Part shown: positions 1 through 64,000 of the stretch, piece after piece | Layout of the letters: the number at the start of each line of letters is the position of its first letter | How positions within the stretch are numbered: the first letter of the stretch is position 1 | Source: Sulfurivermis fontis | GTDB lineage: Bacteria; Pseudomonadota; Gammaproteobacteria; Thiohalomonadales; Thiohalomonadaceae | Assembly (NCBI RefSeq): GCF_004001245.1 | Contig: NZ_AP018724.1 | Location: forward strand, 1,356,501-1,420,500 | Length of the DNA: 64,000 nt | Reading direction: 5' to 3' | Program-made: the position numbers and the translations under genes | Notes under the pieces: model-generated | The model's input: the letters and a program-made list of their open reading frames with translations, nothing else | Database searches by the model: none | Told to the model about the DNA's origin: nothing

Positions 1-22
1 GGATAGTCGGCAGGCAATTTCA

Positions 23-999
23 TCAGTAGGCGCCTCGGGTAGCAACTGCCGCCACCGTATCGAATCCGGGGGCGCTTGCGCGAGCCTGGCAAGCTTGTGG
101 CAATTCGATGCGGTAGGCGCCGAGGCCCATGGTGGTCAATTTGCCGACGTGCAGGTACTGCCCATGCCAGAGTGCCGGCCAGAAGGTTTCCAGGCCGTGA
201 AGCGAGAGGCGGATATGGCCGATCAGCCCGCCCATCTTGTGGCCGCGTTGCTGGCGGGAGGAATAGCGTTCCAGGTCGATCCAGTGCATCGCCGTGCTGT
301 ACGCCGGCGGCGAGTCGGGGGCGAGATAGGGAAGATGGCACTCGGCAAAACCGGCACCGTCGCTGTGGTACTGGCCCAGACGCAGGATGCGCTGGCGGAT
401 GGCCAACAGCAGGGTGGTGGGGGTCAGGTTTTCTGCCGCGACCAGGCCATTGCCCTGCTTCAGGCGCAACGGTGTCAGGAAATGCAGGGTGACACTCTCC
501 GGGACAGGAGGCGTGACCGGCGTGGTGTACCCATTGCCGGATGGTCGGCCCAACGGCTACCGTCGTGCTGCTGCACCGTCTCCAGCCGGAAGATGGTGGA
601 GCGGCTGCCGACGCCGCGTAGCCCGGCCTGATACATGGCTTCAGCGACCAGGGTTGCCATTTGTCGTGCACGCCCGACCAGCGTGACCTCGACGGTGTAT
701 GGTTCTTTGCTCCCATTCTGTGGCAAGGGGCGCAGGATGAGCGGATGCGGGGCGTTGGTATTGACGCCATCGCTGGTATCGCCGGCGGTTGGGGTTTCAA
801 AGAGATAGGTGTAGTTGCAGGCCTGCTGCCGCGGGCAATTGCCGCAGTTGTCCAGTGCGGTATTGCAGCAGTGGGCGCGCAGGGAATGGCCGAACGCTCC
901 GCGCCAGGCGGAGCCGAGGTATTCAAGCGGTGACAGCGGCCCCTAGGGGCGATAGAGAAAGCGCAGCCGCGTGTATTCGGGAACCCAAAAACCAGACAT
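23..999 (-). pseudogene. cas6: Degraded CRISPR-associated endoribonuclease Cas6
   Basis: Read leftward from an ATG at 999, the conceptual protein has the Cas6 (RAMP-fold crRNA-processing nuclease) layout. It has an N-terminal strand ending LRFLYRP, then PLSPLEYLGSAWRGAFGH, a Cys-rich stretch (DNCGNCPRQQACNYTYLFE), the VEVTLVGRAR segment, and a C-terminal half with VTLHFLTPLRLK, RYSSRQ, MGGLIGHI and a Gly-rich HVGKLTTMGLGAYR end. Two lesions break it. An in-frame TAG lies at 943-945, codon 19. A frameshift lies at about 545-558, where the first frame must give way to the frame that ends at 23; a TAG closes that second frame just upstream. No cas operon or CRISPR array is visible, but the window edge is only 22 bases away. 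Family assignment is from motifs; sequencing error cannot be excluded. Confidence 0.75.
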
Positions 1000-1027
1000 C
1001 TTTATTGTAGTTATGTGCCGATTTTAA

Positions 1028-1180
1028 GGAAGCTCTGAATAAGTTCAGAGCTTCCGCGGCACAGGGATGTGCCGCCATTTTCCAACGACGATAAGTCGTT
1101 GGAAAATGAAGCCAAGCGAAAATCACACTTTTCGCTTGGCGTGGTCTGAAAAGTCCAGGATGGACTTATTCAGACCTTCC
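1028..1180. mobile_element. IS5-like five-hairpin MITE, copy 1 (intact, 153 bp)
   Basis: A 153-bp non-coding element with imperfect terminal inverted repeats (GGAAGCTCTGAATAAGT left, GGAAGGTCTGAATAAGT on the opposite strand at the right end). It is flanked by a direct TTAA duplication at 1024-1027 and 1181-1184. The interior folds into five successive hairpins with almost no spacer. It lies between the cas6 remnant and the dnr-like gene. The ends and the 4-bp duplication resemble the IS5 group of IS elements; no transposase is encoded. Confidence 0.85.
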
Positions 1181-1376
1181 TTAATTGTAAGTGCGAATCT
1201 ACCGTAGGCTCTATCGGTATGACAATACAGATAATCCCGGAACGCGCCTTCGCTGCGTCAGCCTGATGGCAGGCGATGGAATCTAATCCAGTCTGAGCAG
1301 TCGATTATTGCCCCATCGAAATTACTAATTCACTGCTGTATTGCATAGGCAGGCAGCGGTTAGCATAATCAGGTGT

Positions 1377-2063
1377 ATGGATCAGGCAATCATTTCAGAT
1401 CAGGAACTGCGCTCGCATGCTTTGTTCAGCGGCTTGAGTGACGATGAGCTGGCGCGTATCAAGGAAGGTATTCAGCTGGTGCACTTGGCGGAAGGGGAGC
1501 ATCTGTTCACCCAGGGGCAGCCGGCGGATCGCTTTTTCATGTTGCGACGCGGTCAGGTCAAGCTGTATCGGCTTTCCCCCACCGGCAATGAAAAGGTCAT
1601 CGAGATCATTCGTCCCGGGCAGTGCTTCGCCGAGGCGGTGATGTTCATGGATGTGCAGCGCTATCCGGTCAGCTCGCAGGCCCTGGTCCCGGCCGAACTC
1701 TATGCCATCAACAATCGGAGTTTCCTGGGGGTGTTGCGCGATTCCGTGGATACCTGCTTCCGCGTGATGGCGGACATGAGTGTGCGGCTGCATCATCGCC
1801 TGAACGAAATCGATGCTCTGACACTGCAGAATGCCACGCTGCGCCTGGTCAACTACCTGGTCGGTCAGGCGCCCAAGGGGGCTGACAAGGAGGCCGAGGT
1901 ATCCTTGCCGGCGGCGAAGAACATCATCGCCTCCCGCTTGTCGGTGCAGCCGGAAACCCTGTCACGAATCCTTCATTCCCTGAGCGATCAGGGACTCATC
2001 AGCGTCAAGGGCCTCAGCGTCCATATCCACGACCTGAAGAAACTGCGCGCCTATTGCGAATAG
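1377..2063 (+). CDS. dnr: DNR-type Crp/Fnr-family transcription regulator
   Basis: A 228-aa regulator with an N-terminal cyclic-nucleotide-binding-like beta-roll (about residues 20-130, including GEHLFTQGQPADRFFMLRRG), a dimerisation helix and a C-terminal winged helix-turn-helix. The recognition helix carries E-T-L-S-R, the E..SR pattern that reads TTGAT half-sites in FNR and DNR. The N-terminal cysteine cluster of FNR/ANR is absent, so it is not an Fe-S oxygen sensor of that kind; DNR proteins respond to NO. It is convergent with the nir operon and is the likely NO-dependent activator of the TTGAT-N4-ATCAA boxes in this window. I chose the ATG at 1377; an upstream in-frame TTG at 1341 looks less likely. 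The symbol is by analogy. Confidence 0.8.
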   Translation: MDQAIISDQELRSHALFSGLSDDELARIKEGIQLVHLAEGEHLFTQGQPADRFFMLRRGQVKLYRLSPTGNEKVIEIIRPGQCFAEAVMFMDVQRYPVSSQALVPAELYAINNRSFLGVLRDSVDTCFRVMADMSVRLHHRLNEIDALTLQNATLRLVNYLVGQAPKGADKEAEVSLPAAKNIIASRLSVQPETLSRILHSLSDQGLISVKGLSVHIHDLKKLRAYCE

Positions 2064-2113
2064 CCTGGGCGCAGACGATAACCGCCGCTTTCCGCCACAG
2101 CTTTGGACTCCAC

Positions 2114-3655
2114 TCAGTGGCTGGTTCCACGCCGGTAGGTCGTTTTGTTGTGAACGTTGTATTTGCCCGAAGGCTTCTTCATCGGCAGGCGCTTCACCTC
2201 TTCCAGTGTGGCCGCATCGTAGATCACCAGCGCGCCATCCATTTCCCAGATACTGACCAGGGCGTAGCGGCCGTCATGGGTAAACTCGACATGGGCGGCA
2301 GTCTTGCCCGGCGCCGGGCGCAGGGTCTTGACAATCTCCAGCGTGCGCTTGTCGATGACGTGCATGGCGTCCTTGTGCGGGCCGCTGAATACGTCTACCC
2401 AGGCATAAGGAGTGTCGTCGTGACTGCGCATGAAGAAGCCGGGACCGAGGGTGTCGATGCGCTTGATGACTTGCCAGGTTTTCAGGTCGATGACGCTGAC
2501 CACGCCCTCCTTGATATTGGGCGTGGCCAGCACTTCTCTCCCTTGGTGCTCGAAGGTGATGCCGGAGCCGAGATGCGGCATGCCGGGCAGATCGAGATCG
2601 GCAATCTTGCGGCCGATGTACAGATCCAGGACCTGACCACCACCATCGCGTGAAGCGCCGATGAGGTGTTCGTATTCTTGATCGAAGAAAAAGTCATCCA
2701 GATAGCCCTCGGTAGACATGCGCCGCAACGGGAACGGTCGCACGACCTCATCGCTCTGCTCCTTGTGGAAGTCGTGCACCCAGCCACCAAAGCCCGGCGG
2801 CGGCCGATCGGCATAATTGATTTCCCATACCTCGGGGATGTCCTTCAGCGCGGCGATGAAGCTCTGTCGCGGGGGAGCCGTGTAGACGGCGCTGACACGT
2901 GAACTGGTGCCGTCCTTGCCGACGGTATCCCACAGCCGGATCGGCTGCAGGGTAGCGGCGTCGAGCAGTACCAGGCTGTGCGGCAGGTAGTTGGCCACCA
3001 TTACGTAACGTCCATCGGCCGAGACGGCGATGTTGCGGCTGTTGATGCCGGCGCGGACCTCGCTGACCAGGGTCAGGTTGTAGAGATCGTATTTGCTGAC
3101 CCAGCCGTCGCGCGAGCTGAGATAGACGAAGCGGCCATCCGGCGAGTATTTGGGGCCGCCGTGCAGGGCGTAGCGCGTGGGAAAGCGATGGATGGCCTGG
3201 AACTTGTCGCCATCGAGTAGCGTGATGTGATGGTCGCCGAGTTCCACCACCAGAAACAGGTTCTGCATGTTGGCTTTGTAGCGCGGCACATCCGGCAGGT
3301 CATTTTCCCTGGCATGTTGCAGGTGACTGGCGCGGATCTCGTTCATGCCCCAGGTTGGCGTGATGGCCGGCTCGGTATAGATGAGGTCGGCCAGTGCCTT
3401 GATCTCGTTCTCCGACAGGACTGCGGCAAAGCCGGCCATCTGCGTGGCGGGGCGGCCATGGGCAATGACATCCATGGCCTCGCTCTTGCGTACACGGCTC
3501 AGGTTCTGCGGCAGCAGGGCCGGGCCGATGCCGCCGAGGCGCTCGACGCCATGGCAGCTGGCGCAGTGTTGGGCATATAGCTCGGTACTTGGACGTGGTT
3601 GGGCGACTGCACTGCACGCCGTCAGCAGCAGCGCAAGGGAGAGCAGTGATTTCAT
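2114..3655 (-). CDS. nirN: NirN, cytochrome c / d1-type protein of heme d1 biosynthesis
   Basis: A 513-aa periplasmic protein with a signal sequence (possible lipobox LTAC at residues 11-14, otherwise cleavage near AVA-Q). It has one c-type heme motif, CASCH at residues 31-35, with a likely Met ligand in ATQMAGF, followed by a long NirS/NirF-like eight-bladed d1-binding propeller. NirN is known to oxidise dihydro-heme d1 in the last step of d1 synthesis and to help transfer it to NirS. Its ATG overlaps the nirJ stop as ATGA, so translation is probably coupled. It is the last gene of the nir operon and converges on the dnr-like gene. Confidence 0.88.
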   Translation of the reverse strand: MKSLLSLALLLTACSAVAQPRPSTELYAQHCASCHGVERLGGIGPALLPQNLSRVRKSEAMDVIAHGRPATQMAGFAAVLSENEIKALADLIYTEPAITPTWGMNEIRASHLQHARENDLPDVPRYKANMQNLFLVVELGDHHITLLDGDKFQAIHRFPTRYALHGGPKYSPDGRFVYLSSRDGWVSKYDLYNLTLVSEVRAGINSRNIAVSADGRYVMVANYLPHSLVLLDAATLQPIRLWDTVGKDGTSSRVSAVYTAPPRQSFIAALKDIPEVWEINYADRPPPGFGGWVHDFHKEQSDEVVRPFPLRRMSTEGYLDDFFFDQEYEHLIGASRDGGGQVLDLYIGRKIADLDLPGMPHLGSGITFEHQGREVLATPNIKEGVVSVIDLKTWQVIKRIDTLGPGFFMRSHDDTPYAWVDVFSGPHKDAMHVIDKRTLEIVKTLRPAPGKTAAHVEFTHDGRYALVSIWEMDGALVIYDAATLEEVKRLPMKKPSGKYNVHNKTTYRRGTSH

Positions 3656-4824
3656 GAACCGACCTTTCGCTGCGGGGCAGCCACGGTGGGGAGGACTTCT
3701 TCGTCGTCCAGGTAGCAGCCCGGATCTTCCGCCCAGGGGTTGCCGCTGGTCTGCTGGGCGCGCACGCGGGTGTTGCCGTTGCAGATGGTCAGGTGCATGC
3801 ATTCGGCGCAGCGCCCCTGTACCGGGCGCGGCTGCTGCTTGAGGCCGGCCATCAGCGGGTCGTTGGTGTCCTGCCAGATGGCGGAGAAGGGACGCTCGCG
3901 TACATTGCCCAGCGTGTGGTGCCACCACATGGTGTCAGGGTGCACATTGCCCAGGTTGTCGATGTTGGCGATGTTGATGCCGGAGGCGTTGCCGCCCCAC
4001 TGTACCAGCCGCTGCTCCATCTCGGCGGCGCGATCGGGAAAATTTCTGCGCACCCACATCAGGAAGTAGACGCCGTCGGCATCGTTGTTTCCGGTGACGT
4101 ATTCGCGGCGGATACCGCGCCGCTGCTCATCGAGGCAGCGTGCGAACAGCAGGTCCATGGCATCGCGGGTGACGCGGTGGTAAACATCGTCACGGCGGTT
4201 GCGGTTGCCGCGTCCGGCGTAATTGAGATGGGACAGATAGAACTTGTCGATGTTTTCCTCGTCCATCAGCGCCAGCAGCTGCGGCAGCTCGGCGGCATTG
4301 TCCTGGGTAAGGGTAAAGCGCACGCCCACCTTGATGCCGTGGTCACGGCATAGTCGGATGGCGTGCAGCGAACGGGCAAAGGCGCCTTCGAGACGGCGGA
4401 AGCGGTCATGGGTGGCCGCGATGCCGTCGAGGCTGATGCCGACGTAGTTGTAGCCGGTGGCGGCGATGGCGCCGATATTGGCTTCGTCGATGAGCGTGCC
4501 GTTGGTGGACAGGCCAACATAAAAGCCCATGGCCTTGGCACGTCGCGATATCTCGAAGATATCGGGGCGCAGCAGCGGCTCGCCGCCGGACAGGATCAGT
4601 ACCGGCACCTTGAACTCTTTCAGATCATCCAGCACCGTGTATACCTCGGCCGTGGACAGCTCGCCGACAAAGTCCTTGTCGGCGGAGGTGGCGTAGCAGT
4701 GCTTGCAGGTGAGGTTGCAGCGCCGCACCAGGTTCCAGATCACCACCGGGCCCGCCGGTTTGCGTGCCGGCATGACAGGCGCCGGGTGCAGCAGGTGCTC
4801 CATGAACTGTGACAGTCGGAACAT
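3652..4824 (-). CDS. nirJ: NirJ, radical SAM heme d1 biosynthesis enzyme
   Basis: A 390-aa radical SAM protein. The CxxxCxxC cluster motif is CNLTCKHC at residues 36-43, followed by LILSGGEPLL and STNGTLI. A C-terminal Cys-rich region (CAECMHLTIC plus a later Cys) fits the SPASM-like auxiliary cluster. NirJ removes two propionate side chains from didecarboxysiroheme during heme d1 synthesis. The gene starts 3 nt after nirH ends and overlaps nirN by 4 nt. Length is normal for the family. Confidence 0.92.
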   Translation of the reverse strand: MFRLSQFMEHLLHPAPVMPARKPAGPVVIWNLVRRCNLTCKHCYATSADKDFVGELSTAEVYTVLDDLKEFKVPVLILSGGEPLLRPDIFEISRRAKAMGFYVGLSTNGTLIDEANIGAIAATGYNYVGISLDGIAATHDRFRRLEGAFARSLHAIRLCRDHGIKVGVRFTLTQDNAAELPQLLALMDEENIDKFYLSHLNYAGRGNRNRRDDVYHRVTRDAMDLLFARCLDEQRRGIRREYVTGNNDADGVYFLMWVRRNFPDRAAEMEQRLVQWGGNASGINIANIDNLGNVHPDTMWWHHTLGNVRERPFSAIWQDTNDPLMAGLKQQPRPVQGRCAECMHLTICNGNTRVRAQQTSGNPWAEDPGCYLDDEEVLPTVAAPQRKVGS

Positions 4825-4827
4825 GGC

Positions 4828-5337
4828 TCAATCTCCGCGGTTGCCGAGGCGCAGCCCGGTCTTTTTCAGGATGCGCGTGCTGTACAACACCGCATGGCCG
4901 CGATCGTCATCGCCGAGCAGACGGGCGATCTCCTCCACCTGGGCATCGGTCTCCGCGCGGCTGCGGCCGTGCACCATGGCGAACAGGTTGTAGGGCCAGT
5001 CGGGCAGAAAACGCGGGCGGCGGTAGCAGTGGCTGACGAAGGGCAGGGCGCCCAGCTTCGGGCCGAGGATATGGATGCGCTCGTCGGGGACATCCCACAC
5101 CGTCATGCCGTTGCAGGTGTAGCCCAGGGCATAGTGGTTGGGGACCAGACCGATACGGCGGATGATGCCGTTTTGCTGCATGGCCTGCAGCCGCTGCATC
5201 ACTTCTTCCGCGCTGATGCCGAGCTGATCGGCAAGGACATGGTAGGGCTCTGCCACCAGCGGCAGGCCGCCCTGGGTGGCGACGATCAGCGCACGATCGG
5301 TGGCGTCGGGGAGGGCGATGACCCTGGCTTCGCTCAT
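4828..5337 (-). CDS. nirH: NirH, siroheme decarboxylase subunit
   Basis: A 169-aa Lrp/AsnC-like protein. It has a winged-helix start (DRALIVATQGGLPLVAEPYHVLADQLGISAEEV), then IIRRIGLVPNHYALGYTCNGMTVWDV and an AsnC_trans_reg-like core with CYRRPRFLPDWPYNLFAMVHG. Together with NirD, L and G it decarboxylates siroheme to 12,18-didecarboxysiroheme. Its ATG overlaps the nirG stop (ATGA at 5337-5334). It is assigned NirH rather than NirL by operon position; NirL and NirH share the same fold and closely related sequence. Confidence 0.85.
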   Translation of the reverse strand: MSEARVIALPDATDRALIVATQGGLPLVAEPYHVLADQLGISAEEVMQRLQAMQQNGIIRRIGLVPNHYALGYTCNGMTVWDVPDERIHILGPKLGALPFVSHCYRRPRFLPDWPYNLFAMVHGRSRAETDAQVEEIARLLGDDDRGHAVLYSTRILKKTGLRLGNRGD

Positions 5338-5777
5338 ACCGCGAACCTCAGGTTGAGGTAGTACTCTTCCAGCTTGGGCATGTTGTAGACCGGGTAGCCG
5401 GTCTCGGCCTCGATGGCCCGCAACGTGTCCTGCAACTGCTGCTCGGTTTCGGTGGCCAGCACGAACCACATGTTGAACTCGTGGGTGCGCTCGTAGTTGT
5501 GCGCCACTTCCACATGGGCATTGACCTGGGCGGCGACGCGGTCGAAATCCTGCGCGGGGATGCGCATGGCCACCAGACTGAGCGCGCCGCCCAGGCGCTC
5601 GGCATGAAACAGCGGGCCGAAGCGGGTGATGGTATTTTGTTCGCGCAGTGCCGCGAGGCGCTGCAACAGGTCATCTTCCGTGATGCCAAGTTGTTCCGCC
5701 GCCGCGGCATACGGACGCGCGCAGATGGGAAAGCCATCCTGCAGGGCATTGATGATGGCGCGGTCTATGGCATCCAC
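5334..5777 (-). CDS. nirG: NirG, siroheme decarboxylase subunit
   Basis: A 147-aa protein beginning DAIDRAIINALQDGFPICARPYAAAAEQLGI in a winged helix, then RFGPLFHAERLGGALSLVAMRIP, the conserved AHNYERTHEFNMWFVLATE core and an LEEYYLNLRF end. I choose the GTG at 5777, overlapping the nirL stop as TAGTG; this gives the family's usual length. The frame stays open upstream, but that part lies inside nirL. It belongs to the NirD/NirG half of the siroheme decarboxylase complex. Confidence 0.85.
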   Translation of the reverse strand: MDAIDRAIINALQDGFPICARPYAAAAEQLGITEDDLLQRLAALREQNTITRFGPLFHAERLGGALSLVAMRIPAQDFDRVAAQVNAHVEVAHNYERTHEFNMWFVLATETEQQLQDTLRAIEAETGYPVYNMPKLEEYYLNLRFAV

Positions 5778-6310
5778 TATTGCGACATCCCGCTTGGCGC
5801 CGGCGCATAGATTGCCCCACGTTGCTTGAAGCGGCGGCGGCTGAACAGCACTTCGTGCGGCACATCCGCCAAGCCACAATGCTGCTCGATCTGGCGCACC
5901 CGTTCCAGCACGGCGTCGCGGTCCTGCCCATGGATCATGCAGAACAGGTTGTAGGGCCAGGCCGGCAGGCGGCGCGGACGGCGATAACACAGGGTGACGA
6001 AGTCGAAGCGGCCGATGCAGTGGCCCAGCTCGCTGACCCTGGCATCGTCGATATCCCACACCACCATGGCGTTGGCGCGGTAGCCCAGTTCGCGGTGGCG
6101 CACCACCACGCCGAGGCGCTTGATGGTGCCGTCGGCGAGCAGGGCGGCGAGGCGGTTGATGACCTCGCCTTCATTCAGGCCGCATTGCCGGCCCAGTTCG
6201 GCATAGGGGTGGGAGACCAGCGGCAGACCGTGCTGGATGGCGGCGATCAGGCGGCGATCGACGTCGGTCAGATTGTCGGGATGCATGCGCGGCAGTACGT
6301 TCATGTCCAT
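5777..6310 (-). CDS. nirL: NirL, siroheme decarboxylase subunit
   Basis: A protein of about 175 aa, paralogous to NirH. It has a winged helix (DVDRRLIAAIQHGLPLVSHPYAELGRQCGL), then GTIKRLGVVVRHRELGYRANAMVVWDID and CYRRPRRLPAWPYNLFCMIHG. Two starts are possible: ATG 6310, or ATG 6304, which overlaps the nirD stop as ATGA. The second matches the coupling used by its neighbours. It acts in heme d1 synthesis with NirD, G and H. Confidence 0.86.
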   Translation of the reverse strand: MDMNVLPRMHPDNLTDVDRRLIAAIQHGLPLVSHPYAELGRQCGLNEGEVINRLAALLADGTIKRLGVVVRHRELGYRANAMVVWDIDDARVSELGHCIGRFDFVTLCYRRPRRLPAWPYNLFCMIHGQDRDAVLERVRQIEQHCGLADVPHEVLFSRRRFKQRGAIYAPAPSGMSQ

Positions 6311-6783
6311 TTCAGCTCGAACCCCAGGTCGATGTGAAAGTCTTCCAGCATCGGCAGGGCCATGACGGCGATGCCGCTGCGCTGCTCGATGTCTTCCAGT
6401 ACCTGTGTCAACTGTTTCTCATCCGCCGCAGTGGCGACGAACCACAGGTTGATGCGGTGCTCGCGTTCGTAGTTGTGATTCACGGCGTCGTAGCCGCTGA
6501 CCAGCGCGGCAACCTCTTCCAACCGTTCCGGCGGCACGGCCATGGCGGCGAGGGTACTGGCGCCGACGCGGTGGGTGCGGAACACGGCACCGACGCGGCT
6601 TACCGCGCCGGCGCCCTGCAGCTCGTGCAGGGCCGCGAGTACGGCGTCTTCCGTGGTGCCCAGCTTCTGCGCGATGTCGGCGTAGGGTGTTGGCGTCAGC
6701 GGCAGGTGGTGCTGGAAATCATTGAGCAACTGCCGCTCCAGCGTCCCCAGTTCCAGCGTTTCGGTATGGCGGTTGCGGTGCAT
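6301..6783 (-). CDS. nirD: NirD, siroheme decarboxylase subunit
   Basis: A 160-aa AsnC-like protein with a winged helix (ERQLLNDFQHHLPLTPTPYADIAQKLGTTED), then VSRVGAVFRTHRVGASTLAAMAVP, the NHNYEREHRINLWFVATA core and an LEDFHIDLGF end parallel to that of NirG. It starts 9 nt after nirF ends and overlaps nirL at its 3' end. Four separate small genes (D, L, G, H) encode the decarboxylase here, as in Pseudomonas; some bacteria fuse them. Confidence 0.87.
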   Translation of the reverse strand: MHRNRHTETLELGTLERQLLNDFQHHLPLTPTPYADIAQKLGTTEDAVLAALHELQGAGAVSRVGAVFRTHRVGASTLAAMAVPPERLEEVAALVSGYDAVNHNYEREHRINLWFVATAADEKQLTQVLEDIEQRSGIAVMALPMLEDFHIDLGFELKWT

Positions 6784-6792
6784 GTGGTACTC

Positions 6793-7959
6793 CTACAGGC
6801 CGATGCGATGGGCGCGGGCGGTGAAGAAGATGCCGCTCGGGCTGCGCACCGGCAGGCTGCCGAGGTGTTGCAGGGTGCGGGTGTCATAGATATCGACGCG
6901 ATTGTCGTCACGCGCCGACAGCCAGATTTGCTCGCCGCGCGGCGTGAATTCCATATGCAAAACCGCCTTGCCGGGCCTCAGGGTGGCGATGACCTTGTGC
7001 GTCACGGTGTCGATCACCTGTACCGTGTCGTTGTGCGGGTGGGCGAAGTTGACCCACAACTGGCGCCCGTCGGGGCGGGCCATGGCAAACACCGGCTGGC
7101 CATGCACGGCGATACGACCGGCCTCTTGCCAGTTGCGGCGATCGACGATGAGCACCTCGTGTCGGCCTATGGCCGGGAGGTAGGCGTGCTCCTCGCTGAG
7201 CGCCCAGCCTTCCAGGTGCGGCATCTTGTAGACCGGCAGCGGCTGTTCGCCGCGGCCATAGTTGTCGAGGATGCGCTGGACGCCGCGTTCCGGTCGCCAC
7301 AGGTCGAGCAGGGCGAGGCCATCCTCGCCGAACAGGCCGGCGATGTAATGGCGGCCATCCATGCTCACCAGGGCATCGTAGGGCTGGCGGCCGATGCCGC
7401 GGTACTTCTCGATCACCGGGTTGCGCGCATCGCGCAGATCGGCCACCCAGATCTCGCCGGCATCGTACAGGCTGAAGGCAAAGCGATTGTCCGTAGTGTC
7501 TTCCAGGCCCACCACCTTGGAATACTTGCCGTCGCCATAACTGGCCGGGATGTCGGCCAGCAGTTCCAGCGTGTCGGCAGCGAACACCTTGACGCCGCCC
7601 GGTTCGTAATTGGCCACCGCCACCAGGCGGCCATCCTGCGAGATGGCGCCGCCGATGCTGTTACCGGACTGCATGACGCGCTTGGCGATGCTGTGGCGCA
7701 GCATGTCCACCTTGGTGAGTGCGCCATCGCGGCCGAAGACATAGGCATAGCGTTCATCACGGGAGTAGACCACGGAGGCGTGGGACAGATCGCCCAGACC
7801 TTCGACACGGGCCAGCATCTTCCGGTGCGTGCTTTCGACTATGAGCACGCTGCCATCGGCGCGTTCGATGATCAGGCCGAGATCACCGGTGCCGCGCAGT
7901 GCCGGCGTGGCACAGCCGGCAAGCAGCAGGACGCAAATGGCGAGCAGACTACGGCGCAT
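6793..7959 (-). CDS. nirF: NirF, heme d1 biosynthesis lipoprotein
   Basis: A 388-aa protein with a lipoprotein signal (LLAGC, Cys16) followed by a d1-type beta-propeller related to NirS and NirN but without a c-heme. Known NirF proteins are periplasmic, often membrane-anchored, and bind heme d1 late in its synthesis. The ATG at 7959 has a good ribosome site (AAGGAG, 7 nt away) inside the end of nirC; the two genes overlap by 11 nt. Length is usual for the family. Confidence 0.9.
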   Translation of the reverse strand: MRRSLLAICVLLLAGCATPALRGTGDLGLIIERADGSVLIVESTHRKMLARVEGLGDLSHASVVYSRDERYAYVFGRDGALTKVDMLRHSIAKRVMQSGNSIGGAISQDGRLVAVANYEPGGVKVFAADTLELLADIPASYGDGKYSKVVGLEDTTDNRFAFSLYDAGEIWVADLRDARNPVIEKYRGIGRQPYDALVSMDGRHYIAGLFGEDGLALLDLWRPERGVQRILDNYGRGEQPLPVYKMPHLEGWALSEEHAYLPAIGRHEVLIVDRRNWQEAGRIAVHGQPVFAMARPDGRQLWVNFAHPHNDTVQVIDTVTHKVIATLRPGKAVLHMEFTPRGEQIWLSARDDNRVDIYDTRTLQHLGSLPVRSPSGIFFTARAHRIGL

Positions 7960-8287
7960 CGGGAACTCCTTTCATCAGCAGCGCAACCAGCCAGGCCACT
8001 TCTTCTTCAGTAAGCAAGCCGCGCCAGGGGGGCATCGGGGTACCGGCCCTGCCGTAGAGGACGGTGGCCTCCAGTGTTTCCGTAGGTTTTCCGGCCAGTG
8101 CCTGCGGCAGCAGGGTCGGGCCGAGGCCACCCTTCAGCGTCATGCCGTGACACGAGCCGCAGTCGTGGCGCAGCAGATGCAGCAGCTCGCGCTGACGTTC
8201 GGTACTGACTTCGGCGCTGGCCTGTGTGGTGGCTGCGGCGAGAGAGAGAACAGCGGTGAGCAGCAGCATGAGTGGATGGCGTCGCAT
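7949..8287 (-). CDS. nirC: NirC, cytochrome c55x
   Basis: A 112-aa small c-type cytochrome with a cleavable signal peptide (about residues 1-25), the heme motif CGSCH at residues 43-47, and a likely Met ligand in the GTPMPPW segment. NirC is a periplasmic electron carrier needed for nitrite reductase maturation or activity. It lies between the cupredoxin gene (3 nt gap) and nirF (11-nt overlap). Confidence 0.87.
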   Translation of the reverse strand: MRRHPLMLLLTAVLSLAAATTQASAEVSTERQRELLHLLRHDCGSCHGMTLKGGLGPTLLPQALAGKPTETLEATVLYGRAGTPMPPWRGLLTEEEVAWLVALLMKGVPDAP

Positions 8288-8290
8288 GGC

Positions 8291-8623
8291 TCACTCCACC
8301 ACGCGGATCACGCCGCGCATGTGATCCATGTGCGGCTGGCAGACATAGGGAAACACACCGACGGTGTCGAACTTGCGCTCGTAGGTGTCTTCGGGAAACA
8401 GGTATTCGCCCGGTTCCTCGCCGGCCTCGCGAAACCAGATGCTGTGAAACTGGCGTTTTTCCTTGTTGACCCAGCGCACGGTGGTGCCGCGCTTGATGGT
8501 GAGGTCTTCCGGAATGAATTTGAAGGCGGACATCTCGACGACCACCACCTCGTCAGCGGTGACGGCAGTGGTTATGGAAAACAGCAGAATGAGGCCCAGG
8601 CTCCAGGATGTCAGTCGTTGCAT
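8291..8623 (-). CDS. Periplasmic cupredoxin, probable electron donor in nitrite reduction
   Basis: A 110-aa protein with a signal peptide (about 1-22, cleavage near VTA-D) and a plastocyanin/azurin-like domain. Likely type-1 copper ligands are His60 (QFHSIWF), Cys95, His98 and a Met at 99 or 102 (YVCQPHMDHM). In denitrifiers, cytochrome c551 (NirM) or a blue-copper protein passes electrons to NirS. No NirM is seen in this operon, so this protein may fill that place; that is inference. ATG 8623 has AGGTGG 7 nt upstream and is preferred to the GTG at 8632. Confidence 0.75.
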   Translation of the reverse strand: MQRLTSWSLGLILLFSITTAVTADEVVVVEMSAFKFIPEDLTIKRGTTVRWVNKEKRQFHSIWFREAGEEPGEYLFPEDTYERKFDTVGVFPYVCQPHMDHMRGVIRVVE

Positions 8624-8659
8624 GACTACCACCTCGCTCAGCTAGGTCTTCCTTCCCTG

Positions 8660-8687
8660 AAGGCCGGGCTGTCGTGCAGCCCGGCTT
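8660..8687. other. Intercistronic hairpin in the nir operon
   Basis: A strong GC-rich stem (GCCGGGCTG pairing with CAGCCCGGC around a 5-nt loop) lies in the 144-nt gap between the multiheme gene and the cupredoxin gene. In the leftward transcript it has no U-tract, so it looks more like an RNA-stability or processing element than an intrinsic terminator. Confidence 0.5.
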
Positions 8688-8767
8688 CTTGTTGTTGCCT
8701 GCCTACAGCATGCGTGCTGCAGCCAGGCCATACCTTGATGGAAGTCAATTTCAGGCCGACTTCCGTG

Positions 8768-10456
8768 TTACTGCCTGGTGGCGTTGATCTCGGCCTCCGG
8801 GTTGTCGAAGCCGAGCTTGTAACCCAGCGATACATGGTGGTAGCGGCCGTTGGTATGGTCGTCATGAATTGCGAAGCCGATGTTGTACATCTGATCCAGG
8901 GCGAGACTGAAATCACCGGCGGCAGAAGAGCTCAACTTGCGCTTCATGCTCACCACCCAGTTACCACCCTGCTTCTCACCGGTGAACTCGACGCCCTGAC
9001 CACCTTCCATTACACGCTCGGCGAGCAGATAGCCATCCTCGGACTTGCCGCTGCCGGCCTTGTAACGTAGCAGGTCCATGAAGTGGCCAGCCTGCAGTTC
9101 GGCGGCGATGTCACCATCGGACTTGCGCTTGTCCCAGCCGCCCATCGGCTCGCTGGTGGAGATTTCCGTCCGGCTCTCCGCGATGTACTTGGTCACATTC
9201 TTGCCGGCCGGTGCATCCGGCATGCCGTTGGCATCGTGATGGCAGGTGCCCCAGCAGCCGGCCTGTGCGGCCTCCTGCACGTCATCGGTGGCGATCATCA
9301 TGGCCAGCTTGACGGGATTTTCCTTGTCCATCATGCCGCCGTCGACGAAGGGCACCGGCACGTGGGCGGTATCCGGCCAGGTGAAGCGCAGGTACAGATA
9401 CTGGCCGTCGTGAGTAGCCTGTACCTGTACAGGTATGGCGGGACGCTTACCGGGGATCGGCGTTGTCTCGGCCTTTTCGCCGTTAACCATCTTTTTGCCC
9501 ATGGATTCCTGCTCGCCCTCGTGGCAGGCGAAGCAGCGATCGCCGACCTTCTTGTAGACGCGGGCGCCGCCGTGCTTGGAGCCGGTGAGGGCCCATTCCA
9601 TGGAGGTCTGGCCGGGGTAGAACAGCATCACCTCACGGCTGGAGGCCTTGCTCCAGTCGACCTTGATGCCGCCGCCTGCGGCGGCCTTGGCCGGGGCCTT
9701 GGCTGCCGGTGCCGCAGCGGGTGCCGGTGCGGCTTCTGCAGCCGGCGCCGCCGCGGCCACAGGTACCGGGGCAGGCGCATGCGCCGCGGCCGGTGCACTC
9801 ATCTTCTCGCGGTAGGCGACCCACTGCGGCGGCAGGTCACGCTTGTAGGCGGCATTGGGTTTTTCCAGCGCCTCGACCTCTGCGTCGGTCAGCTGATCGT
9901 TGACCTTCTTGTGGGCGATACCCTTGTGGCAGTCGATGCAAGTCTGACCCTGCTCCATGGCGAAGATGTGCTGCTTGGCGGAGCGCTGCTTCTGGTTCTC
10001 CGGGTTCATGGAATCCCAGTCGTGGCAGTTGCGACACTCGCGGGAATCGGTGGACTTCATCGCACGCCAGACATTCTGCGCCAGGCGCAGGCGGTGCTGA
10101 TCGAATTTTTCCGGTGTGTCGACGGTACCGAGGATTTTGTGCAGGACCTCGTTGCTCGCCTGTATCTTGCGCACCATCTTGTGCACCCAGGGATCCGGAA
10201 CGTGACAGTCGGGGCAGGTGGCGCGGACGCCGCTGCGGTTGGTGAAATGGATGGTGTGCGTGTATTCCTGATAGACGTTTTCTTCCATCTCATGGCAGGA
10301 GATGCAGAACTCCATCGTGTTGGTGGCCTCCATGGCGGTATTGAAGCCACCCCAGAAGATGACGCCTACGACCATGAAAAACAGTGCCGCGCCGATGGTT
10401 GTACCGAACAGCACTTTGCGCGAAAAGAATTGATTTTTTTGCTTTAACTTGTCCAT
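8768..10456 (-). CDS. NapC/NirT-like tetraheme cytochrome fused to an ethylbenzene-dehydrogenase-like heme domain
   Basis: A 562-aa protein. Residues 1-39 hold one membrane anchor. Residues 50-180 hold four c-heme motifs (CISCH 51-55, CPDCH 81-85, CRNCH 141-145, CIDCH 173-177) of the NapC/NirT quinol dehydrogenase type. An Ala/Pro linker (about 219-261) joins a C-terminal domain resembling the gamma-like heme-binding domain of ethylbenzene/DMSO dehydrogenases (VQVQATHDGQYLYLRFTWPD). That domain contains a fifth motif, CFACH (308-312), and an atypical CX3CH, CWGTCH (401-406). It probably takes electrons from quinol and delivers them in the periplasm towards NirS. ATG 10456 is preceded by GGGGGG. 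It lies just downstream of nirS, after a terminator. Domain assignment of the C-terminus is moderately sure. Confidence 0.75.
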   Translation of the reverse strand: MDKLKQKNQFFSRKVLFGTTIGAALFFMVVGVIFWGGFNTAMEATNTMEFCISCHEMEENVYQEYTHTIHFTNRSGVRATCPDCHVPDPWVHKMVRKIQASNEVLHKILGTVDTPEKFDQHRLRLAQNVWRAMKSTDSRECRNCHDWDSMNPENQKQRSAKQHIFAMEQGQTCIDCHKGIAHKKVNDQLTDAEVEALEKPNAAYKRDLPPQWVAYREKMSAPAAAHAPAPVPVAAAAPAAEAAPAPAAAPAAKAPAKAAAGGGIKVDWSKASSREVMLFYPGQTSMEWALTGSKHGGARVYKKVGDRCFACHEGEQESMGKKMVNGEKAETTPIPGKRPAIPVQVQATHDGQYLYLRFTWPDTAHVPVPFVDGGMMDKENPVKLAMMIATDDVQEAAQAGCWGTCHHDANGMPDAPAGKNVTKYIAESRTEISTSEPMGGWDKRKSDGDIAAELQAGHFMDLLRYKAGSGKSEDGYLLAERVMEGGQGVEFTGEKQGGNWVVSMKRKLSSSAAGDFSLALDQMYNIGFAIHDDHTNGRYHHVSLGYKLGFDNPEAEINATRQ

Positions 10457-10494
10457 CTTCGATTTCCCCCCGGACATCGGCACCGATTGGCGGC

Positions 10495-10530
10495 AGAAAA
10501 AAGGCGGGATGATTGCTCATCCCGCCTTAC
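10495..10530 (-). terminator. Intrinsic terminator after nirS
   Basis: In leftward RNA the stem AAGGCGGGATGA / TCATCCCGCCTT (12 bp) closes a GCAA loop and is followed by a run of U. It sits between the nirS stop and the next gene, so much nirS transcription probably ends here with partial read-through into the accessory genes. Confidence 0.85.
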
Positions 10531-10545
10531 CTGGCGCCTACGCCA

Positions 10546-12204
10546 TCAGGTCACATGGTTGCTGCGGTTGTGGACATTGAACTTGCCGGTCGGTGCAAAG
10601 AGACCCTTGATGCGCGTCTTCTCCTGCAGGGTCTTGGCATCGAACACGACAATTTCGCCGTTGGCGGTCTTGGAGTCCTTGCGGTTCCAGACCGAGGCCC
10701 AGACTTCGCTGCCGTCGGCATTGAACTCGAAGTGCACCGCCACGTAGCCTTCCGTGTTGGTCAGGCGGATGGTCTTGGCGACCTTGCCGGTCTTCTTGTC
10801 GATGACCTTGACCGACTGCTGGATTTCCGGCTCCGGATGCAGAGTCTGGTCGACCCAGACGTAATCGCTCTTCGGATGGGTGCGCACGAACAGGCCCGGG
10901 CCGTCGGTCGGCGTCTCATAGCAGATCTTCCAGGCATTGTCCTTGTGCTTGATCGGATCGTTGCCCCAGACGGTCAGCTTGCCGACACCGAGGTGCGGCG
11001 TGCCGCCCACCGGACCACACTTGGGATCGTTCCAGTTGGCACCGGGACCGGGATGCGGACGCTTGTCGGTGTCGATGATGGCTTCCAGCTTGCGCTCCTG
11101 GGAATCGATCACCACCATCTTGTTGGAGGCGTTGGCCGCGATCTGGAAATAACGGCCGGTCGGATCGAAGAAGCCGTCATGCAGGAACTTGGCGTTGTCG
11201 ATCTTGTCGATGCGCAGGTTGTCGATATCGGAGTAGTCCACCTGCCAGGTCTGGCCCAGCTCTTTCATGTTCACCAGCCAGGTGGGGGCATGCGGGGTGT
11301 CGTAAATGGCCGCGACACGGGACTCGTTGACGTATTCACCATCGACGTTGACACCGCGGGAGGACACTACCTTGAGGGGTTCCAGTGTCTTGGCGTCCAT
11401 GATGACGAAATGCGGCGGCCAGTAACCGCCACCGACCACGTACTTGCCATCACCGGAGACGGCGATGTCGCGGGCGTCATAGGCGATCTGGGTTTCCGCC
11501 ACCAGCATCTTGTCCGGCGTCTGCCACAGGTCGATCTTGGTCACCTTGCCGTCACGGCCCATGGTGTACCAGAAGCGACCCACGTCCTTCGGATTCTCCG
11601 GATGGACAGCATGATTGTGTTCCAGGGCCTTCAACACGTGGACGGCGTAGCCGGTGGGGATGTGGGTGACGACCTCTTTCTTGTCGCCGTCGATGACCGC
11701 GACCTTGCCGACGTCACGCTCGATGACGACGAAGAAGTTCTCCCAGTTGCGGCCGTGCAGCGGCTTGGTCGGGTAGTCCTTCAGCGGGACATGGACCTTG
11801 GTGCGTGCCTTCATCTGGGCCAGGGACATCTCGGGCGGAACCGGCGGCTCCATCTGGATGTAGGTGGCGAGCAGCTTGATATCGGCCTTCGACATGATGC
11901 CGTCGAAGTTGTTCATGCCGCCCTCGGTGCCGAAGGCGATGATGCGTTCCAGGCGCTGCTGGCCCAGCTTCCTGGTGTTGACCGGCTCGAGGTTCTTGCC
12001 GGTGGCACCCTTGCGCAGTACGCCATGGCAGCCGGCGCACTGCTGGAAGTACAGCAGCTTGGCGCGCTCGAAATCGGCTTCGGACAGCGAGGGACCGGCA
12101 GCCGCTGCGGCTGCGGCCTGGCCGCTGAAGGTGATTGCTCCACCAACGAGCAATGCGGAAAGTACGGCTGAGTAGGTCCTGCTTAGCTTCAGTTTCCTTG
12201 ACAT
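10546..12204 (-). CDS. nirS: Cytochrome cd1 nitrite reductase
   Basis: A 552-aa periplasmic enzyme that reduces nitrite to nitric oxide. It has a signal peptide (about 1-31), a cytochrome c domain with CAGCH at residues 56-60, and an eight-bladed d1 propeller (AKTIRLTNTEGYVAVHFEF and other conserved segments). I chose the ATG at 12204, preceded by AGGGGG; an in-frame ATG 39 nt upstream would add an unlikely extension before the signal peptide. It is first in the operon, preceded by a perfect FNR/DNR box at 12296-12309 and followed by an intrinsic terminator. Confidence 0.95.
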   Translation of the reverse strand: MSRKLKLSRTYSAVLSALLVGGAITFSGQAAAAAAAGPSLSEADFERAKLLYFQQCAGCHGVLRKGATGKNLEPVNTRKLGQQRLERIIAFGTEGGMNNFDGIMSKADIKLLATYIQMEPPVPPEMSLAQMKARTKVHVPLKDYPTKPLHGRNWENFFVVIERDVGKVAVIDGDKKEVVTHIPTGYAVHVLKALEHNHAVHPENPKDVGRFWYTMGRDGKVTKIDLWQTPDKMLVAETQIAYDARDIAVSGDGKYVVGGGYWPPHFVIMDAKTLEPLKVVSSRGVNVDGEYVNESRVAAIYDTPHAPTWLVNMKELGQTWQVDYSDIDNLRIDKIDNAKFLHDGFFDPTGRYFQIAANASNKMVVIDSQERKLEAIIDTDKRPHPGPGANWNDPKCGPVGGTPHLGVGKLTVWGNDPIKHKDNAWKICYETPTDGPGLFVRTHPKSDYVWVDQTLHPEPEIQQSVKVIDKKTGKVAKTIRLTNTEGYVAVHFEFNADGSEVWASVWNRKDSKTANGEIVVFDAKTLQEKTRIKGLFAPTGKFNVHNRSNHVT

Positions 12205-12295
12205 GGTTGTTGCCCCCTGCGGGTTGTGGAAAGTCCGTGACAAAAAGTCCTCGTTCGTTCTGTGACTTTTTTACTCAGCTAAAAGACCTACGGCC

Positions 12296-12309
12296 TTGAT
12301 GTGTATCAA
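12296..12309 (-). promoter_or_regulatory. FNR/DNR box of nirS
   Basis: TTGATGTGTATCAA is a perfect TTGAT-N4-ATCAA palindrome about 92 nt upstream of the nirS ATG. On the leftward strand an A-rich candidate -10 lies about 23 nt after the box, the spacing of class II FNR-type activation. The likely activator is the DNR-like protein at 1377-2063 or the FNR-like protein at 12420-13190. Confidence 0.85.
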
Positions 12310-12419
12310 TTGGATCAGTAAAAAAATTTATCGCTGTCAAACCTGCTGCTATGAGTAGTAGGACAATAGTGCAATATTCATGACATTGCGCAATTTATGT
12401 GTCATTTGTGCGGCATATC

Positions 12420-13190
12420 TCATGTCGCATCGATGCTATTGAGGCCCGCGATCACGCGCAGCGCATCGATGTCGCGCAGTTCCACATGCCGGCCGTGTAC
12501 CTCCAGCAACTCCATGGTCTGGAAGCGCTGGAACATGCGGCTGACGGTTTCCACAGCGAGCCCAAGGTAGTTTGCGATGTCGTGGCGGGACATGGGCAGC
12601 TTGAAGCGCACGCTGGGCAGATCATGCTCTGCGAAACGTGCCGACAGGCTGAGCAGAAAGGTCGCTGTGCGCTGTTCGGCGTTCTGTGCCCCCATCAGCA
12701 ACGGCACCCACTGATCCTGACGCGTGCGCTTGCTCAAGGCGTTGATGAGTTGCTGCTGAAACTCGCCCAGGCGCTCGCCCAGCAGATTCACCTTGGCAAA
12801 ATCCAGGCGGCACACACTGCTGGCCTCCAGTGCCTCCACCATGTGGGGGTAGGTGCCTCTGCTGAGTCCCTCCAGCCCCATCAGCTCACCGGGGAAGTAG
12901 AAGTCGATGATCTGCTGCTCGCCGTTGGCAAGGGTGAGATAGGTCTTGAAGGAGCCCGATTTCACGGCATAGATCTCGCCAAAGGGCGTGCCCGCGGTAA
13001 TCACATTCTGACCGATGGCCACCGGCTCGCGGCGGCCGACGATTTCATCGATGAGAGCGGGCACCGGGGCTTCCAGCCCGGCCACCTGGCACATGCCGTA
13101 GAGGCCGCAATACTCGCACTCCACGACATTGCTCTTGCGGCGCGAAGAGCGCGGGGTGGGGCAGCAGGTGTCACGTTCTTTGGTATGCAT
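12420..13190 (-). CDS. fnr: FNR/ANR-type oxygen-sensing transcription regulator
   Basis: A 256-aa Crp/Fnr regulator with the Fe-S ligand pattern C25-x2-C28-x5-C34 plus C127, matching the four cysteines that hold the oxygen-labile 4Fe-4S cluster of FNR. A cNMP-like beta-roll follows, then a C-terminal helix-turn-helix (MSRHDIANYLGLAVETVSRMF) with E..SR in the recognition helix, which reads TTGAT. ATG 13190 has AAGGAA 8 nt upstream. Downstream of nnrS by 74 nt in the same direction, it probably gives anaerobic control of the island, with the DNR-like protein adding NO control. ANR is an equally good name. Confidence 0.88.
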   Translation of the reverse strand: MHTKERDTCCPTPRSSRRKSNVVECEYCGLYGMCQVAGLEAPVPALIDEIVGRREPVAIGQNVITAGTPFGEIYAVKSGSFKTYLTLANGEQQIIDFYFPGELMGLEGLSRGTYPHMVEALEASSVCRLDFAKVNLLGERLGEFQQQLINALSKRTRQDQWVPLLMGAQNAEQRTATFLLSLSARFAEHDLPSVRFKLPMSRHDIANYLGLAVETVSRMFQRFQTMELLEVHGRHVELRDIDALRVIAGLNSIDAT

Positions 13191-13264
13191 GGCGGCGTTC
13201 CTTGGGGTAGAGGATTGTGGATGGATGAGAGCCTTGTTGAGTGGATGATGAATGGTCATGATGT

Positions 13265-14479
13265 TCAACCCGGTTTTCCGTCCAGTCGTGGACGCAGATA
13301 GATGACACCGTATTTTCCGGACCAGACCATCGCAATGCACAACCAGGTCAGCGCCGCGAGCAGGTTGAAGTGCGGACCAAGAGGCAATTCCGCGACAATT
13401 CGCAATATTGCGACGCCTGACAGGCCCCAGAACAATACCCAGGTGGTGGTATCGGCCCGGAGTTCACGGCCGGAGTGCCCCAGCGTTACACGACTGGCCA
13501 TGGCCAGGGTAATGGAGAGCAGGAAGCCGATGGCGATGGCGTGCAGCGGCGCGCGTCCCAATACGGGCCCGAACTTGAAGAACAGCGCCATGCTGTTGAT
13601 CACATACAGCGCCGCCGCGACGGACAGCCAGGCAAAGGCCACATGCAGGATGGCCAGCAGGCGTACTGCGAACGAGCGCTTGAACTGCCACTGCCAGCTA
13701 TGCAGCAGTGCAAGGAGCAACAAAGGGAAATCCACCAGCCACAGCCAGCGGTGCAGTGCTAGCAGCTCCAGCACGCCGTGCAGCGCGAGAAACGTCAGCA
13801 TAGGCAGCAGGGTCAGCTTCGGCTGATACACCTGATAATCCGGCAGCACGCATACGCTGAAGAAGGGGATCATGCGGTGACTGACGCTGACGGCAATGGG
13901 CAGCAGGAACCACCACAGGCCCGCCTGCAGCGACAGGTTCAGCCAGAACGGGACATCACTGAGCAGCCAGAGCAGAAACGCTGCTACGCCGATGGTGCCG
14001 GCGGTGAGTGCGGCGTTGAGGCAGGTTTCATAGAACTTGTCTTTGGCCGGTGCGGTGCGGTAGACGCGCCAGAGGGCGGTTATCGCCGTCAGATAGCCGG
14101 CGAGCAGCAGCGCCACGCCGGCGCTGAGCAGTGCCTTCGAGTGGAACAGGCCGACATAGAACAGCATCACACCGCCGGTCAACAGCAGGAATGCCGTCTG
14201 ATACCACGAAGGAGGTACTGCTGTACCACTCATCCAGCGCGGATAGGTGGTCATGAGAAAGCCGAAGATGAAGAACGGAAACAGTGTGTAGATCATCAGG
14301 AAGGCATGGGCAAAGATACCAGGCAGCAGCGTCGCCGGTGCCGGCCACACGCCGGTGTAACGGCCGAACAGTTCGATACTCCAGTACAGCAGCACGGCAA
14401 CGAGCTGCACCGCGCCGCCGAACATCATCATGCGGTGGGGGGCTGCGCTGAAGGTTTGCCAGAAGGTGCCTGCCATCAT
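13265..14479 (-). CDS. nnrS: NnrS family membrane heme/copper protein
   Basis: A 404-aa integral membrane protein with about 12 hydrophobic segments and the NnrS signatures near the N-terminus (SAAPHRMMMFGGAVQL, AHAFLMIYTLFPFFIFGFLMTTYPRWM) and later (HAIAIGFLLSITLAMASRVTLGHSGRELRAD). NnrS proteins are linked to denitrification and relieve nitrosative stress; the exact chemistry is not settled. It starts 54 nt from a palindromic TTGAC-N4-GTCAA site, so it probably belongs to the same NO/anoxia regulon. Confidence 0.9.
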   Translation of the reverse strand: MMAGTFWQTFSAAPHRMMMFGGAVQLVAVLLYWSIELFGRYTGVWPAPATLLPGIFAHAFLMIYTLFPFFIFGFLMTTYPRWMSGTAVPPSWYQTAFLLLTGGVMLFYVGLFHSKALLSAGVALLLAGYLTAITALWRVYRTAPAKDKFYETCLNAALTAGTIGVAAFLLWLLSDVPFWLNLSLQAGLWWFLLPIAVSVSHRMIPFFSVCVLPDYQVYQPKLTLLPMLTFLALHGVLELLALHRWLWLVDFPLLLLALLHSWQWQFKRSFAVRLLAILHVAFAWLSVAAALYVINSMALFFKFGPVLGRAPLHAIAIGFLLSITLAMASRVTLGHSGRELRADTTTWVLFWGLSGVAILRIVAELPLGPHFNLLAALTWLCIAMVWSGKYGVIYLRPRLDGKPG

Positions 14480-14532
14480 GATTTCCTATTGAATCGGTCG
14501 TCATTTTTTAACAGGCCCATGGGGTGCGGGCT

Positions 14533-14546
14533 TTGACATAGGTCAA
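14533..14546 (-). promoter_or_regulatory. FNR/DNR-like box of nnrS
   Basis: TTGACATAGGTCAA is a perfect palindrome of the FNR/NNR-type form, with the TTGAC half-site instead of TTGAT. It lies 54 nt upstream of the nnrS ATG. Read leftward, TTAAAA about 22 nt later could be a -10. The rest of the 231-nt gap between nnrS and norD shows nothing else clear. Confidence 0.65.
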
Positions 14547-14710
14547 ACCGTAGTCCCCGGACAAGAAATATCAATTACGGCGGAAATCGTGCGAAAACAT
14601 TTTGTGTGCACACATTAGTGCATGTGAATCTGGTGATTTGCTGTTTTGCCTGTGTGGGCAAATGCGCGATGTATGCTGGCGTGCTTGGGGTGTGATGGCT
14701 GCCGGGTGTG

Positions 14711-16540
14711 TCAGTTGCCGGTCAGGCGGGCGTAGAGCAGCGGCAGCTGGCGCGGCAGTTCGTCGGGACGGCGGATGACGACGTAATTGCCGGGACCGAA
14801 CAGATGCGGCAGATAGTCGCCGGCGTGCTGGTCAATGGTGACGCAGAAGGGGTAATGGCCGGCCTCGCGCGCCTCGTGCAGGGCCTGGCGCGTGTCCTCG
14901 ATGCCGTAGCGGCCTTCGTAGTGGTCGAGGTCGTTGGGCTTGCCGTCGGTGAGCAGCAACAGCAGCTGGCGGCCTGCGGGCTGCCTGCCGAGCAGACGGC
15001 TCGCCTGACGCAGTGCCGCGCCCATGCGTGTGTAATAGCCCGGGCGTATGGCCTGGATGCGGCCACGGATGGCGCCGTCATATGGCTCGTCGAAGTCCTT
15101 CAGCGTATGGAAGCGGACGTGCTCGCGTTTGCGCGAAGAGAAGCCATACATGGCGAAGCGATCACCGACGGCGGAGAGCGCCTCGGCGAACAGGAACAGA
15201 CTGTCACGGATGACGTCGATGATCTTCTGCTCATTGTTGACCGCGGCATCCGTGGACAGCGACAGGTCGGCCAGCAGCAGGCAGGCGAGGTCGCGCTGAT
15301 TGTTGCGGAAGTCGCGGTACAGGCCCTGCTCACGGATCGGATGACCGCTGTGGCGTGCCACGGCGAACTCGAGCCAGGCGGACAGGTCCATCTCGCTGCC
15401 GTCGGGCTGGGCGCGCAGCCAGGTGCGGTTCTGCGTCAGCGCCTCGAACTGGCGACGCAGGTGCTGGGCCGTGCGACGCAGGTGCGGCGGCAGCTCCAGC
15501 GGCACGACATCGCGGGCCAGCATCGGTTGCAGAAGGCAATAGTCCTTGAGCAGGGCGCGCTGGCGATAATCCCATTCCGGCAGCAGAATGCCGTCGCCGA
15601 GGGCATGGTCGTCGTATTCGCTGGACGGCAGGTCGAGATCGAAGCGCAGGCGGCTGGCGACGGTGCGCTTGTTGCGCGTGATGCTCAGGGTCTCCATTTC
15701 CAGCGGTGCGCTGCTACCGTCCTCGTCTTCCTCGGTGGCGCGATTGACGTTGACGAACTCGCCCCAGGTAAGCAGGTTTTCCATGCGCAGTGCGATCAGA
15801 CCGGCTTCCCTTTCGGTGGCGTCCACCCGCTCGCCATGACGCTTGCGTGTTTCCTCGTCGCTGGTCTTGCCGCCGCTCTCATCGGCATCGTCGTCGTCGC
15901 TGCCGCCCACGGCCGTCTGGCCCGGTGGCGAGGGGTGCAGCCACAGATACACCGGTTGCGGCGCCCTGCGTGCCGGCGGCAGGGTGACGACACTGCCCGG
16001 ATCGCGCAGGGCCTGTTGTATGGCCTGTTCCTGGGCCGCTTCATCCGGCTTCAGTGTGTCAGGCGTCGGGCGTAGGGCCAGTTGTGCCGCGCACAGGCGT
16101 GCATAGCGCGATTGCAGGCCCGGATAGCGTTTCAGAACGCGTTTGGTGAGTACCTGATTGCGCGCCAGCCAGGGACGCGGCAGATTCTGTTCATCGTCGG
16201 CGCTGGCCGCCAGGGCGGCCAGCCACAGATACAGATCGCGATTCAGACCGCGTTCGGGGAACAGGGCCACCTGCGCCGGCAGGCGCAGTGTCTCGCCATC
16301 ACGCCAGGCCAGCTCCACGGCAGTGCCGCTGCCGGCGATGCGCTGCAGCCAGCGGCGGCGTGCGCCGTGTTCGGTGGCCGTGGCGGTTTCCACGCGCAGA
16401 CCGCCGTCGCCGCCGAGGGCGCGGAACAGGATGCCGACGGCGGTGCGCATTTCATTCAGCGATACCGCTGCCTGCGCATGGCTTTGGTCCGCCGCGCGCG
16501 AGATGAGCTTGTGCCACAGTTTGCCGACGAATTCTTCCAT
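14711..16540 (-). CDS. norD: NorD, nitric oxide reductase activation protein
   Basis: A 609-aa soluble protein with a long variable N-terminal half, an acidic linker (SDDDDADESGG, about residue 225) and a C-terminal von Willebrand A domain with a MIDAS motif (LLADLSLSTDA) and LLLLTDGKPNDLDHYEGRYGIEDT. NorD works with the AAA+ protein NorQ to insert the non-heme iron into nitric oxide reductase. It is separated from norQ here by two membrane-protein genes on the same strand. Confidence 0.92.
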   Translation of the reverse strand: MEEFVGKLWHKLISRAADQSHAQAAVSLNEMRTAVGILFRALGGDGGLRVETATATEHGARRRWLQRIAGSGTAVELAWRDGETLRLPAQVALFPERGLNRDLYLWLAALAASADDEQNLPRPWLARNQVLTKRVLKRYPGLQSRYARLCAAQLALRPTPDTLKPDEAAQEQAIQQALRDPGSVVTLPPARRAPQPVYLWLHPSPPGQTAVGGSDDDDADESGGKTSDEETRKRHGERVDATEREAGLIALRMENLLTWGEFVNVNRATEEDEDGSSAPLEMETLSITRNKRTVASRLRFDLDLPSSEYDDHALGDGILLPEWDYRQRALLKDYCLLQPMLARDVVPLELPPHLRRTAQHLRRQFEALTQNRTWLRAQPDGSEMDLSAWLEFAVARHSGHPIREQGLYRDFRNNQRDLACLLLADLSLSTDAAVNNEQKIIDVIRDSLFLFAEALSAVGDRFAMYGFSSRKREHVRFHTLKDFDEPYDGAIRGRIQAIRPGYYTRMGAALRQASRLLGRQPAGRQLLLLLTDGKPNDLDHYEGRYGIEDTRQALHEAREAGHYPFCVTIDQHAGDYLPHLFGPGNYVVIRRPDELPRQLPLLYARLTGN

Positions 16541-16584
16541 AGAAAATCAGTCTCAAGTTACAGGTTTCAAGCGGCAAGAAAAAC

Positions 16585-17514
16585 TCATTCGCCCTTCTTG
16601 CCGAAGTCACGGGCGGAGACATCGAGGGCGCCCTTGCCCTGCACCCACTTCAGCAGTGGGCCCTGCGGATTGTCTTTCTGCACCTGATCGCAGGCCTGCA
16701 GGCAGCGGGCGCACTGGGTGCAGGTGAACATGTGGCGCTTGGTGGAGCGCGGCTTCAAGCGCATCGGGCAGGCGTTGTCGCAGGCGGCGTCGCAATCGAC
16801 GCAGGCATCGACCCGCTCGCGCTCGAAGCCCACCACCATGGCGCGCTTGTTGGCCATCCAGGCCAGGCTCTGGAACAGGCCGATGGCGCAGCCGAAACGG
16901 CAGAACAGATGGCGTGCCAGCAGGAATTCGATGACGAACACGATGGTGGCGGCGGTGAGGAAGATGAACTGGAAGCGCGTCAGCTCGCCGTGCCACAGGT
17001 TGGCGTACACCTCGAACGGTGGCCACAGATAGGTCAGCAGCGACAGGGCCCACAGGAAGGCGAAGCCGACGATGGCGAGGCCGACGGCGATCCAGTACAA
17101 GGGATTGGGCGAAAGATGGCGTCCGTCGGGCAGGTATTCGGGCAGCGCATGACGTTCCCACAGCGTCGGACGGCCGAAGGCGCGGCGCATCAGGGCGTTG
17201 ATGGTTTCCACCACCGAAAAATGCGGGCACAACCAGCCGCAATAGAGGCGGCCGTATTTCCACGACACCCAGACGCCGGTGCCGATGATCAGGGCGATGG
17301 GCAGAAAGCCGCGCAGCAGCAGATTGAGGAAGGCATGGCCGATACCGGCCTCGCCGCGCAGGAAGGCATCCAGACCCAGGGTCCAGTGCTGGCCGAACAG
17401 GATGAAATGACCGAGTTTGAGATCGAGGCGGAACAGATCGAGCGGCGGCGCCAGCACGAACAGGGCGAAGAAGGCGATGCGCGTCCACAGACGCAGATCC
17501 TGAAGTCTAGTCAC
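16585..17514 (-). CDS. Membrane-bound 4Fe-4S ferredoxin of the NapH/CcoG type in the nor cluster
   Basis: A 309-aa protein with about five membrane segments, a YCGWLCP motif, the HLFCRFGCAIGLFQS motif, then two cytoplasmic ferredoxin clusters (CVDCDAACDNACP and CTQCARCLQACD). This is the layout of the NapH / CcoG (RdxA, FixG) / NosR C-terminal family. It starts at GTG 17514, overlapping the preceding small gene by 8 nt, and runs towards norD. Members move electrons or assist copper/heme enzyme maturation. A role in nitric oxide reductase maturation is inferred from position only. Confidence 0.72.
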   Translation of the reverse strand: MTRLQDLRLWTRIAFFALFVLAPPLDLFRLDLKLGHFILFGQHWTLGLDAFLRGEAGIGHAFLNLLLRGFLPIALIIGTGVWVSWKYGRLYCGWLCPHFSVVETINALMRRAFGRPTLWERHALPEYLPDGRHLSPNPLYWIAVGLAIVGFAFLWALSLLTYLWPPFEVYANLWHGELTRFQFIFLTAATIVFVIEFLLARHLFCRFGCAIGLFQSLAWMANKRAMVVGFERERVDACVDCDAACDNACPMRLKPRSTKRHMFTCTQCARCLQACDQVQKDNPQGPLLKWVQGKGALDVSARDFGKKGE

Positions 17515-17896
17515 AACGCAGTCCCAGGAGCGGATAACGCCAGGACTTGCCGGCCATGGCCTTGGCCAGCCCCACCATGCCGAGCAGGATCAGGCTGCTG
17601 TGTCCGACGGTGAAATAGATGATCACGTACATCCAGACATGGGCCGACTGCCAGCCGCCGCCAAGCAGAATCAGGGCGTTGACGATCACCAGGATCACGC
17701 CGCCCCACAGGCTGGCGGCCACGGTCTGGCGCAGGTGACAGCGGGCGAGGGCGGAAGCGGTGATGCGGTAGCGGAAATAAAGCCACAGCAGCGCCAGAAA
17801 ACAGAGGCCGGGCAACAACAGCAGGTTGGCGAGATACAGCGCCTCGGCGGCAACGGCTATGCCCTGGCCGGGAGCGGAATCGGTCTGTGCATTCAT
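17507..17896 (-). CDS. Small polytopic membrane protein of the nor cluster, unknown function
   Basis: A 129-aa protein with about three hydrophobic segments (LYLANLLLLPGLCFLALLWLY, SLWGGVILVIVNALILLGGG and VWMYVIIYFTVGHSSLILLG). I do not recognise a named family. It overlaps the next gene (the membrane ferredoxin) by 8 nt, which implies translational coupling and possibly a physical pair. The gene is preceded by an FNR-like box, so it starts a second nor transcription unit. ATG 17896 was chosen because the upstream in-frame part is hydrophilic and Arg-rich. Confidence 0.7.
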   Translation of the reverse strand: MNAQTDSAPGQGIAVAAEALYLANLLLLPGLCFLALLWLYFRYRITASALARCHLRQTVAASLWGGVILVIVNALILLGGGWQSAHVWMYVIIYFTVGHSSLILLGMVGLAKAMAGKSWRYPLLGLRCD

Positions 17897-18033
17897 GCGG
17901 GAACCTCCGCGGATGAGCGGGATAAGAGAGACATGAAACCGGCACCTGAACCCGTGGCCGTGCGTGCAACGCACTCCCTCCTGTATATCTTTATCTCTAC
18001 ACCTCTTGTAGCCGGTGTCACGGGGGAAGTGCG

Positions 18034-18047
18034 CTGATCTATATCAA
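18034..18047 (-). promoter_or_regulatory. FNR/DNR-like box upstream of the ferredoxin-norD unit
   Basis: CTGATCTATATCAA differs at one base from TTGAT-N4-ATCAA. It lies in the 343-nt non-coding gap between norQ and the small membrane protein (17897-18239), about 138 nt before the start codon. Read leftward, CTACAAG about 23 nt downstream could serve as -10. Nothing else was recognised in this gap. Confidence 0.6.
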
Positions 18048-18239
18048 TTCTGTCGGCTATTTTGCGGTAGGCAAGAAATTCCGCAGGATGTGTAGTGTTT
18101 CAGCGGCCATGTTCGGGGGGCTAAAGGCGGGCCTGCGATGAAAGAGCTTTTCGTGATGGTTTGTCGTCAGCGCTTCTTGGGTTCACTCCGACTCATGCCG
18201 CCGTTCTGGTGGTAGTGACCGCCTTATCGCTCCCGCTGT

Positions 18240-19055
<816 letters not shown>

Positions 19056-19074
19056 GGGTTTCCTCCGAATGTCG

Positions 19075-19347
19075 TTAGCCGAGGCTGACGTAATACGCCA
19101 CACCGATCAGGCTGCATACCACTACAAGATAGCCGAACACCAGGCCGCGCCAGAAGGGGCGCACGTGTTTCAGGCCCATGAAGTGGTCGGCCACCATCTG
19201 GCTCTTGAACAGCGTCACCGCCAGCACGAAGGAGACGATGCCGAGGCCAGTGGTGCCTTTCTGGCCGATGAACCAGGTCAGGCCGGTGAGGGCGAGCAGC
19301 ACCAGCCAGATGAGGGTGCAGGGGCGGAGGCGTGGTGTCGTCGTCAT
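19075..19347 (-). CDS. norF: NorF, small membrane protein of nitric oxide reductase cluster
   Basis: A 90-aa protein with three hydrophobic segments and the COX4-like pattern (GLGIVSFVLAVTLFKSQMVADHFMGL) typical of NorF and prokaryotic cytochrome oxidase subunit IV. It begins 3 nt after norE stops. NorE/NorF are needed for full NO reductase activity in Paracoccus, though they are not part of the purified enzyme. Assignment rests on the pattern and position. Confidence 0.8.
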   Translation of the reverse strand: MTTTPRLRPCTLIWLVLLALTGLTWFIGQKGTTGLGIVSFVLAVTLFKSQMVADHFMGLKHVRPFWRGLVFGYLVVVCSLIGVAYYVSLG

Positions 19348-19350
19348 GGA

Positions 19351-19932
19351 TCAATGAATCACGTAGACCAGCGGGAACAGGATCAGCCACACCAGATCGA
19401 CCATGTGCCAGTAGGAGGCACCGGTCTCGACGCCGGTGTGATCGGCGGCGCTGTAGCCGCCGCCGCGCGCCTTGAGCAGCACGGCGGCGAGGATCACCAT
19501 GCCGAGTATGACATGCATGAAATGGAAAAAGGTCAGTGACAGGTAAAACATGAAGAAAGTGTTGGTGCTGAGCGAGATGCCGGCGCTGAACTTGGCGGCG
19601 AACTCGAACATCTTGATCACCAGAAACACGCCGCCCATGGCGATGGCGGCACCGAGCCAGTGACCACAGCGGCGGCTGTCACCGGTGCGGATGGCGGCGA
19701 CGGCACGAACCACGAAATAGCTGCTGGTCAGCAGCACCACGGTATTGACGGCACCGGACAGGCGGTCGAGGTGGACCTGCGATTCGTTGAACAGCTCGAC
19801 GTTGTTGGCGCGGGCAAAGGCATAGGCCAGGAAGAACACGCCGAACACCAGCAGCTCGGCGAAGATGAAGATCCAGATGGCAAAATCGCCGGGGAGTGAA
19901 TCGCTGTGAGGTTTCTGCACGGAGTCCGTCAT
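19351..19932 (-). CDS. norE: NorE, cytochrome c oxidase subunit III-like protein
   Basis: A 193-aa membrane protein with five hydrophobic segments and the CoxIII-like motifs DFAIWIFIFAELLVFGVFFLAY, LTFFHFMHVILGMV and the C-terminal YWHMVDLVWLILFPLVYVIH. It lies directly downstream of norB and after a strong terminator, so it is probably expressed by read-through. The start at ATG 19932 fits the family N-terminus; no strong ribosome site is seen. Confidence 0.87.
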   Translation of the reverse strand: MTDSVQKPHSDSLPGDFAIWIFIFAELLVFGVFFLAYAFARANNVELFNESQVHLDRLSGAVNTVVLLTSSYFVVRAVAAIRTGDSRRCGHWLGAAIAMGGVFLVIKMFEFAAKFSAGISLSTNTFFMFYLSLTFFHFMHVILGMVILAAVLLKARGGGYSAADHTGVETGASYWHMVDLVWLILFPLVYVIH

Positions 19933-19977
19933 GGTCAGGCTGAATTCGGGCACGCGGGGCGTGCGGAGGGCGACGGC

Positions 19978-20010
19978 GAAAAAAAAGGGGGGCGCAAGCG
20001 CCCCCCATAA
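19978..20010 (-). terminator. Intrinsic terminator after norB
   Basis: In leftward RNA an 8-bp stem of GGGGGGCG with CGCCCCCC closes a short loop and is followed by eight U residues. It lies 12 nt past the norB stop and before norE, and should make norCB the most abundant message of the cluster. Confidence 0.92.
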
Positions 20011-20018
20011 GAGCTCCA

Positions 20019-21416
<1,398 letters not shown>

Positions 21417-21851
21417 TTAACCCTGGACGTTTGGCGGCCAGTTGGCGCTGTTGATTTCCGAGGTGTACTTCAGGAATTCAGCCACGGCATCCAATTCTTC
21501 GTCGGAAAGGTTGAACTGCGGCATGCTGCGCCGGCCCGGAATGCCTTCCGCCGGACGGCTCTTGATGAAGCCGATGATGGCATCTTTGCTGCCACCGAAG
21601 CGGGTGTAGACATTACCCAGTTCCGGTGCGAAGTAGGCGCCTTCACCCAGCAGGGTGTGGCAACCCAGACAGTTGTTTTCCTCCCATACCATTTTGCCCA
21701 TGGCTACCTTCGCCGTGAGATTCTGACGATTATCACGCTTGGGTAGTGCTCCTAGTGTGTCGAACGATAAGGCCAGAAACAGGAGGATGAAGAACACACT
21801 CCCCCCCAGGTATATGTTTCTGGCCATGCTTTTTGTAAAGGTTTCACTCAT
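21417..21851 (-). CDS. norC: Nitric oxide reductase cytochrome c subunit
   Basis: A 144-aa membrane-anchored cytochrome c with one N-terminal helix (about residues 13-31), heme motif CLGCH at 61-65 and Met ligand in RRSMPQF. It passes electrons to NorB. ATG 21851 has a strong GGAGGA ribosome site. It is first in the nor operon, with a perfect FNR/DNR box 100 nt upstream. Confidence 0.95.
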   Translation of the reverse strand: MSETFTKSMARNIYLGGSVFFILLFLALSFDTLGALPKRDNRQNLTAKVAMGKMVWEENNCLGCHTLLGEGAYFAPELGNVYTRFGGSKDAIIGFIKSRPAEGIPGRRSMPQFNLSDEELDAVAEFLKYTSEINSANWPPNVQG

Positions 21852-21950
21852 TATGATTCCTCCTTGGCCGCCGGTTTGTTGTTACCGCTGGACGCCATCG
21901 AGACTGCTATGGCCGGTTGACGTTATAGTTAAATAACTGACTTCCCTACC

Positions 21951-21964
21951 TTGATTTACATCAA
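21951..21964 (-). promoter_or_regulatory. FNR/DNR box of norCB
   Basis: TTGATTTACATCAA is a perfect TTGAT-N4-ATCAA palindrome. Read leftward, CTATAA lies about 23 nt after the box, the class II activation spacing. It also sits 157 nt upstream of the divergent pabB gene, but orientation and the -10 favour norC. Confidence 0.87.
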
Positions 21965-22120
21965 GATGGTTTTATAGAGACTTGCGAAGTGACGGCCTAT
22001 ACCTCGTAGGTGGCATGACAACCGGCGTTATCGTCGGGCGTATTTGTGACATTTATCATTCAGCTATAAGAATCCTCTAACATACGCACCTGCCTCCCAA
22101 ACGCCCGTATCCGAAACGTG

Positions 22121-23470
22121 ATGCCGCCGAACTGTTATCCGCTGCCGTATCCCGACGATGTGCCGGCCCTGTTCCGTCCGCTCGCTGCGTTGCCTTGGGC
22201 GCAGTGGCTGGACAGCGCCGGGCGCGATCGCTACGACATCCTGGTGGCGGCGCCGCGCATTACCCTGATCACCCGCGGCGACAGCACCGAGATCTGCCGC
22301 GACGGCCGTTGCAGCTACAGCGGCGACGACCCGCTGGACCTGTTGCGCCGGGCGCTCGGCGAGGCGGGGCCGCGTGCGGCGGTGCCGCCCTTCGGCGGCG
22401 GCGCCGTCGGCTATTTCGGCTACGACCTGGCGCGGCGTTTCGACGCGCTGCCGGCCCAGGCGGAAGACGATCTGGCCCTGCCGGAGATGGCGGTGGGCAT
22501 CTATGACTGGGCGGTGGTGGTCGATCACGCGGCGCGGCGCTGCTGGTTGAGCGGTGATGAGATGGCGCTGCATCAGTGGCAGGCGCTGAGCGGTCAGGCG
22601 GCCGCCACCGGCGCGTTCACCGTGCGTGAAGCGCCGCGCAGCGACCTGCCCGAGGCGGCCTATGCGCGGGCCTTCGCCCGCGTGCAGCACTACCTGCGCG
22701 AAGGCGACTGCTATCAGGTCAATCTGGCGCAGCGCTTCTGCGCGGCGGCGGCGGGCGATGCCTACGCGCTGTATGTCGCGCTGCGGCGCGAGAACCCGGC
22801 GCCCTTTGCCGCCTGGCTCAACTTTCCCTTCGGGCAGGTGCTGAGCGCCTCGCCGGAACGCTTCCTGCGCGTGCAGGGCCGGCAGGTGGAGACCCGGCCC
22901 ATCAAGGGCACGCGGCCGCGCCTTGCCGACCCGCAGGCGGATCGGGCGCAGGCCGAGGCCCTGCGCGCCAGTCCCAAGGATCGGGCCGAGAACCTGATGA
23001 TCGTCGACCTGCTGCGCAACGACCTGGGCAAGAACTGCGCGCCCGGCAGCGTACAGGTGCCGCAGCTGTTTGCCGTGGAGAGTTTCGCCACCGTCCACCA
23101 TCTGGTCAGCACCGTGAGCGGCGAACTGGCCGCTGGGCGCGACGCCCTCGACCTGCTGCGCGGCTGTTTCCCCGGCGGCTCCATCACCGGCGCGCCCAAG
23201 CGCCGCGCCATGGAGATCATCGAAGAACTGGAGCCGCACCGTCGCGGCGTCTACTGCGGCGCCATCGGCTACATCGGCTTCGACGGCAGCATGGACACCA
23301 ACATCGCCATCCGCACCCTGGTGCACAGCCGGGGCCGTGTCTGCTTCGCCGCCGGCGGCGGCATCGTCACCGACTCCACCGCCGCCGAGGAATATCAGGA
23401 AAGCCTGGACAAGGCCGCCGCCCTGCTGCGGGTGCTGGAACGGTTCCGCGAGCCCCACGCAAATTTGTAG
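22121..23470 (+). CDS. pabB: Aminodeoxychorismate synthase component I
   Basis: A 449-aa chorismate-binding enzyme making 4-amino-4-deoxychorismate for folate. Signatures are CYQVNLAQRF, SPERFL, PIKGTRPR (the Lys in PIKGT separates PabB from anthranilate synthase PIAGT), NLMIVDLLRNDLG, SITGAPKRRAMEIIEELE and AGGGIVTDS. A GTG lies directly before the ATG at 22121; either could start. It is divergent from norC and functionally unrelated to it. Its stop codon lies inside a palindrome at 23463-23511. Confidence 0.92.
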   Translation: MPPNCYPLPYPDDVPALFRPLAALPWAQWLDSAGRDRYDILVAAPRITLITRGDSTEICRDGRCSYSGDDPLDLLRRALGEAGPRAAVPPFGGGAVGYFGYDLARRFDALPAQAEDDLALPEMAVGIYDWAVVVDHAARRCWLSGDEMALHQWQALSGQAAATGAFTVREAPRSDLPEAAYARAFARVQHYLREGDCYQVNLAQRFCAAAAGDAYALYVALRRENPAPFAAWLNFPFGQVLSASPERFLRVQGRQVETRPIKGTRPRLADPQADRAQAEALRASPKDRAENLMIVDLLRNDLGKNCAPGSVQVPQLFAVESFATVHHLVSTVSGELAAGRDALDLLRGCFPGGSITGAPKRRAMEIIEELEPHRRGVYCGAIGYIGFDGSMDTNIAIRTLVHSRGRVCFAAGGGIVTDSTAAEEYQESLDKAAALLRVLERFREPHANL

Positions 23471-23511
23471 GCGAGTCGTATTCGCGACCCCGCCTGAAGC
23501 GGCGTACAAAT
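23463..23511. repeat. REP-like palindrome at the end of pabB
   Basis: ATTTGTA (23463-23469) pairs with TACAAAT (23505-23511), enclosing an inner GGCGAGTCG / CGAC..GCC stem. It covers the pabB stop codon and may protect or end the pabB message. A related GCGAAT-CGT-ATTCGC hairpin lies at about 25093 on the other side of the IS element. Confidence 0.55.
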
Positions 23512-23774
23512 CCCGGCATTCGACTCTGACGAGGAATGGGCTGGGGCAAACGGCATCGCGGAGAATTGAATGGACGCCTCCCACCCCGTGAGCGCTGAAC
23601 ACGAGTTATCCGGCGCGCTGGCCGTCTTCGGTATGGAGGGACCTGCGGCGCCCGGCGCCGTGGATAGCTTTGCGGTGTGGGTGGGATGAAGGTGGACCCT
23701 CACGGGCCGACGGCATCGAAGTGCCCAAGGTGGAAGATACTGAAGGTCTTCACAGGCAAACCGGAGGGTCCGAA

Positions 23775-24800
23775 ATGAATGGTAGCAAAACGGTCGTTGG
23801 CGTGGATATCGCCAAGCGGGTATTTCAGTTGCACTGGATCGACATGGAGACCGGAGAGATCGTGAGCCTGCAGCTCAAGCGCGAGAAGTTCCTCGAACAC
23901 TTCGCTAACCGGCAACCATGCCTCATTGGGATGGAAGCCTGCGGCGGTGCGCAGCACTGGGCGAGGAAACTCACGGCGCTGGGCCACCAGGTCAAGCTCC
24001 TGCCAGGCAAGGCGGTGAAGCCGTTCGTCACCGGCAACAAGAACGACCGGCAGGACGCGCGGGCGATCTGGACAGCGGTGCAGCAGCCGCACGTCAAGGC
24101 GGTGGCGATCAAGACGGAAGAACAGCAGGCCATCCTGGCGCTGCACCGCATGAGGAGCCAGTTGGTCAAGTTCCGCACCGCGCAGATTAACGGCCTGCGG
24201 GGGTTGCTCGCCGAATACGGTGAAGTGATGCCGCAGGGCAAAGCGGGGGTCAGGAAGGGAATTGCTGCGGCTTTGGCCAGACTGGAAGACCGGCTGCCGG
24301 CAATGGTGATCGATACGTTGCGCGAGCAATGGGCGCGCATCGAGAAGCTGGATGGGGAAATCGCCGCCATCGAGCAGCGCATCCAGCTGTGGCTCAAGCA
24401 AGACGAAGCTTGCAAGCGAATCGCTGAAATTCCTGGTGTCGGGCCGCTGACCGCCACGGCGGCGGTCGCCATCATGGGCGACGCCAAAGCCTTCAAGTCG
24501 GGGCGAGAGTTCGCCGCCTTCGCCGGCCTGGTGCCGCGACAGGTGGGCACTGGTGGGCGCATCAAACTGCTCGGCATCAGCAAGCGCGGTGACACCTACC
24601 TGCGCACCTTGCTGATTCACGGTGCGCGATCCGTGCTGACCCACGCCAAAGACCCCGGCCCGTGGGTCACGAAATTACGCCAGCGCCGGCCGCTGAATGT
24701 CGCGGTCGTGGCCCTGGCCAACAAGATGGCGCGAACGATCTGGGCGATACTCGCCCATGAACGGACGTACCAAAAGGGATTCGTCAGTCAGCCGGCATAG
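23775..24800 (+). CDS. IS110-family (IS1111-type) DEDD transposase
   Basis: A 341-aa protein. The N-terminal DEDD RuvC-like domain shows GVDIAKRVFQL (first Asp), GMEACGGAQHWAR (Glu) and NKNDRQDARAIW (Asp pair). The C-terminal transposase_20 domain shows IPGVGPLTATAAVAIMGDAKAFKSGREFAAFAGLVPRQ with the catalytic-type Ser/Gly region GGRIKLLGISKRGDTYLRTLLIHGA. The ATG at 23775 has GGAGGG upstream. The frame is intact, so the element may be active. Confidence 0.92.
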   Translation: MNGSKTVVGVDIAKRVFQLHWIDMETGEIVSLQLKREKFLEHFANRQPCLIGMEACGGAQHWARKLTALGHQVKLLPGKAVKPFVTGNKNDRQDARAIWTAVQQPHVKAVAIKTEEQQAILALHRMRSQLVKFRTAQINGLRGLLAEYGEVMPQGKAGVRKGIAAALARLEDRLPAMVIDTLREQWARIEKLDGEIAAIEQRIQLWLKQDEACKRIAEIPGVGPLTATAAVAIMGDAKAFKSGREFAAFAGLVPRQVGTGGRIKLLGISKRGDTYLRTLLIHGARSVLTHAKDPGPWVTKLRQRRPLNVAVVALANKMARTIWAILAHERTYQKGFVSQPA

Positions 24801-25060
24801 GTGCCTGACGAGTGTATCAACCACTTTGAAGAAAGGAGTGGCCGCCGTAAAGGTTGCGCAAGGTCGATAAAGTGTGATGGCAAACAGGTCAGACCGTGAC
24901 CCGCCAAACCTGTATGGCGGTAAGGACTTCGAGTCCTTCAGGAGAATGAGGCGCGGGTCAGCGGATTCCATCAGGGCCAGCAGGTCTATTCCTGCACAAC
25001 AGGCCGGATATAGAACTGCAGCCTATCTGTCCCAACACACCAAAATCGCCCTTGGCAAAC
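24801..25060 (+). ncRNA. Candidate guide (seek/bridge) RNA region of the IS element
   Basis: The 260 nt between the transposase stop and the right inverted repeat contain no gene. IS1111-type elements are known to carry their guide RNA in this position. An outer pairing GACCCGC (24898-24904) with GCGGGTC (24953-24959) encloses AAGGACT-TCG-AGTCCTT (24922-24938), and an alternative CCGCC/GGCGG stem lies at 24901-24920. The RNA ends and the target- and donor-binding loops cannot be fixed from sequence alone. Confidence 0.5.
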
Positions 25061-25090
25061 GGGAGGCGTCCATATAGCCCGCCATGATCC

Positions 25091-25490
25091 ACAGGAGCGA
25101 ATCGTATTCGCGAGCCAGCCCGACATCGTGCACAAGCCCAACATACGCAACGGACGAAGAAAGGGCTTGATCGAACCGCGGATTTTCGCCTTAATGACCC
25201 ACGACAGGCCGCCATGCCGGAACAGGGGACCGACGGCAGGGCCAGTGCCCTGTTTCTCCGTCTCCCTCAGGGAGAAGGCCGGGATGAGGGGAGCGACGAG
25301 CGGTATTTCGTATCGCTGATGGTGGGGCTGTCTGTTGCTCTCTCCCCACATTGCGGGGATGAGACAGGCAGGACATCCGATACTCCCTCCCCACAACGTG
25401 GGGAGGGCCGGGGAGGGGCGATGCGGCGTTGCCGAAGTCTGCGCCCCCTCCCGGCCTCCCCCGCACACGGGGGAGGAGTGACAGGCAGTT
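25091..25490. repeat. Non-coding stretch with several GC-rich palindromes
   Basis: Between the IS element and the next gene (25074-25563) no convincing gene is seen. The stretch holds a small hairpin (GCGAAT-CGT-ATTCGC near 25093) and a run of palindromes rich in CCCTCCCC/GGGGAGGG between about 25255 and 25490, for example around 25380-25415 and 25445-25475. They look like dispersed intergenic palindromes rather than terminators. Confidence 0.55.
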
Positions 25491-25563
25491 TCAAGGCAGA
25501 TGCCGTTCAGTCGGCAGCGTGGTACAACAGCACTCCATAACAACAAGACACTCGGGGGCAAGC

Positions 25564-26124
25564 ATGGGCCGTATCATCCATCAGCAGGACATCATCGAGC
25601 GGCAGATCCTCGCCATGGGCATCGCCCGCTTCGATGTCGCCACGCGCAAGAAGAGCGGCTCCACCCTGGCCCACGACGGCCTCTATCTCACCCAGCTCTG
25701 GGGCCTGGTCGACCTGTTGCGCGAACAGAACCAGGCCGGCCACGCCGTCCTCATCCGCCCCCACGGCGAACACGGCATGACCCTGCTCGGCGGCCTCGAC
25801 AACGCCCGCCTCAGCAAACTCCGCGTCGAAGGCTTCGAACCGGCCCTCGTCGTGCAATACGGCAAGGACCTGTTCCAGGCCTGGCTCAAGCACGACCGCA
25901 AGCTCGACCAGGCCACCAGCGAAAAGGTCGCCAAATGCCTCGCCGAGATCGCCGGCGTCGACGCCTCCATCTCCCACTGGGACAGCTACGGCTACCTCGC
26001 CAACTTCCTCATCCCCGCCTGGGTCCAGGGCGAGGAACAGGAGGCCTACCTGATCGAAGACCGCGGCATCGTCTACAGCGCCGCGCCGCAACTGCTGTCG
26101 AAATACTGCGCCGCAGCAAGCTGA
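25564..26124 (+). CDS. Orphan RepB-primase-like protein
   Basis: A 186-aa protein. The run IARFDVATRKK, LLREQNQAGHAVLIRPHGEHGMTLLGGLD, GFEPALVVQYGKDLFQAWLKH and the final SHWDSYGYLANF follow the order of motifs in RepB-like DNA primase domains of mobilisable plasmids and relaxase fusions. The usual GFTN-K-P ending is replaced by NFLIPAW, so activity is doubtful. The ATG has GGGGG about 6 nt upstream. It stands alone beside an IS and integron cassettes, suggesting a remnant of a mobile element. The similarity is by eye and moderate. Confidence 0.5.
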   Translation: MGRIIHQQDIIERQILAMGIARFDVATRKKSGSTLAHDGLYLTQLWGLVDLLREQNQAGHAVLIRPHGEHGMTLLGGLDNARLSKLRVEGFEPALVVQYGKDLFQAWLKHDRKLDQATSEKVAKCLAEIAGVDASISHWDSYGYLANFLIPAWVQGEEQEAYLIEDRGIVYSAAPQLLSKYCAAAS

Positions 26125-26403
26125 CCGCCGGGCACATGGACGTGACTCTCAACCCCACCCCGACGAACTCGAAGCTGTGTAGGGCTCTGCCTGCAGACAG
26201 TGGGGTAGGGCTTTGGCAGTATCCGGCTAACGGATGAGCAAATGAAGGCAACTTGTTGGTTTCTTATCAGAAATGGCCTGCGTCGCCGTAAGCCAATTAA
26301 TGTGATAGGCCGTAGCGGTGCTATTACCAATAGTACGGCGTCGGCCTAATACACTGTAAGCCCTCATCACAGCATTAATCACCAGAGAAGTGGAGTACCG
26401 CAA
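26125..26403. other. Intergenic stretch, no gene recognised
   Basis: The stretch is AT-richer than the flanking core genes towards its right side. An imperfect palindrome (GGCC..CGCCGTA around 26275 with TACGGCG..GGCC around 26335) is visible. It lacks the GTTR-type end expected of an attC or attI site, so I do not call one here. Confidence 0.4.
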
Positions 26404-26634
26404 ATGGCTCATGAAGTCTCAATGGACATCAATAACAAACTCATACTTCACAAAGATGTGATACTTGAAGTGAAGAGCAATGGGAAAAAACTCGGAACAC
26501 TGCTCATCAGCAAGGGGAATGTTGAGTGGTTGCCATCAGGTAATTCCGTCAATAAACATCGTCTCTCGTGGGCCAAGTTTGCAGCGCTCATGGAAGAACA
26601 AGGAAAACCTGTCAAAGCAAATAAAGCGGACTAA
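26404..26634 (+). CDS. Small hypothetical protein in an integron-type cassette
   Basis: A 76-aa basic protein (KLILHKDVILEVKSNGKKLGTLLISKGNVEWLPSG, then SWAKFAALMEEQGKP). I do not recognise a characterised family. GGAG lies 9 nt before the ATG. Its stop codon TAA (26632-26634) sits inside the first conserved end of the attC site that follows, the usual cassette layout. Base composition is visibly AT-richer than the surrounding chromosome, consistent with transfer. Confidence 0.7.
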   Translation: MAHEVSMDINNKLILHKDVILEVKSNGKKLGTLLISKGNVEWLPSGNSVNKHRLSWAKFAALMEEQGKPVKANKAD

Positions 26635-26697
26635 CCCATCTGTCGAGAGGGATGCTCCGCCACTATCGGCGTCATGCCCCTCACTTCTACGTTAGCA
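26629..26697 (+). repeat. Integron attC site 1
   Basis: A 69-bp imperfect palindrome. The outer ends are CTAAC (26631-26635) and GTTAG (26691-26695). The inner arms GTCGAGAGGGATGCTCCGCC and GGCGTCATGCCCCTCAC pair with unpaired extra bases, the mark of a folded attC recombination site. It lies between two small same-direction genes. Confidence 0.75.
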
Positions 26698-26715
26698 ACC
26701 AGAAAGGAGATAGTA

Positions 26716-27204
26716 GTGAGAAAATTAGGATGTGCAGTAGCCATGTGTGTCATTGCAACCACAGTTAGCGCTGAAAACGTAGTGGTCAAGCAAGCACGGG
26801 AGGCAGGGGTCAAGCGCTGCATGCCTGCGATTGAAAAGATTGCGAACTTTTTGATTGGGGATGGCAATGCGGGCGTACACAGCGTTTGGAACTCCGACAA
26901 TCCAGACAAGCAAGCGTTCAGCGCGGTTATTGAGCGAAACTATAGCGATGGAGCTATCGTTACAAACCTTAACGTAACTCCTGTGCCAACAGGCCAATGT
27001 TATGTCGAGTATGAGAAAATAATTCAATTTAATAAATCATGCCTTGCTGCCGCACAAGAGTTCAAAGGTGCTGAATATAAAGGCGAGGTGAACAAGGAGG
27101 TTGGCGCATTGAACCACAATGGAGTGCATGTTTACCTCATCCCATCCGGTACTAATTGTATTGTTGTGCGCAAAGAGATAATCATGGATGGCCTTAAGCT
27201 GTAG
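26716..27204 (+). CDS. Secreted hypothetical protein in an integron-type cassette
   Basis: A 162-aa protein with a signal peptide (RKLGCAVAMCVIATTVSA, cleavage near SA-EN) and four cysteines in the mature part (RCMP, GQCYVEY, KSCLAA, TNCIVV), so two disulfides are possible. Function unknown. The GTG at 26716 is preferred because AGGAGA precedes it and it begins a clean signal peptide. It lies between two attC sites. Base composition is AT-rich compared with the core genes. Confidence 0.75.
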   Translation: MRKLGCAVAMCVIATTVSAENVVVKQAREAGVKRCMPAIEKIANFLIGDGNAGVHSVWNSDNPDKQAFSAVIERNYSDGAIVTNLNVTPVPTGQCYVEYEKIIQFNKSCLAAAQEFKGAEYKGEVNKEVGALNHNGVHVYLIPSGTNCIVVRKEIIMDGLKL

Positions 27205-27265
27205 TTGCTAACAGTGGGTTCCAGCCGACCGAAAATCGCTACGCGCTTTTCGGTCGGCTGAATCC
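27205..27265 (+). repeat. Truncated integron attC site 2
   Basis: It begins with TTGCTAAC just after the cassette stop codon and folds through GGGTTCCAGCCGACCG and CGGTCGGCTGAATCCC, with a further GAAAA/TTTTC pairing inside. The right end carrying GTTAGC is missing; sequence of the five-hairpin MITE follows directly at 27266. Confidence 0.65.
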
Positions 27266-27379
27266 CTGTGCCGCCATTTTCCAACGAGGATAAGTCGTTG
27301 GAAATTGAAGCTAATCGAAAATCACACTTTTCGATTGGCGTGGTCTGAGAAGTCCAAGATGGACTTGTTCAGACCTTCC
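27266..27379. mobile_element. IS5-like five-hairpin MITE, copy 2 (5'-truncated, diverged)
   Basis: 114 bp matching the right three-quarters of the 153-bp element: the 3' arm of hairpin 2, then hairpins 3 to 5 and the right end GACCTTCC. The left end and hairpin 1 are absent, replaced by attC sequence. This is the most diverged copy. Its fourth stem keeps pairing through compensatory changes (AATCG with CGATT where the others have AAGCG with CGCTT). CTAA follows the right end. Confidence 0.8.
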
Positions 27380-27397
27380 CTAAATCCTTCGCCCTCG

Positions 27398-29299
27398 CTA
27401 CCCCATCTCCTCCGCAACAACCGTCCGGTTCCTGCCGCTTTCCTTGGCGCGATAGAGCGCCGCGTCGGCGCGTGTCAGCGGTGCGTCGATGCGGTTGTCC
27501 GTGGGCAATATTTCCGAGATGCCGATGCTGATGGTCAGGAGGAGCGATTCACCGTCATCCAGGGCCACCGGCGTAGCGGCGATGGTTTCGCGCAGGCGTT
27601 CGGCGGTGACGCGCGCCTCGGCGGGGCCGATGCCGGGGAGCAGGATGGCGAATTCCTCGCCACCGATGCGGCCGGGGATGTCGATCTTGCGGATGTTGTC
27701 GCGCATCAGTTTTGCCACGTGGCGCAGGACGGCGTCGCCGGCGGCATGGCCGTAGGTATCGTTGATCTTCTTGAAGTGGTCCAGGTCGAGCATCATCACC
27801 GAGGCGCAGGGGGTGACCGCGCGATCGAGGCGCGCCAGCTGTTCTTCCAGCCGGGTGAGGAAATGGCGCCGGTTGGGCAGGCCGGTGAGGGCGTCGGTGG
27901 TGGCCATCTCCTCGAGTTCGCGTTCCATGCGCTTGCGGTCGGTGACGTCGATGATGATGGAGTAGAGCAGGCGCTGGCTGTCGATATCGAGCGGCCCGGA
28001 GTAGACCTCGACATCGCGGATTTCGCCACTGGCGAGGCGGTGGCGGAAGTTGAAGTGGTTGCGGTTTTCGCTGCGCGCCCGTTCCATCTCGGCCCGGATG
28101 TCTTCCGGTGCCAGGGTGTTGATGGCGGTGATCTTCATGGTGCGCAGCTGGTCGATGTCGTAGCCGTAGTAGGTACTGGCCGCCTTGTTGGCGTCGATGA
28201 TGCGGCCATCTGCCGGATCGATGAGCAGGTTGGGCAGGCGGGAATTCTGGAAGAAGATGCGATAGCGCTCCTCGCTCGCCTTCAGCGCGCGGGACAGTGT
28301 GGCCTCGGCCTCGGCGGCGGTGAGGCGCTGGCGATGCCACAGGGTGCTGAGGAATGCCAGGGTGGCGGCCAGGGTCAGAGCCATGATGCCGCCGGTGGTA
28401 AGGGCGAGCTGGTTGAGTTCGGCCAGCGCCTCCGCTTCGTCCATCTTGGCTATCAGGATCCAGGACGTGCCGGGGACGGCCCGCCCGACAAACAGGGTGC
28501 GGACGCCGCGGTAGTCGATGCCGGTCATGCTGACCGGCTGGGCGCCGGCCCGGATGGCAATGGCGGCGGGCAGTTCTTCCGTGGCCACTTGCCAGCGCAG
28601 GTGGAAGGCCGTGTCCGAGTGGTGGCGCAGTGGGTTGAGAAAGGCGATTTCATTCCCCTCGCGGCGTACCAGTACGAGTTCGCCGGTGGCACTGGGACGC
28701 GGCCAGCGCCGGATGTGTGGGTAGAGATGGGACTCGGCCCGCAGGCCGACGAAGAGCACGCCGATGGCGCGTCGATCGGTGTCGGTGGCGACGAAGATGG
28801 GGGCGACGTGGCCCAGGCGGATGGAGCCGTCTTCCTTGTGCAGGTGCAGGTCGACCATCCTGACCGCGCCGGTGTCCACCGCTTCCTTGGCGAATTGGCG
28901 CATTTCCGACATTTGCGGCATGACATCGCCTGCGCCGAGCAGGCGGGTGCCGTCCAGATCAAGCAATTCGGCGCTGGCGAAATCGTAGGACTCACGGAAA
29001 TTGTGCAGAAAGCCGAGCAGGTGCTCCTCCGCGGTCTTGTCACCGTTGTGCTTCCATTGCGCCAGGGCGGTGGCGATGGTGGGATTGCCGCTGGCCGAGG
29101 CGACATTGGCACGGCGTTCGGCCAGCCATTCGGTGATGATGCCGACCTTAAGCTCCGCCACTGCCTCCATCTCATCGAGATGGACCCGCTTGAGATGGGC
29201 GGCCTGCTGGCCATAGCTCACCAAACCGGTGGTGAGGATCGCCAGGCTAAACAGCAGGAAGATCAGGGCCAGGGTGCGGGCTTGCTTGTCGCGCGGCAT
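27398..29299 (-). CDS. Membrane-bound sensor diguanylate cyclase (PAS-GGDEF)
   Basis: A 633-aa protein. A transmembrane helix (about 9-29) and a second one (about 301-321) flank a periplasmic sensing region of about 270 residues of Cache-like appearance. A PAS domain (about 340-455) and a GGDEF domain (about 465-630) follow. The active site GGEEF (546-550) is intact and an inhibitory I-site RKID (537-540) lies exactly five residues upstream. It should make c-di-GMP under product feedback. It ends close to the truncated MITE copy. Confidence 0.9.
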   Translation of the reverse strand: MPRDKQARTLALIFLLFSLAILTTGLVSYGQQAAHLKRVHLDEMEAVAELKVGIITEWLAERRANVASASGNPTIATALAQWKHNGDKTAEEHLLGFLHNFRESYDFASAELLDLDGTRLLGAGDVMPQMSEMRQFAKEAVDTGAVRMVDLHLHKEDGSIRLGHVAPIFVATDTDRRAIGVLFVGLRAESHLYPHIRRWPRPSATGELVLVRREGNEIAFLNPLRHHSDTAFHLRWQVATEELPAAIAIRAGAQPVSMTGIDYRGVRTLFVGRAVPGTSWILIAKMDEAEALAELNQLALTTGGIMALTLAATLAFLSTLWHRQRLTAAEAEATLSRALKASEERYRIFFQNSRLPNLLIDPADGRIIDANKAASTYYGYDIDQLRTMKITAINTLAPEDIRAEMERARSENRNHFNFRHRLASGEIRDVEVYSGPLDIDSQRLLYSIIIDVTDRKRMERELEEMATTDALTGLPNRRHFLTRLEEQLARLDRAVTPCASVMMLDLDHFKKINDTYGHAAGDAVLRHVAKLMRDNIRKIDIPGRIGGEEFAILLPGIGPAEARVTAERLRETIAATPVALDDGESLLLTISIGISEILPTDNRIDAPLTRADAALYRAKESGRNRTVVAEEMG

Positions 29300-29453
29300 G
29301 GAGGATATCCGGGGAGTATTCAGCGTGGTGCCATCCGCATGATAATGCCCCAGCGTTCAATTGCCCATAGGTTGCACGCGCATGATCGTTGCCGCTGCCA
29401 TAGGTCTTAATTTGGTGCACAATGGGCGACACACTCCCTGTCATGAGAAAGCC

Positions 29454-30107
29454 ATGTCCCGTTTGCGTCTCGCTGTATTTCTTTTGCTGTTCAGTGCCTG
29501 CCTGCCGTTGCAGGCCGAGGAGTTGCATGCCGCGCTCTACTTTCAGCGTGACGAGATGACGCTGCGCAGCGGCGCGGCGGATGTGGATACGCGGGTGGGG
29601 CGGATCGGTTTCACCCTGACCAGCCGCTACAGCGACTCTCTGGAGGGCAGTCTGGAGATCGCCCACGCCAGCGTGACGCAGGACGGCAATGCGGCGACGC
29701 AGGGGATGAATCCGGCGGGCGAGTTTTTCGGCGTGGCGTTGCGCGCCTGGCCGCTGCGCAGCGACTATCTGGACCTCTGGCTGGGGGCGGATTACGGCCT
29801 GTTGACGGTATCCGGCAGTAACAACGGCCAGTCGACCGAGCTGGACTGGGATGATGCCGGCGTGTCGGCGGGACTGGTGCTGCATGCCGGCCGCATCGAC
29901 CTGCTGGTCGGCGCGCGCCATGCCGATCTCCGCGGCGACGAGGTGGCCAGCGGCACGTTGAGTTACACGCACAGCCTGAAGCTGGAGGACAAGACCACGT
30001 ATTGGGGCGGAGCGGATTTTTACGTGGACAAAACCGGCACCATCGGCGTGCTGGCCTACGGCGGCGGACGCGATGGCTTCATGCTGCGGTTTGCGCGGAG
30101 TTTTTAG
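29454..30107 (+). CDS. Predicted outer-membrane beta-barrel protein
   Basis: A 217-aa protein with a signal peptide (about 1-20, cleavage near LQA-EE), alternating hydrophobic/polar strands through the body and a C-terminal Phe (MLRFARSF), the usual signal for outer-membrane assembly. No named family is recognised. It is divergent from the diguanylate cyclase and followed by a 126-nt gap before a convergent gene. The ATG at 29454 is preceded by GAGAAAG. Confidence 0.65.
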   Translation: MSRLRLAVFLLLFSACLPLQAEELHAALYFQRDEMTLRSGAADVDTRVGRIGFTLTSRYSDSLEGSLEIAHASVTQDGNAATQGMNPAGEFFGVALRAWPLRSDYLDLWLGADYGLLTVSGSNNGQSTELDWDDAGVSAGLVLHAGRIDLLVGARHADLRGDEVASGTLSYTHSLKLEDKTTYWGGADFYVDKTGTIGVLAYGGGRDGFMLRFARSF

Positions 30108-30233
30108 CCGCTGGCAGGGGGCGCGATGATGGGCACGCTGCGCTCTGCGCATCCTGTGGTGATGTATCGTCTGGCCGCTTGAAACCCGCCCCGCAACGGG
30201 GAAGAAGGACCGGCACCATTTCCCCGCCACCTC

Positions 30234-31244
30234 TCAAACACCCACCCCCGGCAGATAGCTGTCCAACAGTTGCAGGTAGTTGGCGCGTGCGTAGGCGGAG
30301 GCCGAGGTGTCGCCGGCGTGGCGCTGGCTGAGCATGCCCTTGAGCTGATCCACCGATTCGTACGGACTTTCCTCCAGCCATTCCTCCATGCCGCGCAGAA
30401 TGTCGGCGAGGCGGCGCGGACCGTGCAGCAGCAGGGTGCTGCACAGGTGTACCACGTCGGCACCGGCGAGCAGCATCTTCAGGGCATCGGTGTGGGTGTG
30501 CACGCCGCCGGTGGCGGCGAGGGTGAGTTTCACCTGGCCGTGCAGGATCGCTATCCAGCGCATGGCCAGCAGGGACTCGGCGGAGGTGGAGAGGTGCAGT
30601 TGCGGCGCGACGCGCAGGCTGTCGAGGTCGATGTCCGGCTGGTAGAAGCGGTTGAACAGGCTGACACCGCTGGCGCCGGCCTGTTCCAGGCGGCGCACCA
30701 TGTTGGCCACCGAACTGAACTGCGGCGACAGCTTCATGGCGATGGGGAGGCTGACGTGCTGGCGCAGTTCGGTGAGCAGGTCCACGTAACGCTGTTCCAC
30801 CTCGGCGCCGCTTGTTTCCGGATCGGCGGCGACGTGATAGACGTTCAGTTCCAGGGCATCGGCACCGGCCTCCTGCAAGGCCTTGCCGTAATCGATCCAG
30901 CCGCCGGGGGTGATGCCGTTGAGGCTGGCGACCACCGGGATATCCAGGCTTTGTTTCAGGCGCTGCAGCTGTTCCAGATAACGTTCATGCCTGGAGGGCA
31001 TGTCGCCGTGCATGGGCAGAAAGCTGGTGGCCTCGGCATGGCCCAGGCTCTGATTGTGGAGAAAGGCGTCCATCACCTCATGCTCGTGCAGCAGTTCTTC
31101 CTCGAACAGCGAATACATCACCAGCGCCGCGGCGCCTGCATCTTCCAGCCGCCTGGCGGCATCGAGGCTGCGTGACAGCGGCGAGGCGGAGGGTACCAGA
31201 GGGTTTTTCAGTTCCAGACCGAGATAGGTGGTACGCAGGGTCAT
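30234..31244 (-). CDS. Dihydroorotate dehydrogenase-like flavoprotein
   Basis: A 336-aa TIM-barrel protein of the PyrD-like group (TTYLGLELKNPLVPSASPLS, IPVVASLNGITPGGWIDYGKALQEAGADALELNVY, IAMKLSPQFSSVANMVRRLEQAGASGVSLFNRF, ATGGVHTHTDALKMLLAGADVVHLCSTLL). It is widely found beside pyruvate:ferredoxin oxidoreductase and differs from true pyrimidine-pathway PyrD. The ATG at 31244 has AGGAG 6 nt upstream and follows nifJ with essentially no gap, so the two form an operon. The substrate is unknown. Confidence 0.85.
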   Translation of the reverse strand: MTLRTTYLGLELKNPLVPSASPLSRSLDAARRLEDAGAAALVMYSLFEEELLHEHEVMDAFLHNQSLGHAEATSFLPMHGDMPSRHERYLEQLQRLKQSLDIPVVASLNGITPGGWIDYGKALQEAGADALELNVYHVAADPETSGAEVEQRYVDLLTELRQHVSLPIAMKLSPQFSSVANMVRRLEQAGASGVSLFNRFYQPDIDLDSLRVAPQLHLSTSAESLLAMRWIAILHGQVKLTLAATGGVHTHTDALKMLLAGADVVHLCSTLLLHGPRRLADILRGMEEWLEESPYESVDQLKGMLSQRHAGDTSASAYARANYLQLLDSYLPGVGV

Positions 31245-31246
31245 GA

Positions 31247-34846
<3,600 letters not shown>

Positions 34847-34962
34847 CGTGTCCTCCGTTGTTGTGCGGGCCGATGTTTCCGGTCCTGCGTCCTAGCATAG
34901 CCTAGATAGGCGGCATTACGTCACCTATCGCGAATACATTCGAGACCGCCAGCGCCAGATGC

Positions 34963-35892
34963 TCAATGCACCCCCATCAGCACCTTGATATGCGCCGCGG
35001 CGCTGCGGCCAAGGGCGTTCATCACGTAGCCGCCTTCCAGCGCCGAGACGACGCGGCTGGCGCAGTGCACGACGGCCACCTCCATGATGCGCTCGGTGAC
35101 CCAGGCATAGTCGGTGTCGAGCAGGTTGAGTCCGGACATGTCGTCTTCGAAGTGGGCGTCGAAGCCGGCGGAGACCATGATGAGCTGTGGCGCGAAGCGA
35201 TCCAGCGCAGGCAGCCACTGTTCCGTCACGGCCTGCTGGAACTCCTCGCTGTAGGCACCTTTGCGCAGCCTGCTGTGGATGAGGTTGGGGCGATCGGCCA
35301 GCGGCGTTTCCGGGTAAAAGGGGTGCTGGAAGCTGGAGCAGTACAGCACGCGCGGGTCGTCCTTGAAGATGTCCTCGATGCCGTTGCCGTGGTGGGCATC
35401 GAAATCGAGGATGGCGACGCGTTCCAGGCCGTGCTGTGCCAGGGCATGGGCGGCGCCGACGGCAACGTTGTTGAAGAAGCAGAAGCCCATGGCACGCTGG
35501 CGCTCGGCGTGGTGACCGGGGGGGCGGATGGCGCAGAAGGCGGTTTCCATCTCGCCGCTCATGACGAGGTCGACACCGAGGACGACGGCGCCGGCGGCAT
35601 GCAGGGCGGCGTCCAGGGTGTGCGGGGCGAGCCAGGTGTCCGGGTCGAGCCTCACCGCGGCCTGGCCGGGCTGCGGGGCGCGGGCGAACAGGTCATCCAC
35701 ATAGCCGCGGTCATGGACGCGCAACAACTGCGCACGCTCGGCGCGGGGTGCGTCGTAGTGGCGCAGCAGCGGCATCAGATGCGCCGCCACCAGGCGATCC
35801 TCGATGGCATGGAGCCGTTCCGGGCTTTCCGGGTGGAAGTCGCCCATGTTGTGTAGCAGACAATTACGGTGGGAAATATAGGCGGTGCGCAT
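34963..35892 (-). CDS. Histone deacetylase-family (class II-like) amidohydrolase
   Basis: A 309-aa arginase/deacetylase-fold protein with the zinc-site and charge-relay motifs intact: RPPGHHAERQRAMGFCFFNNVAVGA, LDFDAHHGNGIEDIF, VSAGFDAHFEDDMSGLNL and ALEGGYV. Bacterial members act as deacetylases of acetylated lysine, polyamines or similar substrates. It is divergent from the Pat-type acetyltransferase gene, so the two could form an acetylation/deacetylation pair; that is inference. Confidence 0.85.
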   Translation of the reverse strand: MRTAYISHRNCLLHNMGDFHPESPERLHAIEDRLVAAHLMPLLRHYDAPRAERAQLLRVHDRGYVDDLFARAPQPGQAAVRLDPDTWLAPHTLDAALHAAGAVVLGVDLVMSGEMETAFCAIRPPGHHAERQRAMGFCFFNNVAVGAAHALAQHGLERVAILDFDAHHGNGIEDIFKDDPRVLYCSSFQHPFYPETPLADRPNLIHSRLRKGAYSEEFQQAVTEQWLPALDRFAPQLIMVSAGFDAHFEDDMSGLNLLDTDYAWVTERIMEVAVVHCASRVVSALEGGYVMNALGRSAAAHIKVLMGVH

Positions 35893-36042
35893 CGGGATTT
35901 CCGGCTGGGACTATCGGTTCAAGGTATCACCGGCATCGGCATCTGGCTACCGTGCAATTCGTCGTCGGCGAGGCAGATTTGTGGCGATCAACTGTGGTTA
36001 AATGACATCTGAACCTTGCATGGAAAGAAACCGGGGACTGTC

Positions 36043-38721
36043 ATGGGACAACACTATCTGAAGCGGCTGTTCGAACCCAAATCCGTGGTCATTTTCGGTG
36101 CCAGCGATCGCCCCGACGCGGTGGGCGCGCTGGTGTTCAAGAACATGCTGGAGAGCGGTTTCAAGGGCGACGTCTATCCCATCAACCCCAAGCGCGACAC
36201 CGTGCAGGGGCAGAAGGCTTACCCTTCCCTGGAGGCGCTGGGCAAGACCATCGACCTGGCGGTGATTACCACGCCCGCACCGACCATCCCGGCCATCATC
36301 GAGGACTGCGGCCAGCACGGCGTCAAGGCGGCGGTGATCATCTCCGCCGGTTTCCGCGAGGTGGGGCCGCAGGGCATGAAACTGGAGAAGGCGGTGCTGG
36401 AGAATGCGCGCCGCTACGGCATCCGCTTCATCGGCCCCAACTGTCTCGGCATCATGCGCCCGGACATCGGCCTCGACGTCACCTTCAACAAGGGCGGCGC
36501 CAAGCCCGGCAACGTGGCCCTGGTGTCGCAGTCCGGCGCCATCTGCACCGCCATCCTCGACTGGGCGGCGCCCAACGGCATCGGTTTTTCCGCCGTCGTC
36601 TCCACCGGCATCTCCGCCGACCTCGACTTCGGCGACGTGCTGGATTACCTGGTCAACGACCCCAAGACCGACAGCATCCTGCTCTACATCGAAGGCATTC
36701 ATAACGCGCGCAGCTTCATGAGCGCCGTGCGCGCCGCCTCCCGCGTCAAGCCGGTGCTGGCGCTGAAGGTGGGCCGCCATACCTCCGGTTCCAAGGCGGC
36801 CATGTCCCATACCGGCGCCCTGGCCGGCGCCGACGATGTGTTCGACGCGGCGCTGCGCCGCGCCGGCGCGGTGCGCGGCATGCGCATCGGCCACCTGTTC
36901 TCCAATGCCAGCACGCTCGATGCGGGTTTCCGCGCCAAGGGTGAGCGGCTGTGCATCCTGACCAACGGCGGCGGGCCGGGCGTGATGGCCTCGGACCGCG
37001 CGGCCGATCTCGGCATTCCGCTGGCGGAACTGTCCGAGGCGACCATCGCCCGCCTCAACGAGGCCTTGCCGCCCACCTGGTCGCACGGCAATCCGGTGGA
37101 TGTCATCGGTGACGCCACCGCCGAGCGCTATGCCGCCGCGGTGGATGCCTGCCTGGCCGATCCGGGCGTCGATGGCCTGCTGGTGATCCTGACGCCGCAG
37201 GCGATGACGGCCCCCAATGAGGTGGCTGCCGCGGTGGGCGCCATCGCCCGCCAGCACAAGAAACCGGTGCTGTGTTCCTGGATGGGCCAGACCCAGGTGG
37301 CGGAAGGTCGTGCCACGCTGGTGGAGGCGGGCCTGCCCACCTTCCACACCCCGGAGGCGGCGGTGGAGGCCTTTGCCTCGCTGACGGCCTATTACCGCAA
37401 CCAGCAACTGCTGTTGCAGGCGCCGGGACCGATCTGGCAGAGCGTGCCGCCGGATGTGGAGGGCGCGCGCCTGATCATCGAGGGCGCCCTGGCGGAGGGG
37501 CGCAAGGTGCTGTCGGAGAGCGAGTCCAAGGCCATCCTCGGTTGCTTCCACATCCCCTCGGCACGGGCGGTGGTGGTACGTTCGCCCAACGAGGCCCTGG
37601 TGCAGGCGGCGTCCATGGGCCTGCCGGTGGCGATGAAGATCAACTCGCCGGACATCACCCACAAGTCCGATGCCGGCGGCGTGCGCCTCGGCATCAACAC
37701 GGCGCAGGGCGTGCGCAGCGCCTACAACGACATCGTCACCGCCGTGCGGCGCAATCGCCCCGAGGCGCGCATCGACGGCATCACCGTCGAGCCGATGTTG
37801 CAGCGGCCCAATGGCCGTGAGCTGCTGGTGGGCATTTCCACCGACCCGGTGTTCGGTCCGGTGATCACCTTCGGTGCCGGCGGCATCACCGTCGAGGTGA
37901 TGGGGGACCGCGCGGTGATGCTGCCGCCGCTCAACCGCTTCCTGGCCAAGGACCTGATCCAGCGCACCAAGGTGGCGAAGATGCTGGCGGCCTTCCGCCA
38001 CATGCCGGCGGCGGACATGATGGCGCTGGAGAACGTGCTGCTGCGCGTTTCCGAGATCGCCTGCGAGCTGCCCTGGGTCAAGGAACTGGACATCAACCCG
38101 CTCATCGTCGACGACACCGGCGCCATCGCCGTGGACGCGCGCGTGGTGGTGGATTATCACAACGCCACCCACGAACGTTACGACCACATGGCGATCTACC
38201 CCTATCCGAACCAGCTGGTCAGCCGTTGGCAGCTGCCCGATGGCACCGATCTGGTGATCCGTCCGATCCGGCCGGAGGATGCGGAGATCGAGCAGGAGTT
38301 CGTGCGCAAGCTGTCCGAACAGACCAAGTACTTCCGCTTCATGCAGACCATCGACGAGCTGACGCCGGCGATGCTGGCCCGCTTCACGCAGATCGACTAC
38401 GACCGCGAGATGGCCTTCATCGCGGTGGTGGAGAAGGACGGTGGCGAGGAGGAGATCGGGGTGTCGCGCTACGTCACCAACCCGGACCGTACCACCTGCG
38501 AGTTCGCCGTGGTGGTGTCCGACGCCTGGCAGCGCAAGGGCATCGCCCATCGCCTGATGGATGCCCTCATCGAGACGGCACGCTCACGCGGCCTGCGCAT
38601 CATGGAGGGAGAGGTGCTGGCCAGCAACCACGACATGCTCTCCTTCGTGCGCGCCCTGGGTTTCTCGGTCAGCACCAGCGTGGAAGACCCGAGCATCAAG
38701 TACGTGTGCAAGGAGCTTTGA
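36043..38721 (+). CDS. pat: Pat-type protein lysine acetyltransferase (ADP-forming acyl-CoA synthetase-like plus GNAT)
   Basis: An 892-aa protein, close to the length of E. coli PatZ. It has an N-terminal CoA-binding Rossmann domain (VVIFGASDRPDAVGALVFKNML), succinyl-CoA-ligase-like flavodoxin domains (VALVSQSGAICTAILDWAAPNGIGFSAVVSTG; SHTGALAGADDVFDAALRRAGA), an ATP-grasp domain (AMKINSPDITHKSDAGGVRLGI; ELDINPLIVDD) and a C-terminal GNAT domain (about 740-892). The family acetylates acetyl-CoA synthetase and other proteins. ATG 36043 follows GGGGA. It is divergent from the deacetylase-fold gene. Confidence 0.87.
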   Translation: MGQHYLKRLFEPKSVVIFGASDRPDAVGALVFKNMLESGFKGDVYPINPKRDTVQGQKAYPSLEALGKTIDLAVITTPAPTIPAIIEDCGQHGVKAAVIISAGFREVGPQGMKLEKAVLENARRYGIRFIGPNCLGIMRPDIGLDVTFNKGGAKPGNVALVSQSGAICTAILDWAAPNGIGFSAVVSTGISADLDFGDVLDYLVNDPKTDSILLYIEGIHNARSFMSAVRAASRVKPVLALKVGRHTSGSKAAMSHTGALAGADDVFDAALRRAGAVRGMRIGHLFSNASTLDAGFRAKGERLCILTNGGGPGVMASDRAADLGIPLAELSEATIARLNEALPPTWSHGNPVDVIGDATAERYAAAVDACLADPGVDGLLVILTPQAMTAPNEVAAAVGAIARQHKKPVLCSWMGQTQVAEGRATLVEAGLPTFHTPEAAVEAFASLTAYYRNQQLLLQAPGPIWQSVPPDVEGARLIIEGALAEGRKVLSESESKAILGCFHIPSARAVVVRSPNEALVQAASMGLPVAMKINSPDITHKSDAGGVRLGINTAQGVRSAYNDIVTAVRRNRPEARIDGITVEPMLQRPNGRELLVGISTDPVFGPVITFGAGGITVEVMGDRAVMLPPLNRFLAKDLIQRTKVAKMLAAFRHMPAADMMALENVLLRVSEIACELPWVKELDINPLIVDDTGAIAVDARVVVDYHNATHERYDHMAIYPYPNQLVSRWQLPDGTDLVIRPIRPEDAEIEQEFVRKLSEQTKYFRFMQTIDELTPAMLARFTQIDYDREMAFIAVVEKDGGEEEIGVSRYVTNPDRTTCEFAVVVSDAWQRKGIAHRLMDALIETARSRGLRIMEGEVLASNHDMLSFVRALGFSVSTSVEDPSIKYVCKEL

Positions 38722-38749
38722 GCGCCGGATATTACGGACAAAAGCCTTC

Positions 38750-38922
38750 AACGCAAAGACGCAAAGGACGCCAAGAGCGCAAAGGTGTTGATGCGAATCT
38801 GCGAGAGGGAGGCAGTGGCATCGACGCAGGCGCCCGGTAAATCAGCGGCTTGCAGGGAATCGCGACCCCTGAAGATCAATTTAAGCCCTTTGCGCTCTTG
38901 GCGTCCTTTGCGTCTTTGCGTT
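38750..38922. repeat. 36-bp perfect inverted repeat (GCAAAG-rich) around a 101-nt spacer
   Basis: The left arm 38750-38785 and right arm 38887-38922 are perfect reverse complements built from repeated CGCAAAG-like heptads. They fill most of the gap between pat and the SpmA/SpmB-like gene. In RNA this makes a very stable long stem; the repeat type is known as a dispersed palindrome in many bacteria. Confidence 0.8.
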
Positions 38923-38946
38923 TAACGAATTGGCCTTTCCAATCGA

Positions 38947-40224
38947 ATGAACTTCGTCTTTTTCTTTCTCGTCGCGGTGGCGTTTGGTACCGCCGCGTGG
39001 CATCAGCTGCGCTGGGCAGGCGAGGGCGCGGCACCGATGGATGCCCTGTCCACCGCCATGGTGGAATCGGCGGCGGGTTCGGTGGAACTGGCCCTGGGCC
39101 TTGTGGGCGTGATGACGCTGTTCCTCGGCCTGATGAAGGTGGCCGAGGCGGGCGGGCTGCTGGTGATCATCGCCCGTCTGATCCGGCCGCTGATGGTGCG
39201 TCTGTTTCCCTCGGTGCCGGCGGACCATCCGGCGATGGGGGCGATGATCCTCAATCTTTCCGCCAATGCCCTGGGCCTGGGCAATGCCGCCACGCCCTTC
39301 GGCATCCGCGCCATGCAGGAGCTGGAGCGGCTCAACACCCGGCCCGGCACGGCCACCGACGCCATGGTGCTGTTTCTCGCCATCAACACCTCCAGCGTGA
39401 CCCTGCTGCCCACCGGCGTCATCGCCCTGCGCGCGGCGGCCGGCTCCGCCGACCCGGCGGGCATCCTGCCCACCACGCTGTTCGCCACCTTCTGCGCCAC
39501 CGCGGCGGCGATCATCGCCGCCTTCGCCTACCGCCGCTTCTTTCCCCTGGAACCCGTTGCCACGCCGGCACCGGGCGTGGTTGAGCCGTCGGGGGAGAAG
39601 GCACTGCCGGCAGAGGCCGGCCAGACCTATCCGCTGTGGATATCCATGCTGGCCCTGGGCACCTTGCTGGCATTGATACCCCTCAGCGTCCTGTACGGCC
39701 GCGTCATCGCGCCGTGGATCCTGCCCGGCCTGATGCTGGGTTTCCTCACCTTCGGCCTGCTGCGGCGGGTGCGCATCTACGAGGTGTTCGTGGAGGGGGC
39801 GAAAGAGGGCTTTCAGGTCGCCATCCGCATCATTCCCTATCTGGTGGCGATCCTGGTGGCGGTGGGGATGCTGCGCGCCAGCGGGGCGCTGGTGGCGGCG
39901 GTCAGCGCGCTCGCCCCCTGGACCGGCGCCATCGGTCTGCCGGCGGAGGCCCTGCCCATGGCGCTGTTGCGTCCCCTGTCCGGTTCGGGCGCCTATGGCG
40001 TGCTGGCCTCCATCATCAACGACCCGGCCATCGGTCCGGACAGCTATACCGGCTATCTGGTCAGCACCCTGCAAGGCTCCACCGAAACCACCTTCTATGT
40101 GCTGGCGGTGTACTTTGGCGCGGTACAGATCCGCCGCATCCGCCACACCCTGCTGGCGGCGCTGACCGCCGACGTGGTGGCGGTCTTTGCCGCGGTGTTT
40201 GCCTGCACCTATTTCCTGCTGTAG
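38947..40224 (+). CDS. SpmA-SpmB fusion, nucleoside-recognition (Gate) membrane protein
   Basis: A 425-aa membrane protein with two homologous Gate-type halves. The SpmA-like half has MILNLSANALGLGNAATPFGIRAMQELERLN and FLAINTSSVTLLPTGVIALR. The SpmB-like half has EVFVEGAKEGFQVAIRIIPYLVAILVAVGMLRASGAL, ALLRPLSGSGAYGVLASI and STETTFYVLAVYFGAVQI. In Bacillus these are separate spore-maturation genes; in Gram-negatives the fused form has no settled role, possibly transport. No obvious partner is adjacent. Confidence 0.85.
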   Translation: MNFVFFFLVAVAFGTAAWHQLRWAGEGAAPMDALSTAMVESAAGSVELALGLVGVMTLFLGLMKVAEAGGLLVIIARLIRPLMVRLFPSVPADHPAMGAMILNLSANALGLGNAATPFGIRAMQELERLNTRPGTATDAMVLFLAINTSSVTLLPTGVIALRAAAGSADPAGILPTTLFATFCATAAAIIAAFAYRRFFPLEPVATPAPGVVEPSGEKALPAEAGQTYPLWISMLALGTLLALIPLSVLYGRVIAPWILPGLMLGFLTFGLLRRVRIYEVFVEGAKEGFQVAIRIIPYLVAILVAVGMLRASGALVAAVSALAPWTGAIGLPAEALPMALLRPLSGSGAYGVLASIINDPAIGPDSYTGYLVSTLQGSTETTFYVLAVYFGAVQIRRIRHTLLAALTADVVAVFAAVFACTYFLL

Positions 40225-40296
40225 TCCACCCGGCGGACTATACTTGCAATATCCGATGCTATTGGTTGGGTATTGGCAGGTCCAGGGAGGTGCATC

Positions 40297-40668
40297 ATGA
40301 GTCACGTCGATATCAACAAGTTCATCCACAACGCGGAGAGCGTCAGCCGCGACCCTGACGGGCATATGCTGGAACTGCCTCCCTGGGACGAGCGGGAGGC
40401 GGCGCGGCTGGCACAGGAAGAGGGCATTGCGCTCACGGCGGACCACTGGAACGTGGTGCATTTCCTGCGCGAGCACTATCGCCGTAACGGTCGCGCGCCG
40501 AGTGGACGGGTACTTTCGGCGGCGCTGGAGGAGGCCTTCAACGACTACGGCGGGCGGCGCTGGCTGTATTCACTGTTCCCACGCGGACCGGTGGTGCAGG
40601 GATCGCGCATTGCCGGGTTGCCGCTGCCGCCTTACAGCGCCGATGCCTCGTTTGGTTCTGTGGAATAA
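40297..40668 (+). CDS. DsrC/TusE-family protein lacking both C-terminal cysteines (RspA-like)
   Basis: A 123-aa protein with the family fold signatures WDEREAARLAQEEGIALTADHWNVVHFLREHYRRNGRAP and the end YSLFPRGPVVQGSRIAGLPLPPYSAD. In DsrC the end carries two redox cysteines (…ACK.AGLPKP.GCV); TusE keeps one. Here both positions are Ser (GSR and PYS). Family members without cysteines have been called RspA and are thought regulatory rather than sulfur carriers. GGAGGTG lies just upstream of the ATG. No dsr or tus genes adjoin it. Confidence 0.85.
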   Translation: MSHVDINKFIHNAESVSRDPDGHMLELPPWDEREAARLAQEEGIALTADHWNVVHFLREHYRRNGRAPSGRVLSAALEEAFNDYGGRRWLYSLFPRGPVVQGSRIAGLPLPPYSADASFGSVE

Positions 40669-40676
40669 CCGCCTGT

Positions 40677-40744
40677 AGGGGCGGACCATGTCCGCGACAC
40701 GCGTGTTTCTCCCTCACGCTGCATCGCGGACTCGGTCCGCTCCC
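40677..40744. repeat. Pair of inverted REP-like hairpins
   Basis: Two copies of one hairpin unit face each other: GCGGAC-CAT-GTCCGC at 40681-40695 and GCGGAC-TCG-GTCCGC at 40726-40740, with flanking bases matching as reverse complements. They sit between two convergent genes, a common place for REP doublets. Confidence 0.7.
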
Positions 40745-40749
40745 ACATG

Positions 40750-41196
40750 TCAGATCAGTTCAGCGACCGCCTTCTCGTCCATCCCCAGCACCTCCTGCTC
40801 CAGCAACTCGATGGCGGCGAGCAGGGTCTTGGACATTTCGATCAGCCTGTTGAGCAGGGTGTTGAGCTGCTCGCGGCGATCGTCGCGCTTCTTTCCGGTG
40901 CCAATGAGCTTTTGGAAAAAACTTATTTCCTCGGTCTCGAACAGCAGCTTGAAGATCTGCATGTAGATGCTGTGCAGGGCTTCGTGCGGTGTTTCGATGG
41001 CCTGGAAGCCCGGCAGCGAGGACAGCTTCTGGCCCGGGCCGTAGTACCACTTGCCGAAGGCACAGTCGGTATGGATGACCGGAACCTGATCTTCGTTGAT
41101 GGGGAGGCCGGCGACGATGGCCTGGGCGTAGGCGCGCCACTTGATGTGGGCGGACTTGGTGGCGCGCAGGTGCGTAATGACTTGTTTTTTGTCCAT
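40750..41196 (-). CDS. CZB-domain (chemoreceptor zinc-binding) protein
   Basis: A 148-aa helical protein with the CZB pattern: an early His (KSAHIKWR), the signature HTDCAFGKWYYGPG with the Cys, and HEALHSIY, giving the 3His/1Cys zinc site. A C-terminal coiled coil follows. CZB domains sense hypochlorous acid or zinc and are often attached to chemoreceptors or diguanylate cyclases; here it stands alone. ATG 41196 was chosen where the conserved region begins. Confidence 0.8.
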   Translation of the reverse strand: MDKKQVITHLRATKSAHIKWRAYAQAIVAGLPINEDQVPVIHTDCAFGKWYYGPGQKLSSLPGFQAIETPHEALHSIYMQIFKLLFETEEISFFQKLIGTGKKRDDRREQLNTLLNRLIEMSKTLLAAIELLEQEVLGMDEKAVAELI

Positions 41197-41390
41197 GTTC
41201 TCGTCCTTGATTGACTCCAGGAAAGCTCCATTGCAGCGGAGACGTGTTGCCAAATGTCTGACAAGCCCGCTGCGTGTAAGGATGTTACCTAGTTCACATC
41301 CGGCGGGCAATAGCGGACGACGGCATCAATCCTGATGCCGTCGGATGACAGGGTGATGACAGGAAACGGGGCGCTCGTGTCGCCGGCCGT

Positions 41391-42659
41391 TTATTGGGCA
41401 TTGCGCTCCAGCGCGGCGGCGAAGAAGCCGTCGGTATTGTGGCGGTGCGGCCACAGGCGCAGCACCTCCCCGGCGTCGGGCAGGGCCACGTTGCGGCGGG
41501 CGAGAATTTCGCTGGCGGGGAGCAGGGAGAACTCCGGGTGTGCTGCGAGGAAGGCCTGCACCACATCTTCGTTTTCCTCGCGCAGCAGACTGCAGGTGGC
41601 ATAGACCAGGCGACCGCCGGGGCGGACCAGACTGGCGGCGGTCTCCAGAATCTGGCGCTGGGTGGCGGTGATGACGGGGAGGTCCAGCGGACGCCACTTG
41701 ATGTCGGGATTGCGGCGCACGGTGCCGCTGCCGCTGCACGGTGCATCCACCAGCACGCGGTCCGCCTTGCCGGCGAGGCGGCGCACGCGGTCGTCGCGCT
41801 CGGGGGAGATCACCACGGTGCGCACGTTGTCGAGTCCGGCGCGGGCCAGGCGCGGCTTCAGTTTCTCCAGACGCTTGGCGACGATGTCGAAGGCGTACAG
41901 TGTGCCGGTATTGGCCATCATGGCACCGAGTTCCAGGGTCTTGCCGCCGGCGCCGGCGCAATAATCCACCACCATCTCGCGCCGCTTTGGCTCCAGCAGC
42001 AGACCGAGCAACTGGCTGCCCTCGTCCTGCACCTCGAACAGGCCGCCCTGGAAGCTGGGGCTCTTGAACAGTGGGGCGCGGTCGGCGCGGCGCAGGCCGA
42101 AGGGCGAGTAGGGTGTCGGCTCCAGGGCGTGGCCTTCCTCGGCCAGTCTGGCCTGCACGGCGGCGCGGTCGGCCTTCAGGGTGTTGACGCGCAGGTCCAG
42201 CGGCGCCGGCTGATTGAGGGCTTCGGCCAGGCGCAGGGTTTCCTCCTCGCCGAGCTGCGCCACCAGCTTTTCCACCAGCCAGCCGGGCAGATTGGTGCGC
42301 ACCTCCAGCGGCAGTTCGCTGGTGGCCAGGGCGCGCACGCGCTCGGTCAGGCTGCGGGCCTCGAAGCCGGGGCGCTCGGGGTAGTGCGCCTGTTCCAGGG
42401 CGCGCGCGCTCCAGCCCTGGGTCAGAAAATGTACCGCCACCAGCGCCGAGGCAGGGGCGTTGTCGCCAGCGGCATGGCGCAGCAGGGCCAGGCGGCGCAG
42501 ACAGGCGTACACCGTCTCTGCCACGGCGCCGCGGTCGCGCACGCCCATCTCGCGGTGCTCGCGGAAATAGCGCTCCATCGCCTTGTCGGCGGCACCCTGG
42601 CCGTTGAGGATGGCGGCCAGCAGGGTGGCGGCGTGTTTGAGCAGGGCGTCGTGTTTCAT
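41391..42659 (-). CDS. rsmB: 16S rRNA (cytosine-C5) methyltransferase, RsmB-like
   Basis: A 422-aa protein with an N-terminal NusB-like helical region and a C-terminal SAM-dependent m5C methyltransferase domain. That domain shows VVDYCAGAGGKTLELGAMM (SAM site), DAPCSGSGTVRRNPDIKW (first catalytic Cys region) and LVYATCSLLREENEDVV (nucleophile Cys region). It modifies C967 of 16S rRNA in E. coli. It is not next to fmt/def as in E. coli. Assignment to RsmB rather than a close paralogue is fairly sure. Confidence 0.82.
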   Translation of the reverse strand: MKHDALLKHAATLLAAILNGQGAADKAMERYFREHREMGVRDRGAVAETVYACLRRLALLRHAAGDNAPASALVAVHFLTQGWSARALEQAHYPERPGFEARSLTERVRALATSELPLEVRTNLPGWLVEKLVAQLGEEETLRLAEALNQPAPLDLRVNTLKADRAAVQARLAEEGHALEPTPYSPFGLRRADRAPLFKSPSFQGGLFEVQDEGSQLLGLLLEPKRREMVVDYCAGAGGKTLELGAMMANTGTLYAFDIVAKRLEKLKPRLARAGLDNVRTVVISPERDDRVRRLAGKADRVLVDAPCSGSGTVRRNPDIKWRPLDLPVITATQRQILETAASLVRPGGRLVYATCSLLREENEDVVQAFLAAHPEFSLLPASEILARRNVALPDAGEVLRLWPHRHNTDGFFAAALERNAQ

Positions 42660-42668
42660 ATTTGAGTC

Positions 42669-42744
42669 GCAAGTTCCAAGTTACAAGTTGCAAGCAAAAT
42701 TACACGGCAAGACGTTTTCTTGTCACTTGTAACTTGTCACTTGC
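42669..42744. repeat. Inverted repeat of CAAGTTACAAGT-type sequence
   Basis: A 26-nt left arm (42669-42694) pairs with a right arm at 42719-42744 with four mismatches, each arm built from CAAGT units. It lies between rsmB and hflD, both transcribed leftward. A shorter related stretch (CAAGTTACAGG) lies before the norD start near 16556. Confidence 0.6.
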
Positions 42745-42753
42745 AACTGGGGT

Positions 42754-43383
42754 TCAATGGGTCGTCAGTGCCAGCAGGCGCTGTGCCTCGGTGACGAAAG
42801 CCTTGCGTTTGAACAACAGTTGCCAGCGGGCGCCGCCGCTCTGGCTCCACAGCACGGCGGAGCGCATACCGGCCAGCAGCAGGGCGCGCACGCGGTTGGC
42901 GATGTCGGGGTTTTGCAGGTGGCCGTGTTCACCCGTCACCATGATGCGCGGCTGCAGGGTGCTGATGGTGTTGATGTAAATATCGGCCAGCGCGGCGATG
43001 ACGGATTCGTGGGTGGCATGGAAGTGGTCCCGCTGCCGTTCGGCCTTTTGCAGTCCTTCGGCGATGGTGTTGAGCAGGTCCTTGCGCGCCGCAAGTTTGC
43101 GTTCCAGGGTGAGCAGGGCCACGACATAGCGCATTACCTCAACATCCTGTTCGTCGACCTTGCCGCTCAGTTGCTTCCGCATGATTTGCAGGCCGTGGCG
43201 CAGGGCGGAGAGATCGCCGTAGACATCCACGGTGGTTTCGGCATCGCGCACGAACAGGCTGCGGATCAACGCCTCGAAGGGGGCCTGCTCCACCATGCCG
43301 CGGCGCGCGGTCTGTGCCACCAGGGACGCGGCCTGAAACAGCCCGGCGAGGGCCAGGGTGCGGTCGGTAAGGGTCTTGCTCAT
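42754..43383 (-). CDS. hflD: HflD, high-frequency lysogenization protein homologue
   Basis: A 209-aa helical protein matching HflD (DRTLALAGLFQAASLVAQTARRG, LRHGLQIMRKQL, HLQNPDIANRVRALLLAGMRSAVLWSQSGGARWQLLF). In E. coli it is membrane-associated and modulates phage lambda CII; its housekeeping role is unclear. It lies just after mnmA, its usual partner in gammaproteobacteria (4-nt gap). Confidence 0.9.
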   Translation of the reverse strand: MSKTLTDRTLALAGLFQAASLVAQTARRGMVEQAPFEALIRSLFVRDAETTVDVYGDLSALRHGLQIMRKQLSGKVDEQDVEVMRYVVALLTLERKLAARKDLLNTIAEGLQKAERQRDHFHATHESVIAALADIYINTISTLQPRIMVTGEHGHLQNPDIANRVRALLLAGMRSAVLWSQSGGARWQLLFKRKAFVTEAQRLLALTTH

Positions 43384-43387
43384 GGCT

Positions 43388-44485
43388 TCAGTTCGGTGTC
43401 GTCTGTTCGATGATGCCGCCGCCGAGGCAGATGTCGCCATCATAGAAAACCACGGACTGGCCCGGTGTGACGGCGCGCTGCGGCTGGGCGAAGTCCACCT
43501 CGCAGCGGTCGGCATGCAGGGCCGTGATGGTACAGGGTTGATCGCCTTGGCGGTAGCGCACCTTGGCCTGGCAGGGGTGCGGCAGGGAAGGCGGCCGGCC
43601 GGCCACCCAGTGCAACTGGCCGGCCTGGAGGGCGCGACTGAACAGCAACGGATGATCATGGCCCTGGTCCACCCACAGAATGTTCTGCGCCAAATCCTTG
43701 CCCACCACATACCACGGTGCCTCGCCGTGCTCCTTGCGGCCGCCCAGGCCCAGGCCTTGGCGCTGACCCAGGGTGTAGTACATCAGGCCGTCGTGGTGGC
43801 CGAGCAGTTCGCCCGCCGGGGTGCGCATCTCGCCGGGCCGTGCCGGCAGGTAGCGGGCCAGGAAGTCCTTGAAGCGGCGCTCGCCGATGAAGCAGATGCC
43901 GGTGCTGTCCTTCTTGTCGTGGGTGACGAGGCCGTGGTCCTGCGCCAGCCGGCGCACGGCGCTCTTGCGCAGCCCGCCCACCGGGAACAGGGCATGCGCC
44001 AGTTGTTCCTGTTGCAGGGTGTAGAGAAAGTAGCTCTGATCCTTGTCCGGGTCGAGGCCCTTCAGCAACTGGTAGACGCCGTCATCACCACGGTGCACAC
44101 GGGCGTAGTGGCCGGTGGCGATGGCGTCGGCACCGAGTTCCAGGGCATGGTCGAGAAAGGCGCGGAACTTGATCTCCTTGTTGCACAGGATGTCCGGGTT
44201 GGGCGTGCGCCCGGCGCTGTATTCGGCCAGGAAGTGGCTGAATACCCGTTCCCAGTATTCGGCGGAGAAGTTGATGGTGTGCAGCGGGATGCCCAGTCTG
44301 TCGCATACCGCGCGCGCGTCGGCGAGGTCGACGGCGGCGGCGCAGTAGTCCGCATCGTCGTCCTCCTCCCAGTTCTTCATGAACAGGCCTTCCACCCGGT
44401 AGCCCTGCTGCAGCAGCAACAGGGCGGCGACCGAGGAGTCGACGCCGCCGGACATGCCGACGATGACGTAGGGCTTGTTACTCAC
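43388..44485 (-). CDS. mnmA: tRNA-specific 2-thiouridylase
   Basis: A 365-aa enzyme that makes 2-thiouridine at position 34 of Lys, Glu and Gln tRNAs. It has the PP-loop [16 protein letters not shown], the catalytic Cys in [12 protein letters not shown] and the second active-site Cys in [16 protein letters not shown], with the family's C-terminal beta-barrel. It overlaps nudJ by 4 nt and precedes hflD, a conserved order. Confidence 0.95.
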
Positions 44486-44931
44486 ACCATCTCCGTCAGC
44501 AGTTCCAGTGGGTAGCGCTTGCCGGCGATGTAGTCGTCGATGCAGCGCAGTACCAGCGGACTGCGCAGGGCGTCGCCCAGGGCGGCCACTTCGTCACGAC
44601 TGAGCCACACCGGGCGCAGGATGCCGCTGTCGAGGGCGCGTGCGGGGTCGTGGCCGGTGATGCGGCCGGTGAAGGCAAAGCGCAGGTAGGTGATGTCGCT
44701 GTCCGGCTTGCGCCAGCGGTACACCCCGAGCAGGGCCTCGGGCACGAAGTCGTAACGGGTTTCCTCCCGCGTCTCGCGTGCGGCGCCGGCGATGGGGCTC
44801 TCGTCCTCTTCCAGATGACCGGCGGGCTGGTTATACACCACGCGGCCGTCGGCCTCTTCCTCCACCAGCAGGAACTTGCCGTCCTGCTCCAGCACGCTGG
44901 CGACGGTGACGTGGGGTTTCCAGATTTCCAT
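44482..44931 (-). CDS. nudJ: Nudix hydrolase, NudJ-like phosphatase
   Basis: A 149-aa Nudix protein. The Nudix box is [21 protein letters not shown], with the REXXEE core intact. NudJ of E. coli removes phosphate from HMP-PP and nucleoside di/triphosphates. The neighbour order rluE-nudJ-mnmA-hflD is that of E. coli. The first 101 nt overlap the 3' end of rluE in a different frame. Confidence 0.88.
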
Positions 44932-45535
44932 TTTTGGTTTCCTGTATCAGATTTGCATATTCATCGGCCGCCAGTGCGCGCCATTCGCCGGGGGCGAGGC
45001 CGGCCACGGTCCATGGCCCGATGGCCCAGCGCACCAGGCGCAGGGTGGGGTGGCCCACCGCCGCGGTCATGCGCCGCACCTGGCGGTTGCGTCCCTCGCT
45101 GATCTCCAGTTCGAGCCAGCAGGTGGGGATCGCTGCCCGGTAGCGGATCGGCGGCTGGCGCGGCCACAGCGCCGGTTCCTCGATCTGCCGCACCCTGGCC
45201 GGTGCCGTGGGGCCGTCGTTGAGCAGCACACCGCGGCGCAGCCGCTCCAGCGCCGCTTCATCCGGCACGCCTTCCACCTGGACCCAGTAGGTCTTGGGCA
45301 GTTTGTGGCGCGGGTGACTGATGCGATGCTGCAGGGCGCCATTGTCCGTCAGCAGCAACAGTCCCTCGCTGTCCCTATCCAGGCGTCCGGCCGGGCGGAT
45401 GCCGGGTTGGGACAGATACAGAGCCAGGGTGGGACGGCCTTCGGTGTCGGTGAATTGCGGCAGCACACCGTAGGGCTTATTGAACAGGATGACTTTTGTC
45501 ACGTAACTCGGGAGGCCGCTGTTGTCAGGCTGCAT
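44831..45535 (-). CDS. rluE: 23S rRNA pseudouridine synthase RluE-like
   Basis: A 234-aa pseudouridine synthase with [16 protein letters not shown], the catalytic Asp in [19 protein letters not shown], and [27 protein letters not shown]. RluE modifies U2457 of 23S rRNA. The expected end is near residue 200 (ANLIQETK); the frame runs on for about 35 Arg/Gly-rich residues into nudJ, giving a 101-nt overlap. Start at ATG 45535; a GTG ten codons downstream is possible. Confidence 0.87.
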
Positions 45536-45613
45536 GGCAGGAAATGGCTGCGATATGGTACCGTTGCCCGGTTCCCAATACCACAGCTCAACAATACGCA
45601 ATAAGAAGAAACC

Positions 45614-48478
45614 ATGCCTCACTGGCTGCGCAGCATACGTCGGCGCATTATAGCGCTGTCCTTGCTCCTGAGCGTGCTCTTGCTCGGTGCCGTGCTGCAT
45701 GCCGATCAGCGGGTGCGTGAGACGGCGGCCCGCTCCCAGGAGGGGATGGCGCAACAGCAGGCCTTCACCGCCGGTATCGCGACGCTGAAGAACACCGTGT
45801 ATTTCATGGAGGGCGGCCTGTACCGCTATGCGGTGCTGCAGGACGATTCGGCACGCGCCGGCGTGGAGCAGTTGCTGGGCGAAATAAATCACCAGACGGC
45901 CGAACTGCGTGCCTCCGTGCTGCTGGCGGAGGATGACACGGTGCAGCAGAGCTTCGACACCCTGCTCATGACCTTGCGCCTGGTGGACAAGGACGTGCGT
46001 GACCTGCTGGATGTCATCGCCACCCTCGATAAGCGCTTTCCGGCCTCACCTATCATTACCGGCAAGCTCTTTCCACTGAATGTCGCGTTTGCCGCCGCCC
46101 TGGATGATGCTATGTTGGCCGTCGAGGTGGAGGCGAGCGGTGCCTTTGCCCGCGACCTGCAGCGATCGTTGCAGGAGCTGCGCTATCTATGGTCGCAGCA
46201 GATCAGCACGGTGCGCATGTATATCGCCAACCGTTCGGGTGTTTTCGGTACCCCGGAGGCCGGCATGCAGCAGCAGCTGCAGACCCGCAGCGAGTACATG
46301 CGCGAGATCCGTCGTCATCTCGATATCCTGCGACGCCATGCGAGAAATGCGCGGCTGCCCCTGCTGGCAGAGCGTGCCGAACAGATGCAGCAGCTCGCCG
46401 GTGAGTACGAGGAGCATTTCGGCGACATCGTCCGCATCTATGCATCGGGTGCCTGGCGTGGCGATATTGCCGTGCTGCGCAATATCATCCAGCCGTCGTT
46501 TGCCGAGGTGCGGCGCAGCTTCGACTCCATCGAAGCCAAGCTGGGCATCCTGGGTTCGAAGAGCATGATGAGTTCCCTGCGTCTTGCCGAGGAGCTCACC
46601 GGTTTTCTCTGGCGCGTCATCGCCGTGCTGGTGTTTTTGCTGCTGGTGGCCTATGTCGCCTACGAACTGGCCATTCGCCGTCCCATCGATCAGGTCATCA
46701 TGGCCCTGCAGGCCCTCGGCAAGGGTGAGGCCTATACCCCGCTGCTGAAAACGCGGACCTATGAAACCGATGCCCTGCTGAGTTCCTTCCGCGAGATGCA
46801 GAACCAGGTCAATGCCCGCGAAATGCGCCTGCGCTCCATTCTGGATAATGCCAGCGACGGTATCATCACCATCAATGAGCACGGTGTCATCGAAACCTTC
46901 AATACCGCCGCCGAATCGCTGTTCCGCTACACGGCGGAGGAGGTCATCGGCGAAAAGGTCAACCTGCTGATGCCGCATCCGATACGCGAGGAGCATGACA
47001 ATTACATCCGACGCTACATCGAGACCGGTGAACAGCGCATCATCGGCAACGAGATGAACGTCAATGCCCAGCGCAAGGATGGCACCATATTCCCCATGTC
47101 CATCAAGGTCGGCGAGATGATGCTGGACGGGCGGCGCTACTTCACTGCCATCGTGTCGGACATCAGCGAGCGCAAGGCGATGCTGGACCATCTGCGCCAT
47201 CTGGCCGAGCATGATTCGTTGACCGGGCTATACAACCGCCAGTACTTTACCGATGAACTGGAGCGGGTGATGCAGCGCTCCATGCGCCAGAAGGGTCTCA
47301 ATTGCGCCCTCCTGTATATCGATCTGGACAACTTCAAGTTCGTCAACGACACCCTGGGTCATCTCGCCGGCGATCGCGTGCTGATCGAGGTGGCCGGGCT
47401 GATCACCAAACGCAGTCGCAAGAGCGACATGATCGCGCGGCTCGGCGGCGACGAGTTTGCCGTGCTACTCTACGATGTCGATCTGGAGCATGCCCTGTCC
47501 ACGGCGGAGAGCTACCGCCAGCTGATGGCCGACTACAACTTCCGCCATGAGGGGCGGGTGGTGGATATCGGCTGTTCCATCGGCCTTGCGATGTTCGAAT
47601 CCGATGTCACCTCGCGCGAGGACCTGATGGCGCGTGCCGACATCGCCTGCCACATGGCCAAGCGCGCCGGCCGCAACTGCGTGCATCTGTATGAGGCCAC
47701 CGACCGCGCCAACATGGATACCATGTTCGCCGACATGGGCTGGGCCCGCAGCATCAAGCAGGCCATCGAGCAGGATCGCTTTGTGTTCGCCCTGCAACCC
47801 ATCGTCACCATCCCGCAGCGCTCCATCGTAAGCTACGAGCTGCTGCTGCGCATGCACGGCGAGAGCGACGAGATCATCATGCCGTCCGGTTTCATGCCCT
47901 CGGCGGAGCGTTTCGGCCTGATTCTGGAGATCGACCGCTGGGTGGTGCGCAAGGCCATCCGCCTGCTGGCCGAGAATGTCGTCGAGCCTGGCGCTCGCCT
48001 GTCCGTCAACCTGTCGGCCATGGCCATCGGCGATCAGGATATGTTGCGATTGATCACCGCGGAGCTGGAACAGCACGATGTCGCCCCGCAGCGCCTGACC
48101 TTCGAGATCACCGAAACCATCGCCATGGCCGACCTGTCGGCGGCGGTGGATTTCCTCGCCAGTCTGCGGGCCCTGGGCTGCGCCACGGCATTGGACGATT
48201 TCGGTGTCGGCTATAGCTCGTTCGCCTATCTCAAGGATCTGCCGGTGGATTACGTCAAGATCGACGGCTCCTTCGTGCGTGATATCGCCAAGGACAGCGT
48301 GCAGCTGGCGATGGTGAAGTCGATGAACGAGATTGCCCATGCCATGGGCAAGCAGACGGTGGCGGAATACGTGGACAACGATGAGGTGCTGCGCCTGCTC
48401 GACGAGATCGGCGTCGATTTCGCCCAGGGCTACCTTACCGGCCGGCCGCGCCTGGTCGACGCCGCCGCGGACCTCTGA
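45614..48478 (+). CDS. Membrane sensor GGDEF-EAL protein (c-di-GMP cyclase/phosphodiesterase)
   Basis: A 954-aa protein. TM1 (about 12-30) and TM2 (about 331-352) flank a long helical periplasmic sensor; then come a HAMP-like linker, a PAS domain (about 400-520), a GGDEF domain with intact GGDEF (611-615) and I-site RKSD (602-605), and an EAL domain (about 715-945). EAL-type residues are present: [38 protein letters not shown] and FAQGYL. Both activities are plausible. It is divergent from rluE and lies upstream of icd. Confidence 0.9.
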
Positions 48479-48486
48479 GTCGGCGA

Positions 48487-48516
48487 CTGACATCGCCCCG
48501 CCCCGGATGCTAGAAT
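48487..48516 (+). promoter_or_regulatory. Candidate sigma-70 promoter of icd
   Basis: CTGACA (48487-48492) and TAGAAT (48511-48516) are separated by 18 bp and lie about 37 nt before the icd start codon. Confidence 0.5.
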
Positions 48517-48552
48517 CCGGCCATATTTTTCCCGCTATCCCACGGAGCAGTC

Positions 48553-49812
<1,260 letters not shown>

Positions 49813-49965
49813 GGAAGTTCTGAATAAGTTCAGAGCTTCCGCGGCACAGGAATGTGCCGCCATTTTTCAACGACGATAAGTCGTTGAAAAATGAAGCCAA
49901 GCGAAAATCACACTTTTCGCTTGGCGTGGTCTGAGAAGTCCAGGATGGACTTATTCAGACCTTCC
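49813..49965. mobile_element. IS5-like five-hairpin MITE, copy 3 (intact, 153 bp)
   Basis: Intact 153-bp copy flanked by GTAA at 49809-49812 and 49966-49969. The left duplication includes the icd stop codon. It differs from copy 4 at few positions, for example GGAAGTTCTGAA in the left arm, which leaves a G-U pair. It may act as the icd mRNA 3' structure. Confidence 0.88.
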
Positions 49966-50023
49966 GTAAGTAACGGCGCTGGCGGACGGGGCGGGACCGG
50001 GCGGTTTCCGCCCCGTTTGCTTT

Positions 50024-50446
50024 TCAGGGGGTGGCCTCGATCAGGATGGCGGCCACCACCTGGCGGCCTTCTCCGGCGAGGACGTTGTAGGTCCGGCAGG
50101 CAGCACCGGTGTCCATGACCTCCACGCCGATGCCGAGCGCGGTGAGCGGGGCGAGCAGGGCGGGGGAGGTGTAGCGGAAACTCGTGCCGGTGCCGAGCAG
50201 GACCACCTCCGGTTCCAGGGCCAGGAGAGTGGCGAAGTGTTCGCTGTGCAGGTCGGCGTACTGTTGCGGCGGCCAGTCGCGCAGCAGCCGGTCCGGGGCG
50301 AGGGCGAAGCTGCGGCGCAGCACCTCGCTGACGGGCTGCACGCTGCCGTTCTCGTTCGGCGCGCCAGGGCCGATGATGGTGACCGTTGCGGCATCGTAGG
50401 CGCGGATGGCATAGCCGCTGCCGAACGTGTCCTGACTGAACTTCAT
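50024..50446 (-). CDS. Mth938-like (DUF498/Xcc1710-like) domain protein
   Basis: A 140-aa protein with the Mth938/DUF498 pattern: FGSGYAIRAYDAATVTIIG, PEVVLLGTGTSFRYTSPALLAPLTALGIGVEVMDTGAACRTYNVLAGEGRQVVAAIL. The biochemical role of the family is unknown; human AAMDC and NDUFAF3 are distant members. It sits alone between two intact copies of the MITE, transcribed opposite to icd and alaC. Confidence 0.85.
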   Translation of the reverse strand: MKFSQDTFGSGYAIRAYDAATVTIIGPGAPNENGSVQPVSEVLRRSFALAPDRLLRDWPPQQYADLHSEHFATLLALEPEVVLLGTGTSFRYTSPALLAPLTALGIGVEVMDTGAACRTYNVLAGEGRQVVAAILIEATP

Positions 50447-50485
50447 GGGCAAAAATCCTGGGCAATAACGCGCAATATGATATAG

Positions 50486-50638
50486 GGAAGCTCTGAATAA
50501 GTTCAGAGCTTCCGCGGCACAGGGATGTGCCGCCATTTTTCAACGACGATAAGTCGTTGAAAAATGAAGCCAAGCGAAAATCACACTTTTCGCTTGGCGT
50601 GGTCTGAGAAGTCCAGGATGGACTTATTCAGACCTTCC
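50486..50638. mobile_element. IS5-like five-hairpin MITE, copy 4 (intact, 153 bp)
   Basis: Intact copy flanked by ATAG at 50482-50485 and 50639-50642. The hairpins are at 50486-50513 (12-bp stem), 50514-50533 (8 bp), 50534-50566 (14 bp), 50569-50598 (12 bp) and 50601-50634 (15 bp with one bulge). Only 8 of 153 bases lie outside the five hairpins. Confidence 0.88.
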
Positions 50639-50660
50639 ATAGGAGTGGTTTGTGTTGCTT

Positions 50661-50928
50661 GGCGCATCCCTGCGCCTCACCCCCTGCGGGGGCTGAAGCG
50701 ACGAATCGCTCCCGGCGATTCGTTGTTCGGCGCATCCCTGCGCCTCACCCCTTGCGGGGGCTGAAGCGACGAATCGCTCCCGGCGATTCGTTGTTCGGCG
50801 CATCCCTGCGCCTCCCCCCTGCGGGGGCTGAAGCGACGAATCGCTCCCGGCGATTCGTTGTTCGGCGCATCCCTGCGCCTCCCCCCCTGCGGGGGCTGAA
50901 GCGACGAATCGCTCCCGGCGATTCGTTG
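50661..50928. repeat. Four tandem 67-68-bp units, each of three hairpins
   Basis: Unit starts are at 50661, 50729, 50797 and 50864. Each unit contains GGCGCA-TCCC-TGCGCC, then a C4-6 / G4-5 stem around TGC, then ACGAATCGC-TCCC-GGCGATTCGT. Units are nearly identical, with variation mainly in the C-tract length. The array ends 22 nt before the alaC start region and is not a CRISPR, since there are no variable spacers. Confidence 0.9.
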
Positions 50929-50950
50929 ACAGCAGAAAACCGGGCCAGTA

Positions 50951-52201
50951 ATGTTAGCAGCTTTATTCGGCCCGGGGTTTCCCCGGCGTCAACCTGTGCG
51001 CGGAACCACGGCTTTGATAGAAGACTTCCAGAGAATCAAGCGTTTACCGCCTTATGTCTTCGCCATAGTCACCGATCTGAAGCAGAAGGCCCGGGCGCGC
51101 GGCGAGGATATCATCGACTTCGGCATGGGCAACCCCGACCAGCCGACTCCGCAGCACATCGTCGACAAACTGGTGGAGGCGGCGCAGCGCGGCGATACCC
51201 ACCGTTATTCCGTCTCCAAGGGTATCCCGCGCCTGCGCAAGGCGATCTGCACCTGGTACAGGAACCGCTTCGCCGTCGAGCTGAACCCGGACAGCGAGGC
51301 CATCGTCACCATCGGCTCCAAGGAAGGCCTGGCGCACCTCGCCCTGGCCACCGTCGGCCCCGGCGATGCCGTGCTGGTGCCCAATCCGGCCTATCCGATC
51401 CATCCCTATGGTTTTGTCATCGCCGGCGCCGATATCCGCCATGTGCCGCTGCACGAGGGCGTCGATTTCTTCGCCGAACTGGAGAAGGCCATTCGCACCT
51501 CCTGGCCCAAGCCGAAATTCCTGGTGCTGAACTTCCCGGGCAACCCGACCACCCAGTGTGTCGACCTCGAGTTCTTCGAGAACGTGGTGGCCATCTGCCG
51601 CGAGCACCAGATCTGGGTGATCCACGATCTCGCCTATGCCGACATCGCCTTCGACGGCTATGTCGCGCCGTCCATCATGCAGGTGCCGGGCGCCAAGGAC
51701 GTGGCGGTGGAGTTCTTCACCCTGTCCAAGAGTTACAACATGCCCGGCTGGCGCGTCGGTTTCATGGTCGGTAACCCGACGCTGGTTGGTGCGTTGGCGC
51801 GCATCAAGTCCTATCTCGACTACGGCATGTTCACGCCGATCCAGGTGGCGGCCATCGCCGCGCTGGAAGGGCCGCAGGACTGCGTGCGCGAGATCAGCGA
51901 CATGTACCAGAGGCGCCGCGACGTGCTGTGCGAGGGGCTCAACGGCATCGGTTGGCAGGTGACGCCGCCCAAGGCCACCATGTTCGTGTGGGCACAGATT
52001 CCCGAGGCCTATCGCCATCTCGGCTCACTGGAGTTCTCCAAGCGCCTGCTGGAAGAAGCCAAGGTGGCGGTGTCGCCCGGCATCGGATTCGGCGACTATG
52101 GCGACGATCATGTACGCTTCAGCCTGATCGAGAACGAGCACCGCACCCGCCAGGCAATCCGCGGTATACGCGAAATGTTTCGCAAGGATGGTTTACTTTG
52201 A
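50951..52201 (+). CDS. alaC: AlaC-like alanine aminotransferase
   Basis: A PLP-dependent class I aminotransferase of up to 416 aa, with [70 protein letters not shown] and the PLP lysine in [16 protein letters not shown]. It transfers amino groups between alanine and 2-oxoglutarate. The start is uncertain: ATG 50951 adds about 20 residues, while TTG 51014 ([10 protein letters not shown]) matches the family N-terminus better. Its stop overlaps the alaA start. Confidence 0.85.
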
Positions 52202-53469
52202 AACTCATCAAACCCACGTCGAGTTCCTCCGTGCCCCTGTTACGTCCGGTACATAAATCCACCAAGCTGGCCAATGTCTGCTACGACATCCGCGGCCCGG
52301 TGATGGCGCGCTCGCGCCAGATGGAGGAAGAGGGGCATCGCATCATCAAGCTGAACATCGGCAATCCGGCGGCGTTCGGTTTCGAGGCGCCGGAAGAGAT
52401 CATCCAAGATGTCATCTACAATCTGCCCGCCGCCTCGGGCTATTCCGAGTCCAAGGGATTGTTCTCCGCGCGCAAGGCGATCATGCACTACACGCAGGAG
52501 AAGAAGATCGCCAACGTGCAGCTGGAGGACATCTATGTTGGCAACGGCGTCTCCGAGCTGATCGTGATGGCGATGCAGGCCCTGCTCAATAACGGTGACG
52601 AGGTGCTGGTGCCGGCGCCGGACTATCCGTTGTGGACCGCTGCGGTATCGCTGGGCGGCGGCATCGCGCGCCACTACATCTGTGACGAGCAGTCCGGCTG
52701 GTTGCCGGACCCGGACGACATTCGCGCCAAGATCACGCCGAACACCCGCGCCATCGTCATCATCAACCCGAACAATCCAACCGGCGCAGTGTATCCGCTG
52801 GACCTGTTGCAGGAACTGGTCGAGATCGCCCGTCAGCACCAGCTCATCGTCTATGCCGACGAGATCTACGACAAGGTGCTGTACGACGGCGTGACGCATA
52901 CCTCCATCGCCTCGCTGGCCGACGATGTGTTTTTCGTCACTTTCAATGGCCTGTCGAAGAATTACCGCGCCGCCGGCTACCGTGCCGGCTGGCTGGTGGT
53001 GTCCGGCGACAAGCGCCATGCCGGCGATTACATCGAGGGGCTGACCATGCTGGCCTCCATGCGCCTGTGTTCCAACGTGCCGGCGCAGCACGCCATTCAG
53101 ACCGCACTGGGCGGTTATCAGAGCATCAACGATCTGGTGGCGCCGGGCGGTCGGCTGTATCGCCAGCGCCAGTACACCTGGGAGGCGCTGAACGCCATCC
53201 CCGGCGTGTCCTGTGTCAAGCCGCAGGGTGCGATGTATGCCTTCCCGCGTCTCGACCCCAAGGTGTATCCGATTCGTGATGACCGCCAGTTCATTCTCGA
53301 ACTGCTGGAAGACGAGAAGGTGCTGGTGGTGCAGGGCACCGGCTTCAACTGGCCGGCACCGGATCACCTGCGCCTGGTCTTTCTGCCCGGCATGGATGAG
53401 ATGACCGAGGCGATGACCCGTTTCGCGCGCTTCCTGGAACACTACCGCAAGCGCCATCACGGCCAATAA
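52198..53469 (+). CDS. alaA: AlaA-like alanine aminotransferase
   Basis: A 423-aa aminotransferase very close to E. coli Ala[105 protein letters not shown] (PLP Lys). I start it at TTG 52198, which overlaps the alaC stop as TTGA and has AAGGA upstream; GTG 52231 is an alternative. Two alanine aminotransferase genes in tandem feed directly into hom-thrC. Confidence 0.88.
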
Positions 53470-53498
53470 TTCAAAACACGTAGCAGGACATTGGAAAG

Positions 53499-54809
53499 AT
53501 GAAACCCGTCAAGGTAGGACTGTTGGGCCTCGGTACCGTCGGTGGTGGTACCGTCAACGTGCTCAAACGCAATGCCGAAGAGATCGCCCGCCGCGCCGGT
53601 CGCGGCATCGTCATCACGCATGCCGCTGCGCGTGACATCAGCAAGGCGCGTATCTGTGACACCACCGGCATTACCCTGACCACCGATCCCTGCGAGGTGG
53701 TGGACAATCCGGAGCTGGATGTCATCGTCGAGCTGATCGGCGGCGACGGTCTGGCCTGGGAAATGGTCAACCGCGCCATCGACAACGGCAAGCACGTGGT
53801 CACCGCCAACAAGGCGCTCATCGCCAAGTACGGCAACCATATCTTTGCCAAGGCGCAGCAGAAGGGCGTGATGGTGGCGTTCGAGGCCGCGGTGGCCGGC
53901 GGCATTCCCATCATCAAGGCAATTCGCGAGGGCCTCGCCGCCAACCGCATCGAGTGGCTCGCCGGCATCATCAACGGTACCGGCAATTTCATCCTCACCG
54001 AGATGCGCGACAAGGGGCGTGACTTCGCCGATGTGCTGGCCGAGGCGCAGCGCCTGGGCTATGCCGAGGCCGATCCCACCTTCGACGTGGAAGGCATCGA
54101 TGCGGCGCACAAGCTGACCATCCTCGCCGCCATCGCCTTCGGTATCCCGCTGCAGTTCGACAAGGTCTACACCGAAGGTATCACGCGCATCACCCGCGAG
54201 GATGTGGCTTATGCCGAACAGCTCGGCTATCGCATCAAGCACCTCGGTGTGGCGCGCCGCACCAATGGCGGCATCGAGCTGCGTGTGCACCCGACGTTGA
54301 TCCCGGCACGTCGTCTCATCGCCAACGTCGACGGCGTGATGAATTCCGTGCTGGTGAAGGGCGACGCCGTCGGACCGACCCTGTATTACGGTGCCGGCGC
54401 CGGTGCCGAGCCGACGGCCTCCGCCGTGGTGGCCGATCTGGTGGATGTGGTGCGCACCCTCACCTCCGATCCCAACAACCGCGTGCCACATCTGGCCTTC
54501 CAGCCCGATGCCCTGCACGATATTCCCATCCTGCCGATGGAGCAGGTGGAGACCGCTTACTACCTGCGCCTGCAGGCTCAGGACAAGCCGGGCGTGCTGG
54601 CCGACGTCACCCGTATCCTGGGCGATCTCGACATCAGCATCGAAGCGGTAATCCAGAAGGAGCCTTCCGAAGAGGACAGTACCGTGCCGGTGATCCTGCT
54701 CACCCGCCGCGTGCGCGAGGAGAAGATGAACAGGGCTATTGCGCAAATCGAGGCGCTGGCGGCGATCAGTGCCCCGGTGATGCGCATGCGTATGGAAAGT
54801 TTGAAATAA
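53499..54809 (+). CDS. hom: Homoserine dehydrogenase
   Basis: A 436-aa monofunctional enzyme reducing aspartate semialdehyde to homoserine. It has an N-terminal NAD(P) site [16 protein letters not shown], the catalytic domain [29 protein letters not shown] and [19 protein letters not shown], and a C-terminal ACT domain (about 350-430) for threonine feedback. It sits 30 nt after alaA and 11 nt before thrC in one operon. Confidence 0.95.
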
Positions 54810-54820
54810 CCGAGGTCACC

Positions 54821-55900
54821 ATGACATTCCGCACCCGTTACACCGGTCTCATCGACCGCTACCGCGACCGTCTGCCGGTTCACGACGACACCCGCATCAT
54901 CAGCCTGGGCGAGGGCAACACGCCGCTCATCCGCCTGCACAACATTCCCAAGCTGCTCGGTAAGAACGTCGACATCTACGTCAAGTACGAAGGACTCAAC
55001 CCGACCGGCTCCTTCAAGGACCGTGGCATGACCATGGCCGTGACCAAGGCGGTGGAAGAAGGCTCCAAGGCCATCATCTGCGCCTCCACCGGCAACACCT
55101 CTGCGGCCGCCGCCGCCTATGCCGCGCGCGCCGGCATCACCTGCTTCGTGCTGATCCCGGAGGGCAAGATTGCGCTGGGCAAGCTGGCCCAGGCGATGAT
55201 CCACGGCGCCGTGGTGATTCAGATCAAGGGCAACTTCGATGCCGGCATGCAGCTGGTGAAGGAGGTGGCCGACCAGGCGCCGGTCACCATCGTCAACTCC
55301 ATCAACCCGTTCCGCCTGCAGGGGCAGAAGACCGCAGCGTTCGAGATCATCGAGGAGTTGGGTACCGCGCCGGATTTCCACTGCATTCCGGTGGGCAATG
55401 CCGGCAACATCACCGCGCACTGGATGGGTTATACCGAATACCGCGACCACGGCATCGTCAACAACGTGCCGCGCATGGTGGGGTATCAGGCATCCGGCGC
55501 CGCACCGTTCATGCGCGGTCACATGGTGGACAATCCGGAAACCATTGCCACCGCCATCCGTATCGGCCACCCGCAGAGCTGGGACAAGGCTTGGCAGGTG
55601 CAGAAGGACTCCAAGGGCTGGTTCGATGAATGCAGCGACGAGGAGATCCTCGCCACCCAGAAGCTGCTGGCGGAGAAGGAGGGCGTGTTCTGCGAACCCG
55701 CTTCCGCCACCTCGCTGGCCGGCGCGCTGCGCGATATCAAGATCGGCAAGATCCCCGAGGGCAGCAAGGTGGTGTGCACCCTGACCGGCCACGGCCTGAA
55801 GGATCCGGATACCGCCATCAAGCAGAGCACATCGCCCATGCTCACCGTCGAGGCCAAGCTCGATGCCGTGAAGAAGGCGATCCTCGACAATATGGCTTAA
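54821..55900 (+). CDS. thrC: Threonine synthase
   Basis: A 359-aa PLP enzyme converting O-phosphohomoserine to threonine. It is of the shorter type, with the PLP lysine in [35 protein letters not shown], and a GNAGN phosphate loop ([14 protein letters not shown]). It ends the alaC-alaA-hom-thrC run and is followed by a hairpin. Confidence 0.95.
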
Positions 55901-55912
55901 CGGCAGATACAA

Positions 55913-55964
55913 GAGGAAAGTTGCAAGAACCAACTGAAGTCACGGGTAGCTTGCAGCTTTCCTC
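55913..55964 (+). other. Hairpin between thrC and rpfE
   Basis: GAGGAAAGTTGCAAG (55913-55927) pairs with CTTGCAGCTTTCCTC (55950-55964) with one G-U, around a 22-nt loop. It ends six bases before the next start codon. No U-run follows, so it may be a processing or attenuating structure rather than an intrinsic terminator. Confidence 0.55.
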
Positions 55965-55970
55965 CGCGTC

Positions 55971-56918
55971 ATGAGTCGTACCCTAACGCTGTTGCTTCCC
56001 CATCTCCTGACTTCCGTGCAGCAACGCCTGCCGGCGTTGGAGACTTTGTTGGCACGCGCTGAGCGCCACCGCATTCAATCCGCCTCCATGCAGCAGCGCC
56101 TGCTGCACCTGACGAACCCGTCACCCGCGGAAGCGGAATCTCCGTTCGGTCCGCTGTGCGCGCTGGGCGATGGCCTCGATGTCGGCACAGGTTATTGGCT
56201 GTGCGCCGAGCCGGTCCATTTGAGCGCCGATCAGGCCACGGTCTATCTCACCGCCCGCGCCGAATCCCTGGCGATAACGGCGGCGGAAGCCGCGGCGCTC
56301 GCCGCGGAGTTCAACGCGTTGTTCCACGCTGACGGCTGGCAGCTCTTTGCGCCACACCCCACGCGTTGGTATTTGCGCCTGCCGCAATCCCTGCAACTGC
56401 GCACGACACCGCCGGACAGCGCCGAGGGACGCGATATCTGGCCGCTGCGGCCACAGGGGCAGGATGGTCTGCGTCTACAGGCCGCGTTGAATGAAATCCA
56501 GATGTTGTTTCACGCCAGCGCCGTCAATGCGCGGCGGCGCGATCACGGACAGCCGACCGTCAACAGCCTCTGGTTATGGGGCGGTGCCGAACTGCCTGCA
56601 CTGGACGTGCCCTGGGCGCAGGTACAGGGTGATGACTGCCTGCTGCGCGGTATCGCGGCACAGGCGGGCATCCCGCATGCGGCCGCAGGCGATGCGGCAG
56701 GCTGGCTGCAAGGTCGCGGCGATGGGCTGGTACTCATGCGGGAGGAGTTGCCGTCTCTGGAACAGCACTGGTTCGCGCCTCTGTTGATGGCGCTGCGCCG
56801 TGGTGAACTGGCTGGGCTCGACATTCATTTTGCCGCCACGGCCTGTCACTATCGGCTTGATCGTCGCAGCGTGCGCCGCTGGTGGCGTCGGCGTCACCCG
56901 GTGGCTGCCCTCGCATAA
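55971..56918 (+). CDS. rpfE: RpfE-like regulatory protein
   Basis: A 315-aa soluble protein matching the RpfE group (GYWLCAEPVHLSADQATVYLTA, HADGWQLFAPHPTRWYL, EIQMLFHASAVNARRRDHGQPTVNSLWLWGGAELP). In xanthomonads rpfE belongs to the region that also holds recJ, prfB and lysS, the same neighbourhood as here. Its biochemical role is unknown. Confidence 0.75.
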   Translation: MSRTLTLLLPHLLTSVQQRLPALETLLARAERHRIQSASMQQRLLHLTNPSPAEAESPFGPLCALGDGLDVGTGYWLCAEPVHLSADQATVYLTARAESLAITAAEAAALAAEFNALFHADGWQLFAPHPTRWYLRLPQSLQLRTTPPDSAEGRDIWPLRPQGQDGLRLQAALNEIQMLFHASAVNARRRDHGQPTVNSLWLWGGAELPALDVPWAQVQGDDCLLRGIAAQAGIPHAAAGDAAGWLQGRGDGLVLMREELPSLEQHWFAPLLMALRRGELAGLDIHFAATACHYRLDRRSVRRWWRRRHPVAALA

Positions 56919-56933
56919 CCGTCGATTGCACTG

Positions 56934-58688
56934 ATGACAGCTCAACATCGCCCCATCGTTCGTCGTCCGCTACCCGAACACGTCAATACCTTGGCACAGA
57001 CTCTGCCGCCGCTGGCGGCACGGGTCTGCGCCAGCCGCGGTATCCGGCACAGCGACGAACTTCAGCACACGCTCGATCGCCTGCCACCGTTCGAGTTGTT
57101 GCACGGCATCGATACCGCAACGGATCTGCTGGTGCAGGCACTGGAGTTACAGCAGCGCATCCTGGTGGTGGGGGACTTCGATGCCGATGGCGCCACCAGC
57201 ACCGCCCTGGCCCTGCGCGTACTGCGCCTGCTGGGTGCCGAACAGGTGGATTTCCTGGTCCCCAACCGCTTCGAATACGGTTACGGCCTGACGCCGGAGA
57301 TCGTGGCCGTGGCCACCGCTCGCCGGCCCGATCTGATCGTCACCGTGGATAACGGCATCTCCAGCCTCGACGGTGTGGCCGCCGCGCAGGCGCTGGGAAT
57401 CAAGGTGCTGATCACCGATCACCACTTGCCGGGGGCGGAGCTGCCGGCGGCCGATGCCATCGTCAATCCCAACCAGCCGGGCGATGCCTTTCCCTCCAAG
57501 GCCATGGCCGGTGTCGGCGTCATTTTCTACGTCATGCTGGCCTTGCGCAGCCGTCTGCGCCGTGACGGCTGGTTCGCCCGCCGCGGCATTGCCGAACCCA
57601 ACCTGGCGCAGTTGCTCGATCTGGTGGCCCTGGGCACGGTGGCCGACGTGGTGCCGCTGGATCAGGTCAACCGCATCTTGGTGGCGCAGGGGCTGGCGCG
57701 CATGCGCCGCGGCCAGTTGTCACCGGGGGTGCTGGCCTTGTTCGAGGTGGCGGGACGCCAGCCGGCGCGACTGGTCGCCGCCGATCTGGGCTTCGCCATC
57801 GGACCGCGCCTCAACGCAGCCGGGCGCATGGATGACATGAGTCTGGGGATCCGCTGTCTGCTGAGTGACGATTTGCGCCAGGCACGGCCGCTGGCACAGA
57901 CCCTGGACCAGCTCAACCAGGAGCGGCGCGGTGTGGAGGAAGAGATGAAGGAGCAGGCGCTGGCCGAGCTGCGCCGCATGCACCTGGAAGAGAGTTCCGA
58001 ACTGCCCGTGGGTCTGTGTCTGTACGACCCGGCCTGGCATCAGGGGGTGGTGGGGATCCTCGCCTCGCGCATCAAGGATCGCCTGCACCGGCCGGTGATC
58101 GTGTTTACCGACAGCGGCGACGATGAAATCAAGGGCTCGGCGCGCTCGGTGCCGAACCTACACATCCGCGATGCCCTGGATGCGATCGCCGCACGTCACC
58201 CCGGCCTGCTGGTGAAGTTCGGCGGCCATGCCATGGCCGCGGGACTGACGCTGCGGCGCACGGCGCTGGACACCTTCCGCCACGCCTTCGACGACGAGGT
58301 GCGGCGTCAACTCGGCCCGCAGCCGCCGGCCCATGTACTGCTCAGCGACGGCGAACTGGCGCCCGAAGAGGCGACGCTGGAAGTGGCGGAAACCCTGCGT
58401 TTCCTCAGTCCCTGGGGGCAGGGCTTCCCGGAACCGCTGTTCGATGGCGTATTCGATATCGTCTCCCAGCGGGTGGTGGGGGAGCGGCACGTCAAACTGC
58501 TGCTGCGCTGGGCCGGACAGAGTGCCACCGTGGACGCCATCGCCTTTCATGCCGATCTGGCGCAGTGGCAGGGGGCTACCGGCCAGGTGCGGCTGGCCTA
58601 CCGCCTGGACGTCAACGAGTTCCGCGAGCACAAGACCGTACAGCTCATCGTGGAATACATGGAGGTGGTGCCCGGCGCGGGCCGCTGA
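56934..58688 (+). CDS. recJ: Single-stranded-DNA-specific 5'-3' exonuclease RecJ
   Basis: A 584-aa DHH-superfamily nuclease. Catalytic motifs are VVGDFDADGATSTAL (motif I), VDNGISS, ITDHHLPGAELP (DHH motif III) and DLVALGTVADVVPLD; the DHHA1 region includes GSARSVPNLHIRDALDAI and KFGGHAMAAGLTL. It acts in recombination repair and mismatch repair. It follows rpfE by 15 nt. Confidence 0.95.
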   Translation: MTAQHRPIVRRPLPEHVNTLAQTLPPLAARVCASRGIRHSDELQHTLDRLPPFELLHGIDTATDLLVQALELQQRILVVGDFDADGATSTALALRVLRLLGAEQVDFLVPNRFEYGYGLTPEIVAVATARRPDLIVTVDNGISSLDGVAAAQALGIKVLITDHHLPGAELPAADAIVNPNQPGDAFPSKAMAGVGVIFYVMLALRSRLRRDGWFARRGIAEPNLAQLLDLVALGTVADVVPLDQVNRILVAQGLARMRRGQLSPGVLALFEVAGRQPARLVAADLGFAIGPRLNAAGRMDDMSLGIRCLLSDDLRQARPLAQTLDQLNQERRGVEEEMKEQALAELRRMHLEESSELPVGLCLYDPAWHQGVVGILASRIKDRLHRPVIVFTDSGDDEIKGSARSVPNLHIRDALDAIAARHPGLLVKFGGHAMAAGLTLRRTALDTFRHAFDDEVRRQLGPQPPAHVLLSDGELAPEEATLEVAETLRFLSPWGQGFPEPLFDGVFDIVSQRVVGERHVKLLLRWAGQSATVDAIAFHADLAQWQGATGQVRLAYRLDVNEFREHKTVQLIVEYMEVVPGAGR

Positions 58689-58814
58689 GGGAGGAAAGGG
58701 CACTATTGACCAAGCTGCGTGGTCGGAGGTATGTTCGAACTAAATACAATAAATACAACGGTCGACACAGGCCGCGACTTACACCACAAAAAAACCACAG
58801 CGGGAGGGCTGGCC

Positions 58815-59129
58815 ATGCCGGGCATATTCAATAATTTCGATATTTCCCTGTTCATCAGTTTCGCGGCGATACTGGTGATGATCTTCTGCCTCATTCAGGT
58901 GTACACCCTCAAGGCCAGGATTCCCGGCGGCGTCATCGGCAAGCGGTGGAACTTCCTCGTCATGCTGGTGGTGCTGTTCAGCGTCGGCTATCTGGCCACA
59001 CCGTTCTTCGGTGCGCTGCCGGCTGAGCTGATGCGCCTGATCGCGTCTCTGATCTTCTTCTTCGGCGCCATCTATGTGTTGATCACGGTAAAGCTGATTT
59101 ACCAGATTATTCAGGAGTTGACCGAATAA
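58815..59129 (+). CDS. Small membrane protein, unknown function
   Basis: A 104-aa protein with three likely membrane helices (ISLFISFAAILVMIFCLIQVY, WNFLVMLVVLFSVGYLATPFF, LMRLIASLIFFFGAIYVLITVKLIY). GGGAGGG precedes the ATG at 58815. It is followed after one base by another gene of unknown function, and the two probably form a unit. No family was recognised. Confidence 0.7.
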   Translation: MPGIFNNFDISLFISFAAILVMIFCLIQVYTLKARIPGGVIGKRWNFLVMLVVLFSVGYLATPFFGALPAELMRLIASLIFFFGAIYVLITVKLIYQIIQELTE

Positions 59130-59130
59130 C

Positions 59131-59613
59131 ATGGACCGCAGCGCGATCGTCGCCAAGACCGCCAAGGGCGAAGAGGAGATCCAGAGCCGCAAGTACGGCC
59201 TGGAGCGTAATCTGCGCTATGTCCTCATCCTCATCGACGGCAAGACCTCGGTGCAGCAGTTGGTGGACGAAAAGGGAGCCGCCCTGCCTGACGTGGCCGG
59301 CAGCCTGCGCACCCTGGCGGAGCAAGGCTTTATTTCCATCGGCGGCGTCAGCCTGGGCGCCGATGATGAAACCTGCACCGTCGCCGCAGAGCAGGACATT
59401 CCAACTCTCAAGGCGGCGCTCATCGCCATTGCCAAGGAGGTGTTGGGCGCGGACGCCGGCAAGATTGTCAGCAAGCTGGAGGCGGCGCCGGACAGCCGCG
59501 AGGGCTTGCAGGAGGCGGTCAACAGCTGCAAGAAGGTGGTCCGCCTGCTCATCGACGAGAAGAAAGCCGAGGCGCTGATGGCGCGCTGCGGCACCGTCCT
59601 CAAGGGCCTGTGA
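59131..59613 (+). CDS. Conserved hypothetical soluble protein
   Basis: A 160-aa mixed alpha/beta protein. The N-terminal part (YGLERNLRYVLILIDGKTSVQQLVDEKGAALPDVAGSLRTLAEQGFI) resembles a winged-helix-like domain seen in type IV pilus or c-di-GMP-linked hypothetical proteins; the C-terminal half is helical (CKKVVRLLIDEKKAEALMARC). Function is unknown. It begins one base after the membrane protein's stop codon, so translation is probably coupled. Confidence 0.7.
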   Translation: MDRSAIVAKTAKGEEEIQSRKYGLERNLRYVLILIDGKTSVQQLVDEKGAALPDVAGSLRTLAEQGFISIGGVSLGADDETCTVAAEQDIPTLKAALIAIAKEVLGADAGKIVSKLEAAPDSREGLQEAVNSCKKVVRLLIDEKKAEALMARCGTVLKGL

Positions 59614-59726
59614 TCCGCGCCGGCGGGCCGGCTATTGTTCTGCCGCGCGCTGTTTTTTCCACAGCGGTTCACCCTGCCACCCCGGCTGTAGTATTATCGC
59701 CGTTTTCGTTTTGCCATCCTGGAACC

Positions 59727-60825
59727 ATGCTGGAATTCAATACTCTTTCCCGCAGCATCAAAGAGATGCAGGGGCGCCTCGACGCCCTGAGGGGGTATCT
59801 TTGACTTCGCTGCCAAAAGCGAACGTCTGACTGAAGTCATCCGCGAATTGGAAGACCCCGACGTCTGGAACGAGCCCGAGCGCGCCCAGGCCCTGGGCCG
59901 CGAGCGCGCCCAGCTCGAAGAGGTGGTCAATACCATCGAGAACCTGGACAAGACCCTGGCCGACTGCGGCGAACTGTTGGCGATGGCCGGTGAGGAGGGT
60001 GACGAGGCCATGCTGGCGGAAGTGGCGGCTGACCTCGACAAGGCCGACAAGCGCCTCGGCGAACTGGAGTTCCGCCGCATGTTCTCCGGCGAGATGGACG
60101 CCAACAACGCCTTCCTCGACATCCAGGCCGGCTCCGGTGGCACCGAGGCGCAGGACTGGGCCAGCATGTTGCTGCGCATGTACCTGCGCTGGGGCGAGCG
60201 CCGCGGTTTCAAGACCGAATTGATCGAAGTGTCCGAGGGCGAGGTGGCGGGTATCAAGAGTGCGACGATACGCTTCGAAGGTCCCTATGCCTACGGTTGG
60301 TTGCGCACCGAAACCGGTGTGCACCGCCTGGTACGCAAATCACCATTCGATTCGGGCAATCGCCGCCATACCTCCTTTGCCTCGGTGTTCGTTTCCCCCG
60401 AGGTGGATGAAAACATCGCTATCGAGATCAATCCAGCGGACCTGCGCGTCGATGTCTATCGCGCCTCCGGCGCCGGCGGCCAGCATGTCAACCGTACCGA
60501 GTCGGCGGTGCGCATCACCCACATCCCCACCGGCATCGTCTGCGCCTGCCAGACCCAACGCTCGCAGCACCAGAATCGTGAAACAGCGATGAACCAGTTG
60601 CGCGCCAAGCTGTATGAAATGGAGTTGCAGAAGCGCAACGCCGAAAAGCAGGCCCTGGAAGACAACAAGTCCGATATCGGTTGGGGTAGCCAGATACGTT
60701 CCTATGTATTGGACCAGTCGCGCATCAAGGATCTGCGCACCGGCGTGGAAACCGGCAATACCCAGGCGGTGCTGGACGGCGATCTGGACGATTTCATCGA
60801 AGCCAGCCTGAAGTCCGGACTATAA
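59727..60825 (+). CDS. prfB: Peptide chain release factor 2 (programmed +1 frameshift)
   Basis: A two-frame gene. The first frame encodes [20 protein letters not shown] and LRGYL and stops at TGA 59802-59804. A +1 shift joins it to the frame ending at 60825, giving 365 aa, the same length as E. coli RF2. The tripeptide motif SPF ([15 protein letters not shown]) and the GGQ motif ([15 protein letters not shown]) are intact. It recognises UGA and UAA. It precedes lysS by 37 nt, the usual order. Confidence 0.96.
59790..59805 (+). promoter_or_regulatory. prfB programmed frameshift signal
   Basis: AGGGGGTATCTTTGAC contains the internal Shine-Dalgarno-like AGGGGG, a 3-base gap, the slippery CTT and the in-frame UGA followed by C. 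This is the autoregulatory site known from E. coli prfB: low RF2 favours the +1 shift. Confidence 0.96.
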
Positions 60826-60862
60826 GGCGGCGATCAGATACTTGGAATTTGCGGAACACTCA

Positions 60863-62359
60863 ATGAGCGAAGAACAGAAGAAACTGGACGAGAACAAACT
60901 GATCGCCGAGCGGCGTGCCAAGTTGCAGGCGCTGCGTGCGCGCGGTAACGCCTTCCCCAACGATTTCCGCCGCAACGTCATGACCGGCGAGCTGCACGCC
61001 CGGTATGGTGCGCTGGATGATGCCGCCCTGGAAGCGGCAAATGTCCGTGTCAGTGTCGCCGGCCGCATGATGCTCAAGCGTGTCATGGGCAAGGTGTCGT
61101 TCAGCCATATCAAGGACATGGCCGGGCAGATTCAGCTGTTCGTGCAGCGCGATTCCATTGGCACCGACGCCTATGACGATTTCAAACGCTGGGACATCGG
61201 CGACATCGTCGGTGCTGAGGGCGTGCTGTTCCGTACCAAGGCTGGCGAGCTGTCGGTGCGCGTCGACAGTATCCGCCTGCTGACCAAGGCGCTGCGTCCC
61301 TTGCCGGAGAAGTGGCAGGGACTGACCGATCAGGAAACGCGTTACCGCCAGCGCTATCTCGACCTGATCGCCAACGACGTCTCACGCAACACCTTCCGTG
61401 TGCGCTCGCAAATCATTCACCTGATCCGTGAGTTCATGGTGCGGCATGGTTTCCTGGAAGTCGAAACGCCGATGATGCACGTGATCCCGGGCGGTGCCAG
61501 CGCGCGTCCTTTCGTCACCCATCACAATGCCCTCGACATGGACCTGTACCTGCGCATCGCGCCGGAGCTGTATCTGAAAAGGTTGGTGGTGGGTGGGTTC
61601 GAGCGTGTGTTCGAGATCAACCGCAATTTCCGTAACGAGGGATTGTCCACGCGCCACAACCCCGAGTTCACCATGATCGAGTTCTACCAGGCCTACGCCG
61701 ACTACCGTGACCTGATGGACCTCACCGAGGAACTGTTGCGTTCGCTGGCGCAGGATATCCTCGGCACCACTACCATCAAATACCAGGGCCAGGAGTTCGA
61801 CTTTGCTTCCCCCTTCAAGCGCATGACCATGAAGGAATCGATTCTCGCCCACAATGCGCACATCACCGCGGCTCAACTGGATAATCTGGAGGAGGCGAGC
61901 GCGATCGCCCGCAAGCTGGGGCAGGAGGTGAAGCCCAGCTTTGGTCTCGGCAAGGTGCAGGCGCTGATCTTCGAGGAGACGGTGGAACACAAGCTGATAC
62001 AGCCTACCTTCATTACCGCCTATCCCACCGAAATATCGCCGCTGGCGCGTCTCAACGACGATGACCCGACGGTGACCGATCGCTTCGAATTTTTCATCGG
62101 CGGCCGCGAGATCGCCAACGGTTTTTCCGAACTGAACGACCCGGAAGATCAGGCGGAGCGCTTCCGCAAGCAGGTGCTGGAGAAGGATGCCGGTGATGAC
62201 GAGGCCATGCACTTCGACGCCGACTACATCGTCGCTCTGGAGCACGGCCTGCCGCCGACGGCGGGCGAGGGTATCGGTATCGACCGTCTGGTGATGCTGT
62301 TCACCGATGCGCCGTCAATACGCGACGTGCTGCTGTTCCCACACATGCGGCCGATGTAA
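60863..62359 (+). CDS. lysS: Lysyl-tRNA synthetase (class II)
   Basis: A 498-aa class II synthetase with an N-terminal OB-fold ([24 protein letters not shown]), motif 1 to 2 ([54 protein letters not shown]) and motif 3 ([30 protein letters not shown]). The ATG at 60863 is preferred over the in-frame ATG seven codons upstream. An intrinsic terminator follows. Confidence 0.95.
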
Positions 62360-62386
62360 CAGACTGCGGTCGCGGCAGAAATGGCA

Positions 62387-62420
62387 AAGCCGGTTCCCGC
62401 AAAGGAACCGGCTTGTTGCT
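62387..62420 (+). terminator. Intrinsic terminator of lysS
   Basis: AAGCCGGTTCC pairs with GGAACCGGCTT (11 bp) around CGCAAA, followed by a T-rich stretch (GTTGCTTT), 27 nt after the lysS stop. Confidence 0.85.
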
Positions 62421-62433
62421 TTGGCCGGGTGAG

Positions 62434-62638
62434 GGAAGCTCTGAATAAGTTCAGTCCTTCCGCGGCACAGGGATGTGCCGCCATTTTTCAACGACGATAA
62501 GTCGTTGAAAAATGAAGCCAAGCGAAAATCACACTTTTCGCTTGGCGTGGTTTTGTGCACGGATGGACTTATGTCGCGCAGCCCATGGAGGGGCGAGAGC
62601 GACCTGAGAAGTCCAGGATGGACTTATTCAGACCTTCC
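62434..62638. mobile_element. IS5-like five-hairpin MITE, copy 5 (with 52-nt insertion)
   Basis: A 205-bp copy. Hairpins 2 to 4 match copies 3 and 4. The 3' arm of hairpin 1 is altered (TTCAGTCCTTCC). About 52 nt are inserted within the left arm of hairpin 5, containing a partial duplicate of the right end (GGATGGACTTAT) and a stem GTCGC/GCGAC. Flanks are TGAG (62430-62433) and TTAG (62639-62642), a 3-of-4 match. The right end abuts the stop codon of the next, leftward gene. Confidence 0.85.
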
Positions 62639-63478
62639 TTAGATGTTCAGCAACTGCTGAGTTTCACGGATCGTATCACCGGTGCCTTCCATCTCGATGA
62701 CGTTCACATCCGGACTGAGCCCCAGCTTGGCAAAAGCGGGGATCGTGCCCAGATCCTGTTCCGCCAGGGGATGGTTGCTGCCCAGATAACTCTGCAGGTT
62801 GGCGACTATCACTACGTCGACGAAATCCACCGTCGCCGAGTTGTAGGTGAGGTTTTCATGCTGCTCCGCCACATCCACCAGTTCCGGCGGGAAGTTCCAG
62901 GAACGCAGGATGGCGCCGCCCACGCGCGGATGCAGTTCGCGGATGACCCAGTCCAGGGCCTTTTCGTCCTGCAACAGTTCGGGGAAATCTTCGGCCTTGG
63001 TCAGGATGGGCATGGCACCGATGTCATGTACCAGACCGGCGAGAAGGGCCTGCTCCGGGTTCAGCTTGGTGAACTGACCGGCCAGGGCGTGGCAGATGGC
63101 CGCCACCTCGGTGCTGTGCTCCCACAACTGGCGCAGGCGCTGGTCGGTCACATCGGAGGTGGCCTGAAACATCTGCTGCATCACCATGCTGGTGGCAAGG
63201 TCACGCACGATGCGCATTCCCAGGCGGCTGACGGCGGCATCGACGCTTTCGATCTTGCGACCGGCGCGCATCAGCGGACTGTTGGCCACCTGGATCAGGC
63301 GGGCACTCAGCGCCGGGTCGCTGACAATAATCCTGACCAGATCGGCAATGGAAGAGTCCGGGTCGTCCACCACCTCACGCACCTTGAGGGCCACTTCGGG
63401 CAGGGTAGGCAGGACCAGGCGGTTGTGTTCCAGGTCGGCGAGCAGTTCGTCGTAAAACAGGCGGCTGATGTCAGTCAC
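62639..63478 (-). CDS. HDOD-domain signalling protein
   Basis: A 279-aa single-domain HDOD protein (LPTLPEVALKVREVVDDPDSSIADLVRIIVSDPALSARLIQVANSPLMR, AVSRLGMRIVRDLATSMVMQQMF, LLAGLVHDIGAMPIL). HDOD proteins lack full HD catalytic residues and act in motility, stress or c-di-GMP signalling. It starts at GTG 63478 with AAGGA 7 nt upstream. Its stop codon TAA lies in the TTAG flank of MITE copy 5. Confidence 0.88.
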   Translation of the reverse strand: MTDISRLFYDELLADLEHNRLVLPTLPEVALKVREVVDDPDSSIADLVRIIVSDPALSARLIQVANSPLMRAGRKIESVDAAVSRLGMRIVRDLATSMVMQQMFQATSDVTDQRLRQLWEHSTEVAAICHALAGQFTKLNPEQALLAGLVHDIGAMPILTKAEDFPELLQDEKALDWVIRELHPRVGGAILRSWNFPPELVDVAEQHENLTYNSATVDFVDVVIVANLQSYLGSNHPLAEQDLGTIPAFAKLGLSPDVNVIEMEGTGDTIRETQQLLNI

Positions 63479-63499
63479 TGTCGTTCCTTCATGTTACGG

Positions 63500-64000
63500 T
63501 TAGCTTCCAGTGTCCTGCGCCTCGGCCGGGAAGGCGTAGGGCGGGGATTTGAATGTGATACGGGCGCCGGCGGCATCGCCGATGCGTACCTCGTCGTTCA
63601 GCAACGATATCTGCACCACGGCCAGCAGGTCGACACCGCCCCCCGGGGCAGGTTGGGCATCGACCACCCGGCCGGCACCCTGACCGCTTTCGGAATTGCT
63701 GCAATACAGTTCGGTGCCGGGGGCCGGGACAGTTTCCCCATCGGTGTGTGCCAGGTACATGCGCCGCTTGAGGGTGCCGAGATACTGCATGCGCGCCACC
63801 ACCTCCTGGCCGGTATAGCAGCCCTTGCGAAAGCTGACGCCGTTGACCAGTTGCAGGTTGACCATCTGCGGTACGAAGGCCTCGACATTGGCCGGGAAGA
63901 TATTGGGCAGACCGGCATGGATATCGAGCAGGGCCCAGGCGGAGGCTCCGGCCGGTTTCGCCACAGTCGCCAGGTTCTGCCACAACGCCCGGATGCTCGC
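63500..64000 (-). CDS. ygfZ: YgfZ-like folate-binding protein (partial, 5' end outside window)
   Basis: The C-terminal 166 residues of a GcvT-like folate-binding protein are present. The YgfZ signature KGCYTGQEVVARMQYLG with its conserved Cys is intact, preceded by LPNIFPANVEAFVPQMVNLQLVNGVSFRKG. YgfZ assists Fe-S enzymes such as MiaB in a folate-dependent way. The frame is open to the window edge; the start lies beyond 64000. It is 21 nt upstream of the HDOD gene in the same direction. Confidence 0.88.
   Translation of the reverse strand, partial: ASIRALWQNLATVAKPAGASAWALLDIHAGLPNIFPANVEAFVPQMVNLQLVNGVSFRKGCYTGQEVVARMQYLGTLKRRMYLAHTDGETVPAPGTELYCSNSESGQGAGRVVDAQPAPGGGVDLLAVVQISLLNDEVRIGDAAGARITFKSPPYAFPAEAQDTGS

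Follow-up and report, generated by a model that had tools for sequence, protein, structure and literature searches.

Gene cassettes that lie apart from an integrase have been described before, and the excerpts of the literature on which we draw here name several kinds. CALINs are called by IntegronFinder 2 at a default threshold of two attC sites (PMC9024848), a single attC without an integrase is referred to as SALIN (PMC12690207), and about half of the Xanthomonas genomes are described as having integrase-less cassettes with an integron elsewhere, these CALINs occurring away from ilvD, the fixed integron locus (PMC12444791). Integration at attG sites is described as well (PMC12901181, PMC12444791), and the attG paper is also cited in PMC12690207.

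Here we report on two small genes in the chromosome of Sulfurivermis fontis, which a first-pass annotation had read as integron gene cassettes. The match of the first site to the native attC family, a base composition like that of native cassettes and a homologue of the second gene next to an integrase support this reading. We propose, at a probability of roughly 0.75, that the pair was released by an integron, integrated elsewhere and then truncated at its right end, which left it stranded.

Layout of the cassette pair and its complete attC site

The chromosome is a single contig (C1) of 3,246,214 bases, and the window, i.e. the whole stretch of 64,000 nucleotides that was analysed, covers its bases 1,356,501-1,420,500. 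The following features were assigned (window positions, strand, feature):

26213..26403, +, left junction zone between the conserved chromosome and cassette 1, including an imperfect hairpin at 26301-26353
26404..26634, +, ORF of cassette 1, 76 aa, with its stop codon within the CTAAC box of its own attC
26628..26698, +, attC site 1, complete (CTAAC 26631-26635, GTTAGC 26691-26696; cmsearch with model R1)
26716..27204, +, gene of cassette 2, 162 aa, GTG start, with a predicted signal peptide and four conserved cysteines
27207..27270, +, site 2, read as a half attC: GCTAAC left box and L''/L' hairpin with one extrahelical C, without right box
27267..27379, +, bases 41-153 of a MITE-like dispersed repeat of 153 bp, 92% identical to the consensus
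27380..27383, +, CTAA, the right target-site copy of the truncated repeat

The gene to the left of the cassettes, at 25564-26124, is RepB-primase-like (35.7 bits in Pfam, against a cut-off of 24.3), and the right neighbour is a PAS-GGDEF gene on the opposite strand (27398-29299). Each cassette has one short ORF, which starts near the preceding right box and stops at or in the next left box. Specifically, the GTG of ORF 2 stands 25 bases away from where the right box of site 1 begins, ORF 1 stops inside its left box, and ORF 2 stops two bases before the left box of site 2. The GC content is 42.9% for ORF 1 and 46.4% for ORF 2, compared with 63.0% for the whole window, and the 801 bp from 26404 to 27204 (46.2% GC) are the minimum among the 632 stretches of the same length that were compared. 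The same computation gave 40-55% GC for the ORFs of the native array described below (n = 10); both window genes share the base composition of the native cassettes. It had been noted from the sequence that the two small genes are AT-richer and on the same strand, and that the first stop codon lies inside an attC. Both observations were borne out, with the GC content of the ORFs far under that of the window and the TAA of ORF 1 sitting in CTAAC.

A genome-wide search with TIGR02249 gave six matches, of which one was over the cut-off of 265 (C1:327507-328451; 473 bits, no stops), and in fourteen control genomes all matches were below the cut-off. This integrase is followed by nine attC sites and forms part of a complete native integron (C1:327477-333900; L007 9477-15900), 1.03 Mb from the cassettes. 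None of the TIGR02249 matches falls within the window coordinates, and the window locus is without an adjacent intI and attI. The first-pass annotation, which saw no integrase and suggested a search for intI, was thus right for the window, where that search finds nothing, and not for the genome, where one match over the cut-off belongs to a complete integron.

The nine attC sites of the native integron were used to train an attC covariance model (R1), and a second attC covariance model was used without the right box (R2). The search space for R1 was the window plus 60 kb around the integron (124 kb in total), and its E-values are rough because the calibration was short. Site 1, which was outside of the training set, was found by cmsearch with 25.3 bits (E = 6.6e-4 over 124 kb). 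It ranked after the nine training sites (46-76 bits), which match R1 by construction since the model was built from them, and before all else (≤16.6 bits). Its CTAAC and GTTAGC boxes enclose an imperfect hairpin, such that both the R''/R' boxes and the L''/L' hairpin of a complete attC are present. The single-strand folding was no better than that of shuffled sequences, with z values of 0.14 (bottom strand) and -0.54 (top strand). In the whole genome, searched using a fast first pass in which site 1 itself was not listed, the out-of-sample matches to R1 (E ≤10) were led by the one at 2,443,130 with 29.6 bits, followed by 18.9, 16.6, 15.4 and 15.3 bits. Judged by the model match, site 1 is a real attC that shares its family with the native array sites, and it could still serve the distant integrase in trans as a substrate.

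Matching CTAAC/GTTAG ends had been claimed for both sites, and attC covariance models of the region and the genome had been suggested as the check, with scores below threshold at both sites as the adverse outcome. That description holds for site 1, which has both boxes and was detected out of sample. Site 2 departs from it: there is no GTTAG right box, the full-length model R1 did not find it in the 124 kb, and R2 gave a weak match (13.9 bits, E = 0.88).

A second integrase-less remnant, with two cassettes, is located at 2.4422-2.4437 Mb (C1:2442225-2443657; L088 2225-3657), and in total three attC-bearing places were found in the chromosome. In it, the spacer between the native integrase and attI is present as a second copy that reaches the attI crossover (82% identity over 256 bp). 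One cassette encodes a RelE/ParE-type toxin together with its antidote (132.7 and 120.9 bits), an attC scores 29.6 bits, and a 111-aa ORF has a degenerate attC behind it. The sequence after the remnant (L088 3626-4001) is 88-99% identical to that after the stray cassettes of one relative, G001 (L127 1133-1441), and these may share a common locus or a repeat.

Cassette genes and attC sites in related genomes

For cassette 1, no Pfam, NCBIfam, PHROG or PADLOC family was over the cut-off. At E ≤1e-5 it is present in one of the 369 genomes of the class, its own, and one weak match was obtained among plasmids (Gordonia, 33%, E = 9e-3); by these searches the gene appears to be without a clear homologue. 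Cassette 2 is present in four of the 369 genomes, again including its own, and a close-relative scan of the genome contigs with cassette 2 gave no relative. In one of the homologue loci (L243 274-1971) it directly adjoins an integron integrase (343 bits) as the first gene, and by eye its downstream end is apparently broken by a transposase-like insertion. In another (L242 1390-2090) we see it, also by eye, between IspA-like and Dxs-like genes, preceded by GTTAGCTG and followed by GCTAACAAAAGCAATCAACTCGGACC. Apparently GTTAGCTG is a cassette edge and GCTAACAAAAGCAATCAACTCGGACC the left half of an attC, i.e. a lone cassette with a truncated attC. This reading was made by eye because R1 (at E ≤1 in the three homologue loci) and R2 (in L242, L243 and L133) found nothing there. 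The homologue in L133 has no attC after the gene. Among plasmids, 19 records match cassette 2 with 24-31% identity, and in none of the three contexts examined is an integron gene annotated.

The mature part of the cassette 2 protein has four cysteines that are invariant in six of six aligned sequences. The secreted protein with four cysteines, as it had been described, is therefore confirmed as to the cysteines in the part after the predicted signal peptide. The product is likely periplasmic or secreted with two disulfides, and our best guess, by analogy with what is usual for cassette genes, is that it provides an accessory trait. The predicted structures of the two proteins were poor (mean pLDDT 57.5 and 64.1), and neither matched a PDB entry at E ≤0.001. 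A simple scan found no sigma-70 promoter, and expression is therefore probably by read-through from the left or from an untypical promoter; it would need a promoter located within 26125-26403 or further upstream.

With R1 at E ≤0.01, at least one attC was predicted in 19 of 39 relatives (own genome included), and in 14 of the 20 genomes of the family. An integrase over the cut-off was present in nine of these 20, and seven family genomes have attC matches without a detected integrase, many of the relatives' assemblies being drafts. In a single-contig family genome (G005), also with no detected integrase, there are four attC matches at separate places. Together, the window, the 2.44-Mb locus and 16 stretches from six relatives have 32 attC matches at E ≤1. 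Most of these have recognisable boxes, and the weakest are probably due to chance. Within the named genome collection, the integrase most similar to the native one (97% identity) is encoded by a metagenome-assembled gammaproteobacterium (contig JANJXC010000100.1), and our literature search for integron together with Thiohalomonas found nothing. Scattered attC sites are common in this little-studied gammaproteobacterial family, which makes it well suited for tests of how integrases act at non-attC sites.

The half attC, its junction with a dispersed repeat, and the origin of the pair

At site 2, the GCTAAC box (27207-27212) is followed by an inverted repeat (27216-27239 and 27243-27266, 88% complementary) with fold z values of -7.4 and -6.6 on the two strands. 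The spacing reads CTAAC, 5 nt, 3 bp, one extrahelical nt, stem, loop, stem, 3 bp, 6 nt and G at 27270, in agreement with the array sites (n = 9), where by eye the left spacer has five bases and the right one five or six. A geometry scan that did not demand a right box gave 27209-27270 as its sole match in the window. In random windows of the same dinucleotide make-up, five or two sites were found per 20 windows at two settings, and such a geometry is accordingly expected by chance about 0.1-0.25 times per 64 kb; the scan is strict, since only two of the nine array sites were recovered. At the place of the right box nothing resembles GTTRRRY and the dispersed repeat begins, i.e. the closing site of cassette 2 is not a complete attC. 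Because site 2 is not model-significant, its reading as an attC is based on geometry and position, not on score. The Rfam search of the window gave nothing at the gathering threshold, and a permissive run gave only a microRNA match at the site 2 hairpin, far under the gathering score.

From the chromosomal stretches analysed, the repeat was recovered as 41 full copies, 39 of which are 153 bp long, and 34 of the 41 have identical 4-bp flanks, mostly TTAA, TTAG, CTAA or CTAG (YTAR). Its consensus folds as a string of consecutive hairpins, and its left end occurs 143 times in the 3.25-Mb chromosome (≤3 mismatches). In the window it matches at 1068-1184, 27267-27379, 49853-49969, 50526-50641 and 62474-62644. 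The ends and the YTAR duplication presumably resemble those of IS5-family elements. Copies with 86-95% identity are also present in a genus relative.

In the copy next to site 2, the left 40 bases are missing at the point where it meets the half attC; as it keeps only bases 41-153 of the consensus, the half attC runs directly into the interior of the second hairpin of the repeat. TGTG is common to the repeat and site 2, if the expected crossover is right, and the join can therefore be placed anywhere in 27267-27270. This range includes the expected integrase crossover, with the break within a few bases of the expected cut. The reciprocal junction (the left part of the repeat followed by TTRR) has no match in the whole genome, and a simple insertion into the repeat is thus unsupported. 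The insertion of a whole repeat beside site 2 was rejected given that the left 40 bases are missing, and the 153-bp repeat does not include the site 2 hairpin. We also considered whether the repeat adjoins other scattered attC sites. Among the relatives' stretches L119-L134 it matched in L120 only, over 41 bases that cover the first hairpin alone and have no link to the array. Likewise, truncation exactly at the crossover was dropped as a general rule; the last attC of the 2.44-Mb remnant is degenerate and the right end of its R2 match is elsewhere (L088 3553-3657).

The genome that encodes the 97% identical integrase, G039, appears to be the same as a member of the genus, G004. On the left side, this genus relative (G004/G039) is 92% identical over 25525-26212 of the window and then unlike it, and the right neighbours match again from 29503. 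Between these flanks it has an alpha/beta-hydrolase-like gene and others, with neither the cassettes nor the GGDEF gene, and there is no integron at this locus. Since the relative also differs on the right side, it does not represent a clean empty site, and the alignment shows that the region is variable. As to a GTTRRRY left edge of cassette 1, 26201-26410 has a single GTTR, the GTTGGTT at 26255. An attI upstream of cassette 1 was rejected, the similarity score of 14 being no better than the shuffle mean of 15.9, and the imperfect hairpin at 26301-26353 (z -2.75 on the + strand) was dropped as an attC candidate for its absent boxes.

Two further observations concern the left side. The 53 bp at 26178-26230 are 81% identical to C1:2630295-2630348, which lies immediately next to a MITE copy, at the CTAA/TTAG target of that copy, and this stretch is perhaps another intergenic repeat. 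Moreover, an IS110-family transposase of the RNA-guided type is encoded at 23670-24800 (343 bits against NF033542), and in the genus relative the genes that flank it stand together without the transposase.

Loot et al. reportedly showed in Nat Microbiol in 2024 that cassettes are integrated at attG sites. For the present pair, an integrase, native or that of an ancestor, would have excised the cassettes as circles, and these would have recombined into a non-attC place in the genome, as published for attG. A later event, of which the product is seen, would have removed the right box of site 2 together with the left part of the repeat, either through illegitimate recombination or through an integrase reaction in which another non-attC site, within the repeat, was the partner. 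Because its closing attC is incomplete, cassette 2 is predicted not to be excisable as a normal cassette, which would lock the pair in place. It is a long shot that the integrase used the inside of the MITE-like repeat as its non-attC partner, cutting site 2 at the normal crossover and joining it just past the loop of the second hairpin. If this were general, the repeat family would offer landing or deletion points throughout the genome, which would scatter and then lock cassettes. The pair is an example, on a single-contig chromosome, of cassettes stranded far from a resident integron, and its junction illustrates how the loss of the attC can turn a cassette into a fixed chromosomal gene.

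We regard it as unlikely that the pair is instead the relic of a larger integron at this place, from which the integrase, attI and most cassettes were deleted. The 2.44-Mb locus of the same genome is such a relic, with an attI copy, two cassettes and no integrase listed, whereas here attI similarity upstream of cassette 1 is absent and this locus in the genus relative is free of both integron and cassettes. Very doubtful too is the notion that site 2 is a terminator-like or otherwise unrelated hairpin that follows the gene by chance. The missing right box, the insignificant scores with R1 and R2 and the adjoining repeat, itself made of hairpins, would fit, but the GCTAAC box, the spacing and the one-nucleotide extrahelical base all agree with attC, and this rare geometry is found two bases past the stop of a gene that stands behind a real attC. 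In addition, the hairpin is outside the 153-bp repeat and no U-tract terminator was called.

That we are dealing with ordinary chromosomal genes, site 1 being a chance resemblance, is hardly credible. The unremarkable single-strand folding of site 1 would be in keeping with it; against it stand the E-value of 6.6e-4 in 124 kb and the listed genome-wide matches, which besides the array and the 2.44-Mb site do not exceed 18.9 bits, and the stop inside the box, the GC shift and the integron-borne homologue all favour cassettes. Our data thus favour released, integrated and subsequently truncated cassettes.

Comparison with described systems

By the default of IntegronFinder 2 (at least two attC sites) the pair is not a CALIN, since R1 finds one complete attC, and as a single attC with no integrase nearby it qualifies as a SALIN. 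The first-pass annotation had left the choice between a CALIN-type array and a stray pair, and with one attC and a half the latter fits better. In common with CALINs and SALINs, the locus has attC cassettes without a nearby integrase and a complete integron elsewhere in the genome; it differs in that the last cassette ends as a half attC fused to a dispersed repeat.

As with attG-integrated cassettes, the cassettes are outside the integron with an integrase in the genome, and the right side consists of an attC half followed by unrelated DNA near the crossover. In contrast, the reciprocal half of the repeat is absent here, the left edge was not found and the right end is modified. With no located left junction and no reciprocal repeat half, what is seen today does not amount to a clean attG insertion. 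The Xanthomonas CALINs likewise have separate groups of cassettes, with the integron kept at one fixed locus, but belong to another family, while the present locus has one intact site and the genus relative is without cassettes there. Taken together, the window pair belongs to a known kind, that of integrase-less cassettes with an integron elsewhere, and represents ordinary stray cassettes rather than a new system.

Follow-up and report, generated by a model that had tools for sequence, protein, structure and literature searches.

The window analyzed here, the whole 64,000-nucleotide stretch of Sulfurivermis fontis DNA, contains five copies of a short element. The element's end motif, CTGAATAAGT, was counted 8 times there, against an expectation of 0.03. 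The copy at 50486 serves as our reference. The copies and their parts are as follows:

1028 to 1180, plus strand: 153-bp copy with target duplication TTAA
27266 to 27380, plus strand: 5'-truncated copy, its left part exchanged for an unrelated hairpin
49813 to 49965, plus strand: 153-bp copy with duplication GTAA, adjoining the ORF at 48553-49812 at its TAA stop codon
50486 to 50638, plus strand: 153-bp reference copy, with the same sequence as the commonest genome copy
50482 to 50485 (left) and 50639 to 50642 (right), no strand: target-site duplication ATAG flanking the reference copy
50486 to 50513, plus strand: hairpin 1, formed on the left terminal repeat GGAAGCTCTGAATAAGT
50514 to 50533, plus strand: hairpin 2, GCGGCAC[AGGGAT]GTGCCGC, its loop (50521-50526) a C-G-closed ANGGAN hexaloop (CsrA/RsmA consensus)
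50534 to 50566, plus strand: hairpin 3, with a covarying stem and a loop usually ending in AA
50569 to 50598, plus strand: hairpin 4, with a covarying lower stem, an invariant AAAA/TTTT top and the loop TCACAC (consensus YSRCRY)
50601 to 50634, plus strand: hairpin 5, overlapped by the right terminal repeat, with the loop CC[AGGAT]GG at 50615-50619, an A(N)GGAX pentaloop
62434 to 62638, plus strand: copy of a 205-bp subfamily, in which a 52-bp insert separates hairpins 4 and 5
62555 to 62568, plus strand: first extra hairpin of the 205-bp form, GTGCACGGATGGAC (consensus GTCC[ACGGAT]GGAC)
62581 to 62594, plus strand: second extra hairpin of the 205-bp form, GCCC[ATGGAG]GGGC

A preliminary description had given exactly 153 bp for the copies at 1028, 49813 and 50486, and the coordinates (1028-1180, 49813-49965 and 50486-50638) agree. 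The copy at 27266 is 5'-truncated, as described, with hairpin 1 missing. The copy at 62434 is indeed enlarged, to 205 bp, but it is no oddity, belonging as it does to a subfamily of about 37 genome copies. In the copy at 49813-49965, the hairpin 2 loop is AGGAAT, in which AGGA is retained. Ahead of the truncated copy, at the place of hairpin 1, lies another long hairpin (CAGCCGACCGAAAA...TTTTCGGTCGGCTG, 27180-27270), which is perhaps recombined or perhaps a second repeat family. Beside the reference copy is a tandem array of four 68-bp units (50654-50928). On the minus strand, each unit carries GGCGC[AGGGAT]GCGCC, a CsrA-type hexaloop, together with a second hairpin that has a GGA loop, and on this strand RsmV and RsmW of Rfam match below threshold. 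Apart from weak partial matches at two places, near 976781 and near 980324, the array is unique in the genome.

Refolding of the reference copy reproduced the five hairpins first claimed for it, with identical stems of 12, 8, 14, 12 and 15 bp and 8 bases unpaired outside the hairpins. The RNA fold has a free energy of -95.3 kcal/mol (z -15.1), which 0 of 200 shuffles equaled, and folding as DNA gave z -17.0.

A pattern search of the 3.25-Mb genome found 116 exact right ends, of which 66 are forward and 50 are reverse, and 0 matches to a reversed control pattern. The anticipated copies outside the window therefore exist, and "present five times" holds inside the window but not genome-wide. At least 16 copies among the matches listed are 100% identical to the reference. 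We mapped 96 copies, namely those in the genome stretches read around copies; their sizes group at 153 bp (59 copies) and 205 bp (29 copies of exactly this length in the larger class). Both ends are present in 93 of the 96, and a perfect 4-bp target duplication flanks 79 of these 93. The duplications are of the YTAR type in 65 of the 79, the commonest being TTAA, TTAG, CTAG and CTAA. By our own simple codon-usage gene predictor, used in place of a published gene finder, 0 of the 96 copies lie within a predicted gene; all are intergenic. The element is short, non-coding and bounded by GGAAGSTCTGAATAAGT as terminal inverted repeats, and its intergenic positions and target duplications mark it as a transposable unit, as had been proposed, rather than part of a conserved gene.

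Some copies lie in nested or repeated arrangements. At L014, an element adjoins the end of another with TTAA between them, and at L088 (1323-2637) the host's resident insertion sequence (IS) of the IS5 family lies directly adjacent to an element copy, with CTAA in common; insertion into the duplicated target of a pre-existing copy seems to be frequent. Head-to-tail element arrays with a period of about 124 bp, from which hairpin 1 is absent, occur in G038 (L074, 1321-1760). Genome G038 has several such arrays; their units are joined so that each hairpin 5 is immediately followed by hairpin 2 of the adjacent unit.

An IS5-type MITE had been suggested as the origin of the element, and the YTAR 4-bp duplications, together with a resident IS5-family IS that has similar ends, bear this out as far as mobility is concerned. 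The resident IS is 1158 bp long, is present in five copies, encodes an IS5-family transposase (NCBIfam NF033581) and has a YTAR target. Its ends match those of the element at 15/17 bases on the left and 13/17 on the right; an IS with ends identical to the element was not found among the transposases detected by PF01609 in the host genome. A carrier genome, G321, contains a related IS whose transposase is 61% identical to that of the resident IS; this IS is bounded by perfect GGAACCTCTGATTA repeats, which many of the elements also have, and is flanked by an ATAA duplication. More generally, genomes other than the host's contain IS5 elements whose ends resemble those of their own elements. At two loci where end pairs lie 1.1-1.6 kb apart (L194 and L231), we found ordinary genes inside and no IS. 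Comparison of ends and duplications makes mobilization in trans by IS5-type transposases a well-supported prediction. The other half of the MITE reading, an interior that is a trimmed IS, did not hold: we rejected derivation of the interior from an IS because the core is a module common to many families with other terminal repeats and because the resident IS ends show none of the element's hairpins. A REP/REPIN mobilized by a RAYT (Y1), which leaves no target duplication, was also rejected, since copies of the element have target duplications.

One ~150-bp body of five hairpins is found combined with terminal repeats of four kinds and with target duplications of three kinds:

Type A: GGAASCTCTGA, target duplication of 4 bp, YTAR type
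Type B: CAGGCTGTTGAAAAA, target duplication of 4 bp, YTAR type
Type C: GAGGGTGTCGCAAAA, target duplication of 5 bp (TCTTA, TCGAA, TTTGA)
Type D: GTGTGCATCC, target duplication of 6 bp (TAAATA, TAAGTA, TACATA)

Total element length is constant over types A-D (150-153 or 161-163 bp). Type D elements at L187, L131, L126 and L183 have 6-bp TANNTA target duplications. Transposase partners of types B, C and D were not found; one carrier has an IS1182-family remnant with ends (GAGGCTGTAGAAAAA) near types B and C. Because one body bears four terminal-repeat and three duplication kinds, a single transposase is no explanation, and the target duplications suggest that three or more transposition systems have been employed. 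These observations bear on the reading that the element is an ordinary IS5-derived MITE, with hairpins that serve transposition only or result from palindrome-correcting template switching and GGA loops that are accidental and have no function in RNA. The target duplications, the existence of IS5 partners and the position of the terminal repeats inside hairpins 1 and 5 all fit such a MITE, but the association of one core with so many terminal-repeat and duplication kinds does not, nor do hairpins 2-4, which contain no terminal repeat. We consider this reading unlikely.

To follow the core into other genomes, we used a model, R1, that comprises hairpins 2-4; hairpin 5 lies outside it. R1 matched 66 of 369 genomes of the host's class (50 of 272 genera) and 44 of 398 genomes sampled from the phylum, 41 of the 44 being outside the host's class. 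The named matches are exclusively gammaproteobacterial or proteobacterial MAGs. We disregarded reverse-strand matches (27-40 bits), taking them for a product of the quasi-palindromic layout. No match to the element came from phage, plasmid or viral collections, which therefore give no indication that it spreads on records of these kinds. In the second class, copies have the identical five-hairpin layout. In 72 diverse copies, pairing is kept in 95.5% of the pair cells, double changes occur at 33 of 34 pairs, and the covariation score is 0.561, compared with 0.151 for shuffled and at most 0.125 for slid alignments. Across genomes, the stems of the core have been almost wholly exchanged by compensatory change, with the loops fixed. 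Covariation by itself is no proof of RNA function, since palindrome-correcting template switching could contribute; that strand-switch repair can hold palindromes symmetrical without selection is a further point for an ordinary MITE.

The fixed loops are of a known kind. CsrA/RsmE binds with high affinity to an ANGGAX hexaloop set directly on a C-G-closed stem, and less tightly to forms without the N (PMC4005645; PMC4894983). The hairpin 2 loop is the published CANGGANG / ANGGAX-on-C-G motif with its N positions free: over the 72 diverse copies its columns read C71 A69 N G71 G69 A70 N G71, a conservation that is in part ascertainment because R1 includes hairpin 2. The loop A opposite a variable base is kept with no need to pair, as recognition, not pairing, would require. 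Of 74 diverse copies, about 72 have GGA in the apical loop of hairpin 5, on unrelated stems (the L152 loop is reversed), and so do nearly all of the second-class copies inspected; in type A copies, hairpin 5 has the weaker pentaloop form, a point against recognition by CsrA. The 52-bp insert adds two hexaloop sites, GTCC[ACGGAT]GGAC and GCCC[AGGGAG]GGGC. Copies of the two sizes differ in their sense-strand sites, with two in 51 of the 59 copies of 153-bp size and four in 32 of the 37 larger copies. Antisense sites occur in 0 of the 96 copies, and the background is 43 sites in about 374 kb of surrounding sequence, both strands counted. In 205-bp copies, fixed motif positions vary at 0 of 24 (P = 1.2e-4, approximate because the copies have common ancestry) and N/X positions at 4 of 7. 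Most full element RNAs would present at least two ANGGAX or A(N)GGAX loops on C-G-closed stems. Palindrome correction leaves these fixed, strand-specific A(N)GGAN loops (hairpin 2, hairpin 5 and the insert twice) unexplained, which counts against an ordinary MITE.

The conserved loops match the CsrA/RsmA recognition hairpin, and we infer that they are predicted CsrA binding sites. Our preferred reading, which we consider probable from sequence comparison, is that the element is a non-autonomous, IS5-mobilized transposon whose body is an RNA module with two CsrA/RsmA hairpins, or four in the 205-bp form. An element of this type might serve as a movable decoy or switch acting on CsrA, a global RNA regulator. 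Among the functions guessed earlier, a small structured RNA comes nearest to this, and stabilizer, terminator and nuclease target received no specific support. Hairpins 1, 3 and 4, including the conserved hairpin 4 loop, have no CsrA explanation, which weighs against the preferred reading. The AAAA/TTTT stem top and YSRCRY loop of hairpin 4 (50569-50598) are constant across the two classes, and the conserved hairpin 4 segment AAAAYSRCRYTTTT suggests a second partner.

The host genome has one csrA. In the phylum sample, csrA was found in 41 of 44 carriers versus 179 of 354 non-carriers, an association confounded by taxonomy; the carriers without it are two assemblies that are 69-74% complete and a third that rests on a single marginal match. 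Among good-quality assemblies of the host's class, 55 of 58 carriers and 225 of 256 others have csrA, a difference that is not significant (P = 0.16), and three such carriers are without it; both points count against the CsrA reading. In two carriers from one family, G142 and G256 (drafts 95% and 55% complete), csrA was undetected; the pair is a natural test case for GGA-loop decay without CsrA.

We then considered where copies lie relative to genes. A stop codon adjoins 35 of the 96 copies, which are probably in 3' untranslated regions, a point also in favor of the CsrA reading, and there are more convergent sites (29) than divergent ones (15). Together with the very stable RNA fold, these positions speak for a structural insulator at the RNA level: a 3' untranslated stretch made up of hairpins that would stabilize or protect mRNA, or be a nuclease target, independently of CsrA. 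However, stop-codon adjacency is also expected from YTAR targets, which contain TAA or TAG, and stability alone does not need invariant loops, so that we regard an insulator as quite improbable. The upstream gene reads into the sense strand of 58 copies and away from it in 37, a slight bias (P = 0.04) that is a weak point of the CsrA reading, and copies between co-directional genes are sense in 26 cases and antisense in 22; that the orientation bias is not strong is compatible with an ordinary MITE. Leaders contain some of the copies (11 lie in sense orientation at most 60 bp upstream of a start), as would be expected if copies chiefly brought single genes under CsrA control, through cis-regulatory spread and not titration. 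Copies are far commoner near gene ends than near starts, which argues against cis-regulatory spread as the chief role, and we give this reading very little credence.

In the preferred reading, that of a mobile CsrA-binding RNA, IS5-type transposases would move the element in trans, and a copy would be transcribed by read-through out of the neighboring gene. Hairpins 2 and 5 of the transcribed copy would then capture a CsrA dimer. The dispersed copies together would constitute a distributed CsrA decoy, and a single copy in an untranslated region could put the adjoining gene under CsrA influence. A broader proposal, for and against which we see about equal chances, is that the element belongs to a two-class proteobacterial transposable superfamily with a CsrA-binding RNA payload, which would have used unrelated transposases by changing only its terminal hairpins and which would titrate CsrA or rewire genes into the Csr network.

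No Rfam family, CsrB/RsmZ families included, matches the element at gathering score. Sub-threshold matches include CrfA, RsmV and RsmW, with RsmV positions 161-177 falling on hairpin 2. TwoAYGGAY (RF01731) and Bacillaceae-1 (RF01690) have two GGA loops per RNA and are predicted CsrA ligands (PMC4333381); unlike our element, they are not known to be described as mobile. TwoAYGGAY does not match the element even at relaxed Rfam thresholds, and Bacillaceae-1 gives a single sub-threshold match (E 1.2), which falls on the opposite strand of one copy. The QMITEs of Coxiella burnetii are gammaproteobacterial MITEs with possible structured transcripts and are a source of sRNAs (PMC10969869); by their description, they are set apart from the element as IS-derived with 7-9 bp direct repeats (PMC10969869). 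The elements in the papers on Thiomargarita and on prokaryotic MITEs that we consulted are different ones. A search of the open-access literature found no description joining CsrA with MITEs, transposons or repeats; although both MITEs and RNAs that sequester CsrA are known, their combination is unreported there.

The usual view of MITEs is that they are decayed, payload-free ISs, and RNAs that sequester CsrA are usually regarded as dedicated genes of the host. If our reading is true, there is a direct route to titrate or rewire a global post-transcriptional network and a testable reason for the persistence of an all-hairpin element, and annotation would gain a large, uncatalogued family of structured repeats. 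Like IS5-family MITEs, the element is non-coding and of high copy number, with terminal inverted repeats, 4-bp YTAR duplications and similar-ended resident IS5 transposases; unlike them, it has a conserved structured module as its interior, with no IS remnant, and several unrelated kinds of terminal repeat. Like the CsrB/RsmX/Y/Z sRNAs, it has several stem-loops with A(N)GGAX loops on C-G-closed stems, but these sRNAs are one or a few dedicated genes, whereas the element is dispersed and transposable, with no promoter or terminator identified. It would thus unite MITEs and CsrA RNAs, keeping CsrA-type hairpins over dozens of families despite new stems and a new transposase.
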